DNA from: Thermosynechococcaceae cyanobacterium Okahandja
Lineage (GTDB): Bacteria > Cyanobacteriota > Cyanobacteriia > Thermosynechococcales > Thermosynechococcaceae
DNA: 64,000 nucleotides
NCBI GenBank assembly: GCA_041530395.1
Contig: CP136945.1
Coordinates: 2,294,001-2,358,000, forward strand
Direction of reading: 5' to 3'
Under the pieces are notes generated by a model that was not told the origin of the DNA, ran no database searches, and saw only the letters and a list, made by a program, of their open reading frames with translations. This document shows positions 1-64,000 of this stretch, one piece after another; the first letter of the stretch is position 1, and every line of letters starts with the position of its first letter. Both the position numbers and the translations under genes were made by a program.

Positions 1-1206
1 ACTACTGGCTACAAAAACGGCGGTATCCGCGGGTAGCCACTGGCTGAGGCGGTGCACCAGCTTGGCATCGCAGCGCCAGTCAATCGGGTCAAGGGTCATG
101 GCTAACGCCTGAGCCACCTCGTTATCGAGGGAGCGCCACTGCTCTAGGTAGGACGTAGGCACAGACACCGGATCGGCAGGGGGAACCACCATGGCCGGAT
201 CGATGGCTAAGGTGACACTGCGTCCGTGGAGGGGATTATTGTTATCGGCCACCGGATCGAGGCACCAGATCAGCGGATCACTCTGCTGCAACCATTCCCG
301 CAGCGGCTTGCTGGTGGGCAGGGGTCCCAATTGCAGTACCACGTTGGGACGCAGAGCGGCTTGGATCTGGGGCGATCGCAGCAATAAATCATAATGGGCA
401 ATCACGTGGGGGCAACCCCAGTGCCGCAGGGGGGAGAGGGCATCCGCCAGAATCGGCCAGTGCAGGTAGGCACTCAGGCGGGCGATCGCTGCCCCATAGG
501 CGTGGGGATGGGCTGTATGACTCGGACCAGCAATAATGAGACCACGGGGTTGGTTTTGCCACTCGGACCAAGGTAGGGTGGGGGTGGTAAGGATGGGCGC
601 AGGGGGGCGCAGCAACCGCGAAAAGTCCTGCTCTTGGAGGTTAGGAGCAATAAACGTGGCATCCACCACGGGGGCGAGAGGCTCCCCAAAGGGAAGGTTC
701 AGGTGGACAGGCCCCGGATCCGGCCAGTGGCAGCGGTGCCAACAGTGGCTGAGGGTTTGGCGCAGGTAGTTCAGCAGCGCCAGATCCGGTAGGCGTAGCT
801 CCCGAAACTCCCGCACGTAGCGGCCATAGAGATGTACCTGATCAATGGTTTGCCCCGCTTGACAGGCTCGCAATTCCGGTGGCCGATCAGCAGTGAGCAC
901 CATCAAGGGGAGGTGACTCAGGCTGGCCTCAATGATGGCCGGGTAAACGTTGGCGGCAGCGGTGCCCGAGGTGCACGCCAAGGCAACGGGGTTCCCCTGC
1001 TGCTGGGCTAGGCCAAGGGCAAAAAAAGCCGCCGATCGCTCATCCAAAATCGGGATCGCCTCTAGGCCAGGATGGGCAGCGGCAGCCACAGCCAAAGGTC
1101 CGGATCGCGACCCGGGGCAGACCACGACCGTTTGTAATCCTAGGCAATGCAGGGTTTCAAAGAGCAGACTGGCCCAAAAGACATTGAGGTTTTGCGTCAG
1201 CAGCAT
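1..1206 (-). CDS. menD: MenD, SEPHCHC synthase (partial, left edge)
   Basis: Thiamine-diphosphate enzyme joining isochorismate and 2-oxoglutarate in menaquinone/phylloquinone synthesis. I translated the minus strand by hand from ATG 1206; the frame stays open to base 1, giving about 402 residues of a family usually near 570-580. Visible family motifs are PGSRSGPLA, DERSAAFFALG, CTSGTAAANVYPA and TADRPPELR, and the window edge cuts just after TAVFVASS, where MenD proteins continue with MPIRD. The start overlaps the last 10 bases of rnhB, so the two are probably co-translated. The C-terminal part lies outside the window. Confidence 0.93.
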   Translation of the reverse strand, partial: MLLTQNLNVFWASLLFETLHCLGLQTVVVCPGSRSGPLAVAAAAHPGLEAIPILDERSAAFFALGLAQQQGNPVALACTSGTAAANVYPAIIEASLSHLPLMVLTADRPPELRACQAGQTIDQVHLYGRYVREFRELRLPDLALLNYLRQTLSHCWHRCHWPDPGPVHLNLPFGEPLAPVVDATFIAPNLQEQDFSRLLRPPAPILTTPTLPWSEWQNQPRGLIIAGPSHTAHPHAYGAAIARLSAYLHWPILADALSPLRHWGCPHVIAHYDLLLRSPQIQAALRPNVVLQLGPLPTSKPLREWLQQSDPLIWCLDPVADNNNPLHGRSVTLAIDPAMVVPPADPVSVPTSYLEQWRSLDNEVAQALAMTLDPIDWRCDAKLVHRLSQWLPADTAVFVASS

Positions 1207-1847
1207 GGGGCACCCTCAGGCGAAGGGAGAAATGGTGTCTGCTCCCCGTAGGACTTCAGAAATGAGCGCCGATGCCATGGGGTTAAACCGTTCTGAGCAA
1301 GGGCACGGCGATGCTCAGGGGTGCCGTAGCCCACATTCCGTTCCCAGCCGTAGGCCGGATAGCGACGACTGAGCCGTACCATAAAGCGATCGCGCCGCAC
1401 CTTAGCAACAATGGAGGCGCAGGCAATACTGTAACAGTAGCGATCGCCCCCGACAATCGCCATCCCCCGCTCAAAGGGGGCTGTTTTCGTTAATTTGCCA
1501 TCAATGAGTGCCTGATCCCATGGTGCCACCCGCCCAAGGGCACGGGTCATGGCGCGGTACGTGGCCTGCAAAATATTCACCTGATCAATTTCCGCCACAC
1601 TGGCGACCCCCACCCCGATAGCGATCGCCTGCTGCTGAATGAGGCCAAAAAGACGTAGCCGCTGCCGCGGGCTTAACTGCTTTGAGTCGCGCACCCCCTC
1701 AATAGGCGCACCGTTGGCGGGCATAATCACCGCGGCGGCCACCACCGGCCCTGCGAGGCACCCCCGCCCCACTTCATCGACCCCCACCACCCGCATCTTC
1801 CCTTCCTGCCAGTAGGGGGTTTCATAGATGAACGATGGCACCGTCAT
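1197..1847 (-). CDS. rnhB: Ribonuclease HII
   Basis: Endonuclease removing RNA from RNA-DNA hybrids and single ribonucleotides from DNA. The DEVGRG active-site motif is near residues 23-28, followed by CLAGPVVAAAV, DSKQLSPRQR, and a conserved SIACASIVAKVRRD block. Length of 216 residues fits the family. The start gives a short N-terminal lead like that of other RNase HII; a later Met at 1796 is possible but would remove it. Six bases separate it from the ugd stop, and its end overlaps menD by 10 bases, suggesting one transcript. Confidence 0.94.
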   Translation of the reverse strand: MTVPSFIYETPYWQEGKMRVVGVDEVGRGCLAGPVVAAAVIMPANGAPIEGVRDSKQLSPRQRLRLFGLIQQQAIAIGVGVASVAEIDQVNILQATYRAMTRALGRVAPWDQALIDGKLTKTAPFERGMAIVGGDRYCYSIACASIVAKVRRDRFMVRLSRRYPAYGWERNVGYGTPEHRRALAQNGLTPWHRRSFLKSYGEQTPFLPSPEGAPCC

Positions 1848-1853
1848 TGCGCT

Positions 1854-3233
1854 CTAGTGACCAATTCCCACGTAACGAAAACCCAGCGCCTCTAACGCTT
1901 TGCGGTCAAGGAAATTCCGGCCATCCACAATGACGGGCTGGTGCATCACCTTGGCAATTTCGCTGTAGTCCACCTCCCGGAACTGCGGCCAGTCGGTCAC
2001 CAGCACCAAAGCATCGCAGCCATCGGCTAGGTGGCGCAAATCCGTTTCCACAATGACGTTGGATAACCCTGAGCGCATCCCCGTTTGCGAAACCAAGGGA
2101 TCGTAGGCTTTCACCTTTGCCCCTAAGCGATTGAGTTCGTCAATCAGGTTCAGGGCAGGGGCATCCCGCAGATCATCGGTGTTGGGCTTAAAGGTTAGCC
2201 CCAGCAGGCCGATGGTTTTGCCCTTCAGAATTTTGAGCACCTGTTGCAGTTTTTCAATCACCAGAATCCGTTGCCGTTGGTTGACCTGTACGGCCGCTTT
2301 GAGGAGTTGGGCATCGTAACCGTAGTCATCAGCGGTGTGGATTAAGGCAGATACATCCTTCGGAAAACAGGAGCCGCCCCAGCCCAAGCCTGCCTGTAAA
2401 AACTTTTCGCCAATGCGCGAGTCCAGTCCAATTCCCTTGGCTACTTGCACCACATCCGCACCGACGCGATCGCAAATATTGGCAATTTCATTAATAAAAC
2501 TAATTTTGGTTGCCAGAAAAGCATTAGCGGCGTACTTAATCATTTCCGCCGAACTTAAATCTGTCACTAGGACGGGGACGGGCGGCAAACTGGGGTCGGC
2601 GGCGTACTTGCGATTAATAATCGGGGCGTAGAGTTCCTGCATGATCCCAAGGGCTTTGCGGCTACTGCCCCCCAGCACAATGCGATCCGGATTAAACGTA
2701 TCGTAAACCGCCGAGCCTTCCCGCAAAAATTCCGGGTTGCTCACCACATCAAAATCTAGGGGCGGATGGGTGGCTCCCGCTTTGATGGCATCCGCCAGTT
2801 CCGGCTCCCGCTCAACCACGCCATCGAGGATAATCATGCGTACCCAGTCACCGGAACCAATGGGCACCGTCGATTTATTGACAATGACCTTGTAGCCTAA
2901 GTTCAGATGAGCGCCAATGCCCCGCGCCACCGCTTCGACATAGCGGGTATCGGTTTCACCGTTGGGTAGGGAGGGGGTGCCCACGGCAATAAACAGCACC
3001 TCACCAAAATCCACCCCTGCCCCCAAATCGCTACTGAAGTGGATGCGATCGCTGGCAATACAGCCCCGTAACAGTTCCGTTAACCCCGGCTCATAAATGG
3101 GAGACTCGCCCTGTTGCAAAAGCTTTACCTTATCCGTGTTGTTGTCAATGCACATCACGTCATGGCCAATATGGGCCAGACACACGCCTGTGACCAGACC
3201 CACATAGCCTGTTCCAATGACACACACCCGCAT
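1854..3233 (-). CDS. ugd: UDP-glucose 6-dehydrogenase
   Basis: Oxidises UDP-glucose to UDP-glucuronate with two NAD+. The N-terminus has the Rossmann fingerprint GTGYVGLVTG; the catalytic cysteine is in GLGWGGSCFPKD, and the C-terminal UDP-binding domain includes GLTFKPNTDDLRD. Length (459 residues) is typical. It lies 14 bases downstream of uxs, the next enzyme in the same nucleotide-sugar route, so the pair likely supplies UDP-GlcA and UDP-xylose for polysaccharides. Confidence 0.95.
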   Translation of the reverse strand: MRVCVIGTGYVGLVTGVCLAHIGHDVMCIDNNTDKVKLLQQGESPIYEPGLTELLRGCIASDRIHFSSDLGAGVDFGEVLFIAVGTPSLPNGETDTRYVEAVARGIGAHLNLGYKVIVNKSTVPIGSGDWVRMIILDGVVEREPELADAIKAGATHPPLDFDVVSNPEFLREGSAVYDTFNPDRIVLGGSSRKALGIMQELYAPIINRKYAADPSLPPVPVLVTDLSSAEMIKYAANAFLATKISFINEIANICDRVGADVVQVAKGIGLDSRIGEKFLQAGLGWGGSCFPKDVSALIHTADDYGYDAQLLKAAVQVNQRQRILVIEKLQQVLKILKGKTIGLLGLTFKPNTDDLRDAPALNLIDELNRLGAKVKAYDPLVSQTGMRSGLSNVIVETDLRHLADGCDALVLVTDWPQFREVDYSEIAKVMHQPVIVDGRNFLDRKALEALGFRYVGIGH

Positions 3234-3247
3234 CGTCGTCGTCTCCC

Positions 3248-4204
3248 TTAAACTTCCACCATCATAGGGGTATAGCTCACCCCCAAGCGCTCGGCAAAGT
3301 CGGGAATGGTACGGCGCAACCCCTCTAATAGGGGCACCGTGGGCTGCCAGTTCAGCACCGTTCGCGCCACCGTAATATCGGGCTGTCGCCGTTGGGGGTC
3401 ATCACTAGGCAGGGGCTTAAACTGAATCTCAGCACTGGGGTTAATCATGGCCTGAATGGTTTGCGCCAATTGCAGCACCGTATATTCACCCGGATTACCC
3501 AAGTTCACCGGGCCGGTGTGCTCGCTATTCATCAACCGAATCAGCCCCTCCACTAAGTCGCTAACGTAACAAAAGCTGCGGGTCTGGGAGCCATCTCCAT
3601 AGACCGTCAGGGGAATGCCCTGCAACGCTTGGACAATAAAATTACTGACCACCCGGCCGTCATTAATCTGCATTTTCGGGCCGTAGGTATTAAAAATTCG
3701 TGCCACCCGCACCTCGACGTTATTTTGACGGTGGTAATCAAAGGTTAAGGTTTCGGCTACCCGCTTGCCCTCGTCGTAGCAAGAGCGAATGCCGATGGGA
3801 TTAACATTGCCCCAGTAGGATTCAGTTTGGGGGTGCACCAGTGGATCACCATAGACTTCTGAGGTGGAGGCCAACAGGAACCGCGCCTTCACCCGCTTGG
3901 CCAACCCCAGCATGTGTAATGTGCCCATGACATTGGTTTTAATGGTTTTGACCGGATTGTACTGGTAGTGTACTGGCGAGGCCGGGCAGGCTAAATGATA
4001 GATCTGATCCACCTCCAGCCGAATTGGGTCGGTCACATCATGGCGGATGAGCTCAAAGTTGGGGTGACCGATCCAGCGCAGGACATTGCGCTTCGTGCCG
4101 GTAAAATAGTTATCTAAACAAACGACCTCGTGGCCTGCTTCCATCAGCCGATCCACAAGATGGGAACCGATAAACCCTGCTCCACCGGTAACAAGAATAC
4201 GCAT
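3248..4204 (-). CDS. uxs: UDP-glucuronate decarboxylase (UDP-xylose synthase) family epimerase
   Basis: Short-chain dehydrogenase/reductase of the extended type. The NAD-binding [11 protein letters not shown] is at the N-terminus, then HLACPASP, the STSEVYGDP stretch and a catalytic YxxxK in SCYDEGKR. These features match UDP-xylose synthases rather than GalE. I chose Met 4204 because [11 protein letters not shown] is the canonical start; the frame is open 16 codons further upstream. Adjacent ugd supplies its substrate. A dTDP-glucose dehydratase is less likely. Confidence 0.88.
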
Positions 4205-4304
4205 TGTTCCTTCATGATCGAGAAGACTAGAGGTTGGCTGCCGTATTAGCACCCTCTGTTCAGCCTAGCATGAGCTTACTGGGCAACAGCTACAGCAATT
4301 TCAC

Positions 4305-4841
4305 CTAAAAACTGGAATTAGGTTGTTGGAGAAACTCTCGCTCGGCGGCGGTCGAAGAGCGGCCAAGGATAGCATTGCGGTGGGGATAGCGACCAAAGCG
4401 ATCGATAATGGCTTTGTGGCGCCGCTCAAAATCATAATTTTCTGCAGGAGCAAACTCTTGGTAAAGTTTTTCTGCTTGGGTGTGTATGGAGCGGGATTCA
4501 CTGTGCATGTAGGGTAGCAACAGCACGCTACGCTGTAGAGGATTCAGGCGGTTCAGGGCACCTGCGGCAACGGCTTCTTGGGCAAGTACTAGTGCCATGC
4601 CATCTTGGGCAAAGGCTTGAGGAGTGTTGCGATAGGCATTACGGGAAAATTGATCTAATACAATAATTTCAGCAAGCCGACCTGCTGCTGTAGTTCGCCA
4701 TGGGTACAATTCAGCGGCAGATGCTTGCTCGATCAGGGGTAAAAACCGCTCACGGATGAGTTGATCAAAGCTCGGTTCAGCAGACCACCACTGCTTGGGG
4801 TCAATCTCGTCAAACCAGAATGAGAGTATCCTTGCATACAT
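4305..4841 (-). CDS. DUF924 family protein
   Basis: About 178 residues. The motifs ILSFWFDEIDPKQWW at the N-terminus, LDQFSRNAYRN in the middle, and LLPYMHSES followed by HKAIIDRFGRYPHRNAILGR are typical of DUF924 (TPR-like helical fold, biochemical role unknown). Met 4841 is preferred because it precedes the conserved WF block and avoids overlap with the divergent amine oxidase at 4879. Only 37 bases separate the two starts, so their promoters must overlap. Confidence 0.85.
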   Translation of the reverse strand: MYARILSFWFDEIDPKQWWSAEPSFDQLIRERFLPLIEQASAAELYPWRTTAAGRLAEIIVLDQFSRNAYRNTPQAFAQDGMALVLAQEAVAAGALNRLNPLQRSVLLLPYMHSESRSIHTQAEKLYQEFAPAENYDFERRHKAIIDRFGRYPHRNAILGRSSTAAEREFLQQPNSSF

Positions 4842-4878
4842 AGTTCTTGCATTTAATCTATTAGTTAATCTATTAAGT

Positions 4879-6282
4879 ATGGCCAAAACCAGTGATCAAT
4901 GCCCTGTTATCTACGACTGTATCGTTGCTGGTGGGGGGCTGTCTGGGCTAGTTGCCGCCCGCAACCTGCGTCGGGCGGGTCATTGTGTTCTTGTCCTTGA
5001 GGCTCAAGATTACTTGGGAGGCCGAATGGTTGGAGAGCGGTTACCCTCAGGGCAGTGGATTGATAGGGGGGGGCAATGGGTGGGGCCGACTCAGGATCGG
5101 TTTTTGGCCTTACTGGATGAATACGGGATTCGTCGCTTTCCCTCGCCTTCCCAAGGTAAGAAGGTACTGATGTTTGATGGCAGGCGCTGCGAGTTTAATG
5201 GTTTTTTTCAAGGCTTTGCTGAAGGTGAACCGCCTGCGGTAACTGAGGACGAATGGCATGATGTTGTCACGGCGTGGCAGCGGTTTGAGTCCCTTTCCAA
5301 GGCTCTACTCCCCGGACATCCGCGCCGCAATCCGCAGAATTGCCGGCTAGATAGCCAAACCTTTGCGACTTGGATTGCCGAAAATACCCAGACCGAGTTT
5401 GGTAACTGGTATTTTTCCTACATGGCTCGTAGTGTTGGGCATCTGGGGCCGGCAGAACCCCATCAGGTGTCCCTTTTGCACGTTCTTTGGGGGCAAAATT
5501 GTGCACCGCAATCTGAGTTTCCAGAAGCTGAGCTACTTCAGGGGGGCGCAGGACAGATTCCTGCCCGCATTGCGGCTGAATTAGAGGGACAGATTCGTTT
5601 GGGGGAGCCGGTGTTGCGGATTGCACAGGATGCCACCGGAATTGAGGTTGAAACCACCAAGGGTCGGTATGCGGCGCAGTATGGGGTGGTTGCAATGCCG
5701 CCCCATTTGGCGGGTCGGATTATGTATGACCCACCCATGCCCCCTGAGCGGGCGCAACTTACCCAGCGGATGCCCATGGGCTGCTGTGCTAAGGTGCTGG
5801 TCTCTTACCATCGGCCATTCTGGCGAGAGCAGGGGTTGGCGGGTATTGGTGTGGGGAATTGTCAGTGGGTTGAACTGTGCGCGGATAGCTCTGACCCAGA
5901 GACGGGGGTTGGGGTCATTGCGGCTTTTGTGGTGGGCGATCGCTATGGGGCGTGGCGACCAAAGAGTGCGGCTGATCGCCGAGCGGCGGTGTTGTCTGAC
6001 CTAGCCATTTATTTTGGGTCTGAGGCGCGTGTGCCGGTGACCTATGATGAAGCGGACTGGCCCAGTAATCCATGGATTGGCGGCGGCTATGCCGCGTTTA
6101 TGCCGCCGGGGGTGTGGACCAGTTTTGGTCACGCTATCGCAACCCCAGTCGGACGCATCTATTGGGCGGGTACGGAAATGGCCGATCGCTGGCCGGGTTT
6201 TTTTGATGGTGCCGTGCGCACTGGCGAATTGGCCGCCGCCGCCGTCAGTGACTGCTTGGCAAATCCTGCCACCGCAACATAG
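4879..6282 (+). CDS. Flavin monoamine oxidase family protein
   Basis: FAD-dependent amine oxidase of 467 residues. The dinucleotide-binding fingerprint is VAGGGLSGLVAARNL, followed by EAQDYLGGRMVGE and the flavin-contact block DRGGQWVGPTQDR. The C-terminus carries YWAGTEMADRWPGFFDGAVRTGE, split here as AGTEMA and GFFDGAVRTG, the typical second FAD-binding region. Substrate cannot be read from sequence (primary amine, polyamine or L-amino acid). The ORF is open to 4795, but Met 4879 lies directly before the conserved region. A permease gene of the amino-acid type follows 42 bases downstream, which hints at amine or amino-acid catabolism. Confidence 0.85.
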   Translation: MAKTSDQCPVIYDCIVAGGGLSGLVAARNLRRAGHCVLVLEAQDYLGGRMVGERLPSGQWIDRGGQWVGPTQDRFLALLDEYGIRRFPSPSQGKKVLMFDGRRCEFNGFFQGFAEGEPPAVTEDEWHDVVTAWQRFESLSKALLPGHPRRNPQNCRLDSQTFATWIAENTQTEFGNWYFSYMARSVGHLGPAEPHQVSLLHVLWGQNCAPQSEFPEAELLQGGAGQIPARIAAELEGQIRLGEPVLRIAQDATGIEVETTKGRYAAQYGVVAMPPHLAGRIMYDPPMPPERAQLTQRMPMGCCAKVLVSYHRPFWREQGLAGIGVGNCQWVELCADSSDPETGVGVIAAFVVGDRYGAWRPKSAADRRAAVLSDLAIYFGSEARVPVTYDEADWPSNPWIGGGYAAFMPPGVWTSFGHAIATPVGRIYWAGTEMADRWPGFFDGAVRTGELAAAAVSDCLANPATAT

Positions 6283-6324
6283 GCAGGTTGGCCAACCATC
6301 ATTCCCCCCCTTAGGATGAGCCCC

Positions 6325-7269
6325 ATGATGAACTGGTTGAGTACCTATGGCTTTTTAATGGTGTCGATGACGCTGGGCGCATTACTGGCGTTGTCTCTGT
6401 ACTTGCCCTTAATGAGTGGTCAACTGTCGCTGGCGAGTCCCGGCTTCTATGCCATCGGGGGCTATATTGGGGCAATTCTTTCGACTCAGGTGTTTCCTGC
6501 TTCGACCCCTTATCCCCTCTGGTGCCTTGTGGTGGAGATGGTTCTAGCAGCAGTGGTTTGTGGGCTGCTGGGCTGGGGGTTAGGATGGCCGGTGTTGCGC
6601 CTACGGGGAATTTATTTTGCCATTGCAACCATTGCCTTGGTGGAGGTATTGCGGGTGCTGGCGTTGAACCTAGAGATAACCGGCGGGGCCATTGGCATTT
6701 TTGGTGTGCCGCAGCCGTTTCGGGAACCTTTGGGCTACCTGTGGTTGACGTTGCCCCTGTTACTGCTGGTGGCGATCGCCATTGGCCGTCTTGAACATAC
6801 CCGAGCCGGTCGCGCCATGCAGGCCATTCGCGCCGATGAGTTAGTGGCTACAACCTTGGGTATTGATGCCACGCGCTACAAAGTGTTGGGGTTTACCCTA
6901 GGGGCGGTACTGGCTGGGGTGACGGGAGTGTTAGCGGCTCATTTGTTGAATACGTGGAATCCTCGCCAAGGCACCTTCGACACAGGTATTATTGCTCTGA
7001 CGGCGGTACTCATTGGTGGCAATCGCACCTTTGTCGGGGCGGTGGTGGGTGGCTTGATCTTTACGGCCTTACCGGAACTGCTGCGCGGCTTAGCGGATCA
7101 GCCCCAACTGCCGATGGTCGTTACTGCCTTTTTGCGGGATGGGCGAATGATCCTCTACGGTCTGCTAATTGTGCTGGGCACGCGCTTCTTTCCTACGGGC
7201 GTGTGTCAACCGCCACGCTGGCGATGGCTTAAGGGGTGGCGGCAGCCCCGCAAGGATTCGCTACACTGA
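6325..7269 (+). CDS. Branched-chain/neutral amino acid ABC transporter permease (LivM/NatD type)
   Basis: Polytopic membrane protein of about 314 residues with many hydrophobic segments. LSLASPGFYAIGGYIGAIL and the EAA-like cytoplasmic stretch RAGRAMQAIRADELVATTLGI are typical of LivM permeases. No LivH, ATPase or binding-protein gene is next to it in the window, so the rest of the transporter must be encoded elsewhere; this scattered layout is usual for the cyanobacterial Nat system. Met 6316 is also possible, but an AGGA sequence abuts it, so 6325 has better ribosome-binding spacing. Confidence 0.86.
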   Translation: MMNWLSTYGFLMVSMTLGALLALSLYLPLMSGQLSLASPGFYAIGGYIGAILSTQVFPASTPYPLWCLVVEMVLAAVVCGLLGWGLGWPVLRLRGIYFAIATIALVEVLRVLALNLEITGGAIGIFGVPQPFREPLGYLWLTLPLLLLVAIAIGRLEHTRAGRAMQAIRADELVATTLGIDATRYKVLGFTLGAVLAGVTGVLAAHLLNTWNPRQGTFDTGIIALTAVLIGGNRTFVGAVVGGLIFTALPELLRGLADQPQLPMVVTAFLRDGRMILYGLLIVLGTRFFPTGVCQPPRWRWLKGWRQPRKDSLH

Positions 7270-7274
7270 TCCCT

Positions 7275-7709
7275 ATGGCAACTTCTACCCATGTTTCCCT
7301 GACCCTCGGGAGCGACTTGAACCAACTTGAGGTGCTCCTAGAGTGGTTCAACCGCTATCGACCGCCGCTGCTGCCCCTCGAGGAATGGCTAAAACTGGAA
7401 CTGGCGTTGGCGGAAGGGTTTACCAATGCCGTGCGCCATGCCCATCGCGATCGCCCCAAGGAGACCCCGATTCGGGTAGAGCTATCCCTAGCGGAGACAA
7501 TGATTGAGTTGAAGATATGGGACCAGGGGCCAGGCTTTGACCTGCTGAGTCACTTGCGTCGCTTACCGGCTCAAATTGCAGTTGACGCGGAAGGGGGGCG
7601 GGGGCTGCGGCTGCTGGCAACCATTGTTGATGAGTTGAGCTATACCCCAGTGGATGCGGGGGGGAATTGCTTAGTGCTGCGTAAGAGCGTTCCCCCGCCT
7701 ATCCCCTAG
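7275..7709 (+). CDS. RsbW-like anti-sigma regulatory serine/threonine kinase
   Basis: 144 residues with a GHKL ATPase fold. The N box is EGFTNAVRHAH, the G1 box DQGPGFD and the G2 box GGRGLRLL. Such proteins bind ATP and usually hold a sigma factor or an anti-sigma antagonist in a partner-switch system. No antagonist or sigma factor gene is adjacent. A PP2C phosphatase follows 120 bases downstream but is not the SpoIIE/RsbU type, so a direct partnership is only a possibility. Confidence 0.85.
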   Translation: MATSTHVSLTLGSDLNQLEVLLEWFNRYRPPLLPLEEWLKLELALAEGFTNAVRHAHRDRPKETPIRVELSLAETMIELKIWDQGPGFDLLSHLRRLPAQIAVDAEGGRGLRLLATIVDELSYTPVDAGGNCLVLRKSVPPPIP

Positions 7710-7829
7710 GCCAGATTTGCCTGAGATTGCGCGGTGGTTGGGGGCAACGGGCTACGATAGACCATATAGATTCTAGAGACTCCAGCGGTGGTCCTGATCT
7801 CATTCGCTATTTTGAGGCCACAAATTTCC

Positions 7830-9716
7830 ATGAATCAGCCCCTAGTGACCCTCACCTGTCCCGAGTGTGGCACGGCTAACCCCCTCACCCATGAAGCCTG
7901 TAGCCATTGCCATGCGCCGCTGCTAAAGCGTTATCTGTGGGCTATTGGCTCGAGTTTAGATGGTTACGCGGTTGGCTCAATCCTGAGCGATCGCTACCTT
8001 GTGCAGGGCAAACACCTATTACTCGACCTGTTCCCGAATGAGCCTGCCCCCGGCATCGATAACGCCGCCCAACTGTACCGCCCCTACCTGAAACTCTTTC
8101 CTAAGCGACCCCACGTTCCCGAACTTTTTGGGGCACTGGCCTTGCCAGAGGGAGAACTCCTGCTCCTGGAGCACGCCCCCGTTAGTTGCATTGATATTGA
8201 GGGTGCCCAAGGAACGGCTGGCTTGACTCATGCCGCGCCCCTCACCAGTATTTGGCATAAAGCAGGGCTAGTGCGGCGCTTTAGCTGGCTATGGCAAATC
8301 ATCTCCCTGTGGCCAGCCTTGTTGGAAGAGAATGTGGCTGCTACCCTCCTGAACCCGCAACTACTACGGGCAGAAGGCTCCCTCGTGCGCCTGCTGCAAC
8401 TTCAGGTGGGAGCCGACCCCACCCTTGCCATGCTCGGTGAGTTTTGGCAGAACCACTTTAGCTTTGCCGATCAGGACGACCGTTTTGACCATGCCTTTCG
8501 GATGCTGTGCGAGCAAATGCAGCAGAGTCAGGCGATTACCGCTGAATCGGTGCAGTTCACCCTTGAAACCCTATTCCAGCAGGCCCTGAGTGACCTAGAG
8601 TACGACTACCACTACGATATTGTGACCCGTTCAGATCAAGGGCCGAGCCGCAGTCGCAATGAGGATAGCTGCTATCCTGTGGATGGCACCGCCCGCAAGC
8701 AGGAGTCTCGCATTCTTGCTTTGGTTTGTGATGGCGTTGGGGGGCACGAAGGGGGAGATGTGGCCTCTGGCTTGGCCGTCTCAATTTTGGTGGAGGCGCT
8801 CGATCCCCTGAATCTGGTGGACACCGATCCGGCAGACGTGCAGCAGGCCATTCAAAAGGCTATCCAGCGCACCAACGATGCCATCAGCGCCCGCAATGAT
8901 TCCGAGCAGCGCCACGAGCGACAACGGATGGGAACAACCCTTGTGGGTGCCCTAATTGAGCAGGCTAATTTATACCTTGCCCACATCGGCGATAGTCGCG
9001 CCTACTGGATTAACCGCTGGGGTTGTTATCAGTTAACCCTCGATGATGATGTGGCCAGTCGGGATGTTCGCTTGGGCATGAGTACGTACCACCAAGCCCT
9101 CGAGCATCCCTACGGCGGTTCCCTTGTGCAAGCCCTTGGTATGGCACCCTCCCATCACCTTTACCCGACGGTGGAGCGCTTTTTACTGGACGAAGAAGGC
9201 ATCCTGTTGCTGTGCTCCGATGGCCTGAGCGATTTTAATCGGGTGGAAACCTACTGGAACCGCTATCTACTGCCGGTGCTGCAAGGAGACATGTCACTGG
9301 AGGAGGCGGGCGATCGCCTGATTGAGCTAGCCAATACCGCCAATGGCCACGACAATGTCACCGTTGCCCTGATTCACTGCCACATTCGAGGTGCCAATGG
9401 CGACCTAGAACCTGACTATAGCGGCATCGTCTGTAGCGGCGAACTGCCAGAGGTTACCGACATTACCATGACCTATACTGACCCCCCCAGTGATGATCTG
9501 GAGGTTACCGTCTCTTCGGTGGCGGAGACGGTTCTGCCGCCTCCTAGGCCTCACCAACCTGTCCGCCGACCTACGGCAACGCGGCAACAGTGGCAGTTGC
9601 TGTTACTGCTGGTGGCCTTCATTGCAGCGGGGTTGTCTCTGCTGGCGGTCTTGAGTCTTAAACGCCCCCAGATGCTAGAGGTTGAACCCTCCCCCACGCC
9701 ACTGCTAACGGACTAG
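7830..9716 (+). CDS. Zinc-ribbon PP2C-family protein phosphatase with C-terminal membrane anchor
   Basis: About 628 residues. The N-terminus has a CPEC...CSHC zinc ribbon. Residues about 50-260 resemble a degenerate kinase-like region (inference). The PP2C domain starts near residue 275 with RSDQGPSRSRNEDS and contains VCDGVGGHEGGD, GTTLVGALI, HIGDSRAYW, CSDGLSDFN and GHDNVTVALI, the metal-binding motifs of PPM phosphatases. A proline-rich linker leads to one C-terminal transmembrane segment (LLLLLVAFIAAGLSLLAVL), placing the catalytic part in the cytoplasm. Targets unknown. ATG 7830 was chosen because it begins just before the zinc ribbon. Confidence 0.86.
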   Translation: MNQPLVTLTCPECGTANPLTHEACSHCHAPLLKRYLWAIGSSLDGYAVGSILSDRYLVQGKHLLLDLFPNEPAPGIDNAAQLYRPYLKLFPKRPHVPELFGALALPEGELLLLEHAPVSCIDIEGAQGTAGLTHAAPLTSIWHKAGLVRRFSWLWQIISLWPALLEENVAATLLNPQLLRAEGSLVRLLQLQVGADPTLAMLGEFWQNHFSFADQDDRFDHAFRMLCEQMQQSQAITAESVQFTLETLFQQALSDLEYDYHYDIVTRSDQGPSRSRNEDSCYPVDGTARKQESRILALVCDGVGGHEGGDVASGLAVSILVEALDPLNLVDTDPADVQQAIQKAIQRTNDAISARNDSEQRHERQRMGTTLVGALIEQANLYLAHIGDSRAYWINRWGCYQLTLDDDVASRDVRLGMSTYHQALEHPYGGSLVQALGMAPSHHLYPTVERFLLDEEGILLLCSDGLSDFNRVETYWNRYLLPVLQGDMSLEEAGDRLIELANTANGHDNVTVALIHCHIRGANGDLEPDYSGIVCSGELPEVTDITMTYTDPPSDDLEVTVSSVAETVLPPPRPHQPVRRPTATRQQWQLLLLLVAFIAAGLSLLAVLSLKRPQMLEVEPSPTPLLTD

Positions 9717-9734
9717 CTGCTCCTTGGCGTAGAG

Positions 9735-10796
9735 ATGCCGATGAATGACTTTTCCCTAGAGGCCTACGATTACCATTTGCCACCAGAGCGCATTGCCCAG
9801 CAGCCTGTTAATCCTCGCGATCGCGCCCGTCTGCTGGTGGTAGAGCGTGAAACCGCCAGCGATCGCCACTTTTATGAGCTACCACAGCTATTGCAGCCAC
9901 AGGATTTACTGGTACTCAATGACACCCGGGTGATTCCGGCTCGCCTCATGGGGCAGAAGGTGGGGGAGTCAAGCCGCAGCGTCGAAGTCTTTTTGCTCGA
10001 AGAACTCAGCGATCGCCAGTGGTTGGCCTTAGTCAAACCCGGTCGCAAACTCCGCCCAGGAGCCGTCATTCAGTTTGGTTCCCTACAGGCCACCGTCCAG
10101 GCCATTGATCCGGCCACCCGCGGACGGGTGATTGAATTTGACTTACCGCCGGGCGATCGCCTGTGGCCTTACCTTGACCAACTCGGGGAAATTCCGCTGC
10201 CCCCCTACATCCAAACCCCCATCACCGATGCCCAACAGTACCAGACCGTCTATGCCCAACGGCCGGGCGCCGTAGCTGCCCCCACCGCCGGACTGCACTT
10301 TACGCCAGAACTGCTGAGCAAATTAGCCCATTGTGGCATTGAGCACTGCTTTATTACCCTCCATGTGGGCATTGGCACCTTCCGTCCCGTAGAAGCCCAA
10401 GACATTCGCCAGCACCACCTCCACGAAGAATGGATTGAGGTTCCTGCCGACACGGTAGCGAAAATTAATGCCGCCCAGCGGGCAGGAGGGCGCATCATTG
10501 CGGTGGGCACCACTGTCATTCGCTCCCTAGAAACTGCCGCCCAATCCGGTCAACTTCAGCCCTTTCGCGGCAAAAGTGACCTCTACATTTATCCGGGCTA
10601 TCGGCCAAAACTGGTGCAGGGGTTTATTACCAACTTTCATCTGCCCCGCTCCAGCTTAATGATGCTCGTCAGCGCCTTTATTGGGCGCGATCGCCTCTTG
10701 CAGCTTTATGCGCACGCCATTCACCAGCAGTATCGCTTTTACTCCTTTGGCGATGCCATGCTCATCTTGCCCAGTGCTTGCCAGCATTCAGGGTAG
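9735..10796 (+). CDS. queA: QueA, tRNA preQ1(34) S-adenosylmethionine ribosyltransferase-isomerase
   Basis: Transfers the ribosyl part of SAM to preQ1 in tRNA, making epoxyqueuosine at wobble position 34. Diagnostic motifs are YDYHLPPERIAQQP at the N-terminus, LNDTRVIPARL, GAVAAPTAGLHFT and TNFHLPRSSLMMLVSAF. Length of 353 residues is normal. Met 9741 is an alternative start two codons later. It follows the PP2C gene by 18 bases on the same strand. Confidence 0.96.
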   Translation: MPMNDFSLEAYDYHLPPERIAQQPVNPRDRARLLVVERETASDRHFYELPQLLQPQDLLVLNDTRVIPARLMGQKVGESSRSVEVFLLEELSDRQWLALVKPGRKLRPGAVIQFGSLQATVQAIDPATRGRVIEFDLPPGDRLWPYLDQLGEIPLPPYIQTPITDAQQYQTVYAQRPGAVAAPTAGLHFTPELLSKLAHCGIEHCFITLHVGIGTFRPVEAQDIRQHHLHEEWIEVPADTVAKINAAQRAGGRIIAVGTTVIRSLETAAQSGQLQPFRGKSDLYIYPGYRPKLVQGFITNFHLPRSSLMMLVSAFIGRDRLLQLYAHAIHQQYRFYSFGDAMLILPSACQHSG

Positions 10797-10860
10797 CTGT
10801 GCTATCTTAAAGAGCAGTTGTTTTGCAACCGTACCGTTCAGGGAAATGGAGGTGATGCCC

Positions 10861-10914
10861 ATGGCAGATAGTAGTAAACGCTTGGGTCGTCGTTTTGGAG
10901 GACAACGGCTGTAG
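10861..10914 (+). CDS. Possible 17-residue basic microprotein or leader peptide
   Basis: A 17-codon frame (MADSSKRLGRRFGGQRL) starts eight bases after GGAGG within GGAGGTGAT, which matches the anti-Shine-Dalgarno sequence over nine bases, a stronger site than most genes here have. It contains five Arg/Lys among 17 residues. It starts 64 bases after the queA stop and is followed by the hairpins at 10944-11026. No family recognised; translation is inferred only from the ribosome-binding site. Confidence 0.35.
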   Translation: MADSSKRLGRRFGGQRL

Positions 10915-11209
10915 CCTAGGAGCCGTCTTCTTAACCTCAGTGCTAGGGTGCAAGACCCTCCTAGCCAGCTTACTCAACTATGACCACCAGACCGCCCCTG
11001 AGTCCGCACTTGGGGGCGGATGGCTTTAGGGGATATTTACTTTTATTGCCGATCCATTAAAAAATATGTCAGAAACTTGGTGGCTTCAGGGGGGCGATCT
11101 ATAGTAAGGGCAACCGGAATGCTGCCATTATTTTATGGCCTAAAATTTAACAATTGTTACTAATGATGTAATGGCAGGCTCTGGAATTATAGCATTTGTG
11201 AGAGCAGCC
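10915..11209 (+). other. Intergenic region with inverted repeats
   Basis: No protein gene is supported here. Near 10948-10972, GCTAGG...CCTAGC encloses AGGGT...ACCCT, so two hairpins compete. Near 11002-11027, CCGCCCC pairs with GGGGCGG. Neither is followed by a T run, so they are poor terminators and could belong to a small RNA or to the 3' region of queA. The stretch after 11035 is AT-rich and probably holds the promoter of the next gene. Confidence 0.4.
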
Positions 11210-11413
11210 ATGACCCTTCAATTTTCCAGTCACGAGAGGCACACCAAAACCCCGCAACTGCGCCCTATTAGCAGCGTTAAATTAGTCTTGGTTGTGGCCT
11301 TAAATCTACTGCTAGCGGGCTATGTTTTTTGGGCGTACCGCACGGCTCACGATAATCAATTACCCACCCAGCGTAACCCAATCTTGCAGAACCTGCGCCA
11401 AGACAATCAATAG
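11210..11413 (+). CDS. Small single-pass membrane protein, unknown
   Basis: 67 residues: a polar basic N-terminus, one hydrophobic segment (VKLVLVVALNLLLAGYVFWAY, about residues 26-46, here VVALNLLLAGYVFWAY) and a polar tail. I do not recognise a family. The predicted topology is N-in with a short C-terminal tail. An AT-rich upstream region and a weak GAGAG ribosome-binding site support it modestly. Confidence 0.5.
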   Translation: MTLQFSSHERHTKTPQLRPISSVKLVLVVALNLLLAGYVFWAYRTAHDNQLPTQRNPILQNLRQDNQ

Positions 11414-11598
11414 ACTATCCATAATAAGACTACCCATAATAGTCATCATCGCTTGTGCCCATGATAGAGGCATCTTCTGGGCTGCTGACAGCGTGGTAAT
11501 TTGCAACAGATCAGCCGATATTTGGGTGGCTAGGGCTGAGGGAGCAAGTGTGGCGTTGCCGATTATAGGATTAGAGTATCTTGCTATCTAGAGTGTAA

Positions 11599-12105
11599 AT
11601 GATGAGTGAGGCAGCGACCCAGTCGGAACTGAGTTTGGTGTTGGCGGAAGTGCGAGCCATGCGGGCTGAAATTCAGTCCATGGATAAAAAGCTCGACATC
11701 CATATTGCCACGACGAACGAGAAGTTCAACACGGTTGAGGAGAAGTTTAACAAGGTCGAGGAGAAGTTGAATGCTGTTCGTACGGAGCTAAAAACCGAGA
11801 TTCAGTCTGTACGAACCGAGTTAAAGACCGAAATTCAGTCTGTGCGTACGGAGCTAAAAACTGAGATTCAGTCTGTACGAACGGAGTTAAAGACCGAAAT
11901 TCAGTCTGTGCGCACCGAGTTGACAACGGAAATTCAAGCTGTGCGTACCGAGTTGACAACGGAAATTCAGACTTTAGATGAAAAAGTTTCTGACCTGAGC
12001 GATCGCCAAAAAGTGGTGGATTCGCGTCTGTGGGGTTTTATTGTTGCCTTGGTGGGGGCAATTGTCGCCTATCTGGTGAAGCTCTCGTTCTTCGATAAGG
12101 TATAG
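11599..12105 (+). CDS. Coiled-coil membrane protein with 11-residue repeats
   Basis: 168 residues. The N-terminal 60 are heptad-like and charged; residues 60-125 are six tandem copies of VRTELKTEIQS or close variants; the C-terminus has one transmembrane segment (LWGFIVALVGAIVAYLVKLSF). An 11-residue period is expected to form a right-handed coiled coil. It resembles the DUF1640/coiled-coil adaptor class in layout, but I cannot assign a function. The adjacent recJ begins 22 bases later on the same strand. Met 11602 is an equally good start. Confidence 0.7.
   Translation: MMSEAATQSELSLVLAEVRAMRAEIQSMDKKLDIHIATTNEKFNTVEEKFNKVEEKLNAVRTELKTEIQSVRTELKTEIQSVRTELKTEIQSVRTELKTEIQSVRTELTTEIQAVRTELTTEIQTLDEKVSDLSDRQKVVDSRLWGFIVALVGAIVAYLVKLSFFDKV
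11776..11973 (+). repeat. Six tandem 33-bp in-frame repeats
   Basis: Units begin at 11776, 11809, 11842, 11875, 11908 and 11941, each 33 bp with no spacer. At DNA level units 1 and 3 are near-identical, as are 2 and 4, and 5 with 6, suggesting duplication of a 66-bp dimer followed by a single-unit duplication. The repeats encode 11-residue coiled-coil blocks, so copy-number change keeps the frame. Confidence 0.9.
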
Positions 12106-12127
12106 ACATATCCCTTGTCTAGTACCT

Positions 12128-14440
12128 ATGGCTCTTCCCCCGCAGCGTTGGCAGCTACCGCCAGTTGACTCTGCCCAATGCGAGGCGTTAAGGCGTGCGT
12201 TGGGGTGCGATCGCCCCCTCGCGGAGATTTATATGCGCCGCGGCCTGACAACCCCAGCAGCGGTGAAAGGGTTTTTAGAGCCGGAAACCCTTGATCTACC
12301 ACCCCCGAGTACGGTGTTTCCAGATTTGGCCTTGGCGGTGGAATTATTGCGCCAAGCGATCGCCCGCGCTGAAAAGATAACCATCTGCGGTGATTACGAT
12401 GCCGATGGCATGACCAGTACGGCGCTTTTGTTGCGAGCACTACGCCATCTGGGGGGGCGGGTTGACTATGATATTCCCTCACGGATGCACGAAGGCTACG
12501 GCATCAATGAGCGCATTGTTGACGAGTGCCATCAACAGGGAGTGAAGGTTATTCTGACAGTGGATAATGGCATTGCCGCCGTGCAGCCCATTGCCAAAGC
12601 GCGGGAACTGGGCTTAATCGTCATTGTGACGGATCACCACGACATCCCGCCCCAACTGCCGCCCGCCCATGCCATTCTTAACCCGAAGCTGGTGGCTGCC
12701 GACTCCCCCTACCACGCCCTAGCTGGGGTGGGTATGGCCTACACCTTGGCCCTATCCCTAGCCCAACGGTTAGGAAACCTCAGTGGGCTGGTGCGTCCCC
12801 TGCGGGAGTTGTGTACCCTAGGCACCATTGCTGACTTGGCACCCCTGACGGGGGTGAATCGCCGCTGGGTCAAGCAGGGGCTACAGACCTTGCCTACGTC
12901 GTCTTTGGTGGGGGTGAGGGCGCTCATGCAGGTTTCTGATAGCGTGCCCCAGACCCATACGGCTCTTAAGCCCAGTGCCGTTGGTTTCCGCCTAGGCCCG
13001 CGCATTAATGCAATGGGACGCATTGGCGATCCGCAGGTGGTGATTGAGTTACTGACAACAGAGGATGCCAGTAGGGCAGCCGCCTTAGCCGCAATCTGCG
13101 AAGAGACCAACCGCCGGCGGCAAGAGTTGTGTGCGGCCATTGAAGCGGCGGCGATCGCCCAGTTGGAGGCACAAGGTTTTGATCCGGTAGCGGAGTGGGT
13201 GCTGGTGATAGTGCAACCCGATTGGCACCATGGGGTCATTGGCATTGTGGCCTCGCGCTTAGTGGAACGCTACGGCATACCCGTCTTCATTGGCACCTAC
13301 GAAAATGAGACAACCATTCGCGGCTCTGCCCGTGGGATTCCCGAGTTCAACGTCTTTGCGGCGCTAGAGGCCACCCAATCCCTACTCCTGAAGTATGGCG
13401 GCCACCATGCGGCGGGTGGGTTCACGTTGCGGGCTGAGCATTTGGACCTGTGGCGCGATCGCCTGCGGCAGTTTGCCCGAGCCTGCCTGCGGCCAGAGCA
13501 CCTACGCCCGCTTGTCCAGCTTGATGCCGAAATTGGTTTTGAGCAACTCACGTGGCATTTTTATGAGCAGGTGGAGCGCTTGCAACCCTTTGGCACCGAG
13601 AATCCTCAGCCCGTTTTTTGCAGTCGCGGCGTGCGGGTGCTGAGCCAATCGCCGATGGGGAAAGAGAGCAATCACTTGAAGCTCACCTTACAGCAAGACA
13701 ACAGCCCACCCATCACAGCAAAGGTATGGCGTTGGTCGGGGGCACCGCTGCCTGCCGAGGTCGATATTGCCTATACGCTTGTTGCCCATACGTGGCAGGG
13801 GCAAACCACCTTAGAGCTAGAGCTACAGGGCATCCAACCCAGCCGTCCCGCACCCTTGGCGTGGTCGTGCCCTGAGCCGCCCCCCCACCCCAGTCCCCGC
13901 TGGCAGCCCCTAGGGGTAGATTGGCCGTCGCGACTTCAGGGGAGGGTTCTACTCTACGGCTACAATCGCCCCTACATTGTCCCTAGTACCACAGCAGCCA
14001 CGATTGACTACGATCGCCCCCACCGCCGTTGTCAGCAGCTTATCCTCTGGTCGCTGCCCCCCTCGTGGACTCATCTGCGCTGGCTACTGGCGATCGCCCA
14101 GCCCACGATTGTCTATGTGGGGTCTGCCGCACCCCCTCTGCCTAGGGAATCGGATCTAGTGGCTACCGTCGCAGCGGCGGTTAAGGGGACGACCACCCTC
14201 AATCTTTTAGCCCTCAGCCAAACCTACTGGATTGCCCCTTGCACCCTCGTTGCTGTTTTGCGTCACCTTGGCTATGGTTGTGATGGCTTCGCCCCGACCC
14301 TCAGCATTGCCGAGGAGCTTGAGCGACTCCAGCGATGGTATCGTTTACAAGCCACCCACTTGGCGCGTTTCTGCTCGCCCTCCGCCGTGGGCGGCAATGG
14401 GCCACACCCGCCAGCGGGGCAGCCCCCTGGTTGTCGTTGA
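12128..14440 (+). CDS. recJ: Single-stranded-DNA exonuclease RecJ, paralog 1
   Basis: 770 residues. DHH domain: CGDYDADGMTST near residue 90 and TDHHDIP near 170 carry the Mn2+-binding aspartates and histidines; a later PRINAMGR block and the DHHA1 motif GGHHAAGGF near residue 425 complete the core. The C-terminal 200 residues form an extra domain common in cyanobacterial RecJ. RecJ degrades ssDNA 5' to 3' in recombination and mismatch repair. A second, divergent RecJ lies 1.4 kb away on the other strand. The next gene starts about 20 bases after this stop. Confidence 0.92.
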   Translation: MALPPQRWQLPPVDSAQCEALRRALGCDRPLAEIYMRRGLTTPAAVKGFLEPETLDLPPPSTVFPDLALAVELLRQAIARAEKITICGDYDADGMTSTALLLRALRHLGGRVDYDIPSRMHEGYGINERIVDECHQQGVKVILTVDNGIAAVQPIAKARELGLIVIVTDHHDIPPQLPPAHAILNPKLVAADSPYHALAGVGMAYTLALSLAQRLGNLSGLVRPLRELCTLGTIADLAPLTGVNRRWVKQGLQTLPTSSLVGVRALMQVSDSVPQTHTALKPSAVGFRLGPRINAMGRIGDPQVVIELLTTEDASRAAALAAICEETNRRRQELCAAIEAAAIAQLEAQGFDPVAEWVLVIVQPDWHHGVIGIVASRLVERYGIPVFIGTYENETTIRGSARGIPEFNVFAALEATQSLLLKYGGHHAAGGFTLRAEHLDLWRDRLRQFARACLRPEHLRPLVQLDAEIGFEQLTWHFYEQVERLQPFGTENPQPVFCSRGVRVLSQSPMGKESNHLKLTLQQDNSPPITAKVWRWSGAPLPAEVDIAYTLVAHTWQGQTTLELELQGIQPSRPAPLAWSCPEPPPHPSPRWQPLGVDWPSRLQGRVLLYGYNRPYIVPSTTAATIDYDRPHRRCQQLILWSLPPSWTHLRWLLAIAQPTIVYVGSAAPPLPRESDLVATVAAAVKGTTTLNLLALSQTYWIAPCTLVAVLRHLGYGCDGFAPTLSIAEELERLQRWYRLQATHLARFCSPSAVGGNGPHPPAGQPPGCR

Positions 14441-14459
14441 TCAGGCGTCCGAGAAACCT

Positions 14460-15833
14460 GTGGATATTTCCCGTTTGCGATCCCAATGGCAGCAAATTAG
14501 TGGTGATGAAACCCGGGAAGCGGTTATTGACCATCACTTTATTCTCCCCCTGCTGACGCTCCTTGGTTTTGGCGAGAGCGATCGCCTCTCCTCCTTTGAC
14601 ACCGGCAGCGGCATTGCTGATGTTGCGGCGCGCTTTCCGACCAAGGATTGCCCCCCCTTTGCCCAAGAGCGGCTGCACCCCGATCTAATTGTGGAACTGA
14701 AGGCACCCGCCCGCCGTTCCCGCAATACCCCCACTCAAACGGTGACCCTCAGCCTTGAGGATGGCTCGGCCCATCAAGCCCGCGCCTTGAGTCAACTGCG
14801 CCAACTGTTGGCGGGGGAACACTGCCGCCACACTAGGTGGGGGCTGATCACCAATGCGCGCCATTTGCAACTGTTTCAGCGCCATGGGCATTTGGTCTAT
14901 CCCGCTACCCCCAATTTTGAGATCAGTGGCGATCGCCTCGAAGCCATTGTCCAAGAACTGCGCGCTTGCCTTGAATGTCCACCGCGCTGCACTACCGTGT
15001 GTATCTATAACCATAAAGGCGGCGTAGGTAAAACAACGACCACCATTAACTTGGGTGCCACCCTTGCCGTTGCCGATCAAGCGGTTCTACTGGTGGACTG
15101 CGACCCCCAAGGGGATCTCAGCCGCTCCCTCGAGATTGCGCCAACCGCCACGACCCTAGCCAATTGCCTGCAAGAGCCAAGCCTACCCATCAGCGCCGCC
15201 ATTCGCCCCTTTGATCTGCGGCTGCGCAGTGGCAACTCGATTAAATCGGCTCATATTTTTGATGTGATTCCCGCAACCCCCCACCTGCAAAGTATTCTGA
15301 TTCAGGCAATGCAGACCGGTACCCCCGCCATTACCCGGCTGCGGGAGGTCCTACAAGGGGTGCGCGATCGCTACGACTATATTTTGCTGGACTGCCCCAG
15401 CGCGTGGTTGTTTTTAAGCAAGAGCGCCGTCTATGCCAGTGATGTGGTACTTATTCCCACACGGCATACGGATTTATCCTCGCTGAATAATGCCGCCCAA
15501 GTGATTCACAGTTTTATCTTTGGTGAGATTCACACCTTCCGCCGTGAAGGCGGCCCATTACCCTTGCCGATCTTTTTTAACGGCGCGCCTACCACCGATA
15601 AAGCCATGGCCGTTGCCACCGCCGAAATCGAGCAAATTTTACAAAAGTTTTCCCATCTCACTCCCTACTTTTGGCCGCACTATCAGACCAATGACACAAC
15701 GGTGTTTGCTATTCCCGAATACGCCATTATTTCTCGGGCCGCCTTTGCACGGGTACCTGCCGTTTTCAAAGATAAGCGGGTGTTAGGCTTTTATCAGAAC
15801 CTTGTCCAAACCTACTTTTATCCCTTGGCATAA
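14460..15833 (+). CDS. PD-(D/E)XK nuclease-like domain fused to ParA ATPase
   Basis: About 457 residues from GTG 14460 (20 bases after recJ; the frame is open back into recJ, so the start is inferred). Residues 1-150 resemble the N-terminal domain of type I restriction HsdR: HPDLIVELKAP has Asp75, Glu79 and Lys81 in PD-X3-ELK order. Residues from about 178 are a ParA/Soj ATPase: deviant Walker A KGGVGKTTTT (Lys186), then VDCDPQGDLSRSL and DYILLDCPS. No parB partner is adjacent. Sits between two convergent RecJ genes and overlaps the second by 16 bases at the 3' end. Function unknown; DNA positioning, repair or defence are possible. Confidence 0.78.
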   Translation: MDISRLRSQWQQISGDETREAVIDHHFILPLLTLLGFGESDRLSSFDTGSGIADVAARFPTKDCPPFAQERLHPDLIVELKAPARRSRNTPTQTVTLSLEDGSAHQARALSQLRQLLAGEHCRHTRWGLITNARHLQLFQRHGHLVYPATPNFEISGDRLEAIVQELRACLECPPRCTTVCIYNHKGGVGKTTTTINLGATLAVADQAVLLVDCDPQGDLSRSLEIAPTATTLANCLQEPSLPISAAIRPFDLRLRSGNSIKSAHIFDVIPATPHLQSILIQAMQTGTPAITRLREVLQGVRDRYDYILLDCPSAWLFLSKSAVYASDVVLIPTRHTDLSSLNNAAQVIHSFIFGEIHTFRREGGPLPLPIFFNGAPTTDKAMAVATAEIEQILQKFSHLTPYFWPHYQTNDTTVFAIPEYAIISRAAFARVPAVFKDKRVLGFYQNLVQTYFYPLA

Positions 15834-18049
15834 TTTTCTAAGCACTGCACGGGAGCCGTGGCAAAGTAGCGGCGACGAAACTGCTGCTCAGCGATCGCCC
15901 CCAGAAATCGCTCGAGCGCCGCGGTAGTCTCTGGGGTGGGGCAGGTTTGGGGAGGCCAACGGCAGTGCAAGGTGTGGTCTTGCTCCTGTACCTCAACTCC
16001 TAGGGTTTTGAACACCTCGATCGCTAGCCCGAGGCACACCTCATCTAAGGCTAGGGTCGTTAAAAGTTGATGCCGCTGTAGGGGATGTTGGCGCTGACTG
16101 GCGTCCTTAAACTGGGCGACAAGGCTCTGCCACAGGGACAAGGGATCCGACTCCGCTGGCGTAGTGTAGGTCAAAATCAAAGGCTGTTGCTGCGCTTGGG
16201 CGCGATCCACCCAGCATTGCCATTCTGCTGCCGAGGTGGGGCACCGATCCACCCGTAGGCCGGTCGGGGGAGCCGCCGCCGGGCAATTCCGAAAATCCTC
16301 AATCAATTTAATAGGGGCATGTGTCAGAATTGTGCTGGCACTCGGTTGGAGAGCTACAACGTTGGCGGTGACCCTGCCTTGCCATTCCTGTAACTCCAGT
16401 ACCACATCACAGCGGCCTGTTGAGCAATCGCTCACCTGATGCTGCCACCACTTGGCCGGAAAGCAAGTTCCCGTCTGGGGTTCGACCAAGTCGAAGGTGG
16501 TGTAGGGCAGAGAGTTGTTTTTACTGCGGTTGTCCCTCAGATTTTTCAGGTGTACCTGACGCACCAATAGCCGCGGTTGTGGGTTGCCCAACCCAAACGG
16601 CTCCAGTAGTTTTAGTTCCCTGAAGAGGGACATTCCCAAGTCCGCCAGTTGGACCTCTAGATCAATGGCCAACGGCTGCGCGATCGCCGTCGCCGTCCCC
16701 TGTTGCTGGAGCAGATAATCGTTGAGTGCCGCCTCGAGGACTGGAATATCCGTTATTTTCAGGCGCACTCCCGCCGCGTAGGGGTGGCCGCCAAACTGCA
16801 CAAACAGGTGTTGCTGGCTGCGCAGTGCCTCGTAAAGATCCACCGTTCCCTCGGAGCGGGCCGATCCGGCAGCCATGCCCGTGGCCGGATCGGTGTGCAG
16901 TAAAATTGCCGGACGACCATAGGTGCTGACTAACTCATTAGCGACAATCCCCAGAACTCCCGCCGCCCAGTTGTTGTCCGTGAGGACAATCACCCGCGCC
17001 GTCGAGAGATCCAATTGCGCGACCTTTTGATGCGCCTCGTTGGCGATCGCCGTTTGCAGTTGCCGCCGACTATCATTTGAGTCCTCAACAGCTTTGGCAA
17101 TTTTCTTAGCTTTTGCCGGATCATGGGTGGTCAGCAGATGGATGAGGCGGGTTACATTCCCCACAACTCGACTCACCGCATTCAGGCGCGGTGCTAAACC
17201 AAAACTAATATCGGTAAACTGCTGCCCCTTGCGCCGACAGTTGTCTAGGAGCGCCTTTAGCCCGGGTCGTCGCGTATTCGCGAGCGCCTCTAGCCCCCGC
17301 TGGGCTAAATACCGCGCTTCGGCACGCAACTCGACCAGATCGGCAATGAGGCCAACTACCACCAAGTCCAGTAGCAACTCCAGAGGCGGTGCGGTCTGCT
17401 GTGGCCACGTTTCATAGACGGCTTCCACAAACTTATAGGCCACGGCAACCCCCGATAAGGAACGGAAGGGATGGGAGCTTGGCAACTGCCGTGGGTTAAT
17501 CAGCGCCACCGCCCCCAAGGAGTCAGGGGCAAGGGTATGGTGGTCAGTCACAATGACATCTATACCAAGCTCGCGGGCAAGGGCAATTTCTGGGTGATTC
17601 GTGCAGCCCGTATCGCAGGTGATGATCAACGAGACCCCCTTCTGGGCAAGCTGTTGTAAACCCTTTTCCGAAAGACCGTGCCCCTCCTGCAACCGATTGG
17701 GAATATAAAAGCCGACGAGGTGCTCCCCTAAAAACGGATGCAACCCCTCCCATAGGACGGCGGTAGCGGTCACGCCATCGGCATCAAAATCACCCCAGAT
17801 GGCCACTTTCTCCTGTTGCGCGATCGCCTGCTGTAGCCGTGCCATGGCCGCAGACATTTCTGGAAAGTCAAAGGGAGAGCTTGGACAGTACTGGTGCCAA
17901 TCTAAAAAGGCGGCCACCTCGCGAATCCCGCGCTGCCACAGCAGTTGTGCCGTAAATTGCCCTGCCGCCGGGTGCAGCGCCTTCACCTCGCCCACAAAGT
18001 CCGCTGGCGCTGGCGTTGCCCTTGGCTGCTGCCAAACAACCCGCGCCAT
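15818..18049 (-). CDS. RecJ-family exonuclease, paralog 2
   Basis: 743 residues. DHH-domain motifs WGDFDADGVTAT (about residue 86) and VTDHHTL are intact, as is the DHHA1-type FGGHPYAAGVRL. The protein has its own cyanobacterial C-terminal extension, with LLTTLALDEVCLGLAIEVFKT cut here as LALDEVCLGLAIEVF resembling the tail of paralog 1. Catalytic residues look complete, so it is likely an active ssDNA or nanoRNA-type phosphodiesterase; which of the two genes is the main RecJ is unclear. It starts three bases after the stop of the hybrid kinase gene, so they are probably one transcript. Confidence 0.88.
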   Translation of the reverse strand: MARVVWQQPRATPAPADFVGEVKALHPAAGQFTAQLLWQRGIREVAAFLDWHQYCPSSPFDFPEMSAAMARLQQAIAQQEKVAIWGDFDADGVTATAVLWEGLHPFLGEHLVGFYIPNRLQEGHGLSEKGLQQLAQKGVSLIITCDTGCTNHPEIALARELGIDVIVTDHHTLAPDSLGAVALINPRQLPSSHPFRSLSGVAVAYKFVEAVYETWPQQTAPPLELLLDLVVVGLIADLVELRAEARYLAQRGLEALANTRRPGLKALLDNCRRKGQQFTDISFGLAPRLNAVSRVVGNVTRLIHLLTTHDPAKAKKIAKAVEDSNDSRRQLQTAIANEAHQKVAQLDLSTARVIVLTDNNWAAGVLGIVANELVSTYGRPAILLHTDPATGMAAGSARSEGTVDLYEALRSQQHLFVQFGGHPYAAGVRLKITDIPVLEAALNDYLLQQQGTATAIAQPLAIDLEVQLADLGMSLFRELKLLEPFGLGNPQPRLLVRQVHLKNLRDNRSKNNSLPYTTFDLVEPQTGTCFPAKWWQHQVSDCSTGRCDVVLELQEWQGRVTANVVALQPSASTILTHAPIKLIEDFRNCPAAAPPTGLRVDRCPTSAAEWQCWVDRAQAQQQPLILTYTTPAESDPLSLWQSLVAQFKDASQRQHPLQRHQLLTTLALDEVCLGLAIEVFKTLGVEVQEQDHTLHCRWPPQTCPTPETTAALERFLGAIAEQQFRRRYFATAPVQCLENYAKG

Positions 18050-18052
18050 GAC

Positions 18053-21000
18053 CTACCCTAATCCAGAGGGGGCGGGGGCACACTCCCGCAGAGCGCGGAT
18101 GAGTTCTTCAAGGTTGATGGGTTTGCTGACATAGTCGTCCATCCCCGCCTCCAAACAGGCTTGGCGATCGCTCTCCATGGCATTGGCGGTCATGGCAATA
18201 ATGCGGGGTCGTGGCTGCGCCCGCTCCTGAAACAGTTGGATCACTTCGCGGGTAGCGGTTACGCCATCCATTTCCGGCATTTGCATGTCCATTAAAATAA
18301 CATCGTAGGGTTGGCGTTTCACCGCCTCGATCACCTCAAGGCCATTGGCGGCAATATCGCCGCGATAGCCAAGCTTTTCAAGGATGCGCAGTGCCACCAT
18401 CTGGTTCACTTTGTTGTCCTCGGCAACCAAAATGCGCAAGGGGGGCAAATCTGCCTGCAGGGCAGCCGTGGAAAACTGTTTGGGTTTTGCTGCCGTGGTG
18501 ATGGGACAATCACTAAACAAGTCACTGAGGACATTGTAAAGGGTGGATTGTTTCACCGGTTTAGTAATGAGCGTTGCAAATAATTGTGCTTCGTCAGGGG
18601 TAAGGGAGTACCCCAAGGAGGTCAGAAGAATCAGCGGTAGGTGTGGATAGGCCGCCCGAATCTGTTTGGCAAGGGTAACCCCATCCATCTCCGGCATTTG
18701 CAGGTCTAAAATGGCCGCATCAAAGGGGGTGTGGTTTTGCAGCAGCGCTAGAGCTGTGGCACCACTTTCAGCCACTTGGGGCAGCATCTGCCAATTTTGG
18801 GTCTGTAGCGCTAAAATCCGCCGATTGGTGGCATTGTCATCCACAATCAAAATATGGCGGTTCTGTAGGCACGAGGGTTCATCGCTAGTAATCTTGGCGG
18901 CATTGGGGTTGAGCAGCAGTCGCGCCGTAAAGTAGAATACCGACCCTGTGCCCTGAATGGGAATGGATTGGTAGTGGGGGGGCGGGTTGCCGCCGACGGT
19001 TAGGGGGCCGTCTTGGCTTTTGGTTTCTAACCAGATGTGCCCGTCCATCCGCTCCACCAGCCGCTGACAGATGGCTAGCCCCAAGCCCGTTCCCCCGTAA
19101 TGGCGGGTAATCGAGGCATCCACTTGGCTAAAGGGCTTAAAGAGGCGATCGACCCCTTGGGGGGTAATGCCTACGCCTGTATCCTGAACCGCAAATAAAA
19201 ACGGGTAGCGATCGCCTTCGGGTGAGCCAACAAAAGATTTGACGTACAAAATGAGGTTGCCGTTTTGGGTAAACTTAACGCCATTACTCAGTAAATTAAC
19301 GAGAATTTGCCGCAGTCGTCCCATGTCGCCAATCACGTGAATCGGCACATCTGGGTCAATGTGGGCAATGAGTTCCACTTTGCGTTCGAGGGCGCGGTTG
19401 GCCATTAGGTCCAACACCTCTTCAATGCAGGTGCGCAGGTTAAAGGGGTAGGCTTCCAGTTCCAGCTTGCCCGACTCAATTTTGGAAAAGTCAAGAATAT
19501 CATTAATAATTGTCAGCAGGGCATCGCCACTGAGGCGAATGGTATTCAAAAATTCCTGTTGCTGCAGGTTGAGGGGGGTATCCAGCAGCAGTCCGGTGAG
19601 GCCAATGATCGCGTTCATGGGGGTGCGAATTTCGTGGCTCATGGTGGCCAAAAACTCGCTCTTGGCGCGGCTGGCATCCTCAGCCGCATTACGAGCCGCC
19701 TCCAGTAGCTCTTGCTGGCGCATCATTTGGGAGATGTCTTCCCAAGTGCCAACAAACCCGGTGAGGAGATGGTCTTCAAAAATTGGAATGGCGCGAGCCT
19801 TTAACCAGCGCACCTCATCCTCGCCTGCCAAAAGGCGAAACTGTTGGTTAAACGCCTGCTGTTGAGCGATCGCCTGCTGCCATGCCTCCAGTACCCCCTG
19901 ACGATCCTCCGGATGCAGGTAATCTTGCCAGAGAATCTCAGCGGGCGAGGCCGACGTCACCCCGAGCATTTCAAGGAGGGCTTTATTGGTGTAGGTCAAT
20001 TGACCGGCGGCATCCATGGTAAAAATGCCTACGGGGGCTAGCTCGCTGACGGTGCGAAAGCGAACCTCACTGGTGGAAAGGCGGTGCGCCAAACTCGCGC
20101 GGCGGCGCTGGTCTCTGACAATAATCGCAATTAACACACCGGAAAACGCCCACAACCCCACAAAGAGCGCCAAAAACTGTAGATTAATAGGCTCGAGTAT
20201 GTTATCGACAATCGATGGCGGGATGTGACTGATGACCCAAAGGCGGTAGTTATTTTGGTAGCCAATGGTATTGGTGAGGGGGTCGAGGGACAAATAATTT
20301 GCCTTAAGGGGCGTGACCAAGCGGTAAGCAAACACACCATTGGGGCTAGCTAGCACGCCAGCGTTCGTGGCGCGAGTCTGCTGCCACAGTTCAGGATAGA
20401 GGGACGGAACGCTCCACTGCTGCCGCCCCGGGTAGCGAAAGCCCCACTCATGACTTGTGCGCTCCCCAAGGAGCCAATAGCCTTGGTCATTGGCCAACAG
20501 GCAACTGCCAAACACGCCACGGCACCCCCTGATGAGGGTGTTGATTAATTGGTTGGCTTGATACCGCACCACTAAAAACCCCACTAACTGCTCGCGGCTA
20601 TAAACGGGAGCCGCAACATACAGAATTGGCGTAGGCGCAAGGTGGGGCTGAGCATTGGTAAGGTCAATGTCGAAGGGGGAAACAAACACCTCGTCACGCC
20701 GTAGCTGCTGAATCACCGGCCAATACCGCTCTTGCAAGTCGGCAGAGGGGACGTTCTTACCAAGACGGCCACTAAAATTGTGGCGCAGGGCAATATTGAG
20801 GTGTAGATTCCCTTTGAGGTCAAAGAGGTACAGGCGGTCATAGCTGCGCTTTTGTGCCAAAAAACTATACACATTCCCTTCAATTTCGTTAAGCTGACCC
20901 TCGTTCTGGGAACGGCTGCCCTGCTGCTGCTTGAGCAGGACAAACTCATCGAGATCGTAAGCCACTGCCAAGGTGGTGGTGTCGTTGGCCAGTGCCTCAA

Positions 21001-21172
21001 TTTGACTGGTGAGAATTATGCCGCCGCGCTCAACTTTATTTTCTTCCCGCAGCAGAATGTCATCAATGGCATCCTTGCGCTGTACCAGATAAATAGGGCT
21101 AACAATAGCCGCCAAGGCGATCGTTGTCGGTAAGAAAAACTTGAGAAACTGGAGCAATGGACGCTGAGCCAT
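18053..21172 (-). CDS. Hybrid sensor histidine kinase with PAS and two receivers
   Basis: About 1039 residues. An N-terminal transmembrane segment ([19 protein letters not shown]), a ~300-residue extracytoplasmic sensor, and a second segment ([19 protein letters not shown]) precede a PAS domain, HisKA with phospho-acceptor SHEIRTP, and HATPase motifs ([25 protein letters not shown]). Two receiver domains follow, each with complete Asp-Asp, phospho-Asp ([18 protein letters not shown]), Thr/Ser and Lys (TKPV; SKPI). No HPt domain is present, so a separate phosphotransfer partner is expected. Signal unknown. The frame is open to 21229; the start is uncertain. Confidence 0.88.
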
Positions 21173-21361
21173 GGGGAACACGACATACCTGTTCGATAAA
21201 AGCATTGGCGCTAAGATCACGGGCATCAATTAAGGGGACAGGAGGACGCTGTGGCCAAGTTCCCATGCACAACCTAAGGGGGCGAACACCCCTGCCGTCA
21301 GGCCGTAAGACCCGATAAATTTAGTGTATCGTGAGGAATGGAGTTCATGTAGATCACCATC

Positions 21362-21475
21362 ATGATTGAGCCATTACTGTGTGGGATTGTTCTGGGGTTA
21401 ATTCCGGTAACGCTGGCGGGGTTGTTTTTTGCCGCGTACCAGCAGTATAAGCGCGGTAACCAGTTTGAACTGTAG
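21362..21475 (+). CDS. petG: Cytochrome b6f complex subunit PetG
   Basis: A 37-residue frame translated by hand: begins [14 protein letters not shown], continues with an [14 protein letters not shown] stretch, and has one transmembrane helix. PetG is a peripheral single-helix subunit required for assembly and stability of the thylakoid b6f complex. Length and the EPLL...GIVLG...YKRG pattern are diagnostic. It stands alone between genes of unrelated function, as is usual in cyanobacteria. Confidence 0.95.
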
Positions 21476-21515
21476 GTGTTGGCGCGCAACTCGCTCAGGA
21501 ATTGATCCGGCAGGG

Positions 21516-21540
21516 AGGGGGCATGGTTCCCCCTTTAGTT
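21516..21540 (+). terminator. Possible terminator after petG
   Basis: AGGGGG (21516-21521) pairs with CCCCCT (21529-21534) around a seven-base loop, followed by TTTAGTT. The T tract is weak, so this may be a leaky terminator 41 bases after petG and 59 bases before der. Confidence 0.45.
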
Positions 21541-21598
21541 GCTCTAGGTGAGGGCAGTGGGCGTGGCGGCCACCATTCCTGACGCTGGAGAGGTTGAA

Positions 21599-22933
21599 AT
21601 GTCATTACCAATTGTTGCTGTGATCGGTCGTCCCAATGTGGGTAAATCGACATTTGTCAATCGCCTTGCCGGAGAGCGGGATGCCATTGTCCATGATGCG
21701 CCCGGGGTGACCCGCGATCGCACCTACCGGCCAGTGTTTTGGCAAGACCGTGAATTTCTGGTGGTGGATACGGGCGGGTTAGTGTTTGACGATGACAGCG
21801 ACTTTTTGCCCCTCATTCGTCAACAGGCGGAACTGGCGTTACAGGAAGCCACGGCGGCGATTTTGGTGGTGGATGGCCAAGCGGGGCCAACGGCCTTAGA
21901 CCACGAGATTGCCGACTGGTTACGCCAACAGTCACGACCCATTCTTGTGGCGGTGAATAAGTGCGAGTCGCGCCAGATGGGGCAGGTGCAGGCGGCGGAG
22001 TTCTGGTCATTGGGCTTAGGAGAACCCTACCCTATCTCCAGTATTCACGGCAGTGGCACCGGCGAACTGCTGGATCAGTTAATTACCCATTTGCCCGTCC
22101 AAACGGCAATACCGGAACCAGCGGAAATTCAAGTGGCGATCGCGGGTCGTCCGAATGTGGGTAAGTCGAGCCTCCTCAATGCCCTGATTGGTCGCGATCG
22201 CGCCATTGTCAGTCCGATTTCCGGCACCACGCGGGACACGATTGATACGGTTGTTGAGCGCAACGGTGTTCACTATCGCTTTATTGATACGGCGGGTATT
22301 CGCAAGCGGGGCAGTGTGGAATATGGCCCTGAAATGTTTAGTGTGCATCGCGCCTTTAAGGCCATTCACCGCTCCGATGTGGTGCTGCTGGTGCTTGATG
22401 CCCTAGAAGAGATTACGGAGCAGGATCAGCGTTTGGCGGGTCACATTGCCGATCAAGGCCGCGCCTGTGTGCTGATTATGAACAAGTGGGATGCGGTGGA
22501 GAAGGATACCTACACCATCAATACCTATCGCGATCGCCTCTATCGGCGGCTGAACTTTCTCGACTGGGCGGAGGCGCTCTTTATTAGCGCTAAGACGGGG
22601 CAACGGCTGGATAAAATTTTTACGGCTGTGGATGCTGCTGTGGAGCAACACCGCCGCCGCGTGAGTACGGCTGTGGTGAATGAGGTGATTCAAGAGGCGG
22701 TACGCTGGCACACGCCACCGGCGACCCGGCAAGGCCGCCAAGGCAAAATTTACTACGCGACCCAAGTGGCCACTCAGCCACCGGCGATCGCTATTTTTGT
22801 TAACGATGCCAAGCTCTTTAAGGAAAACTATCGCCGCTATATCGAAGGCCAAGTGCGCAAACAACTGGGGTTTCAGGGAACGCCAATTCGTCTGCTGTGG
22901 CGCAGCAAAAAGCCGCGTGACCTAGAAGCCTAG
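21599..22933 (+). CDS. der: Ribosome-associated GTPase Der (EngA)
   Basis: Tandem-GTPase protein needed for 50S subunit maturation. First G domain: [22 protein letters not shown]. Second: [22 protein letters not shown]. The C-terminal KH-like domain ends with [10 protein letters not shown]. 444 residues is normal. ATG 21599 is preceded by a good GGAGAGG ribosome-binding site; the frame is open to 21548. Its stop codon shares CTAG with that of the convergent DUF4335 gene. Confidence 0.97.
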
Positions 22934-24057
22934 CTTTCGTCAAAAAGCTGCACGCTGCCCGAGGGCATCAGCACTAGCCGCAGCAGGACGGGCTGATCGC
23001 CGCTAAAGGGGCTGGCAAGGGGGCTTTCCCGCAGGGGAATGGGGGTGCGATCAATAAAACGTACCGCTGCGCCGTTTAAGGGCAAGGCTTGGGCAAGGGT
23101 GCCATCGGGATTAATCACCAGCCGATATTCTAGGGACGTGTCTAAACTAGGGGGGGGCTGCCAGCGATCTTGGAAGTAGGTTTTCACTTCCTGCAGGGTG
23201 GTGGCAGAGACGCGGCTACTGGCGGGGGGGGTAATCGGTACAGCAGGTACAGCACTGATGCCAGCGGGAGCACGATTTGGGGGAGTCTCAACCACGACAT
23301 TATTTTGATCTGGATTTAGATCGGGTGTTTGATCTTGCTCTGGTACAGGGTCGGGTTTAACGGCCACACTGGGGGGCAGTGCTGCTGGGGGGGGCATCGC
23401 CGGTGGCGGCGGTAAGGGAATAAGTTCTGTGGGCGAGTCGGGTGGCTCGGGTGTCGTGGGCAGGGGGGCAAGTTCAGGGTTGGCCGGTGGCTCAGGGAAG
23501 GGCAGCGGCGTGGCCAGTGGGGGCAGGCTGGCCTGTTCATCGGTGCGGGAGGCTGAACTTAGGGGTGAGGAGGGCAACCATTGCTGCGCTAGGCTGAAGG
23601 CGGCGAGAAGCCCCACCGCAACGGCGGTACTCTTGAGCCAAATGGGGATTTGTGCCAGTTTAGCGTGGGAGGTGGCCACCAATTCGGGCAGGGGTTGCAT
23701 GGCGGCAGACCACTCATCCAAGACGGTCACGAGGTCGTAAAGCTCGCTAAGTTTTAGGATAATTGCCGTCTGCTCCGGCCAATGGAGTTCGTGTTCCAAT
23801 GGCGATCGCGATTCTAGGCAAATACCCGCTTCCCTAACGACGACAGGGGTGACGCGGCGGCTGAGTAAGGTATCGATGTAGGTGTTAACCACCCTTTTGA
23901 GGTAGTAGAGTTGGCGATCGTTGCCCGCCAAGGTGAGGTGTTGACCCACCTGAAGGTTAAAGTGGAGCGATCGGGGCAGCGTTTGGCTCAGGGGCAAAAA
24001 TTCCGCCGCAACCTCGAGTTGACAGGTGGGTTGATGGTAACTGAGGGTCGTACTCAT
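22930..24057 (-). CDS. DUF4335 protein with proline-rich stalk and TonB-like tail
   Basis: 375 residues. Residues 1-140 match the cyanobacterial DUF4335 pattern ([12 protein letters not shown] start, [16 protein letters not shown]). A transmembrane segment follows ([16 protein letters not shown], ~158-175), then about 100 residues very rich in Pro, then a C-terminal domain beginning [12 protein letters not shown] with [12 protein letters not shown], like the TonB C-terminal fold. The layout cytoplasmic domain-TM-proline stalk-TonB-like tail is inference. Start codon overlaps the DUF3038 stop by one base (TGATG), so translation is likely coupled. Confidence 0.8.
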
Positions 24058-24695
24058 CAGGCATCCGAGTGCGGAAAAAGGGTAGGCAGTTCAGGGGCAG
24101 GGGGCGGCACAGGTTCCGGCGCTATTAATTGTAAGGGCGGCTCTGCCGGGGGTGCCGTCCGCTCTAATAAGGTCATCCAAAGGCGGCGCGCCCCTTGTGG
24201 TGTACTGTAAAAGAGCAGATCCACCAGTAGGTCTAAGCCCAACTGGGCTAACTCCTCACCCGTGAGGCGCGGCTCCGCCATCCGCTCGCTGTATAAACTG
24301 GTGAAGGAATCGAGGTAATCACCGAGGAGCGGGTCATGGTAGGGGGGCTGCTGCCGCTCGGCTTGGTGTTGCCAGTGCTCTACGGCGGTGCGAATGGTGT
24401 GCTGATGGCGCTGGGCTAAGCGAGTGCAAATGAGGGCAAGGGCACGGGCTTCATCCACATCCAGCTTACGGCGGCCACTGCGCCCCCGCCGCAGGGGACT
24501 CGATTGACGCAACCGCCACAAACCCACCCGATCCGGTAGGTAGGCTTCAAACCCCATCGCTTCCGCCAAGGCCAAGATTTCTCCGGAGCCAACCTTGGCC
24601 AGTGCCTCAAGGCTAAGGAGAATCAGATCAATTTGCGCTTTGATGGGCAGAGGCGCGGCCAGCATAAGCGACGGCTCAAACGGCCGCAAGACCAA
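24057..24695 (-). CDS. DUF3038 protein
   Basis: 212 residues; cyanobacterial conserved protein with LDLILLSLEAL-type helix near residue 20 (here IDLILLSLEALAKVGS), RVGLWRLRQSSPLRR and DEARALALICTRLA. Role unknown. DUF3038 and DUF4335 genes are neighbours in other cyanobacteria, supporting a shared function. The first 20 bases overlap ycf33; Met 24665 would remove the overlap. Highly basic mid-region, mostly helical, no signal peptide or membrane helix. Confidence 0.82.
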   Translation of the reverse strand: MVLRPFEPSLMLAAPLPIKAQIDLILLSLEALAKVGSGEILALAEAMGFEAYLPDRVGLWRLRQSSPLRRGRSGRRKLDVDEARALALICTRLAQRHQHTIRTAVEHWQHQAERQQPPYHDPLLGDYLDSFTSLYSERMAEPRLTGEELAQLGLDLLVDLLFYSTPQGARRLWMTLLERTAPPAEPPLQLIAPEPVPPPAPELPTLFPHSDA

Positions 24696-24879
24696 GCATG
24701 GCCCGCAGCGTCAAGGCCACAAAGGTCAAAAGACCAATTAGCAGTCCCACAAGGGCGATCGCACTGGCCGGACGCTTAAACAGGGGCACCAGTGGCTCCA
24801 CTAGGTTCCACACCACCCCCAGTAACACCGTGACAAAGTAGCGCTGATACCGTAAAACGTTATCCCAAAAGCCATTCAT
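24676..24879 (-). CDS. ycf33: Ycf33 / DUF751 family membrane protein
   Basis: 67 residues. The MNGFWDNVLRYQRYF start, EPLVPLFKRPASAIALVG centre and TLRAMLGL end match Ycf33, a small thylakoid-lineage protein found in cyanobacteria and plastids with no agreed function. Two hydrophobic segments are predicted. It is the first gene of a tightly packed run with DUF3038 and DUF4335. Confidence 0.88.
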   Translation of the reverse strand: MNGFWDNVLRYQRYFVTVLLGVVWNLVEPLVPLFKRPASAIALVGLLIGLLTFVALTLRAMLGLAAV

Positions 24880-24911
24880 CGTTGGTTTCCTTGGAAATTG
24901 CCCCCATGATA

Positions 24912-25439
24912 CTACCTTGGCAGGGGGGATGGCGGCGTATCCAAATACTGAATCTTGACCGTATCTCCTACAGTGAGTCCTAGTTCGGCGGCACGCCCTG
25001 CGGCTAACTCGAGGACATAATCCACCGGTACCCCCGACTCATAGGTGGGGCACTCTGAGGTTTGGCAGGGGGGAGCTTCCGCCGCAATGGCCACCACTTG
25101 ACCGGCACGGATAAAAATTAAATCGAGGGCAATTAAACAATTCTTCATCCAGAAACTAGCTACCTGGGGCGGTGATACCGGAAAGAGCATCCCGCGATTG
25201 GCCGGCAATTCAGAGCGAAACATCAGCCCCAGTCGCTGCTGTGCGGGCGTGCGTGCCACCTCTAGCTCCAGCCACTGGCCGTGAATTTCTGCTTTGGCTG
25301 TAATGGGGAGGTATTGGGGCAGCCCTTGGGTCATGGCGACGGGGCGATCGCCTTGGCTGAGAGCCTGGCAGCCCAGCAATAAACTCACACTCAGCAGCAC
25401 CACCCCCAAACAATGGCGACTACGCTTCCCGCAGAACAT
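24912..25439 (-). CDS. DUF192 lipoprotein
   Basis: 175 residues. An N-terminal hydrophobic stretch ends in a lipobox (SLLLGC, Cys about residue 24), so it is probably an acylated exported protein. The DUF192 domain includes QRLGLMFRSELP, MLFPV, FWMKNCLIALDLIFI and YVLELAAG. Function unknown. Its first 20 bases overlap the 3' end of the NblR-like gene on the same strand, suggesting co-transcription. Confidence 0.87.
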   Translation of the reverse strand: MFCGKRSRHCLGVVLLSVSLLLGCQALSQGDRPVAMTQGLPQYLPITAKAEIHGQWLELEVARTPAQQRLGLMFRSELPANRGMLFPVSPPQVASFWMKNCLIALDLIFIRAGQVVAIAAEAPPCQTSECPTYESGVPVDYVLELAAGRAAELGLTVGDTVKIQYLDTPPSPLPR

Positions 25440-26109
25440 ACCCCACCCCTCGCACAGTGTGAATCAGCCGTTTCTCGCCATCCGGTTCAATTTTTAAGCG
25501 CAGATAGCGAATATACACTTCAATGACGTTAGACTCCCCCAAAAAGTCGTAGCCCCACACATTTTCGAGAATTTGCTCACGACTGAGAACCTCCCGCGGG
25601 TGCTCCATTAAAAACTTCAGAAGCTCGTACTCCTTCATGGTGAGGTCAATCGTGCGGCCATTGCGCTCAGCACGCCGGGTTAGCAAATCTAAGGATAGAT
25701 TATCGAACCGGAGTACCTCACCTTGGGCCACAGGCGGTTTCAGGTAGAGTTGGATCATCTGCAAGAAAGCCTTAGGGGTATAGGGCAGCAGCAAGTAATC
25801 GTCCGCCCCCGCTTCCAAAACCGCAATCCGATCCTCGAGGCGATCGCTCTCCATCAGCAGGACAATGGGCACACTCACCTCCGCCTCCCGCAACCGCTGA
25901 CACAAGGCTAGATTGCTCAGGCCATCCACATAGCGGTCCATAATAATGAGTGCAGGATGCCACTCATGGCAGGCAAGATGACACTCCGTCTCGGACGTGG
26001 CAATGACAGGGTCGTAGCCCGCCGCCTGTAGGTCTTGCCCTAGCCGTTGCGATAAACTAGGGTCGGTGCAAACCAGCAGCAAGCGAGATGGCGCTGCAAT
26101 AGACTCCAT
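25420..26109 (-). CDS. nblR: Atypical OmpR-family response regulator, NblR-like
   Basis: 229 residues: receiver domain (1-120) plus OmpR/PhoB winged helix (130-229; TMKEYELLKFLMEHP, YIRYLRLKIE, IHTVRGVGYVL). The receiver keeps Asp58 in IIMDRY, but the usual Thr is Met86 and the invariant Lys is Leu108 (DDYLLLP), so normal phosphorylation switching is unlikely. NblR, which controls phycobilisome degradation under nutrient or light stress, is known as an atypical phosphorylation-independent member; the gene symbol is therefore an inference. Confidence 0.7.
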   Translation of the reverse strand: MESIAAPSRLLLVCTDPSLSQRLGQDLQAAGYDPVIATSETECHLACHEWHPALIIMDRYVDGLSNLALCQRLREAEVSVPIVLLMESDRLEDRIAVLEAGADDYLLLPYTPKAFLQMIQLYLKPPVAQGEVLRFDNLSLDLLTRRAERNGRTIDLTMKEYELLKFLMEHPREVLSREQILENVWGYDFLGESNVIEVYIRYLRLKIEPDGEKRLIHTVRGVGYVLREA

Positions 26110-26176
26110 CGACCGTATCCTTCGTTGTGCGCGTCTTCTTCTAGCTTATGCGCTGTGAGACAATGATTTGTAATCT

Positions 26177-26250
26177 GCGCCCGTAGCTCAGCGGAATAGA
26201 GCACTCGCCTTCTAAGCGATTGGTCGTTGGTTCGAGTCCAACCGGGCGTG
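26177..26250 (+). tRNA. tRNA-Arg (anticodon TCT)
   Basis: Cloverleaf read by hand: acceptor GCGCCCG pairs with CGGGCGT (one G-U), D stem GCTC/GAGC, anticodon loop CTTCTAA giving TCT (reads AGA), T arm GTTGG-TTCGAGT-CCAAC. Anticodon stem pair 27-43 is a C-T mismatch. The CCA end is not encoded. It runs opposite to both flanking genes. Confidence 0.93.
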
Positions 26251-26272
26251 TGGCCGCCTTCCCCGTCATGAC

Positions 26273-26307
26273 AAAAACCCCCTCCTTGCCGGGCAGCCGG
26301 GGAGGGG
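26273..26307 (-). terminator. Intrinsic terminator of acsF
   Basis: On the minus strand CCCCTCC (26307-26301) pairs with GGAGGGG (26285-26279), followed by G and TTTTT. It ends eight bases downstream of the acsF stop and protects the tRNA-Arg from read-through. Confidence 0.8.
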
Positions 26308-26314
26308 AACTCCC

Positions 26315-27382
26315 TTAGCGCACTGTTGCCCACTGTGCTCTGGCATCCACAGGGGGAAGCAGGTATAGCCGCACTAAATGGCCGACGATTCCTAACTGGT
26401 AGGGCAGCTTACGCAAGGCCTTTAACCACCGCGGCCCACCGGTCTGACTAATGGCACTCAGCCGCTCGTGTAAGCGGGTACAGGCCTGCAACCGCTCATA
26501 AAACTCAGGATGCTCGGTATTGAGCACCACCGAGAACGTGCGCGCCGCCGTTTCATTGGTCTTGGCAATGACCTCCCGATCAAACGCCGTTGCATCTAGC
26601 CCTAGGGCTTCATAGAATTTTGCCCGCTCGTGCACCGTTAGCGTATGGGTGACAAACACCATCAATAAAAAGAATCGCATCCACAACTTAGCCCCCCAAC
26701 CGTTCACCAATTGCGGTTGCGAGTGCAGTAGCGCCTTGAAAATGTCACCGTGGCGATTTTCGTCCTGACACCAGCGTTCAAAGTAGTTGAAGAGGGGATA
26801 AAAATTATTTTCCGGGTGCTGCTGTAGGTGACGGTAGATGATAATGTAGCGCCAATAGCCAATTTTTTCAGAAAGATAAACCGTGTAAAGTACCCACGGC
26901 AGCGGGAAAAAAGTGTAGGTGCGCGCCTTCGATAAATAGCCCAAATCCATCCCGCGGCCAAAATCTAGCATCGCTTTGTTCAAAAAGCCCGCATGACGTG
27001 CCTCATCCCGTGCCATCAGGTGAAACAACTCCGCTAGCAATGGGCTGCGCCCCTTTAGCTTGCGGGACAACTCCTTAAATAACAAAAAACCAGAAAACTC
27101 CGAAACGCACGACCGCTCCAGATAATCCAGAAAGGCCGTCTGGGTTGCCGCGTCCAAGTGCTGCCACGGTCCCTGAAACGACTCATCCCGCACAAAGTGG
27201 TGGCGGTTATAGTCGGCTCGCATCTCCGCCAACATGGCTTCAATTTCCGCCTGCTGGGCCGTTAAATTCAGATTGGCTGCCGCTTCAAAATCGGTTGTAT
27301 AGAACCGTGGCGTTAACAAATTTTCTCGAATAGTTTTGCCCACACCCTCACCTTGCGTTGGGTTAGGAGCTGTGGCAACCAT
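26315..27382 (-). CDS. acsF: Mg-protoporphyrin IX monomethyl ester oxidative cyclase (AcsF/ChlA, low-oxygen type by context)
   Basis: Forms ring E of chlorophyll. 355 residues with the diiron ligand motifs EFSGFLLFKELSR, ARDEARHAGF and CQDENRHGD. ATG 27382 has an ideal GGAGGTG site; four more codons are open upstream. The gene is divergent from ho-hemN, the arrangement of the chlA(II)-ho2-hemN set that in Synechocystis is induced by low oxygen through the MarR-type activator ChlR. Assigning this copy as the ChlA(II) isoform is inference; a second acsF would be expected elsewhere. Confidence 0.93.
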   Translation of the reverse strand: MVATAPNPTQGEGVGKTIRENLLTPRFYTTDFEAAANLNLTAQQAEIEAMLAEMRADYNRHHFVRDESFQGPWQHLDAATQTAFLDYLERSCVSEFSGFLLFKELSRKLKGRSPLLAELFHLMARDEARHAGFLNKAMLDFGRGMDLGYLSKARTYTFFPLPWVLYTVYLSEKIGYWRYIIIYRHLQQHPENNFYPLFNYFERWCQDENRHGDIFKALLHSQPQLVNGWGAKLWMRFFLLMVFVTHTLTVHERAKFYEALGLDATAFDREVIAKTNETAARTFSVVLNTEHPEFYERLQACTRLHERLSAISQTGGPRWLKALRKLPYQLGIVGHLVRLYLLPPVDARAQWATVR

Positions 27383-27403
27383 AGGCACCTCCACACGTGT
27401 ATT

Positions 27404-27415
27404 TAGATAAATCTA
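27404..27415. promoter_or_regulatory. Candidate operator palindrome upstream of acsF
   Basis: TAGATAAATCTA is a perfect 12-bp palindrome, 20 bases downstream of the predicted acsF -10 and 22 upstream of its start codon, a position suited to a regulator. An adjacent ACACGTGT (27393-27400) is also palindromic. Binding is not shown. Confidence 0.4.
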
Positions 27416-27434
27416 TGAAAGCCATATTGTTTTT

Positions 27435-27462
27435 ACTATACCGAATTTCTATAATTGGTCAA
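27435..27462 (-). promoter_or_regulatory. Predicted acsF promoter
   Basis: Minus strand TTGACC (27462-27457), 16-base spacer, TATAGT (27440-27435): a good sigma-70 type match 53 bases upstream of the acsF start. Confidence 0.6.
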
Positions 27463-27519
27463 GTGGCTCATGGCCAAACGTAAGCAAATGTCACGTTTTA
27501 TGAGGTTTGTAAATTTCGC

Positions 27520-27548
27520 TTGACAATTATATACGCATTAAGCAATAT
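27520..27548 (+). promoter_or_regulatory. Predicted ho-hemN promoter
   Basis: TTGACA (27520-27525), 17-base spacer, CAATAT (27543-27548). Consensus -35 with a weak -10, as expected for an activator-dependent promoter. AAACGT (27476-27481) and ACGTTT (27493-27498) form an inverted repeat upstream. The leader to the ho start is about 170 bases. Confidence 0.55.
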
Positions 27549-27725
27549 TTTGCCTTAGTCTTGATCCCATTGCTGGCTAGTCCTTGGTAGCCAACGGTGG
27601 TTGCTGATTCATTGATAAATTCTTTTGGTTTGGCAGCAGAGAACATTGCTTGTTCCGAGCCGCTAGCCTCCCCCTTGGGGGCAGTCATTAAACCAACGTA
27701 TCAAACCAAGTTTAGGAGTTATGCC

Positions 27726-28457
27726 ATGGTTGCCCTATCGTTAGCCCTGCGGGAAGGAACCGCTCAAGCCCACAGTTTGGCGGAGAACACTGCGTTTATG
27801 AAATGCTTTGTTAACGGCATGGTGGATCGGAACACATTCCGCCGCTTTCTGGCCAACCTCTACGTGGTGTACCGCCAACTCGAGCACACCTTAGCGCAGC
27901 AGACCTCAGAGCCAGTAGCCGCTATCTACTTCCCGGAACTCAACCGTACTCAAAGTCTCGAGCAGGATCTAGCCTTTTACTATGGCTCCGACTGGCAGGC
28001 ACAGATCACGCCTTCTACGCCCGCCCGGGTTTATGTGAGTCGGATCAAGGAGATTGCCACCACCGACCCGCTCCTGCTCATTGCCCATTCCTATACCCGC
28101 TATCTGGGGGATCTTTCGGGGGGCCAAGCCCTCGGCAAAATTGTGCGCACCAACCTCCAGCTACCGGCAGGGCAGGGAACAGCCTTTTACGATTTTGCCC
28201 AATTGCCCACGCCAGAGGCGAAAAAAGATTTCAAACAGCGCTATCGCCAGACCCTTGATGCCTTAGCCCTAGACCCTGCCACCATTGAGCGGATTGTGGC
28301 CGAGGCTAACTTTGCCTTTGCCTTGAACTGCAACTTAATGCACGCTTTTGAGCCAGAGCTAAAAGCCACCCTAGGCTCAGAGACCTTTGAGGCTCTGCAG
28401 CAATTCAAGCCGAGTGGGCGTCCTGAAAAAGCGCCGCCGCAACTGGCACGAGCCTAA
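27726..28457 (+). CDS. ho: Heme oxygenase (HO2-type by context)
   Basis: Opens heme to biliverdin, the precursor of phycobilins, using ferredoxin. 243 residues; proximal heme ligand in GTAQAHSLAEN, then the distal-helix motif YLGDLSGGQALGKI. ATG 27726 has an AGGAG site; an in-frame GTG at 27597 is open but would add 43 residues unlike the family. Followed by hemN 36 bases later, divergent from acsF, so it is probably the low-oxygen-induced isozyme. Confidence 0.93.
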   Translation: MVALSLALREGTAQAHSLAENTAFMKCFVNGMVDRNTFRRFLANLYVVYRQLEHTLAQQTSEPVAAIYFPELNRTQSLEQDLAFYYGSDWQAQITPSTPARVYVSRIKEIATTDPLLLIAHSYTRYLGDLSGGQALGKIVRTNLQLPAGQGTAFYDFAQLPTPEAKKDFKQRYRQTLDALALDPATIERIVAEANFAFALNCNLMHAFEPELKATLGSETFEALQQFKPSGRPEKAPPQLARA

Positions 28458-28493
28458 GTTACACCCGTTGTTGCAAGGAGTGATACACCACTA

Positions 28494-29879
28494 ATGACTA
28501 TCCTCAACCCTGCTGTGGAATTTGATGGGGCGCTCATTCAAAAGTACGATCGCCCCGTGCCCCGCTATACTAGCTATCCAACAGCGGCGGAATTTAGCCC
28601 ACAGTTTGACCAGCACTGTTTTCGGCGTGCCTTACAGGTCGCCAACGATCGCCAAGGTCCCCTTGCCCTCTACGTCCACATTCCGTTTTGCCAGAGTGCC
28701 TGCTACTTCTGTGGCTGCAACGTCATTGTGACCCAACGCCAGTCCATTGCCCAGTCCTATCTCGAGTGTTTGCAGCAGGAGATTCGCCAGATGGCAGCGG
28801 CGGTGGATACCCGCCGCCCTGTACACCAAATGCATTGGGGCGGTGGCACCCCCAACTATTTATCGATAGACCAAGTGCGCCAGTTGTGGCAAACCCTCAC
28901 CCACCACTTTCAGTTTGCCCCGGAGGCTGAGATTTCCATTGAGGTGAATCCCCGCTATGTAGATCGGGCCTATATTTTTGCCCTACGGCAGCTTGGCTTT
29001 AATCGCATTAGCTTTGGTATTCAGGATTTTGACCCCCAAGTGCAGCGGGCGGTGAATCGCGTGCAACCGGAAGCCCTGTTGTTTGAGGTGATGGACTGGA
29101 TTCGGGCGGCGGACTTTGAAAGTGTAAACATTGACTTGATTTACGGTTTGCCCTTTCAAACTCGGCGCTCTTTTCAGGAAACCATTGCCAAAACCTTGCG
29201 TTTGAACCCAGATCGGATTGCGGTGTTTAGCTTTGCCTATTTGCCCACCCTCAAACCGGTGCAGAAAAAATTACCGGTGGCGGCACTCCCCACCGTCAGC
29301 GAGAAGTTAGGAATTCTGCAACAGGTCATCCAGAGCCTGACAACCAATGGGTACCAGTACATTGGTATGGATCACTTTGCCAAGCCGGAGGATGAGTTGG
29401 CGATCGCCCAACGCCGGGGCACCCTCAAACGTAACTTTCAGGGTTACACAACCCTACCAGCAGCGGATCTCATTGGCTTGGGGTTAACCTCGATTAGTAT
29501 GCTCGAGGAGGCCTACGCCCAAAACTACAAGCAACTCAGATCCTATTTTCAGGCGGTGGCGGCGGGTGAGCTACCCATTGAGCGGGGGGTGCAACTCCAG
29601 CGGGTCGATTACATCCGCCGTGCCCTCATTATGGAGTTGATGTGTCAGTTTGCCGTGTCTAAAGAGGCGTTTTCCCGTACCCATGGGCTGGACTTTGATC
29701 ACTATTTTCAGTACGAGTTAGAGCAACTGCGAGACTTCGAGCAGGACGGACTTGTGGCCTGCCGGGGCGATCGCCTCGAAGTGACACCAGTAGGACGCTT
29801 ACTGGTTCGCAATATTGCTGCTGTCTTTGACGCTTACCGCCAAGACCCTGCGGCGGTTGCCTTTTCCAAGGCCATTTAA
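28494..29879 (+). CDS. hemN: Oxygen-independent coproporphyrinogen III oxidase HemN
   Basis: Radical-SAM enzyme converting coproporphyrinogen III to protoporphyrinogen IX without O2. The cluster motif is PFCQSACYFCGCN (CxxxCxxC plus a following Cys), preceded by YVHIPFC, with WGGGTPNYL and GIQDFDPQVQRAVNR further on. 461 residues is typical. It functionally replaces HemF under low oxygen and lies in the ho transcript. Confidence 0.96.
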   Translation: MTILNPAVEFDGALIQKYDRPVPRYTSYPTAAEFSPQFDQHCFRRALQVANDRQGPLALYVHIPFCQSACYFCGCNVIVTQRQSIAQSYLECLQQEIRQMAAAVDTRRPVHQMHWGGGTPNYLSIDQVRQLWQTLTHHFQFAPEAEISIEVNPRYVDRAYIFALRQLGFNRISFGIQDFDPQVQRAVNRVQPEALLFEVMDWIRAADFESVNIDLIYGLPFQTRRSFQETIAKTLRLNPDRIAVFSFAYLPTLKPVQKKLPVAALPTVSEKLGILQQVIQSLTTNGYQYIGMDHFAKPEDELAIAQRRGTLKRNFQGYTTLPAADLIGLGLTSISMLEEAYAQNYKQLRSYFQAVAAGELPIERGVQLQRVDYIRRALIMELMCQFAVSKEAFSRTHGLDFDHYFQYELEQLRDFEQDGLVACRGDRLEVTPVGRLLVRNIAAVFDAYRQDPAAVAFSKAI

Positions 29880-29950
29880 GGGCTACACCTGCTGAGTCCC
29901 ATGGCTTTACATGGCTTTAGTGGTATTGTTTTATCTGTGAAGGAGTGTGT

Positions 29951-30784
29951 ATGACATCGACGTTGAATTCACCCCCTCGGCCAGCCATTAACTGGTTCCT
30001 TGTTTTATTTATGGTGGGGGTGCACCTGTTGGCTCTTGTGGCACTATTTTATTTTTCGTGGTCTGCCTTGGCGATCGCTCTCTTTCTGCACTGGCTCTTT
30101 GGCAGCATTGGCATCTGCTTGGGCTACCATCGCCTGCTTAGCCACCGCAGCTTTCAGGTGCCCCAGTGGCTAGAGTACGGCATTGCCCTCTTGGGTGCCA
30201 TGGCCATGCAAGGGGGACCCATTTTTTGGGTAGCGGGGCACCGTCTGCACCATGCCTACACCGAAGACGAAATCAAAGATCCCTACTCGGCACGGCGCGG
30301 CTTTTGGTGGAGCCACCTGCTGTGGTTAGTGTACCCGCAAACAAGCGTGTTTAACCCTGAGGAGTACGGGCGGTTTGCGCCTGATCTGAGCCAGCAAGCC
30401 TTTTATCGCTGGCTAGACCGCTACTTTTTGCTGCTGCAATTGCCCCTTGCCCTCCTCCTGTATTCCTTGGGGGGTTGGCCGTTTGTGCTCTGGGGGATGT
30501 TTGTCCGCGCCACCTTACTGTGGCATAGCACTTGGCTGATTAATTCTGTGACCCACAAGTGGGGCTACCGCACCTTCGAGACGGCGGATAATTCCCGCAA
30601 CCTTTGGTGGGCGGCACTGCTCACCTACGGCGAAGGCTGGCATAACAATCACCATGCCTATCCGCACGTGGCCAAAGCAGGTTGGCAATGGTGGGAAGTG
30701 GATCCCACTTGGTGGGTGATTCAGGTGTTGCAGTGGCTGGGCTTAGCCCAAAAGGTTCATTTACCGCCCCTCACGCCCCGCTAG
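29951..30784 (+). CDS. desC: Acyl-lipid fatty acid desaturase, DesC-like delta-9 type
   Basis: 277 residues, several membrane segments and three histidine boxes: HRLLSH, HRLHH and HNNHH. These bind a di-iron centre and insert double bonds into membrane acyl chains. ATG 29951 has AGGAG at 29941. The box spacing and length fit DesC delta-9 enzymes. It lies 71 bases after hemN and may be separately expressed; its O2 need contrasts with hemN. Stop codon shares CTAG with the convergent DUF928 gene. Confidence 0.88.
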   Translation: MTSTLNSPPRPAINWFLVLFMVGVHLLALVALFYFSWSALAIALFLHWLFGSIGICLGYHRLLSHRSFQVPQWLEYGIALLGAMAMQGGPIFWVAGHRLHHAYTEDEIKDPYSARRGFWWSHLLWLVYPQTSVFNPEEYGRFAPDLSQQAFYRWLDRYFLLLQLPLALLLYSLGGWPFVLWGMFVRATLLWHSTWLINSVTHKWGYRTFETADNSRNLWWAALLTYGEGWHNNHHAYPHVAKAGWQWWEVDPTWWVIQVLQWLGLAQKVHLPPLTPR

Positions 30785-31539
30785 TTTTGCGGCAGGCGCT
30801 GCACCACGAGCGGATTACTCAGGCGATTTAGCCCCACCCCGCTCGCGGTCATTAGCTCGCTCCATAGGGCGGCGGTGGTGGTGTCATTGGGCTGCTGCTG
30901 CCGCAGATCTACCAACAGCTTCAGGGCATCGTACCAAAGACCATTGGCGGCCAATAGTTCGTACCGCTGAACAGGGGTGGCCTTAGCCAATTGCTGCGCA
31001 AGCGCTTCCGGCATTGGCACCCGCTGCACCCACCCCTCCACAAAGCGGATTTGCGACGGATCCGAGTCGGCGGGATTGCAAATTAGACTCACCGTCCAGC
31101 GGTAATCAACCCCTTCCATCAGGGGTGGCACCTTGCCGTCTAAGGTGAGGCTATCCAAGCGGGGGCGACCTGCCAAGGGAAAGCGCTGGGAATAGATTTC
31201 CATTTGGCTGCCATCGGGACGAGACTGGAAGAGGGTAAATTCCATGACCTGATAATTATTGGCGGGCAGATACCAATAAAACGTGGGGCGATTTGCCGTG
31301 GTTAGGCCAATGTTGCTGGTTGGGACGAGGGTGGTTAAGTCTGGCTCGGTTGCGCTGGTTTCCACCTTGCAGGCGCCGCGGGTAGCCGCTCCTTCGCGGT
31401 TGCCCGGACGCGACAAGTTGCTGGGAGGGGTGAAGCCTGCCCAACTAACGCCAGCATTTAGTAGCACCACCACCAACCCCCATGACAGGAGATGAGGGAT
31501 TGAAATGGAACGATATGGGTAACTCTTCATGGATTTCAT
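30781..31539 (-). CDS. DUF928 exported protein
   Basis: About 252 residues. A signal peptide is visible (hydrophobic stretch LLSWGLVVVLLNAGVSWA). The mature part has NRPTFYWYLPAN and GVDYRWTVSLICNP, a pattern of DUF928 in cyanobacteria; in other genomes these are often near CHAT or CHASE2 proteins, but no such gene is here. Function unknown. Met 31530 is an alternative start. Confidence 0.8.
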   Translation of the reverse strand: MKSMKSYPYRSISIPHLLSWGLVVVLLNAGVSWAGFTPPSNLSRPGNREGAATRGACKVETSATEPDLTTLVPTSNIGLTTANRPTFYWYLPANNYQVMEFTLFQSRPDGSQMEIYSQRFPLAGRPRLDSLTLDGKVPPLMEGVDYRWTVSLICNPADSDPSQIRFVEGWVQRVPMPEALAQQLAKATPVQRYELLAANGLWYDALKLLVDLRQQQPNDTTTAALWSELMTASGVGLNRLSNPLVVQRLPQN

Positions 31540-31905
31540 CCTTAATACACGCGCAATAGGGAAAAATTGAGGCAATGGAGTAAGTCAATGAGTGCGTCAC
31601 CCCAAACCATCATCAGGATTAACCTACTGCCACACTATTACCTTACTGGACGACACCAAGGGCGCGGGTGATGCTGCCAACGCTGCTGTCATGATTCTCA
31701 TCACGCTCCTTGGTTGATAGGAGGCACAGTGGCTCTGATTCTCCTAACCTTAGGGGGCGGTGGTGGATACCCTTAGGACGACTGCACCAGTGCTAGGGTT
31801 CCACAGCAACGGGTCTGAATTCCAGCGGTGGCTGTCTATACTGGAAAGTATATTTGCCTAATATATTTATCCTCTATAGCTTTTTGTCCCCACCATTAGT
31901 GATTC
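31540..31905. other. Intergenic, divergent promoter region
   Basis: 366 bases between divergent genes. AT-rich sequence near 31840-31880 (TATACT, TATATT) suits a promoter for the downstream hydrolase. A 15-codon frame from GTG 31729 with TAGGAGG in front is noted but not convincing. No RNA gene seen. Confidence 0.4.
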
Positions 31906-33609
31906 TTGTCTGTGAAGGGATGTTTTGAGCAAACCTGCTGGTCATGGCTGCTGTCAGTAATGACAGGGGCTGTTGTTGTGTGGCCTACCCTCTTGAGTAG
32001 CCCAGCACAGGCAGCAGAAACAATTATTTTCCGCTATGGCTTTTTAGAGCGCTCTCTACCTGTTCAAGACTTAGCAACCTTTGTGGAAACAGGGCGTGTT
32101 TCTGCGGAGTTAGGTGCTTACTTGCGCCTGTTGCCCCTTGAGCGGCGAGAGCAGTTGCGATCGGCGCTACAAGAGCGCCTGCGTCTCTCCCCGGTGGCCG
32201 TGGCACAACTCCTTTATTCTCCCCTCGGACAAGAACTGCTAGAGCAAGCCGCAGGAATTATCCAAACCCAGTCCCGCCGCAGTAATGCCCTTGCCCTGCG
32301 CTCTGCCCTCATTGCGGCAGCGAGTGATCCCAACGGTTTGACGGTGCTCGGCCTCATACATCACTATCCTTCCGCGAGTATTCGTATTGATTTGCAAAAA
32401 GGGTTGACTATTCTCAAAAACTTTCAAGCTACAATCCGCGAAACAGAGACGATTTTGGAAGTGGTGCGGCAGCACGCAGCCCCAGATATGTGGCAGGAGG
32501 ATGTGTCGGCTGTTCAGTCTCTGCTGCAGCCGGGGGCTGGGCGTTGGCTGGAAATGCCTTGGGTCATTGAGGATCGCTCGCTGCGGCGCCTACAGTTGAC
32601 CGGCCACCCCCGCACAATTGAAGTGGATATTTACTTGCCTCTGGTGAGTCATCAGCAACCGGTGCCGGTGGTGGTGATTTCCCATGGGTTGGGCGCCAAT
32701 CGTCACAGCTATCGTTATTTGAGCCAGCACTTGGCCTCCCATGGCTTTGCGGTGATTGCCCTTGAGCACGCGGGCAGTTCAACCCGACAACTGCTGTCTT
32801 TTCCGGTGGGTTATACCAGTGCCTATACCGCCGCGCAGGAGTTTTTGGATCGCCCTTTGGATGTGACGTTTGTTCTCAATCACTTGAGTGAGTTTCCGGA
32901 GCAGTTGCACCCGTGGCAAGGGCGACTGAACCTTGAGGCCATTGCCATGATTGGTCAGTCCTTTGGCGGCTATACGGCTCTAGCGTTGGCGGGGGCACAA
33001 CTAGACTTCGAACAGTTGGCCCGCCACTGTCCCAGCAGTATTCTGGAGTCGTTTAATGTGTCACTGTTGTTGCAGTGCCAAGCAAAAACGCTACCGCCGC
33101 GTACCTACTACCTGCAGGACCAGCGAGTGAAGGCGGTGTTAGTGGTGAATCCAATTACGAGTGCCCTGTTTAGTCCGCGATCGCTGGCGCAACTGACAAT
33201 CCCGGTGATGTTTGTGGCGGGCAGTAACGATACGATCGCCCCCGCGGTCTCAGAGCAAATTTATCCCTTTACTTGGCTGACAACGCCCGATCGCTACCTT
33301 GCCCTCATTGATGAGGCCACCCATTTTTCCACCATTGGCGAGGCGCAGGGCAATGAACCCGTGATGCCGATTCCAACTCGCTTGGTGGGTGCCACCCCGC
33401 CGCGATCGCGGGCGTACCTGAGGGCCTTGAGCCTTGCGTTTTTGCGTGCCCATCTCCTTGAAGACACCACGGCTCGCCGTTGGTTAACTCCTGCGGCGGC
33501 GGCAGCCTTAAGCCGCCCACCGGACTCCCTGAACCTGACCCGCTCGTTGGCCACACCGATGCTAGATACGGCCTTGGATCAACTGGCCGTCACCCGCCGC
33601 GATCGCTGA
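31906..33609 (+). CDS. DUF1400 alpha/beta hydrolase, exported
   Basis: 567 residues from TTG 31906 (or GTG 31912). Signal peptide ending SSPAQA, then a DUF1400 region (residues ~40-170) typical of cyanobacteria, then an alpha/beta-hydrolase domain with VVVISHGLGANRHSY, nucleophile motif GQSFGGY and the late Asp/His region (GSNDTIAP; DEATHFS). Probably a periplasmic lipase- or PAF-acetylhydrolase-like enzyme. No ATG start is available, so start confidence is low. Confidence 0.82.
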   Translation: MSVKGCFEQTCWSWLLSVMTGAVVVWPTLLSSPAQAAETIIFRYGFLERSLPVQDLATFVETGRVSAELGAYLRLLPLERREQLRSALQERLRLSPVAVAQLLYSPLGQELLEQAAGIIQTQSRRSNALALRSALIAAASDPNGLTVLGLIHHYPSASIRIDLQKGLTILKNFQATIRETETILEVVRQHAAPDMWQEDVSAVQSLLQPGAGRWLEMPWVIEDRSLRRLQLTGHPRTIEVDIYLPLVSHQQPVPVVVISHGLGANRHSYRYLSQHLASHGFAVIALEHAGSSTRQLLSFPVGYTSAYTAAQEFLDRPLDVTFVLNHLSEFPEQLHPWQGRLNLEAIAMIGQSFGGYTALALAGAQLDFEQLARHCPSSILESFNVSLLLQCQAKTLPPRTYYLQDQRVKAVLVVNPITSALFSPRSLAQLTIPVMFVAGSNDTIAPAVSEQIYPFTWLTTPDRYLALIDEATHFSTIGEAQGNEPVMPIPTRLVGATPPRSRAYLRALSLAFLRAHLLEDTTARRWLTPAAAAALSRPPDSLNLTRSLATPMLDTALDQLAVTRRDR

Positions 33610-33648
33610 ATTACTCTTTGGGGGCAGGATTGAGAGGGCGTGCTGTAA

Positions 33649-33720
<72 letters not shown>

Positions 33721-33793
33721 ATGTGGACAATTTATTAATATAGCCTAGCAGCGATCGCTTGGCAAGTTGCTGATGGCAACCTTACCTTGAGGC

Positions 33794-35164
33794 CTAGGCG
33801 GCCAAGTAGTGGGCGACGGTTTGCACTAGGGTTTCGGTCCAGTAGTCGGCGACGGGTTGTTGTTCCGCCTCTACCATGACCCGAATCACAGGCTCGGTGC
33901 CGGAGGCGCGCACCAGTACGCGACCGCGATCGCCCATATCCTGCTGAGCCTTGGCAATCATCTGTTGCAGTGGCTCGCACTCTTGCCAGCTTAGGCGGCG
34001 TTGCCGATCCTCGACCCGCACATTCCGCAACATTTGGGGGTAGGCCGTAAAGCTGTTGTCCCGTAGCTCCGCTAGGGAACACTGGGCATCCTGCACCAAG
34101 GTGGCCAAGTGAACCGCTGTGAGCAAGCCGTCACCGCCAACGCCGTAGTGGCGACAGAGAATGTGCCCGGATTGCTCGCCCCCCAGCATGGCACCATAGC
34201 GTACCATTTCTGCGTGGACGTACTGGTCGCCGACAGCCGCCCGCACCAGTTGGCCGCCCCGGGCCTGCCATGCCCGCTCAAACCCAAGGTTGGACATTAC
34301 TGTGGCCACAATTAAATCCTTGGGCAACTGGGCTTGGGCTTGCAGGGTTTTGCCCCAAAAGTAAAGGATGTGATCCCCATCCACTGTGCGCCCTTGGTGG
34401 TCCACCGCAAGGACGCGATCGGCATCACCATCAAAGGCAAACCCCATGGCCGCTTTGGTGTCGCTCACGGCTTGGCGCAGGGGATCTAAGTGGGTTGAGC
34501 CGCAGGCAACGTTGATGCGATCGCCATCGGGGCGATCGTGGAGCGCCACAACTTCAGCCCCTAGGGCATGGAACACGGTCGGGGCAATGGAAACGGCGGC
34601 CCCCCATGCGAGGTCTAAGACGACCCGTAGCCCCCGCAAGGGCTGACGAGCCTCAAGGGGCGCTTGTACGGCGTGCCGATAGCGCTGGAGTAGCTCAGGG
34701 CGGTGGCGCAGGTGACCCCATTGATGGGTGAGCGGCAGTCCCACGTCGCTGTTGAGGTGGGCTTCGATCTGCTTTTGGAGCGTGGCACTCAGCTTGCTGC
34801 CATCACTGCCAAAAATTTTAATGCCGTTATCGGCAGGGGGATTGTGGCTCGCGGAGATCATAGCGCCACCAATGGCCTCCGTATGGGCACTCAGATAGGC
34901 AATCGCCGGTGTTGGACATAACCCCACATTCCATACCTCTAGCCCTGCAGCGGTTAAGCCAGCCGCAAGAGCCGTTGCCAACATATCACTGGAGTTGCGG
35001 GAATCTTGGCCAATAATAAAGGGCGCAGTTACAGACTCAGCTTCCCTACGCAGCACTTGGCCAACCCAATAGCCTAAATTTAAGGCGAGATGGGGGGTGA
35101 GTAGTTCCCCAGCCCGCCCACGAATACCGTCCGTCCCAAAGCGAATCGGTTGCTGCCCACTCAT
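33794..35164 (-). CDS. glmM: Phosphoglucosamine mutase GlmM
   Basis: Converts glucosamine-6-P to glucosamine-1-P for UDP-GlcNAc and peptidoglycan. Start [16 protein letters not shown]; phosphoserine loop [10 protein letters not shown]; Mg site [11 protein letters not shown]; sugar-binding GEQSGHI; phosphate site [14 protein letters not shown]. About 456 residues. Met 35164 was chosen over an open extension of seven codons. The AT-rich 5' region borders a decayed mobile-element remnant. Confidence 0.95.
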
Positions 35165-35261
35165 GATCGCGTCCTCACGCCACACAGATACACATATCTT
35201 CTAAGGCACTGCCATTAGTATGCACGATAGCAGGTTTAACTGATGAGGGGTTCGGGGAGCA

Positions 35262-35322
35262 ATAAGTCCCGCGCTGTAACGGTACTCTGTTCAGCGTCGG
35301 GATACATGGACTCCCCGCACTT
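35262..35322 (+). repeat. Insertion-sequence-end-like hairpin
   Basis: CCCGCGCTGTA (from about 35267) is followed by CAGCGTCGGG. This resembles the right-end hairpins of cyanobacterial IS200/IS605 elements and is similar to the one ending at 35675. Likely a relic; identity uncertain. Confidence 0.35.
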
Positions 35323-35439
35323 GTTGATTGGGATAAAGCACTAGACTTTTTGGGGTTCAAGGTGATAAGACAGAATTGGCTCGCAGCCCACCGATTGAGA
35401 GTGAAAGTCAGGCATTGCCGGGACCTCCAAAGTTCGGGA

Positions 35440-35690
35440 ATTGTGCATAATATGCTGATGTTTCTGATTCGATCAGTACCCAGGGACTCTGGGGAAGGGA
35501 AACCGCCTGTCAAGTCGTTCTGTCGGGGGTCTCTGACCTAGACAAGTGGCGTGGGGCAGGAATGCCCAATCGTGAGGTTGGGAAGCCCGTGCTGTACCCC
35601 CTAGCCCCCGCCCCCCAACCCCCCGCGTGCGGGGGGCTACGGGGGGTTGGGGGCATAGTCAGCGCGGGAGGATGTCACGATGAATTATTG
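35440..35690 (+). pseudogene. Decayed IS200/IS605-family tnpB 3' end and right end
   Basis: After an in-frame stop, the plus strand reads TQGLWGRETAC, then an open stretch to MPNREVGKPVLYP, which resembles the tail of cyanobacterial TnpB (OrfB) proteins. It is followed by CCCGTGCTGTA and CAGCGCGGGAGGATGTCAC, typical right-end boundary sequences. No intact transposase or left end is present. In full elements this 3' region also encodes the guide RNA. Assignment rests on recalled patterns, not a search. Confidence 0.45.
35612..35653. repeat. Nested GC-rich inverted repeat
   Basis: CCCCCAACCCCCCG (35612-35625) is the exact reverse complement of CGGGGGGTTGGGGG (35640-35653). An inner alternative, CCCCCCGC with GCGGGGGG, competes for the left arm. 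It lies inside the insertion-sequence relic. Confidence 0.9.
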
Positions 35691-35730
35691 ATGAATGCTA
35701 TCGGGATAATAATACCTTCTTGAGCAATCC

Positions 35731-35943
35731 ATGGGCACCGACATTCTCATTACCTTAGGCGCGATCGCCATCTCTTGGTTTGTGCTCCGCTGGCTGGTGG
35801 GGGTACTGAAGCTCACCCTAGGCGCGGCGGTGAAAATTGCTTTGGTGGTGCTCCTGCTGCAACTGTTCTTTGGCATTGGCCCCGAGCGCCTCTGGGACTA
35901 CTGGCAGCAATTGGCAGCACGTTTGCCAGCCCCTAACCGCTAG
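35731..35943 (+). CDS. Small membrane protein, unknown
   Basis: 70 residues with two hydrophobic stretches (LITLGAIAISWFVLRWLVG and AAVKIALVVLLLQLFFGIG) and an amphipathic tail. I recognise no named family, but codon use and an intact frame between real genes support it. Its stop TAG overlaps the stop of the convergent aminotransferase in a shared CTAG. Confidence 0.6.
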   Translation: MGTDILITLGAIAISWFVLRWLVGVLKLTLGAAVKIALVVLLLQLFFGIGPERLWDYWQQLAARLPAPNR

Positions 35944-37124
35944 CGCGAGGGTATTTCCCCCAAGGTAAAAGCGGCAATTTGAGCGGCGGCAATTTCTAGG
36001 CAGGGGCGATCGCGCACAAGGGCAAACCGCACATAGCCCTCACCGCCTTGGCCAAAGCCGGAGCCGGGAGCCGCCGCAATGCCTGTGGCCTTGACCAGCG
36101 ATTGACAAAAGCCAAGGGAATCCTGCTGCCACGGGGGCGGCAATTTTGCCCAGACGTACATGGTTGCCGCGGGTAGGGGGACGGGCCAGCCGTGATCGCC
36201 AAGGGCTTGCACAAACGCATCGCGCCGCGTCCGAAAAATCTCGCGGGTTTGCTGCACGCAGGTTTGATCCCCGGTCAACGCCGCGATCGCCCCGCGCAAA
36301 ATCCCCGCGTACTGGTTAAAGTCAATGACGGACTTCACCTGACGCAATGCCCCAATGCAGTCCGCCCGGCCAATGGCAAAGCCAATGCGAAAGCCGCCCA
36401 TATTATAGGACTTCGAGAGGCTGTAGAACTCAATCCCCACTTGGCGATCGCGATCCACCTCAAAGATCGAGGGGGCGCGTTCCCCCGCAAACACCAAATC
36501 CCCGTAGGGAACGTCATGTACCAAAATAATGCCGTGGCGATCGCAAAACTGCACCGCCGCCTCAAAAAACGTAAGGGGGGCTACCGCCGTTGTTGGATTG
36601 TGGGGGTAGCTGAGAATGAGTAGCTTCGCCTGCTCGCGCACCCTTAGGGGCACTGCGTCTAGATCGGGCAAAAACTGGTTCTCTGGCCGCAGCGGTAACG
36701 GGTACACCTGCCCCCCCGCCAAATAGACCCCGCCCACGTGGGAGGGATAGCCCGGATCCAGTACCAGCGCGTACTCCTCCGGATTCATCACCGCAAGGGG
36801 TAGATGGGCGGTGCCCTCCTGCGAGCCAATCAGCGTCAGCACTTCCCGCTCGGGATCAATCGGGAGGCCAAAGCGCCGCTCGTACCAAGTGGCCACTGCC
36901 GCCCGAAAGGCAGCCGTACTGGCAAAGAGTTGGTAGCCGTAGGTACTCGGATCCCGCAGGGAGGTTTCAATCGCACTCAAAATATGGGGAGCCACCGGTA
37001 AATCCGCCGAGCCTAGGGACAGATCCACAATGGATTGCCCCGCTGCTGCCACGGCGGCCTTGACCCGATCCATGGCATCAAACACATTACCGCGGAAGTA
37101 TCGGAGGCGATCGGCGAGGATCAT
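35940..37124 (-). CDS. Class I/II pyridoxal-phosphate aminotransferase
   Basis: 394 residues, fold type I. Visible features: the substrate loop DLSLGSADLP, STYGYQLFASTAAFR, SYPHNPTTAV with the conserved Asn, and the PLP lysine in SLSKSYNMGGFRIGF. Similar to aspartate/LL-diaminopimelate-type aminotransferases; the natural amino acid cannot be read from sequence. Its start overlaps the ftsY stop by four bases (ATGA), so it is probably translated from the ftsY transcript. Confidence 0.85.
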   Translation of the reverse strand: MILADRLRYFRGNVFDAMDRVKAAVAAAGQSIVDLSLGSADLPVAPHILSAIETSLRDPSTYGYQLFASTAAFRAAVATWYERRFGLPIDPEREVLTLIGSQEGTAHLPLAVMNPEEYALVLDPGYPSHVGGVYLAGGQVYPLPLRPENQFLPDLDAVPLRVREQAKLLILSYPHNPTTAVAPLTFFEAAVQFCDRHGIILVHDVPYGDLVFAGERAPSIFEVDRDRQVGIEFYSLSKSYNMGGFRIGFAIGRADCIGALRQVKSVIDFNQYAGILRGAIAALTGDQTCVQQTREIFRTRRDAFVQALGDHGWPVPLPAATMYVWAKLPPPWQQDSLGFCQSLVKATGIAAAPGSGFGQGGEGYVRFALVRDRPCLEIAAAQIAAFTLGEIPSR

Positions 37125-38455
37125 GCCGCCACCTCCACATCACTCGACAGCAGTGCCTCGACAAATTCAAAGCTCGAAAAGGGCCGCAGATCCTTAATCC
37201 CTTCCCCCGCACCCACAAAGCGGATGGGTAGCCCCAACTCTTGAACTACCGCGAGGGCAACGCCCCCCTTGGCCGTGCCATCCAACTTTGTTAGGATGAC
37301 CCCCGTCAACTGTGCCGCCTCAGCAAAAACTTGGGCTTGGCGCAGGCCATTTTGACCGAGGGTGGCATCCAGCACCAGCAAGGATTCAACGGTGGCATTG
37401 CTGGCTTTCTTGTCGATAATGCGACGAATTTTTTTGAGCTCCTCCATGAGGTTGGCCTTATTTTGCAGGCGACCCGCGGTATCCACCAAGAGCAATTCCG
37501 TGCCCCGAGCTTCGGCAGCGCCAATGGCATCAAACACGACGGCGGCTGGATCCGTATTTTTGCCCGGGTTGGCAATGACCTCCACGTGCGAGCGCTGTCC
37601 CCACACTTTCACCTGTTCAGTGGCGGCTGCCCGAAAGGTATCCGCTGCCGCAATCAGACAGCGATAGCCCGACTGGCTGGCAATGTGCGCCAACTTGCCG
37701 ATGGTGGTGGTTTTACCAACGCCGTTGACCCCCGTAATGAGCCAGATGTTCAGCCGTCCCTTTTTGGGGGCAAAGTCTTGGGCATAGCCCTGCTGAAAGG
37801 GCGCATCTAGGGTATCCCGCAGAATTTGCTTCAGGTAGGCGATCGCCTGATCCGCGGGCAATGTTTCTTGGCGAATTTTGGCTTGCAGGGCGGCAATAAT
37901 CTGATCCGTTGCCTTTACGCCCACATCCGATTGCAGCAGCAGCATTTCAATTTCTTCAACGGCATCCCGCCCAAGGGGACCCTGTCCCACAATGAATCGC
38001 AGTTGATGCACAAGGCCGCGCCGCGTTTTGCCTAAGCCTTGGCGCAAGCGCTGCAACCACGTAATTTCCTCGAGATCCACCTCTTCCGGACGGCGACCTT
38101 GGGCGGCTAACACTTCCGCGGACCAGAGAAAGCCCTCATCCAAGGCGATCGGAGCTGTCTCAGCGGTATCTGGCGCATCCGTGGGTGCTTCCTCCGGCGG
38201 GGGAGCGAATTCGGCAGCCGGTGTTGTCTCCGCTTCAGGGGTGGCTGTCTCTGCGACCGCCGTTGGTTGACGAGACTGAATCGATTGCAGTGCCGTCTTT
38301 GCCCAATTGAGAATACCCCCCTCCGTTTTTTGCACTTCTGGTTCGGGTGGCGCTGTGGCAGACTCCGGCTCTGGGGCAGGCGATGCAGCCGTCTTTGTGG
38401 GGTCTTCCCCCTCACCCCCGCCGCCAAATTTCCGCCGAAACCAATTAAAAACCAT
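37121..38455 (-). CDS. ftsY: Signal recognition particle receptor FtsY
   Basis: 444 residues. Acidic, Pro/Ala-rich A region (residues ~15-110) after a basic amphipathic MVFNWFRRKFG start, then the N domain and the SRP GTPase: GVNGVGKTTTIGKLA, DTFRAAATEQ, DTAGRLQNKANLM, TKLDGTAKGG. Docks ribosome-nascent chains to the membrane with Ffh. A 130-base leader separates it from cphA. Confidence 0.96.
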   Translation of the reverse strand: MVFNWFRRKFGGGGEGEDPTKTAASPAPEPESATAPPEPEVQKTEGGILNWAKTALQSIQSRQPTAVAETATPEAETTPAAEFAPPPEEAPTDAPDTAETAPIALDEGFLWSAEVLAAQGRRPEEVDLEEITWLQRLRQGLGKTRRGLVHQLRFIVGQGPLGRDAVEEIEMLLLQSDVGVKATDQIIAALQAKIRQETLPADQAIAYLKQILRDTLDAPFQQGYAQDFAPKKGRLNIWLITGVNGVGKTTTIGKLAHIASQSGYRCLIAAADTFRAAATEQVKVWGQRSHVEVIANPGKNTDPAAVVFDAIGAAEARGTELLLVDTAGRLQNKANLMEELKKIRRIIDKKASNATVESLLVLDATLGQNGLRQAQVFAEAAQLTGVILTKLDGTAKGGVALAVVQELGLPIRFVGAGEGIKDLRPFSSFEFVEALLSSDVEVAA

Positions 38456-38585
38456 CCGCTCTACTCTCTTGCTTGATCACTGAGGACTACTTTTCAGGAT
38501 ACCGCTGATGCTTTACCGCAAGGGGCAATTCCACAAGCGGTACCTTTAGCTAATCGGCAGGGGTTGCGCGGGTTGCCGGGTCACA

Positions 38586-41288
38586 TCAGGGACGTTTACT
38601 GCTGGCGTTGAAATCTGAGCTAGAGCTAGTGGGCACGTCCTCTACGCTATGGAAGCCATTGCTGCCGCTCTCTTTGAGCCGTTGATGGTGCTGGTGAATC
38701 AGTTGAATGGTACGGGTCACATCCGCCGGTAAAATGACCACGAGGGCACCTTGGGGAGCGCGATCAAGGGCAAACTGAATCGCTGCCACTTCATCGTGAA
38801 TGATGTCGTACTGGCGGCGGATGCTGTGGTGGTGCAGCCCCCGCTCAATCCAGTCGGCGGCATCGCCCCGGGGACGACCGCGAGGGTCGTCGTCCTCCTT
38901 GATGATGATCCAGTCAAAAATTTTAGCGGACAGTTCCCCCAGTTGCTCGAGATCCTGATCGCGGCGATCGCCCGGCCCGCCGACAACACCAATCCGTTGC
39001 CCCGGCCACTTTTGCACAAACTCGCCCACCGCCTCGTAGCCAGCGGGATTGTGGGCATAATCGACCAAGACGCTAAAGGCACCCAGATCAAAGAGGTTCA
39101 TCCGCCCGGGGGTTTGCTCGACCGAGGTGCGGAACGTGGTTAAAGCAGCACGAATATGCTCAATACTAATGCCTTGGGCAAAGGCGGCCAAGCTGGCGGC
39201 AAGGGCATTGGCAATCATAAAGTTCGCCCGTCCCCCCAAGGTAATGGGCACATTTTCCGCCTGCTCAATCCGCAGGGTCCAATCCCCCTTCAGGATCGAT
39301 AGATAGCCATTTTCATAGACCGCCGCCAAGCCCCCCTGCTGTATGTGCTGTTTAATCACCGGGTTATGGGGGTTCATCGAAAAATAGGCCACTTGTGCCT
39401 TCACCTGACGTGCCATACCGGCCACAAGGGGATCATCGGCATTGAGGACGGCGTAACCATTGGGCCACGCGGACTCCACTACGACCGCTTTCAGATCTGC
39501 CAACTGCTCTACGGTGTCAATGTCGCCGATGCCGAGATGATCGGCTTGGACATTGAGCACTACCCCCACATCACAGTGGTCAAAGCCCAAACCGGAACGT
39601 AAGATGCCGCCGCGAGCGGTTTCGAGCACCGCCACCTCCACGGTCGGATCTTGGAGAATTAACTGGGCGCTTTGGGGGCCGGTGGTATCCCCTTTTTCAA
39701 CCAGGTAATCGCCAATGTAGATGCCATCGGTGGTGGTGTAGCCAACGGTCTGGCCCGTTTGCTTGCAGATGTGGGCAATTAAGCGGGTGGTGGTGGTTTT
39801 ACCGTTGGTGCCGGTAATGGCAAAGATGGGGATGCGGCAGGAGGTTCCGGGGGGAAAGAGCATATTCAGAACCGGCTCTGCCACGTTGCGGGCAATCCCT
39901 TGGCTGGGGTTAGTGTGCATCCGGAACCCAGGAGCCGCATTGACTTCCACAATCACCCCACCCACCTGCGGCAGGGGTCGCGAAATATCGGGGGTGACCA
40001 CATCAATCCCGGCAATATCTAGGCCAATGACCCGGGCGGCTCGCTGGCAAATCCAAACATTTTGGGGGTGAATTTCATCGGTGCGATCCACGGCAATGCC
40101 GCCGGTACTGAGGTTGGCGGTTGCCCGCAGATAGCAAATTTCCCCCGCTTCCAGCACCGTATTTAAGCTATAGCCCTGTTTTTCGAGCAGGGTCCAGGTG
40201 TCGTGGTTTACCTCAATGCGGGTGAGGATATTATCGTGGCCATCCCCCCGCTGCGGATCCCTGTTGGTTTGCTCGATGAGTTCTTCAATGGTGGAGCGAC
40301 CATCGCCAATGACGTGGGCAGGCACCCGCTCTGCCACCGCCACCACTTTGCCGTTGACCACCAAGACGCGAAAATCGCGCCCCGGATAGTACCGCTCGAC
40401 AATGACGGATTTTGAGACGCTGCTGGCAATTTCAAAGGCTTCTTCCGCCTGCTCGGGGGAGTTGATGTCAATCGTAATACCCCGCCCGTGGTTACCATCT
40501 AGGGGTTTAATGACAATCGGGTAGCCGCCAATTTCGGCGATCGCCTCGGGTAAATCTTCAATGTAGCGCACAAGGGTGCCCTTGGGTACGGGGATGCCCG
40601 CATCCCGCAGCATCCGCTTAGCGCCTTCCTTATCTCCGGCCAGTTCTACCGCCAAAATGCCACTGCGATCGCTCAGGGTGGCCTGCATCCGATGACTTTT
40701 AGCGCCGTAGCCCAGTTGAATGAGGGAGCGGCTGCTGAGTTCAAACCATGGAATGTTACGGGCTTCGGCTTCGCGCACAATGGCTTCGGTACTCGGTCCA
40801 AGGGAGGCGCGTGCCTTGAAGTCCCGCAGATCCGCTAAGTCTTGGTCGAGCTCCCGCTGGGGATAGGTACCGGTGTCAATAATGCTCTGGCACAGGCGCA
40901 CGGCTGCCCGCCCGGCATAGCGCCCGGCCTCCTCGTTTTGATACTCAAACACCACCTGATAAATGCCCGGTGTGGCGGTTTCGCGGGTACGGCCAAAGCC
41001 AACGGGCATACCGGCAAGTTCCTGTAGCTCAAGGGCAACGTGTTCCACCACATGGCCAAGATAGGTGCCTTCCCGCAAGCGGGTTAAAAAACCCCCTTCG
41101 TGCCCCAAGGAACAAAAGTGATCGTAAAGACTTGGTAAGACCCGTACTAACCCATCCACAAACCCGGGAATTTCGTTGGAGGGCGTGTTGGCCACCTCCT
41201 CTAAATCCAAACGCATCACAATTAGCTTATGGCGACGAATACTCCAATAGTTAGGACCCCGCAGCGTTTGTAATTTGAGAATTTTCAT
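38586..41288 (-). CDS. cphA: Cyanophycin synthetase CphA
   Basis: Polymerises Asp and Arg into cyanophycin using ATP. 900 residues: N-terminal domain with MKILKLQTLRGPNYWS, ATP-grasp (GGYPIVIKPLDGNHGRGI) in the middle, and a Mur-ligase-like second half with TGTNGKTTTTRLI and DYAHNPAGYEAV. A short Ser-rich tail is slightly longer than usual. Preceded by cphB on the same strand with a 94-base gap. Confidence 0.97.
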   Translation of the reverse strand: MKILKLQTLRGPNYWSIRRHKLIVMRLDLEEVANTPSNEIPGFVDGLVRVLPSLYDHFCSLGHEGGFLTRLREGTYLGHVVEHVALELQELAGMPVGFGRTRETATPGIYQVVFEYQNEEAGRYAGRAAVRLCQSIIDTGTYPQRELDQDLADLRDFKARASLGPSTEAIVREAEARNIPWFELSSRSLIQLGYGAKSHRMQATLSDRSGILAVELAGDKEGAKRMLRDAGIPVPKGTLVRYIEDLPEAIAEIGGYPIVIKPLDGNHGRGITIDINSPEQAEEAFEIASSVSKSVIVERYYPGRDFRVLVVNGKVVAVAERVPAHVIGDGRSTIEELIEQTNRDPQRGDGHDNILTRIEVNHDTWTLLEKQGYSLNTVLEAGEICYLRATANLSTGGIAVDRTDEIHPQNVWICQRAARVIGLDIAGIDVVTPDISRPLPQVGGVIVEVNAAPGFRMHTNPSQGIARNVAEPVLNMLFPPGTSCRIPIFAITGTNGKTTTTRLIAHICKQTGQTVGYTTTDGIYIGDYLVEKGDTTGPQSAQLILQDPTVEVAVLETARGGILRSGLGFDHCDVGVVLNVQADHLGIGDIDTVEQLADLKAVVVESAWPNGYAVLNADDPLVAGMARQVKAQVAYFSMNPHNPVIKQHIQQGGLAAVYENGYLSILKGDWTLRIEQAENVPITLGGRANFMIANALAASLAAFAQGISIEHIRAALTTFRTSVEQTPGRMNLFDLGAFSVLVDYAHNPAGYEAVGEFVQKWPGQRIGVVGGPGDRRDQDLEQLGELSAKIFDWIIIKEDDDPRGRPRGDAADWIERGLHHHSIRRQYDIIHDEVAAIQFALDRAPQGALVVILPADVTRTIQLIHQHHQRLKESGSNGFHSVEDVPTSSSSDFNASSKRP

Positions 41289-41382
41289 AAGTAAGGTGGT
41301 TTTAAGGATGACTTACCACTTTATAGTCTTGGGGGCGATGGCCCAGCAAACTGTATTCCAAGGAACAATTTTCGGAAAATTC

Positions 41383-42249
41383 TCAATTTAGGGGTGGCAG
41401 GACGCACTTGTGCTGCACTTGGTGGGTGTGCAAGTTGTAGCAGTCGCCATCACTGAGGATATGCAGCCGCAGGTTATAAATACTTAAGGGATCTGTCACA
41501 TCCACATGGGGGTAATTGGTGTAGCTAACGTCCCGCGGATCAACAATGGTGACGGCACCGCGACCTAGAACCCGCAGGGTACCATCGGCTTCAAACATGG
41601 CGCAGGTGTCCTCGTCAACACCCACCCCCAGTTTATCAGGATGGGCAGAAATGGCGCTAATGAGTCGCGCTAGGCGGTTCCGGTTGTGGAAGTGCTGATC
41701 CACGAGTACGTCGGGAAGAATGCCAAGGCCGGTGGCTAGATCCACTAGGGAACGATTGGGTGCCTCGTTGCTGCCGCCACTGGCAATCATGCACTCGCCG
41801 ATAACCGCCGCGCCAGCACTGGTGCCCCCCAGAACCGATTTGCCTTCCCACACTTGGTGCCGCAGTTGGTACAGCAGGGGAGTTTCATCGAGGAGCGCTG
41901 ATAAGCGCAGTTGATCGCCACCAGACATAAAAATGCCACTACAGCGGCTGAGGCGGGCAAGCATCTCTTCGTTTTCAGCATCGGCGCGATCGCCCACCAA
42001 GAGGACTTCCACTTCGCGCACGCCAATTTCGCGAAAAATATCGTGGTACAGCCGCCCCATGGCATCGGGTTCACGGGAGGCTGACGGAATCACACCAATG
42101 ACCGCATCAAGGCCACCAGAGCGCTGACAAAATGTGGTTAAAATTTGTCGTCCCCGTACCTTGTCCTCTGCACCGCCGATCGCCATCACCAAACCTCTAT
42201 GGCCAGTAGATTGGGGAGTTGTTTTGGAAATCGGGTTTAATTGCAACAT
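41383..42249 (-). CDS. cphB: Cyanophycinase CphB
   Basis: Serine-type exopeptidase releasing beta-Asp-Arg dipeptides from cyanophycin. 288 residues from Met 42249; catalytic Ser in GGTSAGAAVIGE; the surrounding VIPSASREPDAMGR and SGGDQLRLSALL blocks are family-typical. Nine extra codons are open upstream. cphB and cphA form the usual synthesis and breakdown pair. Confidence 0.95.
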   Translation of the reverse strand: MLQLNPISKTTPQSTGHRGLVMAIGGAEDKVRGRQILTTFCQRSGGLDAVIGVIPSASREPDAMGRLYHDIFREIGVREVEVLLVGDRADAENEEMLARLSRCSGIFMSGGDQLRLSALLDETPLLYQLRHQVWEGKSVLGGTSAGAAVIGECMIASGGSNEAPNRSLVDLATGLGILPDVLVDQHFHNRNRLARLISAISAHPDKLGVGVDEDTCAMFEADGTLRVLGRGAVTIVDPRDVSYTNYPHVDVTDPLSIYNLRLHILSDGDCYNLHTHQVQHKCVLPPLN

Positions 42250-42417
42250 AGCACTACGGTGGGTTTCAGCGTTCAATCGGCAGCGAACAGGACATCGGTA
42301 ATCCCCAAGGCAATTCCTGCCCTCTTGGGAGCATTTTTAGAGTGTTGCCCTGTCTGAGCATTAAGGATCAGTTCTATACAGCATAATGCCAGATTGGCGA
42401 AATTTTGTAACTGTCGC

Positions 42418-43140
42418 TCAAATCCCCACCACCACCACGGTTACGTTGTCGCGCCCCCCATGGTTTTTGGCAGCATTCACCAGAGCAGTGGCGGCCTTTT
42501 CCACATCTGGCTCGCTTAAATAAATGCTAATCACATCATCGGTGAGTTCTTCAGTGAGGCCATCACTGCACAGCAAGAGGCGATCGCCCGGCTCCAGATC
42601 AATGGGTTGAATATCAATTTGGCTCAGGTCTTCGCGCCCCAAACACTGGGAGAGAACATGCCGCCAAGGGTGCTGCCGCGCCTGCTCCGCCGTTAAGCTC
42701 CCCAACTGTACCGCTTGAGCAATCCAAGTATGATCGTGGGTAATTTGCCGCAGTTCCTCCTTGCGCCAGCGGTAAATTCGTGAATCCCCCACATGGGCAC
42801 ACCATGCCCCATCTCGACCTTCATCCAAGAGCACGACCACTGCGGTGGTTCCCATATCGGCCCGACCGGTATTTTGTCGCTGCTGCTCCACAATGGCCTC
42901 ATTGGCCGCGAGGAAGGCTTGGCGTAACAGGGTCACGGGATCGGTCTGCAATGTCTCTAAGTGTGCCTCTAGGTACTGATAAATATGTTCTACCGCTAGA
43001 CGACTGGCCTCTTCCCCGCCCGCATGACCTCCCATGCCATCAGCCACAATAAAAAAACGGTGGTGCTTTTCGTCAATGTAAAAAGCATCTTGGTTGCTTT
43101 TGCGAATTAGACCACAGTCGGTTAAGCCAGCAACGTCCAT
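42418..43140 (-). CDS. pphA: PP2C-type phosphatase PphA (PII-P phosphatase)
   Basis: 240 residues, very like the PphA of Thermosynechococcus as I remember it: [20 protein letters not shown] at the start, [33 protein letters not shown] and GGRDNVTVV. The conserved Asp residues for the three metals are present. In Synechocystis PphA dephosphorylates the nitrogen regulator PII. Its position upstream of cphBA fits, since PII controls arginine supply for cyanophycin. 168 bases separate it from cphB. Confidence 0.92.
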
Positions 43141-43164
43141 GACCCTCCTATCCTGGGCTGTCTG

Positions 43165-44946
43165 CTAAAACATTTTTTCATACTTATCGAGTTTAAGCAT
43201 GAGTCGCCAATAAAGAATGCCAAACCATACAGCTAAGGCCGCTGCCACACCTGCCAACAGAATATACTGATTCACCAGTAAAATGGTTGCCACCAGCGAA
43301 AAGCTGCCAATGAGAACAACGTAGTTGAGACCTAAATTAATATTACTTAAGCGTCGTAAAATGCGATCGCTCTCGCTAGAGCGCACCCGCAACCGCAAAT
43401 CGCCATTTTCGAGCTTGTCTAGGACCTCATCGAGGCGGCGGGGCAAGCTAATAGCACTGGTGCCTACTTGGGCGGCTTGACGGCTCAGTTCGGAAAAGAG
43501 GCTGCCATTGTTGGGGTCTGAGAAGTTTCCGTTCGTCATAAGTTCACTCGCAAAGGGTTGAGCCACTTGCATAAAGTTAAAATCTTGATCGAGGCCTTTG
43601 CCAACCCCCTCTAGGGTGGAAAAGGCGCGCATAACAAAGGTAAAGGTGGCGGGAAAGCGAAAGGGTTGATCATAGGCAATTTCGTAAAGATCATCGCTAA
43701 TTTGAGCTACGGACTGCACTTCAAAGGACTGATCCATAAAATTATCTAAAAGGTACTGAATCGAGCGGCGAACCGGCCCCATGTCCTCGGTGGGCACCAA
43801 GGCACCCAACTCAATCAGCGACTGCACCACCTGCTCGCCATCCCGCTGGGCAATACTCAAGAACGTTTTCAGTAATTTGTCCCGGGTAATGGCCTGAATG
43901 CGCCCCATCATACCAAAGTCATAGAAAATAAGCTGGCCGCTGGGACTGACGGCAATATTCCCGGGATGGGGATCGGCGTGGAAAAAGCCATCGTGCAGCA
44001 CTTGGTAGAGGTAGGCTTTGGCCCCTAGCTCGGCCAAGCGTTTACGGTCTAGGCCTGCCGCCTCCAGCGCTTCGTAGTGGCTAATTTTAATGCCCGGCAA
44101 GTATTCTAGGGTGAGCACCCGCGGCGAGGTATAGCGCCAATAGACGCGGGGCACACAGGCCCACTCGCGATCGCGAAAATTGCGGCGGAAGGTATCGGCA
44201 TTGCGCCCTTCGTTGAGGTAGTCAATTTCTTCGTAGAGGATACGACAACATTCCTCGTAAATGCCCATCCAATCGCGACCGTTGCCCCACTTGGGATGGT
44301 CTTGGAAGTAGCGGGCAATCCCCTTGAGAATCGCCAAGTCAATGTCAAACAATTGCCGCAGTCCGGGCCGCTGCACCTTGACCACCACCTCTTCCCCGGA
44401 ACGGAGTTGCGCCTTATGCACTTGGCCGAGGCTGGCAGCCGCCATCGGAATTGGATCAAAGCTGCGAAAGAGGTCCGGGATACCGCGGCCAAAATCTTCG
44501 TAGATAATTTTTTCGACCAGATCGTAGCTGAAGGCGGGCACCCGATCCTGTAATTTGCTCAGTTCTTCCACGTACTCGCTGGGAAACAGATCCGCACGGG
44601 TGGAAAAGAGTTGACCCAGTTTAATGAAGGTGGGGCCTAGCTCTAGGAAGGTTTCCCGAATCCAAATGGCTTGGGCACGGCGACGCGCCGCCCGTTTGGC
44701 ATCGGTCATGCCCCCCCAGTAACTCCATGACTTTCCTAGGAGCCAGCGACCGGCCAGAAATTGCCAGACAAAAAACCAAATGTCAAAAAAGCGGCGGGTT
44801 TTCGAGTACTGCTCTCGATTCCACCGATAGGATTTACCGGTAGGGATAAGGGTAGCGGACGCTGGAGTTGACACGCGGTGCTCTGAAGTGGATGATCTCA
44901 ACAAATTGTAACGAATCCCTTGTGAATCACGAAGCATCATAGACAA
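43165..44946 (-). CDS. ABC1/AarF/UbiB-family atypical kinase
   Basis: 593 residues. ABC1 signature FIKLGQLFSTRADL, the ATP region AAASLGQVHKAQL, VVVKVQRPG, catalytic HADPHPGNIAV and metal-binding YDFGMMG. Two C-terminal hydrophobic segments (YVVLIGSFSLVATILLVN; ILLAGVAAALAVWFG) suggest membrane attachment. Cyanobacterial members are linked to prenyl-lipid/quinone metabolism, but this protein's substrate is unknown. Start MSMML may begin at the third codon. Confidence 0.88.
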   Translation of the reverse strand: MSMMLRDSQGIRYNLLRSSTSEHRVSTPASATLIPTGKSYRWNREQYSKTRRFFDIWFFVWQFLAGRWLLGKSWSYWGGMTDAKRAARRRAQAIWIRETFLELGPTFIKLGQLFSTRADLFPSEYVEELSKLQDRVPAFSYDLVEKIIYEDFGRGIPDLFRSFDPIPMAAASLGQVHKAQLRSGEEVVVKVQRPGLRQLFDIDLAILKGIARYFQDHPKWGNGRDWMGIYEECCRILYEEIDYLNEGRNADTFRRNFRDREWACVPRVYWRYTSPRVLTLEYLPGIKISHYEALEAAGLDRKRLAELGAKAYLYQVLHDGFFHADPHPGNIAVSPSGQLIFYDFGMMGRIQAITRDKLLKTFLSIAQRDGEQVVQSLIELGALVPTEDMGPVRRSIQYLLDNFMDQSFEVQSVAQISDDLYEIAYDQPFRFPATFTFVMRAFSTLEGVGKGLDQDFNFMQVAQPFASELMTNGNFSDPNNGSLFSELSRQAAQVGTSAISLPRRLDEVLDKLENGDLRLRVRSSESDRILRRLSNINLGLNYVVLIGSFSLVATILLVNQYILLAGVAAALAVWFGILYWRLMLKLDKYEKMF

Positions 44947-44953
44947 CCACGGG

Positions 44954-46171
44954 CTAGAGGGCGTAGCGATCCCGTCCCATCCCTAGGGCAAAGCGCAGGG
45001 AGTCGGGAATGGTCTTACTGCTGGCGGTTAAAAAGACGGTTAGCCCCAGCAGGCTAAAGGCAGCGGCTATACGAAAGAGGATACGGTAGCCAAGGGGCAC
45101 AATGAAGCCACCGAGGAGGGGGCCGGCTAAGGCCATCCCCAGATCAAACCCGCCGAGGCTGAGGCTGAGGACCCGCCCGCGCTCGTTGGCGTGGGAGCGA
45201 TCGGCCATGAGGGCGGCCACCATGGGAATGAGTACCCCCCCGGCGATGCCTTCTAAAATAGCGGCCCAGAGAACATCGAGGGGGGTTTGCGCCTGCGCCA
45301 GTACCACCATGGAAATGATGTAACAGCCCAGACTGCTCGAGATAAACAGGCCACGACCCCAGCGATCCGAGGCGGAGCCGGTGGCCACCCGGCCAATAAA
45401 ACTGGCGATCGCCGCCACGGTATAGAACAGGCCAGCAGAGACCTCAAGCTGCTCGGCGGCAATATACAGGGGAATAAAGGTGGCAATGGTGCCAAAGGTG
45501 AGGCCAACACTGAGCATCACGAGGGTGGGAACGCGCAAGCGCTCTGCCAGCAGCAGTCGCCAGAACCCTCCCTGAGCAGGCGTACTGGTCGCAGGGGTCG
45601 GCGGGTTGTGGACCCTCACCGCCGCCATAAACCCCAAGAGGGCTAAACCGCTGGCGACGCTAAAGAGCCACTGATCCCCATAGGTGTGCTGGAGCCAACT
45701 GCCCAAACTTGGCCCAAGGGCTACCCCAATCGGGTGTACCAAGCTAGTGTAGCCAATAATTTCACCCCGATGGCGGGGGGGGGCAATATCGGTCACAAGA
45801 GCCATGTAGCCGGTGGTAAAGCCGGCAATACTCACCCCGTGGAGCAACCGCACCCCAATTAGCAGCGGCAGATTATGGCTAAAAATGTAGAGCAGTGGGG
45901 CGATCGCCGCCACCGCCAAGCCAATCAGGAGGGTGATTTTACGACCGCGCCGATCCGCTAACGGCCCAAGCCACGAGCGGGAGGCAATTAAGCCGACGGC
46001 AAACGCCCCCATCACAATCCCTACTTGGTGTGGGCTGCCGCCCCGGGCCGCAATGTAGAGGGGCAGCGTGGGCAGGAGCGCCGCAATGCTAGACCAAAAC
46101 AACAAACCCGCCAACAATAACCTGAAAAGGGTTTGCCGCAGGGGTGGGGCTAATTGAAGTAACGTAATCAC
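44954..46171 (-). CDS. Major facilitator superfamily transporter
   Basis: 405 residues with about 12 hydrophobic segments; the MFS loop 2-3 motif is GPLADRRGRKITLL and its repeat SDRWGRGLFI lies in the second half. Looks like a drug/metabolite efflux type, substrate unknown. It stops seven bases before the ABC1 kinase start on the same strand. Confidence 0.88.
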   Translation of the reverse strand: MITLLQLAPPLRQTLFRLLLAGLLFWSSIAALLPTLPLYIAARGGSPHQVGIVMGAFAVGLIASRSWLGPLADRRGRKITLLIGLAVAAIAPLLYIFSHNLPLLIGVRLLHGVSIAGFTTGYMALVTDIAPPRHRGEIIGYTSLVHPIGVALGPSLGSWLQHTYGDQWLFSVASGLALLGFMAAVRVHNPPTPATSTPAQGGFWRLLLAERLRVPTLVMLSVGLTFGTIATFIPLYIAAEQLEVSAGLFYTVAAIASFIGRVATGSASDRWGRGLFISSSLGCYIISMVVLAQAQTPLDVLWAAILEGIAGGVLIPMVAALMADRSHANERGRVLSLSLGGFDLGMALAGPLLGGFIVPLGYRILFRIAAAFSLLGLTVFLTASSKTIPDSLRFALGMGRDRYAL

Positions 46172-46223
46172 AGCGCCCCCTTTGTTAAGGAAACTTTACA
46201 TTTCTTAATTCTAGCGAATCGAA

Positions 46224-48848
46224 TTAAAATGGCAGTTCCCCTTGGTCGGTGGCGGGGGGTGGTGGGGTGGGTTGACTTTTGCGCAAGCCCACGGCAATTT
46301 TGCTGTGCTTTTCAATTTGCTGCATCACTTGGCGTGCCCGCTGAATGACGACGGCGGGCAATCCGGCTAAGCGGCCCGCCTCAATCCCATAGGAGCGATC
46401 GGCCCCTCCGGGTTTAACTTGGTGCAGAAAAATAATTTCCTCGGGCAGTTCCTTCACCACCACTTGGAAGTTGGCCACATTCGGCAAGAGGGAGGCCAGT
46501 TGATTGAGTTCGTGGTAGTGGGTGGCAAAAATGGTGCGCGATCGCAGCGTGGTGGCTAAATACTCCGCCACTGCCCAGGCAATGGCCAGCCCATCAAACG
46601 TGGCGGTGCCGCGGCCAATTTCGTCCAACAGGACAAGGGAGTGATCGCCCGCATGGTTGAGGATATTGGCGGTTTCGTTCATTTCCACCATAAAGGTAGA
46701 TTGCCCCGTGGCCAGATCATCGACTGCGCCGACCCGGGTAAAGATGCGATCGCAAATGCCTAGGGTAGCCTGCGTAGCCGGCACATAGCTGCCCATTTGG
46801 GCAAGGAGTTGAATCAGACCCACTTGGCGCAAATAACAACTTTTGCCGCTGGCATTGGGGCCAGTGAGCACCATTAAATCCGCCGTATCCCCCAGTTGGG
46901 TGTCGTTGGGCACAAAAAACCCCGCCGGTAGCAGTTGCTCCACAACGGGATGGCGACCACCGCGGATCTCGAGACGGCGATCCTCAGTCATTTGGGGACG
47001 GCAATAGCCTTGGTATAGGGCTACCGCCGCTAGGCTGAGTAGGGCATCCACCGCTGCCACGGCGGCGGCTATCTCGCGAATAAGGGTTGCTTGGGCGGCC
47101 ACCTGCTCCCGCAACTGGACAAAGTGCTGATACTCCAGTTCAAAGAGGTGGCTTTGGGCACCCATCAGACGGGCTTCCCGCTCCTTGAGTTCGGCGGTAA
47201 TAAAGCGCTCTTCGTTGGTGAGGGTTTGTTTGCGGATGTAGGTATCCGGCACTTGGCTCACCTTGGCGCGGGAGACGCTGATGTAGTAGCCCGAGACCTT
47301 GGTATAGCCCACCTTCAGCGTTGGAATCCCGGTGCGCTCTCGCTCCTGCGCTTCTAGGTTGAGAATCCACTGCTGGTCCTGCTCAATTTGGCGGCGTTGC
47401 TCATCTAAGGCGGGGTAGGCACCACTGCGGATCATCCCCCCTTCGGTAACGCTGATGGGCGGTTGCTCCACAAGGGCAGCGGCCAAGGTTGCCCCCAACT
47501 CTTCAATCACGGGCGGTACGGTGGCCAAGGCGCGCAGGTAGGGAGACTGTGCCCCACTAACGGCCTCTGCCAAGGAGACTAGGGTGCTAAAGGAATCCCG
47601 CAGCGCGGCTAAGTCGCGGGCATTGGCGGTACCCGACCCGGCACGTCCGGCGAGCCGTTCCAGATCGTAAATTTGCTGGAGATGGCGGTGCAGGCTTTGG
47701 CGTAGGGCACTGTTGGCCATGAGCTCGGCAATGGCCTCATGGCGGGCGGTAATTTCTCTGAGATCCAGCAGGGGTTGCAGCAGCCAGCGCCGCAGCAGTC
47801 GCCCTCCCATGGCGGTGGTGGTGCGGTCAATCGCCCACAGCAGTGAGCCTTGAAAGCTGCCATCCCGCACCGTTTGGGTGAGTTCAAGGTTGCGGCGGGT
47901 CTGGGGATCGAGGAACAGGTAGTGGTGTAGGGAATAGGTGCTGAGGTTTTGCAGGGGCACCGGTTGCTGACAATGGGTTTCGTCGAGGTAGGCCAGCAGG
48001 CCGCCTGCCGCCCGGGTAGCTAGGGTCAGGTGTTCGCAGCCAAAGCCTTCGAGGGATTTGACCTGAAACCGCTGGCAGAGTCGCTGTCGCGCTTCGGCGG
48101 CGTGGAAATCTTGGGGCGATCGCAGGGTATAGCACCACTGGTCAGGTAATTCCGGTGGGAGGTGCGCTTTGGCCTCTTGGGGACGCAGCAGCCGATTGAG
48201 ATCCGGTGCCTCGCTAGGAATTAGCACCTCGGCGGGCTGCAGGCGGTTCAGTTCTGCGACTAAATCGGCGCGATCGCCCCCTTGGGTGGTGCAAAACTCC
48301 CCCGTTGAAACATCAGCGTAGGCTAAGCCCCAGTGGGCACCCGAGAGGAGCACTGCGACCAAAAAATTGTTGCGGCGGGGGGGCAGTAATTCGCTATCGA
48401 GAACGGTGCCGGGGGTAAACACCCGCGTCACTTCCCGCTTGACCAGTCCTTGGGCTTGGGCGGGGTCTTCCACTTGGTCGCACACCGCAATGGCATAACC
48501 TTTTTCAATGAGAGTGCGGCAGTAGCGTTCTAAGGCGTGGTGGGGAATACCCGCCATGGCCACCCGCCCCACCTCCTTGCCACCATCTTTACCCGTGAGC
48601 ACCAGTTCTAGCTCGCGCGCCACGGTACAGGCATCCTGAAAAAAGGTTTCGTAAAAGTCCCCCACCCGGTACAGCAGCAACGCTTGGGGGTAGGCATCCT
48701 TCAGGTCGGCGTAGTGCTGTAGCATCGGGGTCAGCAACGAGCGATCAATCTCATCGTGGCGCACCTGTAGCCCCGGATTGCGCCCTAGCCGTAGGGCAGG
48801 TGCTTCAGTGTCGGGATGGGGCAAATGGCGATCGCCAACGTCAGACAT
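46224..48848 (-). CDS. mutS: DNA mismatch repair protein MutS
   Basis: 874 residues. Mismatch-binding motif RVGDFYETF in the N-terminal domain, Walker [15 protein letters not shown], then [21 protein letters not shown] (Walker B and signature) and ATHYHEL. MutS1 type; no MutL in the window. The C-terminal tail keeps a GELPF end. Confidence 0.97.
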
Positions 48849-48855
48849 GAAACCG

Positions 48856-49500
48856 TTAGGATGTAACCTGCAACTGCTGATAAATCAAAGGATACATCAT
48901 TCCCCAGATGGCCTCTTGGACATTGCTGAGGGTGTGATCGCTATCTAGCTCTACCCGGCTCACCCACAATCGCCCGCTGTTGTAGCGACGGCTGGCCTCA
49001 ATGGAAATCACATCATCCTCGGTGCCGTGGAAAATGAGGGTGGGGACGGGGCGCTGCAGAGCGCGCTCATCGTAGGTTTGCAAATCCTTGAGAAAGCCGT
49101 AACTTAAGGGCAGCAGTCGCTCTGCCGTATAGTGATAGACCGGCAATGTCCCCGTTGTCTGCCACTCCTGCAATTGCGAACCCAACCGAGGTAGCCACTG
49201 CGCCGCAAACTCAAAGGCAGGAGCCAGTAAAAAGAGTTGGCGCACTTGCGGTTGCTGCTGTGCCACCCATGCGGCGGTTAGGCCGCCAAAACTCGATCCA
49301 ATCAGAGTCACGGGTTCATCGGGTCTGAGCAGGTCAACCACCTGCTGGATTTGCCGCGTCAGGGTGAGGTGAAAAAAATCCCCCTGATTTAAGTCCGGTG
49401 TCAGCAGCGCAAGACCTAGCGCTTGGAAGCGATCGCGAAAGTACCGCGCTTTACTAGAGCGGGGTGAGGAAGCAAACCCGTGCAGATAAATGTATTGCAT
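48856..49500 (-). CDS. YqiA-like alpha/beta-fold esterase
   Basis: 214 residues from Met 49500, directly before [11 protein letters not shown]. Nucleophile GSSFGG, oxyanion region LHGFAS, catalytic Asp in HGTEDDVI and His in DSDHTLSN. Short-chain esterase-like; physiological substrate unknown. An upstream in-frame extension of 44 codons is rejected because it lies in the decayed remnant. Eight bases separate it from mutS. Confidence 0.85.
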
Positions 49501-49996
49501 GCCATCGGCTAGATGAATACTCCAACCACTTGCTGACGCGAAGTTGTGGTGTCTTGATGACAAGGCATTAGCCCTTGTGACAGGCGGCATTCTCGCCGAG
49601 CAACCAGAACGTTTGCTGGACTGCTCCCCCACGTCGTTTCCGCGATGGGGCTTGTGGTTATTTTTTCGCCTAGAGTCCGACGGGTATCGACCGACTCAGA
49701 GGACTTACAGGTTTGGGTTCTCTTTCGTTGAGAGGTCGTGCCTCCGGGGTGTTTGGAATCGATGTTCCGCCCTTTGCCGTACCGCTCAAGATAGAGTCAC
49801 TGTACCACAAATTTGCTGGCACTTTGTCGCCCCCTTCCCCGCTTGCCGCGATGCAGCATTGTCAGGGGGTGAATCTCCTCATTGCCTTGCCTTGACTCTA
49901 ACCTGCTAACGCGAGGTTGGAGAGTACAGACGCGGGCTACCCATAGAGGCAATGAGGGGGGCCGAGGCGATCGCACCCCCCTCGCCAGAACGAGCC
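49501..49996 (-). pseudogene. Decayed coding remnant (possible transposase tail)
   Basis: About 500 bases with no intact gene. On the minus strand around 49780-49570 one frame reads ...TPEARPLNERE...SIPVGL, then TAG and TAA stops, then PQAPSRKRRGG...FWLLGENAACHKG and a stop. This looks like a once-coding sequence with two nonsense mutations, possibly the 3' end of a tnpB-like gene (inference). The rest holds no clear feature. Confidence 0.35.
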
Positions 49997-51343
49997 TCAA
50001 GGCTCCAGACTAAAGGCTTGGCTCAGGGTCAAGCTTAAATCGGTATTGGCATCAATGACCACCACCTGGCGAACGGCAGGATCAATGACCCCACCAATTG
50101 TGGCACCGGTGGCTGCCCCAGTAATGACCTTCTCGGGCGTAATTTTGCGATCGCCAATCACGGCGGATGCCCCCGTGGCCAAGGCGGCACCAATGAGGGA
50201 GTCCCGCACAATTGAGGCAGCGGGGCGGCCCTGATTGGTTTCAATGGCGGCTCCGGTGGTCGCGCCAGTGAGAACCTTTAAGGGAGTAATGGTCCGGTTG
50301 CCCGCCAAGCCAGAAATCCCTGCGGCCACCGCAGCACCAACGGCGGCATTCCGGAAGACGTTACCGATATTCGGATCGCGGGTATCGCGAATCCGTTTCA
50401 CCACCTTGGAGGTCGCGGCAATGGGGCGTTGCTGATTGTTAATGACCACCGTATTGGCAACAAACTGGGAGCCCCCTTGGGCAGGTTGAATTTGGCCATA
50501 GATTTCGCTGCCACTGGGGATGACCACACGCCCTTGGCTGTCCCGAACATCCGCCGCGGCCACCAAACGAATCGCTACCGTTTCGTTGGGGGTCACAATA
50601 ATGCGCTCGGCATCGGGGAACCGCGTTGGAATTTGCTGACCGGCGGCAATGGGGGTAGCACTGGCACCAGCAATGTACTGCACCGGCACTAAGGCTTGAG
50701 CGCCCGGACTGCGGGTGGCTTGGCAGAGGAAGGCGGCAATGTCGGCGCGGGTGGCCAGTTGATTGGGGGCAAACAATTCCACGTTGGGATAGTTCACCAC
50801 CACTTGTTTAGCCGTTGCGGCGGACACGCCCGGGCGACCATAGTCAGGAATTGCCGTGGCATCCCTAAATTGCCCTAGGGTGGCATCCACCGAGGCGGGG
50901 GTGGGGTACCGCAGACCACTGGCCAAGGCCACGACGGCTTGCACCCGTGGAATATTTTGATTCGGCTGAAAGACATTGCCTGGGTAGCCACTCAAAAATC
51001 CTGTGCGTGTAGCGTTTTGGATCGCGCCAAACGCCCAGAAGTTACCGGGAACATCGTTAAAGGTACTGGGGGCACGCACCACGGGCGCGTTGGGAAAGGC
51101 TTTCCCCAGCATGGCAGCGTACTCCGCCCGGGTCACGGCGGCAGTGGGACGAAAGCTGCCATCGGGATAACCACTAATGATATTGCGGCTCGCTAAATGC
51201 TCAATACAAGCCTGTGCCCAAGTATTCTGAATATCGCTAAAACGAGGTTGCGCCTGAACAGGAACACTCACGAGAGTGGCCAGAGAACCGGAACTGAGTA
51301 AACCGCAGCTTAAAAACGCCATGCCGCGCTGTGCTATGCTGTG
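49997..51343 (-). CDS. SLH-domain protein with glycine-rich C-terminus
   Basis: About 448 residues. Signal peptide (GMAFLSCGLLSSGSLATLVS). Three SLH repeats (~35-220; FSDIQNTWAQACIEHL, GYPDGSFRP, FNDVPGNFWA) probably bind peptidoglycan or outer-membrane partners. The second half has no porin barrel; it contains glycine-zipper-like repeats such as ITPLKVLTGATTGAA and ITPEKVITGAATGAT. I do not recognise the family; function unknown. Confidence 0.8.
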   Translation of the reverse strand, partial: HSIAQRGMAFLSCGLLSSGSLATLVSVPVQAQPRFSDIQNTWAQACIEHLASRNIISGYPDGSFRPTAAVTRAEYAAMLGKAFPNAPVVRAPSTFNDVPGNFWAFGAIQNATRTGFLSGYPGNVFQPNQNIPRVQAVVALASGLRYPTPASVDATLGQFRDATAIPDYGRPGVSAATAKQVVVNYPNVELFAPNQLATRADIAAFLCQATRSPGAQALVPVQYIAGASATPIAAGQQIPTRFPDAERIIVTPNETVAIRLVAAADVRDSQGRVVIPSGSEIYGQIQPAQGGSQFVANTVVINNQQRPIAATSKVVKRIRDTRDPNIGNVFRNAAVGAAVAAGISGLAGNRTITPLKVLTGATTGAAIETNQGRPAASIVRDSLIGAALATGASAVIGDRKITPEKVITGAATGATIGGVIDPAVRQVVVIDANTDLSLTLSQAFSLEP

Positions 51344-51481
51344 CATCGCAACATCTCCAAGGTAATTTGACAAATAATCAAAGCCCGAGTCACGCAGAGA
51401 CTGTGCTTGGGTCTCTCCGTTGGCGGAATCACCGTCATCCTATCGATGAGGTAGTTAAGCCCTATGACGGAATCGCTGGTT

Positions 51482-53359
51482 TCAGGTTCCTTGGGGAGAT
51501 GGCGTTTGGCTGGGTACCAAAACAGATTCAACTTGGGTATTCACATGCCAGCCAGAGATCAGCGCCTCCGGCAGGGTATGGGGTTTGGGCGTGTGGAGTA
51601 AGTAAATGAGGCGATCGCCCGGTTGCCACTCTTCATTGGCACGCACCACCCGCAGTCCCTCTGCCCGATCCACCAGCAGCGGCAGCAGTTTACCGGAGCG
51701 AATCAGAGCCTCAAGATGATCCCGTTGCAGGGGTGATTGTTCCTCCTCAATCACCAGTTCGCCAATGCGCACGGCCTCGGCAGCAATGTACTGATTCCAA
51801 GTTTTCACCGAGAGTTGGCGGGTAAAGGCCGCACTCATGCCCGGGGGGCACTCTTCAAGGTTGAGAGCCGCCAGCACCCGTGGCGGGTGAAACTCTTCGA
51901 GGACTCGCTGCGCTAAAACAGCATTGATCTCGGTGTTTTTGGTTACGGCAAGGTAGGTTCCCAGTTGGGTAATGCCCGCCTCTTGGAGAATGTTGAGGTC
52001 AAGGGCGCTGCTCAGATATACGGGCAGGTGGTCTTTGCGGGCGCTTTCCACCGCTTCGGCATCGGTGTCAATCATTACCACTTCTTCCCCGCGATCGCGC
52101 AACAGCCGTGCCAGCAGGCGGCCAAGGGGGGTACAGCCAGCAATCAATACCCCCGATGCCCCTTGTGCCCGTACATTGAGCTTTGTGGCGACCCAGCGTG
52201 CCGTTAACCCTTGGGCAAACACCGTCATTAGGATCGTCAGAAAGACTTGGGCTTTGATGGCATCGCCACCACTAATGCCCGCATTGGTGAGGGTAATGGC
52301 AAACAAGGAAGCAACCGAGGCCGCCACAATACCGCGGGGAGCAATCCAACTCAGAAACGCCTTTTGCTGCCAACTCAGGTCGCTGCCCCAAGTGCACACC
52401 GCCACCCCTAGGGGACGCACCACCAGCATTAAGCACAGGACGGTGAAAATGCCCGCAGCGCCCAGTTCTCTTAAGCTGGCGATGGACAGATCCGCCGCCA
52501 ACAGCACAAAGAGAACCGAGATAGATAGTGTACTGAGTTGCCCCTTAAAACGCCGCAGCAATCGTTCCCCCGGAACTTCCCACCAGCGCAGCATCAGACC
52601 AAAAACGACGGCCGTCATCAGTCCCGATTCACTCACCAGTAACTGGGACAGCCACATCAAGCCCCAGAGCACCGCCAGTACCAGCAAGTTCCGTAGTTCT
52701 TCCGCTAAAAACCATGCCCGCCGCAAAAATCGACTCAGGAGCCAGCCGCCAGCGCCGCCAATCAGGGCACCGGTGGCCAGTCGCTGGGTCATGCCAGTGG
52801 CGATCGCCGCCACTCCAAGATCCTGCTCCAGCACCACATTCAGCACCACCACGGCCAAAATAGCCCCAATGGGATCGATGAGTACCCCCTCCCCCTCAAG
52901 GATGACCGCCAGCTTGTGTTCAACCCCCACCTGTCGCAGCAGGGGCCCCACGACCGTTGGGCCGGTCACCACCACCAGCGACGCGTAGAGGAAGGCAATG
53001 CGCCAAGGAAACTCGCCAATCCAGTGAGCCGCCATCGCCCCCCCCACCAGTGTGATCAGCCCCCCAAGGGTCACCAACTTCCAGAGGCTACCGGTGACAT
53101 CCTGATCCGCACGACTGAGGTCTAAACTTAAACCACCTTCAAAAAGAATTAAGGCCACGCACAGGGGCACCAATACCTCAAGCCCCTCCCCCAAAACCTC
53201 GGGATGAACCAACCCGAGGCCACTTGGGCCGCAGAGAATGCCCACCAACAGCAGCAGCACAATGCTGGGTAAGCGCAACCACTGCGCCGCCACTTGAGCA
53301 CCGATGCCGAGTACGACCGTGATCACAAACAACGTGGTCAGTTGGGTACTACCGTCCAT
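51482..53359 (-). CDS. Cation/proton antiporter with TrkA-N-like domain
   Basis: 625 residues. The first ~390 have many transmembrane segments and the CPA motif EGEGVLIDPIGAI; this is the Na+(K+)/H+ exchanger core. The C-terminal soluble part is TrkA-N-like, with a changed nucleotide fingerprint (GCTPLGR rather than GxGxxG) and a following VMIDTD, so nucleotide control may be altered. Met 53359 chosen; four upstream codons are open. Ion unknown. Confidence 0.86.
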   Translation of the reverse strand: MDGSTQLTTLFVITVVLGIGAQVAAQWLRLPSIVLLLLVGILCGPSGLGLVHPEVLGEGLEVLVPLCVALILFEGGLSLDLSRADQDVTGSLWKLVTLGGLITLVGGAMAAHWIGEFPWRIAFLYASLVVVTGPTVVGPLLRQVGVEHKLAVILEGEGVLIDPIGAILAVVVLNVVLEQDLGVAAIATGMTQRLATGALIGGAGGWLLSRFLRRAWFLAEELRNLLVLAVLWGLMWLSQLLVSESGLMTAVVFGLMLRWWEVPGERLLRRFKGQLSTLSISVLFVLLAADLSIASLRELGAAGIFTVLCLMLVVRPLGVAVCTWGSDLSWQQKAFLSWIAPRGIVAASVASLFAITLTNAGISGGDAIKAQVFLTILMTVFAQGLTARWVATKLNVRAQGASGVLIAGCTPLGRLLARLLRDRGEEVVMIDTDAEAVESARKDHLPVYLSSALDLNILQEAGITQLGTYLAVTKNTEINAVLAQRVLEEFHPPRVLAALNLEECPPGMSAAFTRQLSVKTWNQYIAAEAVRIGELVIEEEQSPLQRDHLEALIRSGKLLPLLVDRAEGLRVVRANEEWQPGDRLIYLLHTPKPHTLPEALISGWHVNTQVESVLVPSQTPSPQGT

Positions 53360-53377
53360 AACGACCTCCACACGTCC

Positions 53378-53541
53378 TTAGTCTAGGCATTCAGGGATGG
53401 ATTGACGGCGCAACATATCTCCTTGTTCTACACGACGGGCCGGCTCAGCGCTGCTAACTGGGATACGCAATGCTGCTGTCCAAGCACTATAATCACAGGA
53501 TACTGGAAGACCTTTGGAGTTGCCACTTTCAGCAAATTTTG
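53378..53541 (-). other. Unassigned open stretch downstream of DUF2499
   Basis: On the minus strand an open frame without its own start encodes KFAESGNSKGLPVSCDYSAW and a further 34 residues ending in IPECLD. It is protein-like and in a frame different from the DUF2499 gene that ends at 53542. It may be the tail of a decayed gene; I cannot name it. Confidence 0.25.
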
Positions 53542-53850
53542 CTAAGGCACTAAGCGTTGCCGCCCGCGCCACCACAGCCCTGCGGCGGCCAGACAGAGGG
53601 TGCAATTGCCCACAAAGGTCAAGATGGCCTGCAGATCCACAAGCCATGCCAGTTCCGCCGCGTTGTCGAAGTAATGCCACGTACAGGCACACATGGCGCT
53701 CACTAGGGCGGGCAGCATGGCCCATGCGAGCCAGCCCCAACCCTCTTGGGGACGGCGGCGATGGAGTTGCTGCACAAACCAGATGGCGGCCATCCACTCA
53801 AGGACGCTCGAGATGTGGACAATCCAAGTGGGGATAGACAGGGCGTGCAT
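53542..53850 (-). CDS. DUF2499 membrane protein
   Basis: 102 residues with about three hydrophobic segments. MHALSIPTWIVHISSVLEW and MLPALVSAMCACTWHYFDN match DUF2499, which is conserved in cyanobacteria and plastid-bearing algae; role unknown. Its start overlaps the alcohol dehydrogenase stop by one base (TAATG). The usual partner DUF3593 gene was not found next to it. Confidence 0.85.
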   Translation of the reverse strand: MHALSIPTWIVHISSVLEWMAAIWFVQQLHRRRPQEGWGWLAWAMLPALVSAMCACTWHYFDNAAELAWLVDLQAILTFVGNCTLCLAAAGLWWRGRQRLVP

Positions 53851-54902
53851 TAGGTATTCGGATAGATGAGAATTTTGTAGGTGTCGGCACTGGGGTTAAC
53901 GGCCTGCTCAACAGCCGCGGCTAGGTTGGCTAAGGGGTAGCGATCGCTCACTAGGGCAGACACATCGATGCGGTGATTAAAGATAATGTCGTTGGCTAAG
54001 GCCTGCAGCCGATAGGAGGAACTGTAGCTACCGAGGAGGTCAATTTCCCGCCGATAGAGGACATTCGGATTGAGGGGAATGGTCACTTCATCGGGGAACT
54101 CGGCAAAGAAAAGAATTTTGCCCCCTTTGCGGGTACACTCTAGGGCTTGGAAAAAGGCCTTCTCGCTGGGAACCGCCAGCAAACTGACATCCACCCCTAG
54201 CCCTTGGGTGAGGGCATGAATGTGACTACCAAGATCCGGATCTCGGGCATCAAACGCTGCCGCTGCCCCCACCTCCTTGGCTTTGGCAATGCGGGAGGGA
54301 AGTAAATCGGTGGCGATCGCCCGCGCCCCGAACAAATTCACCAGCATAATAAACATTAAGCCAATTGGTCCGGCACCGGTAATTAGCACCGTTTGACCGG
54401 GGGCAATCCCCGCCTTTTTAACCGCCTTCAGGCAACAGTTTGTCGGCTCTACAAAACTAGCCTGCTCATCGCTCACATCCTCAGGAATGGGGATCAGCCC
54501 GCCATGCTGCACAATGTGACCGGGCACTTTCACGTACTCCGCAAACCCACCGCCACTGGGGACAAACCCTGCCGTCGTCGTGACTGTTTTATAGACATAG
54601 CACATGGAATAGTTTTCATTGAGGCAGTAGGCACAGTGCATACAGGGGATATGGTGCATCACCACCACCCGCTGCCCCACGTGATAGCCCGTGACGGCTG
54701 ACCCCACAGCCGCAATTTCGCCGGCGGTTTCATGGCCAAAAATACGCGGCGGCTCGTAGAGCGGATAGCGAATTTTTTTAATGTCGGACTGGCACAACCC
54801 CACAACCCTGACTCGTACCAGAACTTCATCCGCCGCAATGTCCGGAATGGGTAGCTCCTCGTAGCTAAGCTGGTTTACCCCTCGGAACACCTGTGCTTTC
54901 AT
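53850..54902 (-). CDS. Zinc-dependent medium-chain alcohol dehydrogenase
   Basis: 350 residues. Catalytic zinc ligands in GLCQSD and GHETAGEI; structural zinc CMHCAYCLNENYSMC; Rossmann ITGAGPIGLMF. Closest in style to sorbitol/threonine-type dehydrogenases; substrate unknown. Met 54902 chosen because MKAQVFRG is a family start. Follows ccmN on the same strand by 106 bases, so it may receive read-through from the carboxysome operon. Confidence 0.86.
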   Translation of the reverse strand: MKAQVFRGVNQLSYEELPIPDIAADEVLVRVRVVGLCQSDIKKIRYPLYEPPRIFGHETAGEIAAVGSAVTGYHVGQRVVVMHHIPCMHCAYCLNENYSMCYVYKTVTTTAGFVPSGGGFAEYVKVPGHIVQHGGLIPIPEDVSDEQASFVEPTNCCLKAVKKAGIAPGQTVLITGAGPIGLMFIMLVNLFGARAIATDLLPSRIAKAKEVGAAAAFDARDPDLGSHIHALTQGLGVDVSLLAVPSEKAFFQALECTRKGGKILFFAEFPDEVTIPLNPNVLYRREIDLLGSYSSSYRLQALANDIIFNHRIDVSALVSDRYPLANLAAAVEQAVNPSADTYKILIYPNT

Positions 54903-55008
54903 GGGTGGTGGTTGACCTACTAACTCGTCACCCCTAAGATAATCGCCCGTGGTACTGCCAGCAAGCCCTGCGGCCAAGATTCACCGTTCCCCGACCCCGG
55001 GATTAGGA

Positions 55009-55593
55009 TCACTCGGGTGGCTCATTGGTCAGTCGCTCCGTGCGAAACATTTTCGCAAACATCTGGCTGACGTAGGTTTGGCCATAGACCACCCCAGTCT
55101 TGGTGGCGGTGGTGGTTTCGTTCGTCGGTGCTGGTGGGTTTTCTGGGATGCCGTTATTGGTGGTTGTGACCGCTGGCTCTGGGATAGCTTCCTGCCGAGA
55201 ATCTGCCGTTGGCTGAGGCTCCGGTTGCCAGCGACGACTCGTATCCCCCATCAGGGATCCTGCCGCCACCACCGCTCCTGCTGGCACGGTGGCGTTCATA
55301 ATCGTTGCCGTCGTGCCGATACAGGCATGGGGTTCAATCGTGACTTGCCCAATCAGCAGCACCCCCGCCCCTAGGTTCACCCCTTCGCCAATGACAATGG
55401 CACCGCCGTGGGCATGAATGACACTGCCCATCCCGACACAGGTGCCAGCGGCAATGCGAATCGAAGCGCCCGCCTCAGCCCATAGGACAACCCCGGGCGC
55501 GAGTACCGCTTGGGGATCGACCACCACATCGCCGGTAATCCGCACAGCAGGGGAGGGGGGGAGGGCAAGGGGTGGCAGGGGCATGGGGGGCAC
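55009..55593 (-). CDS. ccmN: Carboxysome assembly protein CcmN
   Basis: 194 residues. The N-terminal half is a left-handed beta-helix of hexapeptide repeats (GEGVNLGAGVLLIG); a long Pro/Thr/Asn-rich linker follows; the C-terminus is the amphipathic encapsulation peptide (YVSQMFAKMFRTER) that links the CcmM/Rubisco core to CcmK2 shell proteins. Starts 14 bases after ccmM. Confidence 0.94.
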   Translation of the reverse strand: MPPMPLPPLALPPSPAVRITGDVVVDPQAVLAPGVVLWAEAGASIRIAAGTCVGMGSVIHAHGGAIVIGEGVNLGAGVLLIGQVTIEPHACIGTTATIMNATVPAGAVVAAGSLMGDTSRRWQPEPQPTADSRQEAIPEPAVTTTNNGIPENPPAPTNETTTATKTGVVYGQTYVSQMFAKMFRTERLTNEPPE

Positions 55594-55607
55594 CTCACCG
55601 CAGAGGG

Positions 55608-57539
55608 CTACTTCGCCGCCTGTTGCAGCAGAATTTGCGCCACCCGTTGTTTCCCGGCAGGGTTAATGCCAATCAGGCGGACGTACTCACCACTGTACTC
55701 CTGCAGGCAGGCTTGAATAGCCGCCAGTGCCTCATTCAGGTTTTTCGCCTCAATGCGTGGGCCGCTCTGCCACGAGTTGGTGCGGTAGCGGCGGGCATCC
55801 ACGTGCTCTAGGGCTAACTGGTGACCCTGTTGCAGAAGCTGTTGCACCTGCTGCACCACCTCTGGGGCAAGACCATGGCTGGGGCTAGGGGCAAACCCCT
55901 TACCGCGAGTGCTGCTGCCATTGCTGGTGGTTTTGCCGTTGGGGCGCTGAATGATCGTTTCCAACACCCGCTGCTTGTCTTTTACCCCCACAAGACGGAC
56001 GTAGTCCCGTGGGTGCTCGGCTAAGAAGGCGCTCAGATCGTTGATGCCTTGGGCGGAGCTAATTTTAAGGCCACTCTGCCATGAACTGGTGCGAAAGCGG
56101 CGCGGATCCGCGTACTCAGTCGTAATCACACAGCCTTGGCGCAGCAGATCCTGAACCTGATTGAGAATATCGGCACTCAGGACGGTATCACCAGCGGCAG
56201 CGCTGTAGTGACTACTGTTGGTGCTCACGGCCTTGACGGTCTTGGGGGCGATCGCCACCGCACCATCGGGGCGCTGAATAATTTGCTCAAGCACCCGCCG
56301 TTTCTGTTTGCGATCAATACCAATCAGGCGCACGTACTCGCCCGCATGTTCCTGCAAGCAGGCCGCAAGCGCCGCCATCACCTCCGGCTCCCGCTGCGAT
56401 TGAATCGGCGCGCAACTGGTCCACGAACTGGTGCGATAGCGGCGGGCATCCGCGTGCTCCGTGCCAATTTGATAGCCCTGCTGCAACAGTTGCCGCACTT
56501 GCGCTGCCACCGAGGCATCTAGGGTACCCGGGGCACTGCCATACGTCTGGGGCTTGGCGGAGCTAGGGGCATAACTCGAGGGGCTAGGAGCCGCCTCGCC
56601 GGGGCGCTGGATAATTTGCTCAAACACCCGCCGTTTTGCCTGCGGATCAATACCAATAAGCCGTACGTATTCACCGGCATGTTCGTTAAGAAGCTGCGCC
56701 ACTGCCGCCAAGACTTGCGCTTCCTGCCGTGTTGTCAGGGTTGGGCAACTGGCCCAAGAACTGGTGCGATAGCGACGCGCATCGGCGTACTCCAGCCCAA
56801 TATGATACCCCTGCTGCAACAGTTGGCGGACGTGAGTCGCGTAATCTGTTGTCATCGTACTATCTTCCCCGGTAAGCGTTTCAACCTGTAAAACCTGTGG
56901 GTCGGCTTGACCCCGCTGCTCATTGCGAATGGGGGCAATACAGGCAATATTTTCGGCACAGCGATAGCCCGACAGCAGTGCCTCGTTAATGCCCACAACG
57001 TGCTGAGCAAAGTGAATATCCGATTCCTCAACGTTGGGAAGGCGATCGGCCTGCTGCTGCGTGGTGATCACCATCCCCGAAGGAATATATTTGCCGGGTG
57101 GAATTTCCACATCTTGAATGAGGGCGTGCATCATGACAACGCAGCCCGCACCCACCCGCGCATTAAACACGGTTGAGCGAAAGCCAATAAAGCAGCCTTC
57201 GCCTATGTAGGCCGGCCCATGAATGAGCGCCATGTGGGTAATTGACGAGTTCTCGCCAATCCAGACCGAATACTCTTGGCCATCATCCCCAATCACGCGC
57301 CCCTGCTGTAATCCATGGATGACAACGCCATCTTGGATGTTGGTGCGGGCACCAATGTAGAAGGGCGTGCCCTCGTCAGCGCGAATTGAGGTACCGGGAG
57401 CGATGTGCACATAATCTTTGATGCGGACATCTCCGATGAGGTTACTAAAGGAATGAACGTAAGCCGAACTGGCAATGTCTGGCTCCGCTAAGTCCCGTGA
57501 CCATGGCGTAGGAGGTGCCGCATAGCTTTGAACCGCCAT
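55608..57539 (-). CDS. ccmM: Carboxysome scaffold CcmM (gamma-carbonic anhydrase plus four SSUL modules)
   Basis: 643 residues. Residues 1-210 are a gamma-carbonic anhydrase with zinc ligands His75, His102 and His107, plus Cys194 and Cys200, the pair whose disulfide activates the Thermosynechococcus enzyme. Four RbcS-like SSUL modules follow (about 231-320, 343-432, 455-540, 557-643), each with RR(Y/F)RT(S/N)SW, which bind and condense Rubisco. An internal ATG at 56855 (Met229) could start the short form known from other species. Confidence 0.97.
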
Positions 57540-57557
57540 AGGGAGAAGTCTCCAATG

Positions 57558-57857
57558 CTAATACTGGGTACGCTTGCTGTAGAGCAAATAGTTATCCCGA
57601 CTTACGGTGTCAATAATGGCCACGACGGCTGCATCGATTGGCCGTTGCGTGCTATTTACAATGTAGCGGGCGGCACTCCCTCGACTGACCAGTACCCACT
57701 CATCCTGTCCTGCACCCACCGTATCTGCAGCCACTTCGTAGTCGGGTAAAAATTCGCCGTCCTCACCCAAGTATTGCAAGACTAAAAACTTGACTCCCGC
57801 TAGGGTGTCCTCTTTTTGAGTACTGGTAACCGTGCCGCACACTCGTGCAATTTTCAC
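57558..57857 (-). CDS. ccmL: Carboxysome vertex protein CcmL
   Basis: 99 residues of the EutN/CcmL pentamer family (MKIARVCGTVTSTQK start, GEFLPDYEVAADTVGAG, VLVSRGSAAR), which closes shell vertices. It starts with GTG and overlaps the ccmK1 stop by one base (TAGTG). Confidence 0.96.
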   Translation of the reverse strand: MKIARVCGTVTSTQKEDTLAGVKFLVLQYLGEDGEFLPDYEVAADTVGAGQDEWVLVSRGSAARYIVNSTQRPIDAAVVAIIDTVSRDNYLLYSKRTQY

Positions 57858-58198
57858 TACGGGCGACCCATCGGGCGAATGCCGCTAACACTTTCGCGGA
57901 ATTGCTCCACCGCTTCGGTGTAGCGAATGGGGAGAACGTACTCGAGGTTTTCGTGGGGACGGGCAATGATGTGGGTAGAGAGCACTTGGCCACCGTTGAC
58001 CCGCTTCACATTTTCAACACCTGCGGCCACCGAGGCTTGCACTTCCGAGACATCGCCCCGCACAATGACCGTGACGCGGCCACTGCCGATTTTTTCGTAG
58101 CCCACAAGGGTCACCCGGGCGGCTTTGACCATTGCGTCTGCGGCTTCAACCACCGCAGGAAAACCCAAGGTTTCAATCATTCCGACAGCAATTGCCAT
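57857..58198 (-). CDS. ccmK1: Carboxysome shell protein CcmK1
   Basis: 113-residue BMC-domain hexamer-forming protein ([20 protein letters not shown]; pore loop KIGSGR). It differs from the adjacent ccmK2 mainly by a C-terminal extension [13 protein letters not shown], which may alter hexamer contacts. Second gene of the operon. Confidence 0.95.
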
Positions 58199-58266
58199 TG
58201 TAATAGCTCCTAAACATTAAGACGTAGTGGTGTGATGCAACTGAACCCTAAAACTGTGGGAAGGCG

Positions 58267-58575
58267 TTAGTTACGGAATTGTTCAACCGCTTCCGTGTAG
58301 CGAATGGGCAAGACGTATTCAAGGTTTTCGTGGGGGCGGGCAATGATGTGGGTGGAAAGAACCTCACCACCATTGACACGCTTGGCAGAGTCAACCCCTG
58401 CTGCCACCGAGGCTTGCACTTCGGAGACATCACCCCGAACAATGACCGTGACCCGACCACTGCCGATTTTTTCATAGCCCACAAGGGTAACCCGAGCGGC
58501 TTTTACCATTGCGTCTGCTGCTTCGACGACGGCGGGGAATCCGCGCGTTTCAATCATTCCCACAGCAATTGGCAT
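58267..58575 (-). CDS. ccmK2: Carboxysome shell protein CcmK2
   Basis: 102-residue BMC-domain protein, nearly identical to CcmK1 over 100 residues (KIGSGR pore loop). First gene of the operon; ATG preceded by TAGGAG. Makes the main facets of the shell. Confidence 0.96.
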
Positions 58576-58713
58576 GAGTAAGCTCTCCTAATTAGAATAA
58601 GGGTAAGCAGTACAAAAATTACAGTTGCAATCAGAGCGATCGCTACAGAAATTCATGACGGGATAGCCGATTGTTATCGTTACGTTAATCACCGTCTTTT
58701 TATCTCTATGACA

Positions 58714-58742
58714 AGCATAGGGTTAGGGGTTTCTTTTGACAA
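58714..58742 (-). promoter_or_regulatory. Predicted ccm operon promoter
   Basis: Minus strand TTGTCA (58742-58737), 17-base spacer, TATGCT (58719-58714); 138 bases before ccmK2. A good sigma-70 pattern inferred from sequence only. Confidence 0.5.
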
Positions 58743-58750
58743 TATAATCC

Positions 58751-58783
58751 TTGATAATATTTTCTAGTTTCTAGTATTATCAA
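58751..58783. promoter_or_regulatory. Inverted repeat next to ccm promoter
   Basis: TTGATAATA (58751-58759) and its exact reverse complement TATTATCAA (58775-58783) are spaced by 15 bases. It begins eight bases beyond the predicted -35 of the ccm operon, a typical activator position (for example a LysR-type CcmR/CmpR-like protein; inference). Three TTTTTATCT copies (58697, 58958, 58972) lie in the same 445-base gap. Confidence 0.45.
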
Positions 58784-59020
58784 ACCTAATTCAACTGCCG
58801 CATTGGCGGAACTCAACACGGGCAAATCGCTCTTCAGGACGTGGTGCATAGAGCTGTATCTACGCTTATCTTGTTTGGCATAGACAAACTGCTTGTTTGC
58901 TGATCATTATCGTGGTTTGGTATTGACTCTTTTAATCTTGAATGAATTGCTGATAAATTTTTATCTATCAATTTTTATCTCTGCAAATCAGTTGCCATTG
59001 AAGAGGAAGGGGTTATATTC

Positions 59021-59500
59021 ATGACGCTAGTGGTGGGTGATGTTGCACCTGAATTTACGGTGCCCGATGCCAGTGGGACGCTGATTAGCTTAAGTCAACT
59101 GCGCGGCCAGTGGATCATTTTGTACTTTTATCCCCGCGATAATACGCCGGGCTGCACCAAGGAAGCCTGTGGCTATCGGCAGGTGGCTGCAGAGTTGGCG
59201 CAGCGCAACGTCAGGATTTTAGGGGTCAGCCCCGATAGTGTGGCCTCCCATCAAAAGTTTCAGGAAAAGTTTGATCTGTCCTTCTCGCTTTTGGCGGACA
59301 CCGACACGAGGGTGGCACAGGCCTATGGCAGCTACGGCCCCAAAAAGTTTATGGGCAAGGAGTACTTAGGGGTGTATCGGGATACGTTTGTTATAGACCC
59401 AGAGGGCAAAATTGCGGCGATTTACCGTCGCGTTAAACCCGATGCCCATATTGCCCAAGTGCTGGCGGATTTGGCACGATTGCAAGAGGGCAGCCGCTAG
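59021..59500 (+). CDS. bcp: Peroxiredoxin, Bcp/PrxQ type
   Basis: 159 residues. Peroxidatic and resolving cysteines in PGCTKEACGYR (C-x4-C), then thioredoxin-fold continuation. Reduces H2O2 and organic hydroperoxides with thioredoxin. Diverges from the ccm operon; the intergenic region is shared. ATG preceded by GAGGAAGGGG. Confidence 0.93.
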   Translation: MTLVVGDVAPEFTVPDASGTLISLSQLRGQWIILYFYPRDNTPGCTKEACGYRQVAAELAQRNVRILGVSPDSVASHQKFQEKFDLSFSLLADTDTRVAQAYGSYGPKKFMGKEYLGVYRDTFVIDPEGKIAAIYRRVKPDAHIAQVLADLARLQEGSR

Positions 59501-59513
59501 CGAAGCAGAGCAG

Positions 59514-60335
59514 ATGAGTCAGAACTGGCAGAATTTTCGCAAAAACTTGGGGGAGTGGCACGGGTCTTTTACGCCCATTGCCCCCGATGGTTCCCTAGGA
59601 ACCCCTGTGCCGTCGATCCTCTCCTTAACGGATGTAGCCGCGGGGGAGCGGGTGCGCTTTCAATTGCAGCGATTTGCCAATGGCCTCGATCAGCCGGCCA
59701 CAAGCGATACGGTGCAGGAGTACACCAGCATTAGTCGCCAGAATGTGTTTTTTGACACGGGGGCCTTTTCTAAGGGGTCGTTGCAGGTGGCACCCTTTGC
59801 TGAGTTTGGCGCGGAGTACGGGTTTGTGGTGGGAGATCGGCGGCTGCGGTTTGTGCAGTTGTTTAACAAGGCTCAACAGCTTCAGTCAATGACGCTAATC
59901 CGTGAGTTTCGAGCCGGATCGGCGGCAACGGAGCGGCCACCCCTGACGGTGGAGCACCTGTTAGGCATATGGCAGGGCACGGCTTATACGGTGTATGCGG
60001 ACTGGCGATCGCCCACGCAGACGGCCACAACGCTAAAGGTATGGCAAGAGGGAACTCAGTTGCATCAAGTGTTACAGTGGGCGGATCAGCGCGTTTCCTC
60101 CCAAGCAACCATCGATGGCCATCGACTCTGGTTTAAGGATATGGTCATGCTGTTACTGCCGGATGGCGCGGCAAGCTTAACGCCCCTTGAGGTTTCGTTT
60201 CGGCAGCCATTTTTTGTGGAAGTCAGTTGGCTCTGGAGTGACGATGCGCGACAGCGGCTGATTCGCCACTATGGCGATCGCGGTGAGTGGGTCAGCGCCA
60301 CCCTCGTCGTCGAAACGCGGCTGAGTACCCACTAG
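59514..60335 (+). CDS. DUF3598 (lipocalin-like) protein
   Basis: 273 residues, start MSQNWQNFRKNLGEWHGSF 14 bases after bcp. GEWHGSFTPIAPDG at the start and a repeated LLGIWQGTAYTVYADW later suggest two beta-barrel halves, matching the cyanobacterial DUF3598 calycin pattern. Ligand unknown. Tail overlaps lnt by 44 bases on the opposite strand. Confidence 0.78.
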   Translation: MSQNWQNFRKNLGEWHGSFTPIAPDGSLGTPVPSILSLTDVAAGERVRFQLQRFANGLDQPATSDTVQEYTSISRQNVFFDTGAFSKGSLQVAPFAEFGAEYGFVVGDRRLRFVQLFNKAQQLQSMTLIREFRAGSAATERPPLTVEHLLGIWQGTAYTVYADWRSPTQTATTLKVWQEGTQLHQVLQWADQRVSSQATIDGHRLWFKDMVMLLLPDGAASLTPLEVSFRQPFFVEVSWLWSDDARQRLIRHYGDRGEWVSATLVVETRLSTH

Positions 60336-61785
60336 CGATCGTGGCTACCCCCAACAGGGGCAGAAGCCAATCCCCAAACCGACTGTAGGGGGTCAGGTGC
60401 TGGCGGCGATAGATGGTTGCCGTATGGGTAATAAAGCGATCCGGTTCCGAGAGCCAACGGGTGGTTCCCTTGGGATCAATCACGGCGGACAGGCCGGTAT
60501 TGGTTGCCCGCACCAGCCAGCGATCGCCCTCCACCGCTCGCAGCACATCATGGCCGTGGTGCTGTGCCATTAATTGCCGTCGGTAGGGGTCATTATTGGC
60601 CACACTGAGGATAAATTCCCCCCCTGAGTACACTTGGCCGCGACTGCGATGGGAAAACGCCGACTCAAAGCAGATCAGTACCACCGCATTGCCCCAAGGA
60701 GTTCTAAATACCTGATCCGGCTCGCCCGGAATCAGGCGCGATTGTAGGGTGGATAAGCGCTGCACCACCCCTGATAACCAGTCGGGAATATACTCTCCCA
60801 AGAGTACGAGGTTGACTTTGTTGTAGCGGCTATAAATTTGGCCGCGCTCATCGAGGGTCAACAGCACCTGATGATGCCCGTCCGGCACACTCATAAACGT
60901 GCCCAGCCACAGGGGCACCCCCGCCTGCTGAATAGAACTGGTGAGCAAATTCACCTGCCCAGGTTGCCAAAGAATTGGCAAAGCGCCTTCAGGGGTGAGC
61001 ACGGCCTCGGCACCCGCTGCCACTAACTCCCGATAGCCACGGGTATAGTCGATCCAAGCGCGGCGAATCCCCTCGGGGGTGAGTTTTTCACGGGTGGGAA
61101 TGTTGCCTTGAATGATCCCCACCCGCAGCCCCGGCCCCTGATCGGCGGCCACGGTGGCGGCTAGACCCCCGTTCAACAGGAGTGCCGCCACAAGGACTAC
61201 AACCCCATAGCCGAGGTAGCGATGGTTGTGGCGTAAGGCCAGTGTGATCAGGCCATTCACGGCTAAGACTACGGCGGTCAGGGTTGTGGGACCGGCCAAG
61301 CGGCTCAGGTGCACGAACCCATGGGGACTTTGGCTGAGGGAGACACTAATCCACCACAGGGGGGAATAGCTCCACAGGGCTTCGAGGCTGCACCAGAGGG
61401 TCACGCCTGCTAAGAGTTCCCACCACCACCGATGTCCACAGATATAGCGCGCCATCAGCACGGCCCAGAGGCTACTGAGGCAGGCACCCCACAGGCTCAG
61501 AAATAGCCAAATCGCGCGGGAAATGAGCCAACTGGGCAGCGGATCAATGCCAATCCACATTAAGGGGTGCAGGTCCCACACCCACACCAAGCTACTGCCG
61601 TAAAACCCCAGCCCCCACCACAGACCCGCTAAGGCGGCTGATCCGAGGCTGCATCGCGTCTGGCACACCCACCACAGGGGGACTATTGCCCCAAAGGCTA
61701 ACCCCCCCCACCCCACCGGTGGTAGGGCGAGTTGCATCATGCCGCCAGCCACCCACAGTCCGAGGGGTTGCCTGAGCTTAAGCAA
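60292..61785 (-). CDS. lnt: Apolipoprotein N-acyltransferase Lnt
   Basis: About 497 residues. An N-terminal set of membrane segments is followed by a periplasmic nitrilase domain with the triad Glu in LTPEGALP, Lys in YNKVNLVLLGEYIP and Cys in LICFESAFS. Adds the third acyl chain to lipoproteins. Start uncertain: TTG 61785 overlaps the nurA stop, while ATG 61827 is also open (50-base overlap). Confidence 0.92.
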   Translation of the reverse strand: MLKLRQPLGLWVAGGMMQLALPPVGWGGLAFGAIVPLWWVCQTRCSLGSAALAGLWWGLGFYGSSLVWVWDLHPLMWIGIDPLPSWLISRAIWLFLSLWGACLSSLWAVLMARYICGHRWWWELLAGVTLWCSLEALWSYSPLWWISVSLSQSPHGFVHLSRLAGPTTLTAVVLAVNGLITLALRHNHRYLGYGVVVLVAALLLNGGLAATVAADQGPGLRVGIIQGNIPTREKLTPEGIRRAWIDYTRGYRELVAAGAEAVLTPEGALPILWQPGQVNLLTSSIQQAGVPLWLGTFMSVPDGHHQVLLTLDERGQIYSRYNKVNLVLLGEYIPDWLSGVVQRLSTLQSRLIPGEPDQVFRTPWGNAVVLICFESAFSHRSRGQVYSGGEFILSVANNDPYRRQLMAQHHGHDVLRAVEGDRWLVRATNTGLSAVIDPKGTTRWLSEPDRFITHTATIYRRQHLTPYSRFGDWLLPLLGVATIASGYSAAFRRRGWR

Positions 61786-62953
61786 TACTCTGGCGCTTGC
61801 GCTGTTCCTTGGGGGAAGGAGCCACATGCCACTGCCCTGCCTTGATCAGTTCCCGTTCCAGTAAAGCAAAAAAGCGCTGGCGATCGCTGGCGCGCACTAC
61901 GGCGAGATGATGCGCCTCCGCTAAGGCCACCGGATAGCCCTGTCCCTTTGCCACCTGAGAGAGGGTGAGCGCCACTGCTTGGTGCAGTAGGGCCTGATCC
62001 TCGGCCACCCACTGGGGAAACTCTAGGCGCACCACTTCAGCACCCGCGTGCAGGTAGCAAAAATAAATGGCGTGGTCACCGTAGTGTTCGAGAATAGGGC
62101 TATTACTCCGCCACAGGGGGCTGTACTGTTGCGGTGCTAGCTGCGCTTGCCACAGGAGCGTATCCCGCAACGGGTCAAAGACTTGACAGGGCAATCGCTC
62201 ACCGTTGGGTGCGCAATGCACCGCACAGTTAGGAGTGGGGTAGGGACACACCCCTAACCGCAGAAAATTGAGGGTTTCATGGCTGCGGCAGGCGCTGATG
62301 TAGCCTACTAACGGGATCCGCTGTGCTCGCAACTGTTGCCAAACCGCCAGAATCGGTGCCAATAGCTGATCACGGGCAGCGGGGGGCAGGGTCTCCCAAA
62401 ACCAAAAAACTAAAGAGCCATCCACCAAGGCGAGGCTGGGCAACCCGGGGGTTACGGTTGCCGCCAATGCCCCAAGGGCAACCAGTTCCGCTTGGGTACG
62501 GCGGTAACGCAGCCAATCTTCGGTGCGAATGCCCCACGATCGCGATCGCCCCAGTTCGGCGGGGTCATAAACTAATTGCGGCCAGCTATCCAACTGGGGC
62601 CGCTGTTGCGTCCCGTAGGGAATGGCCACCCGGCCAATATTGATCAGGTAACAGTAGGCAATTTCGTGGTGACTGGGGGCAATCTGGGAGCCATCGGTGG
62701 CCAGCACTGTGTAGGGGGGTGAAACAGAGGCTACCCTGTGGCAGCAGTCTAAAGGTTCAACGGGTTCGGCAACCGCAAAGGCTAGATGCTCGCGCCATGT
62801 CCCTAAAAGGTCGCGGTAGTGTTCCAGTTGCCCGCTCATCTGGCCCAACACCTCAAGGGCTTGCACCTGTTTCTGCTGGCTGGCGATCGCCCCTTGGCGA
62901 ATCACCTGACCCACCTGCCCCATTTGCGCTGCCACTTTCGTGAGATCGAGCAT
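61778..62953 (-). CDS. nurA: NurA-domain nuclease
   Basis: 391 residues from Met 62953 (MLDLTKVAAQMG); 15 more codons are open upstream. NurA pattern: ATDGSQIAPS with the metal-binding Asp, ALVDGSLVFW, and a C-terminal HAGAEVVRLEFP and LAEAHHLAVV. NurA is a 5'-3' ssDNA exonuclease/ssDNA endonuclease that works with HerA in archaea; HerA is not in this window. Overlaps lnt. Confidence 0.84.
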   Translation of the reverse strand: MLDLTKVAAQMGQVGQVIRQGAIASQQKQVQALEVLGQMSGQLEHYRDLLGTWREHLAFAVAEPVEPLDCCHRVASVSPPYTVLATDGSQIAPSHHEIAYCYLINIGRVAIPYGTQQRPQLDSWPQLVYDPAELGRSRSWGIRTEDWLRYRRTQAELVALGALAATVTPGLPSLALVDGSLVFWFWETLPPAARDQLLAPILAVWQQLRAQRIPLVGYISACRSHETLNFLRLGVCPYPTPNCAVHCAPNGERLPCQVFDPLRDTLLWQAQLAPQQYSPLWRSNSPILEHYGDHAIYFCYLHAGAEVVRLEFPQWVAEDQALLHQAVALTLSQVAKGQGYPVALAEAHHLAVVRASDRQRFFALLERELIKAGQWHVAPSPKEQRKRQSIA

Positions 62954-63005
62954 TCTCTCCCTACAATTTGTTCTCAGTATAGTAAGGTGGTGGAACAATC
63001 ATTCA

Positions 63006-64000
63006 GTGACTATTTTTTTTGTTGGTGCGGGACTAGGAACCACGGCGCACCTCACCCTACGGGCGATCGCCTGCCTGCAACGGGCGGAGGTCATCCTTTA
63101 CGATGCCCTGATCCACCCGTCCCTTTTAGCCCTTGCCCCTGCCGATTGCCTTAAAATCCCTGTTGGCAAGCGGGCTGGCGGTGTGGCCATGCCCCAGAGC
63201 CAAATCAATCAACTTCTGTGTGACTACGGCCAGCGCTACGAGCGCGTTGTACGGCTTAAAAGTGGAGATCCCGGACTGTTTGGTCGCCTCCAGCCAGAGT
63301 TAGAGGCCGTCCGTGCCGTTGGGCTAGCGGTCGATGTGGTGCCCGGAGTTAGCTCCGCCTTGGCTGCTCCCTTACTGGCGGGGTTGTGTATCACCGCCAA
63401 GGATGTGAGTCAAGCGGTGGGGATTTTTTCGGGTCATGCCCCCGAGACCTTGCCGTGGGCGAGCGTGGTGGCTCTGGAAACCCTCATTTTTTTGATGGCC
63501 ACCCGCTCCCTACGGGTTATCCTTGAGTGTCTGATTGCGGCGGGGCGATCGCCCCACGATGGCCTTGCCATCCTGCAATGGGCCGGCCAACCACAGCAAC
63601 AGGAGTGGTTTGGCACCCTTGAGGAGTACTTGCAATCCGCAGAGTCTGTCGATAGGGCACCCGCCGTTGTCGTCATTGGGGCTATTGTTCAAAAGCGCTA
63701 CCCATTGGCTAGGCTAGATCTGGCGCTACCCTCCTTGCCAGCCTCAACACAACCCATGCCTGACCTCTCTGGCCAAACTGTCCTTGTGACCCGCGCCGCT
63801 AGCCAAGCCAGTACCTTTACGGAGCAGCTTATGGCGGCAGGGGCAACCGTCCTTGAACTGCCCACCCTAGAAATTGGGCCCCCAAGCTCTTGGCAGCCCC
63901 TTGACAACGCCTTAAATCAACTGTCCCAATTTGATTGGCTCATTCTTACTTCCCACAATGCCGTTACCTTTTTTATGGAACGGCTGCAACAGCAGGGTAA
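63006..64000 (+). CDS. cobA: CobA-HemD fusion (partial, right edge)
   Basis: Hand-translated from GTG 63006, open to the last base (331 codons). Residues 1-235: uroporphyrinogen III methyltransferase (FVGAGLG start, YDALIHPSLL, VRLKSGDPGLFGR, PGVSSALAAPLLAG) feeding siroheme/cobalamin. From about 257: uroporphyrinogen III synthase (GQTVLVTRAASQAS, DWLILTSHNAV), an earlier pathway step. The fusion is known in cyanobacteria. 52 bases from divergent nurA. Confidence 0.9.
   Translation, partial: MTIFFVGAGLGTTAHLTLRAIACLQRAEVILYDALIHPSLLALAPADCLKIPVGKRAGGVAMPQSQINQLLCDYGQRYERVVRLKSGDPGLFGRLQPELEAVRAVGLAVDVVPGVSSALAAPLLAGLCITAKDVSQAVGIFSGHAPETLPWASVVALETLIFLMATRSLRVILECLIAAGRSPHDGLAILQWAGQPQQQEWFGTLEEYLQSAESVDRAPAVVVIGAIVQKRYPLARLDLALPSLPASTQPMPDLSGQTVLVTRAASQASTFTEQLMAAGATVLELPTLEIGPPSSWQPLDNALNQLSQFDWLILTSHNAVTFFMERLQQQG

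Follow-up and report, generated by a model that had tools for sequence, protein, structure and literature searches.

What would a ParA ATPase do with a nuclease-like domain of its own? ParA ATPases act as switches that position DNA or protein cargo, and the question is raised by one gene in a 64,000-nucleotide stretch of the genome of Thermosynechococcaceae cyanobacterium Okahandja (contig CP136945.1, positions 2,294,001 to 2,358,000; the window). In the open literature covered, which includes no preprints and only part of the subscription-journal papers, we found no description of the fusion or of its pairing with the partner protein described below. The domains are familiar one by one; what appears to be new is their combination with the partner, which is of the ParA/ParB kind and possibly a new system.

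Results

A nuclease-like domain and a ParA ATPase in one open frame

The fusion gene lies on the forward strand at positions 14460-15833, where a single open frame encodes 457 amino acids with P-D-L-I-V-E-L-K at residues 74-81 and KGGVGKTT at residues 186-193. Residues 1-172 (14460-14975) make up the N-terminal domain and residues 176-457 (14985-15830) the ParA domain, joined in the one frame as the original prediction had it. The GTG at 14460 is the likely start codon, because genus relatives use TTG at the homologous codon, and an upstream start would merely lengthen the N-terminus of the fusion; the nuclease-like domain is therefore not excluded by the choice of start. A start codon that cuts off this domain, which had been raised as a possible objection to the prediction, was ruled out by the same comparison.

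The ATPase was complete, as had been predicted. Residues 176-457 matched Pfam AAA_31 (2e-30), the deviant Walker A motif KGGVGKTT (15015-15038) contains the signature Lys186, and the ParA domain of the predicted structure matched Helicobacter pylori Soj (6iub_A) with a Z score of 31.1 and an rmsd of 2.7 over 257 aligned residues. When the whole fusion model was used in a structure search, the match lists were filled by the ParA domain, and the McdA structures 6nop and 6non were among the best matches. McdA, the cyanobacterial ParA that positions carboxysomes, shares the ParA fold with the fusion but has no nuclease domain; its partner is McdB, whereas that of the fusion is ParB-like. The likeness to ParA/Soj extends to the deviant Walker A motif, the fold and, in relatives, an operon with a ParB-fold partner; however, where the fusion has its nuclease domain, ParA/Soj proteins have no extension or a helix-turn-helix.

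The gene starts 19 bp downstream of recJ (12128-14440, forward strand; TIGR00644, 3e-143), and a second, convergent recJ-type gene (15818-18049, reverse strand; TIGR00644, 1e-140) overlaps its stop region. Positions 11599-12105 (forward strand) encode a coiled-coil protein of 168 aa, in which an 11-aa repeat (SVRTELKTEIQ) recurs almost perfectly and the C-terminal segment resembles a membrane helix.

The N-terminal domain carries a conserved PD-(D/E)XK-type site

Relatives were gathered by whole-genome searches and profiles (an initial scan using only the window protein gave no match), and conservation was counted over 148 proteins, of which 107 are non-redundant clade-1 fusions and 41 belong to sister clades. 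Glu20, the acidic residue of helix 1 (14517-14519), was found in 147 of the 148, with a gap in one row, and Asp54, the conserved metal-binding Asp (14619-14621), in 145; in the ExK motif Glu79-Leu-Lys81 (14694-14702), Glu79 was kept in 148/148 and Lys81 in 147/148. Gln112 (14793-14795), a motif IV-like Gln in helix 2, was present in 105 of the 107 clade-1 fusions; elsewhere the position holds Arg, Lys or Gln, with Arg or Lys in most fusions outside clade 1. The catalytic trio first proposed was Asp75, Glu79 and Lys81. Its Glu and Lys stood, but residue 75 (14682-14684) was Asp in only 12 of the 148 proteins, against 145 for Asp54, and Asp75 was rejected as the catalytic residue; its column reads Tyr 66, Asp 12, Phe 9 and His 8 in clade 1, and Asp was absent from the other clades. 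As judged from the alignment, the conserved catalytic site is Glu20-Asp54-Glu79-x-Lys81, with Gln112 in the close clade. The four residues were 98-100% kept in sequences sharing as little as 20-40% identity, and such conservation across 148 divergent proteins ruled out a chance motif.

The Pfam family HSDR_N_2 matched 29 of 35 relatives (best 1.1e-7), with scores above the gathering threshold of 25 bits for L188 (33.2), L203 (32.6) and L095 (25.8); residues 1-172 of the window protein alone had no Pfam match. The predicted fusion model (mean pLDDT 91.1, pTM 0.91) showed a helix at residues 20-34, strands at 42-47, 52-57 and 76-80, a helix at 104-117 and a strand at 127-131, which is the alpha-beta-beta-beta-alpha-beta core order of PD-(D/E)XK enzymes; helix 1 contains Glu20 and helix 2 Gln112, and Asp54 falls in strand 2 and Glu79 and Lys81 lie at strand 3. 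A three-clade profile had a single PDB match, the restriction enzyme BpuSI at E = 0.017, in which the D, ExK, Q and TN positions line up; this is a hint to the identity of the domain and not proof. Sequence and model together support the original assignment of the N-terminal domain to the PD-(D/E)XK nuclease superfamily, HSDR_N type, and we infer that it has nuclease activity and, as first suggested, may be positioned by the ParA domain.

With the N-terminal domain of HsdR (HSDR_N/HSDR_N_2), the domain shares the PD-(D/E)XK core order, the E..D..ExK..Q site and a 'GxxTNg' strand motif. Unlike type I restriction HsdR, however, the fusion comes without an SF2 helicase motor, HsdM and HsdS, and its ATPase is a ParA; Pfam detected no helicase domain in it, and HsdM and HsdS were not among its recurring neighbours. 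PADLOC profiles gave only weak matches in the ATPase part of the window protein (PDC-M28B, 6.6e-6) and none in the N-terminal domain.

We considered whether the domain could be a non-cleaving, DNA-binding remnant of the PD-(D/E)XK fold. Degenerate members do exist: at L047:6838-8217 (reverse strand), Asp54 is changed to Gly and Lys81 to Thr, with the Walker A motif intact and a partner-sized ORF downstream. The near-complete retention of Glu20, Asp54, Glu79 and Lys81 in so divergent a set nevertheless makes such a remnant very unlikely. A 588-aa fusion from Xenococcus (L158:5581-7347, forward strand) has an extra N-terminal helical segment that reads as TerB-like, by eye only.

Relatives encode a ParB-fold partner directly downstream

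The original prediction also stated that no parB is adjacent. This is correct for the window, where the flanking genes are of recJ type, but misleading for the family. A check of the neighbourhood across cyanobacteria showed that in 93 of the 107 non-redundant clade-1 loci an ORF of 150 aa or more lies no further than 60 nt downstream of the fusion, overlapping it by 4 nt in 61 cases, and that this gene encodes a protein of the ParB_N fold; three further clade-1 loci run off the contig edge downstream of the fusion. A right-sized downstream ORF was also present for 37 of the 41 clade-2 and clade-3 fusions, and 36 of these 37 matched the profile of the clade-1 partner N-domain above inclusion (97.6% in the profile-profile comparison by hhalign). 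No neighbour of the fusion other than the partner recurred in relatives.

The partner matched the Pfam families ParB_N in 55 of 56 members (E up to 0.05) and Rho_N in 47 of 56. In its predicted structure (pLDDT 92.6), residues 9-102 matched ParB-CDP with a Z score of 12.4, and residues 189-227 matched SAP/Rho-type domains (FAN1, Rho), the tail aligning with the SAP domain of FAN1 at Z 5.0 and 37% identity over 38 residues; the middle segment gave a weak ComEA-like match (Z 7.1). The full module is thus two genes, one for the fusion and one for a ParB-fold protein whose C-terminal DNA-binding tail is of SAP/Rho_N type or, in some cases, helix-hairpin-helix-like, and we are practically certain of the fusion anatomy together with its operon pairing. 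In clade 3 (L203, L208, L223 and others), the tail of the partner reads, by eye only, as a helix-hairpin-helix ('GLGDKTMxKIIDYW') instead of SAP.

The partner shares the ParB_N fold with ParB, Noc, PadC and KorB (Z 10-12) but is without the GERR CTP motif of ParB, having by inspection GN[SH]F in its consensus at that place. A basic N-terminal tail is absent from the partner consensus as well, and the central parS-binding helix-turn-helix of the ParB family gives way to the ComEA-like segment and the SAP/Rho_N tail.

The module is mostly chromosomal and rare on plasmids

The clade-1 N-domain was detected at E < 1e-3 in 45 of 386 cyanobacterial genomes, and related fusions at E < 1e-30 in 59 of the 386, where part of the matches are confined to the ATPase. 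A search through 84,980 species returned 111 relatives; among the 80 listed, all were cyanobacterial save one, a MAG labelled Tatlockia and possibly contaminated. In several Microcystis genomes the module sits in the same chromosomal context. By these searches, the fusion family is common in cyanobacteria, occurs in several clades and is mostly chromosomal. A phage origin was rejected, since the N-domain had no match in 50,697 phage records and a single IMG/VR contig matched.

Among 72,556 plasmids, two carried a clade-1 fusion, both from Nostoc sp. UHCC 0870, and both also bear a ParM/StbA partition gene. Partial homologues of the partner were seen on plasmids NZ_CP112875, NZ_AP014639, NZ_CP091923 and NZ_AP017567, which had no match in the fusion search.

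These data bear on ParABS-type partition or positioning, in which the fusion would be the ParA and its partner the ParB, and the nuclease-like domain, placed where type Ia ParA proteins bear a helix-turn-helix, would serve centromere handling, resolution or autoregulation. The close structural match to Soj, the ParB-fold partner in the same operon and the two Nostoc plasmids speak for this reading. However, no centromere- or parS-like repeats near the operon were shared among eight flanks, the partner lacks both the CTP motif and the basic tail, and the nuclease site is strictly conserved. Plasmid partition as the general role was rejected on the plasmid count, and classical plasmid partition is less likely because the fusion is rare on plasmids, shared repeats were not seen and both carriers have ParM/StbA. 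The window copy, moreover, differs from ParA/Soj systems in having no partner. Overall, we consider partition in this broad sense rather unlikely, though to be taken seriously.

The window copy is best read as a retained orphan

None of the five genomes of the window family (0/5) has an adjacent partner, and a partner profile search of these five genomes found no clade-1 partner. In a quick tree, the window fusion grouped with the other four family fusions inside the partner-bearing clade (SH-aLRT 99-100), so that the simplest history is one partner loss. The frame was intact and the active site kept in all five orphan genes, and dN/dS, estimated from close pairs, was about 0.15-0.2 for the N-domain and in most cases lower for the ParA domain, with dS near saturation for pairs that include the window gene. 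The best reading of these sequences is that the window protein is a retained orphan under purifying selection. A decaying, functionless relic would also be without its partner, as all five genomes are, but the intact frames and sites, together with dN/dS values far below 1 for either domain, make a relic highly improbable.

In the three remaining genomes of the genus, genes that read as rpsB and tsf adjoin the fusion, and the recJ genes stand well apart from each other; the fusion gene has therefore moved. A functional link between the fusion and recJ was rejected, since these three species lack the adjacency.

The genome of the window contains a second, complete module of a different clade (L002:874-3179; G000:C1:1349540-1351845), in which a gap of 53 nt separates a 506-aa fusion (G000:C1:1349540-1351060) from a downstream ParB_N and SAP protein of 243 aa. 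It is probable that the window copy either acts by itself or uses a borrowed partner, such as that of this paralogous module. The clade-2 fusion is kept in each of the four genomes of the genus, but none was detected in G280 of the sister genus, and borrowing the clade-2 partner therefore cannot be the whole story.

The chromosomal setting also invites a housekeeping reading, that is, chromosome processing or repair such as the resolution of branched DNA or the trimming of multi-copy chromosomes, with the ParA domain keeping the nuclease on the nucleoid. The mostly chromosomal location, the partner tail that resembles the SAP domain of FAN1, the position of the window gene behind recJ, the purifying selection on the orphan and the constant context in Microcystis all fit it. 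Against it, the fusion is confined to roughly one genome in eight and the recJ linkage does not hold within the genus; we regard a housekeeping role as unlikely.

Discussion

We propose that the fusion and its partner form an ATP-switched, partner-targeted DNA nuclease module. This reading is suggested by the combination of a strictly conserved nuclease site, a DNA-dependent ATP switch and a DNA-binding ParB-fold partner. ATP-bound ParA would dimerise on DNA and so pair two PD-(D/E)XK domains. The partner, sitting on particular DNA or a DNA structure, would mark the site of action of the dimer and trigger ATP turnover, and the nuclease would then cut or nick the DNA marked in this way, which would most likely be foreign or competing. 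Dimer-gated cleavage, targeting by the partner and the role are all inferred, and we give the proposal as a whole a chance that falls slightly short of even.

With regard to the role, the patchy occurrence of the clade-1 domain (45 of 386 genomes) and the differing chromosomal sites within one genus lead us to favour a mobile accessory function against foreign or competing DNA. An association with defence islands was rejected: the flanks of the fusion showed no excess of PADLOC families over matched control regions (48 vs 72, with 145 proteins in each set, which makes this a weak test). No methyltransferase or other self-marking gene was conserved near the fusion in relatives. We put forward only tentatively the fuller proposition of an undescribed two-protein system, found in several cyanobacterial clades, in which a ParA switch controls a nuclease and a ParB-fold/SAP protein directs it against foreign or competing DNA.

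Annotations given to the genes of the module include 'ParA family protein' and 'Rho termination factor N-terminal domain-containing protein'. If a ParA protein carries a nuclease and works with a ParB-like partner from the same operon, its positioning switch would be coupled to DNA cutting; many sequenced cyanobacteria would then already contain a new module for DNA handling or defence that can be put to the test.
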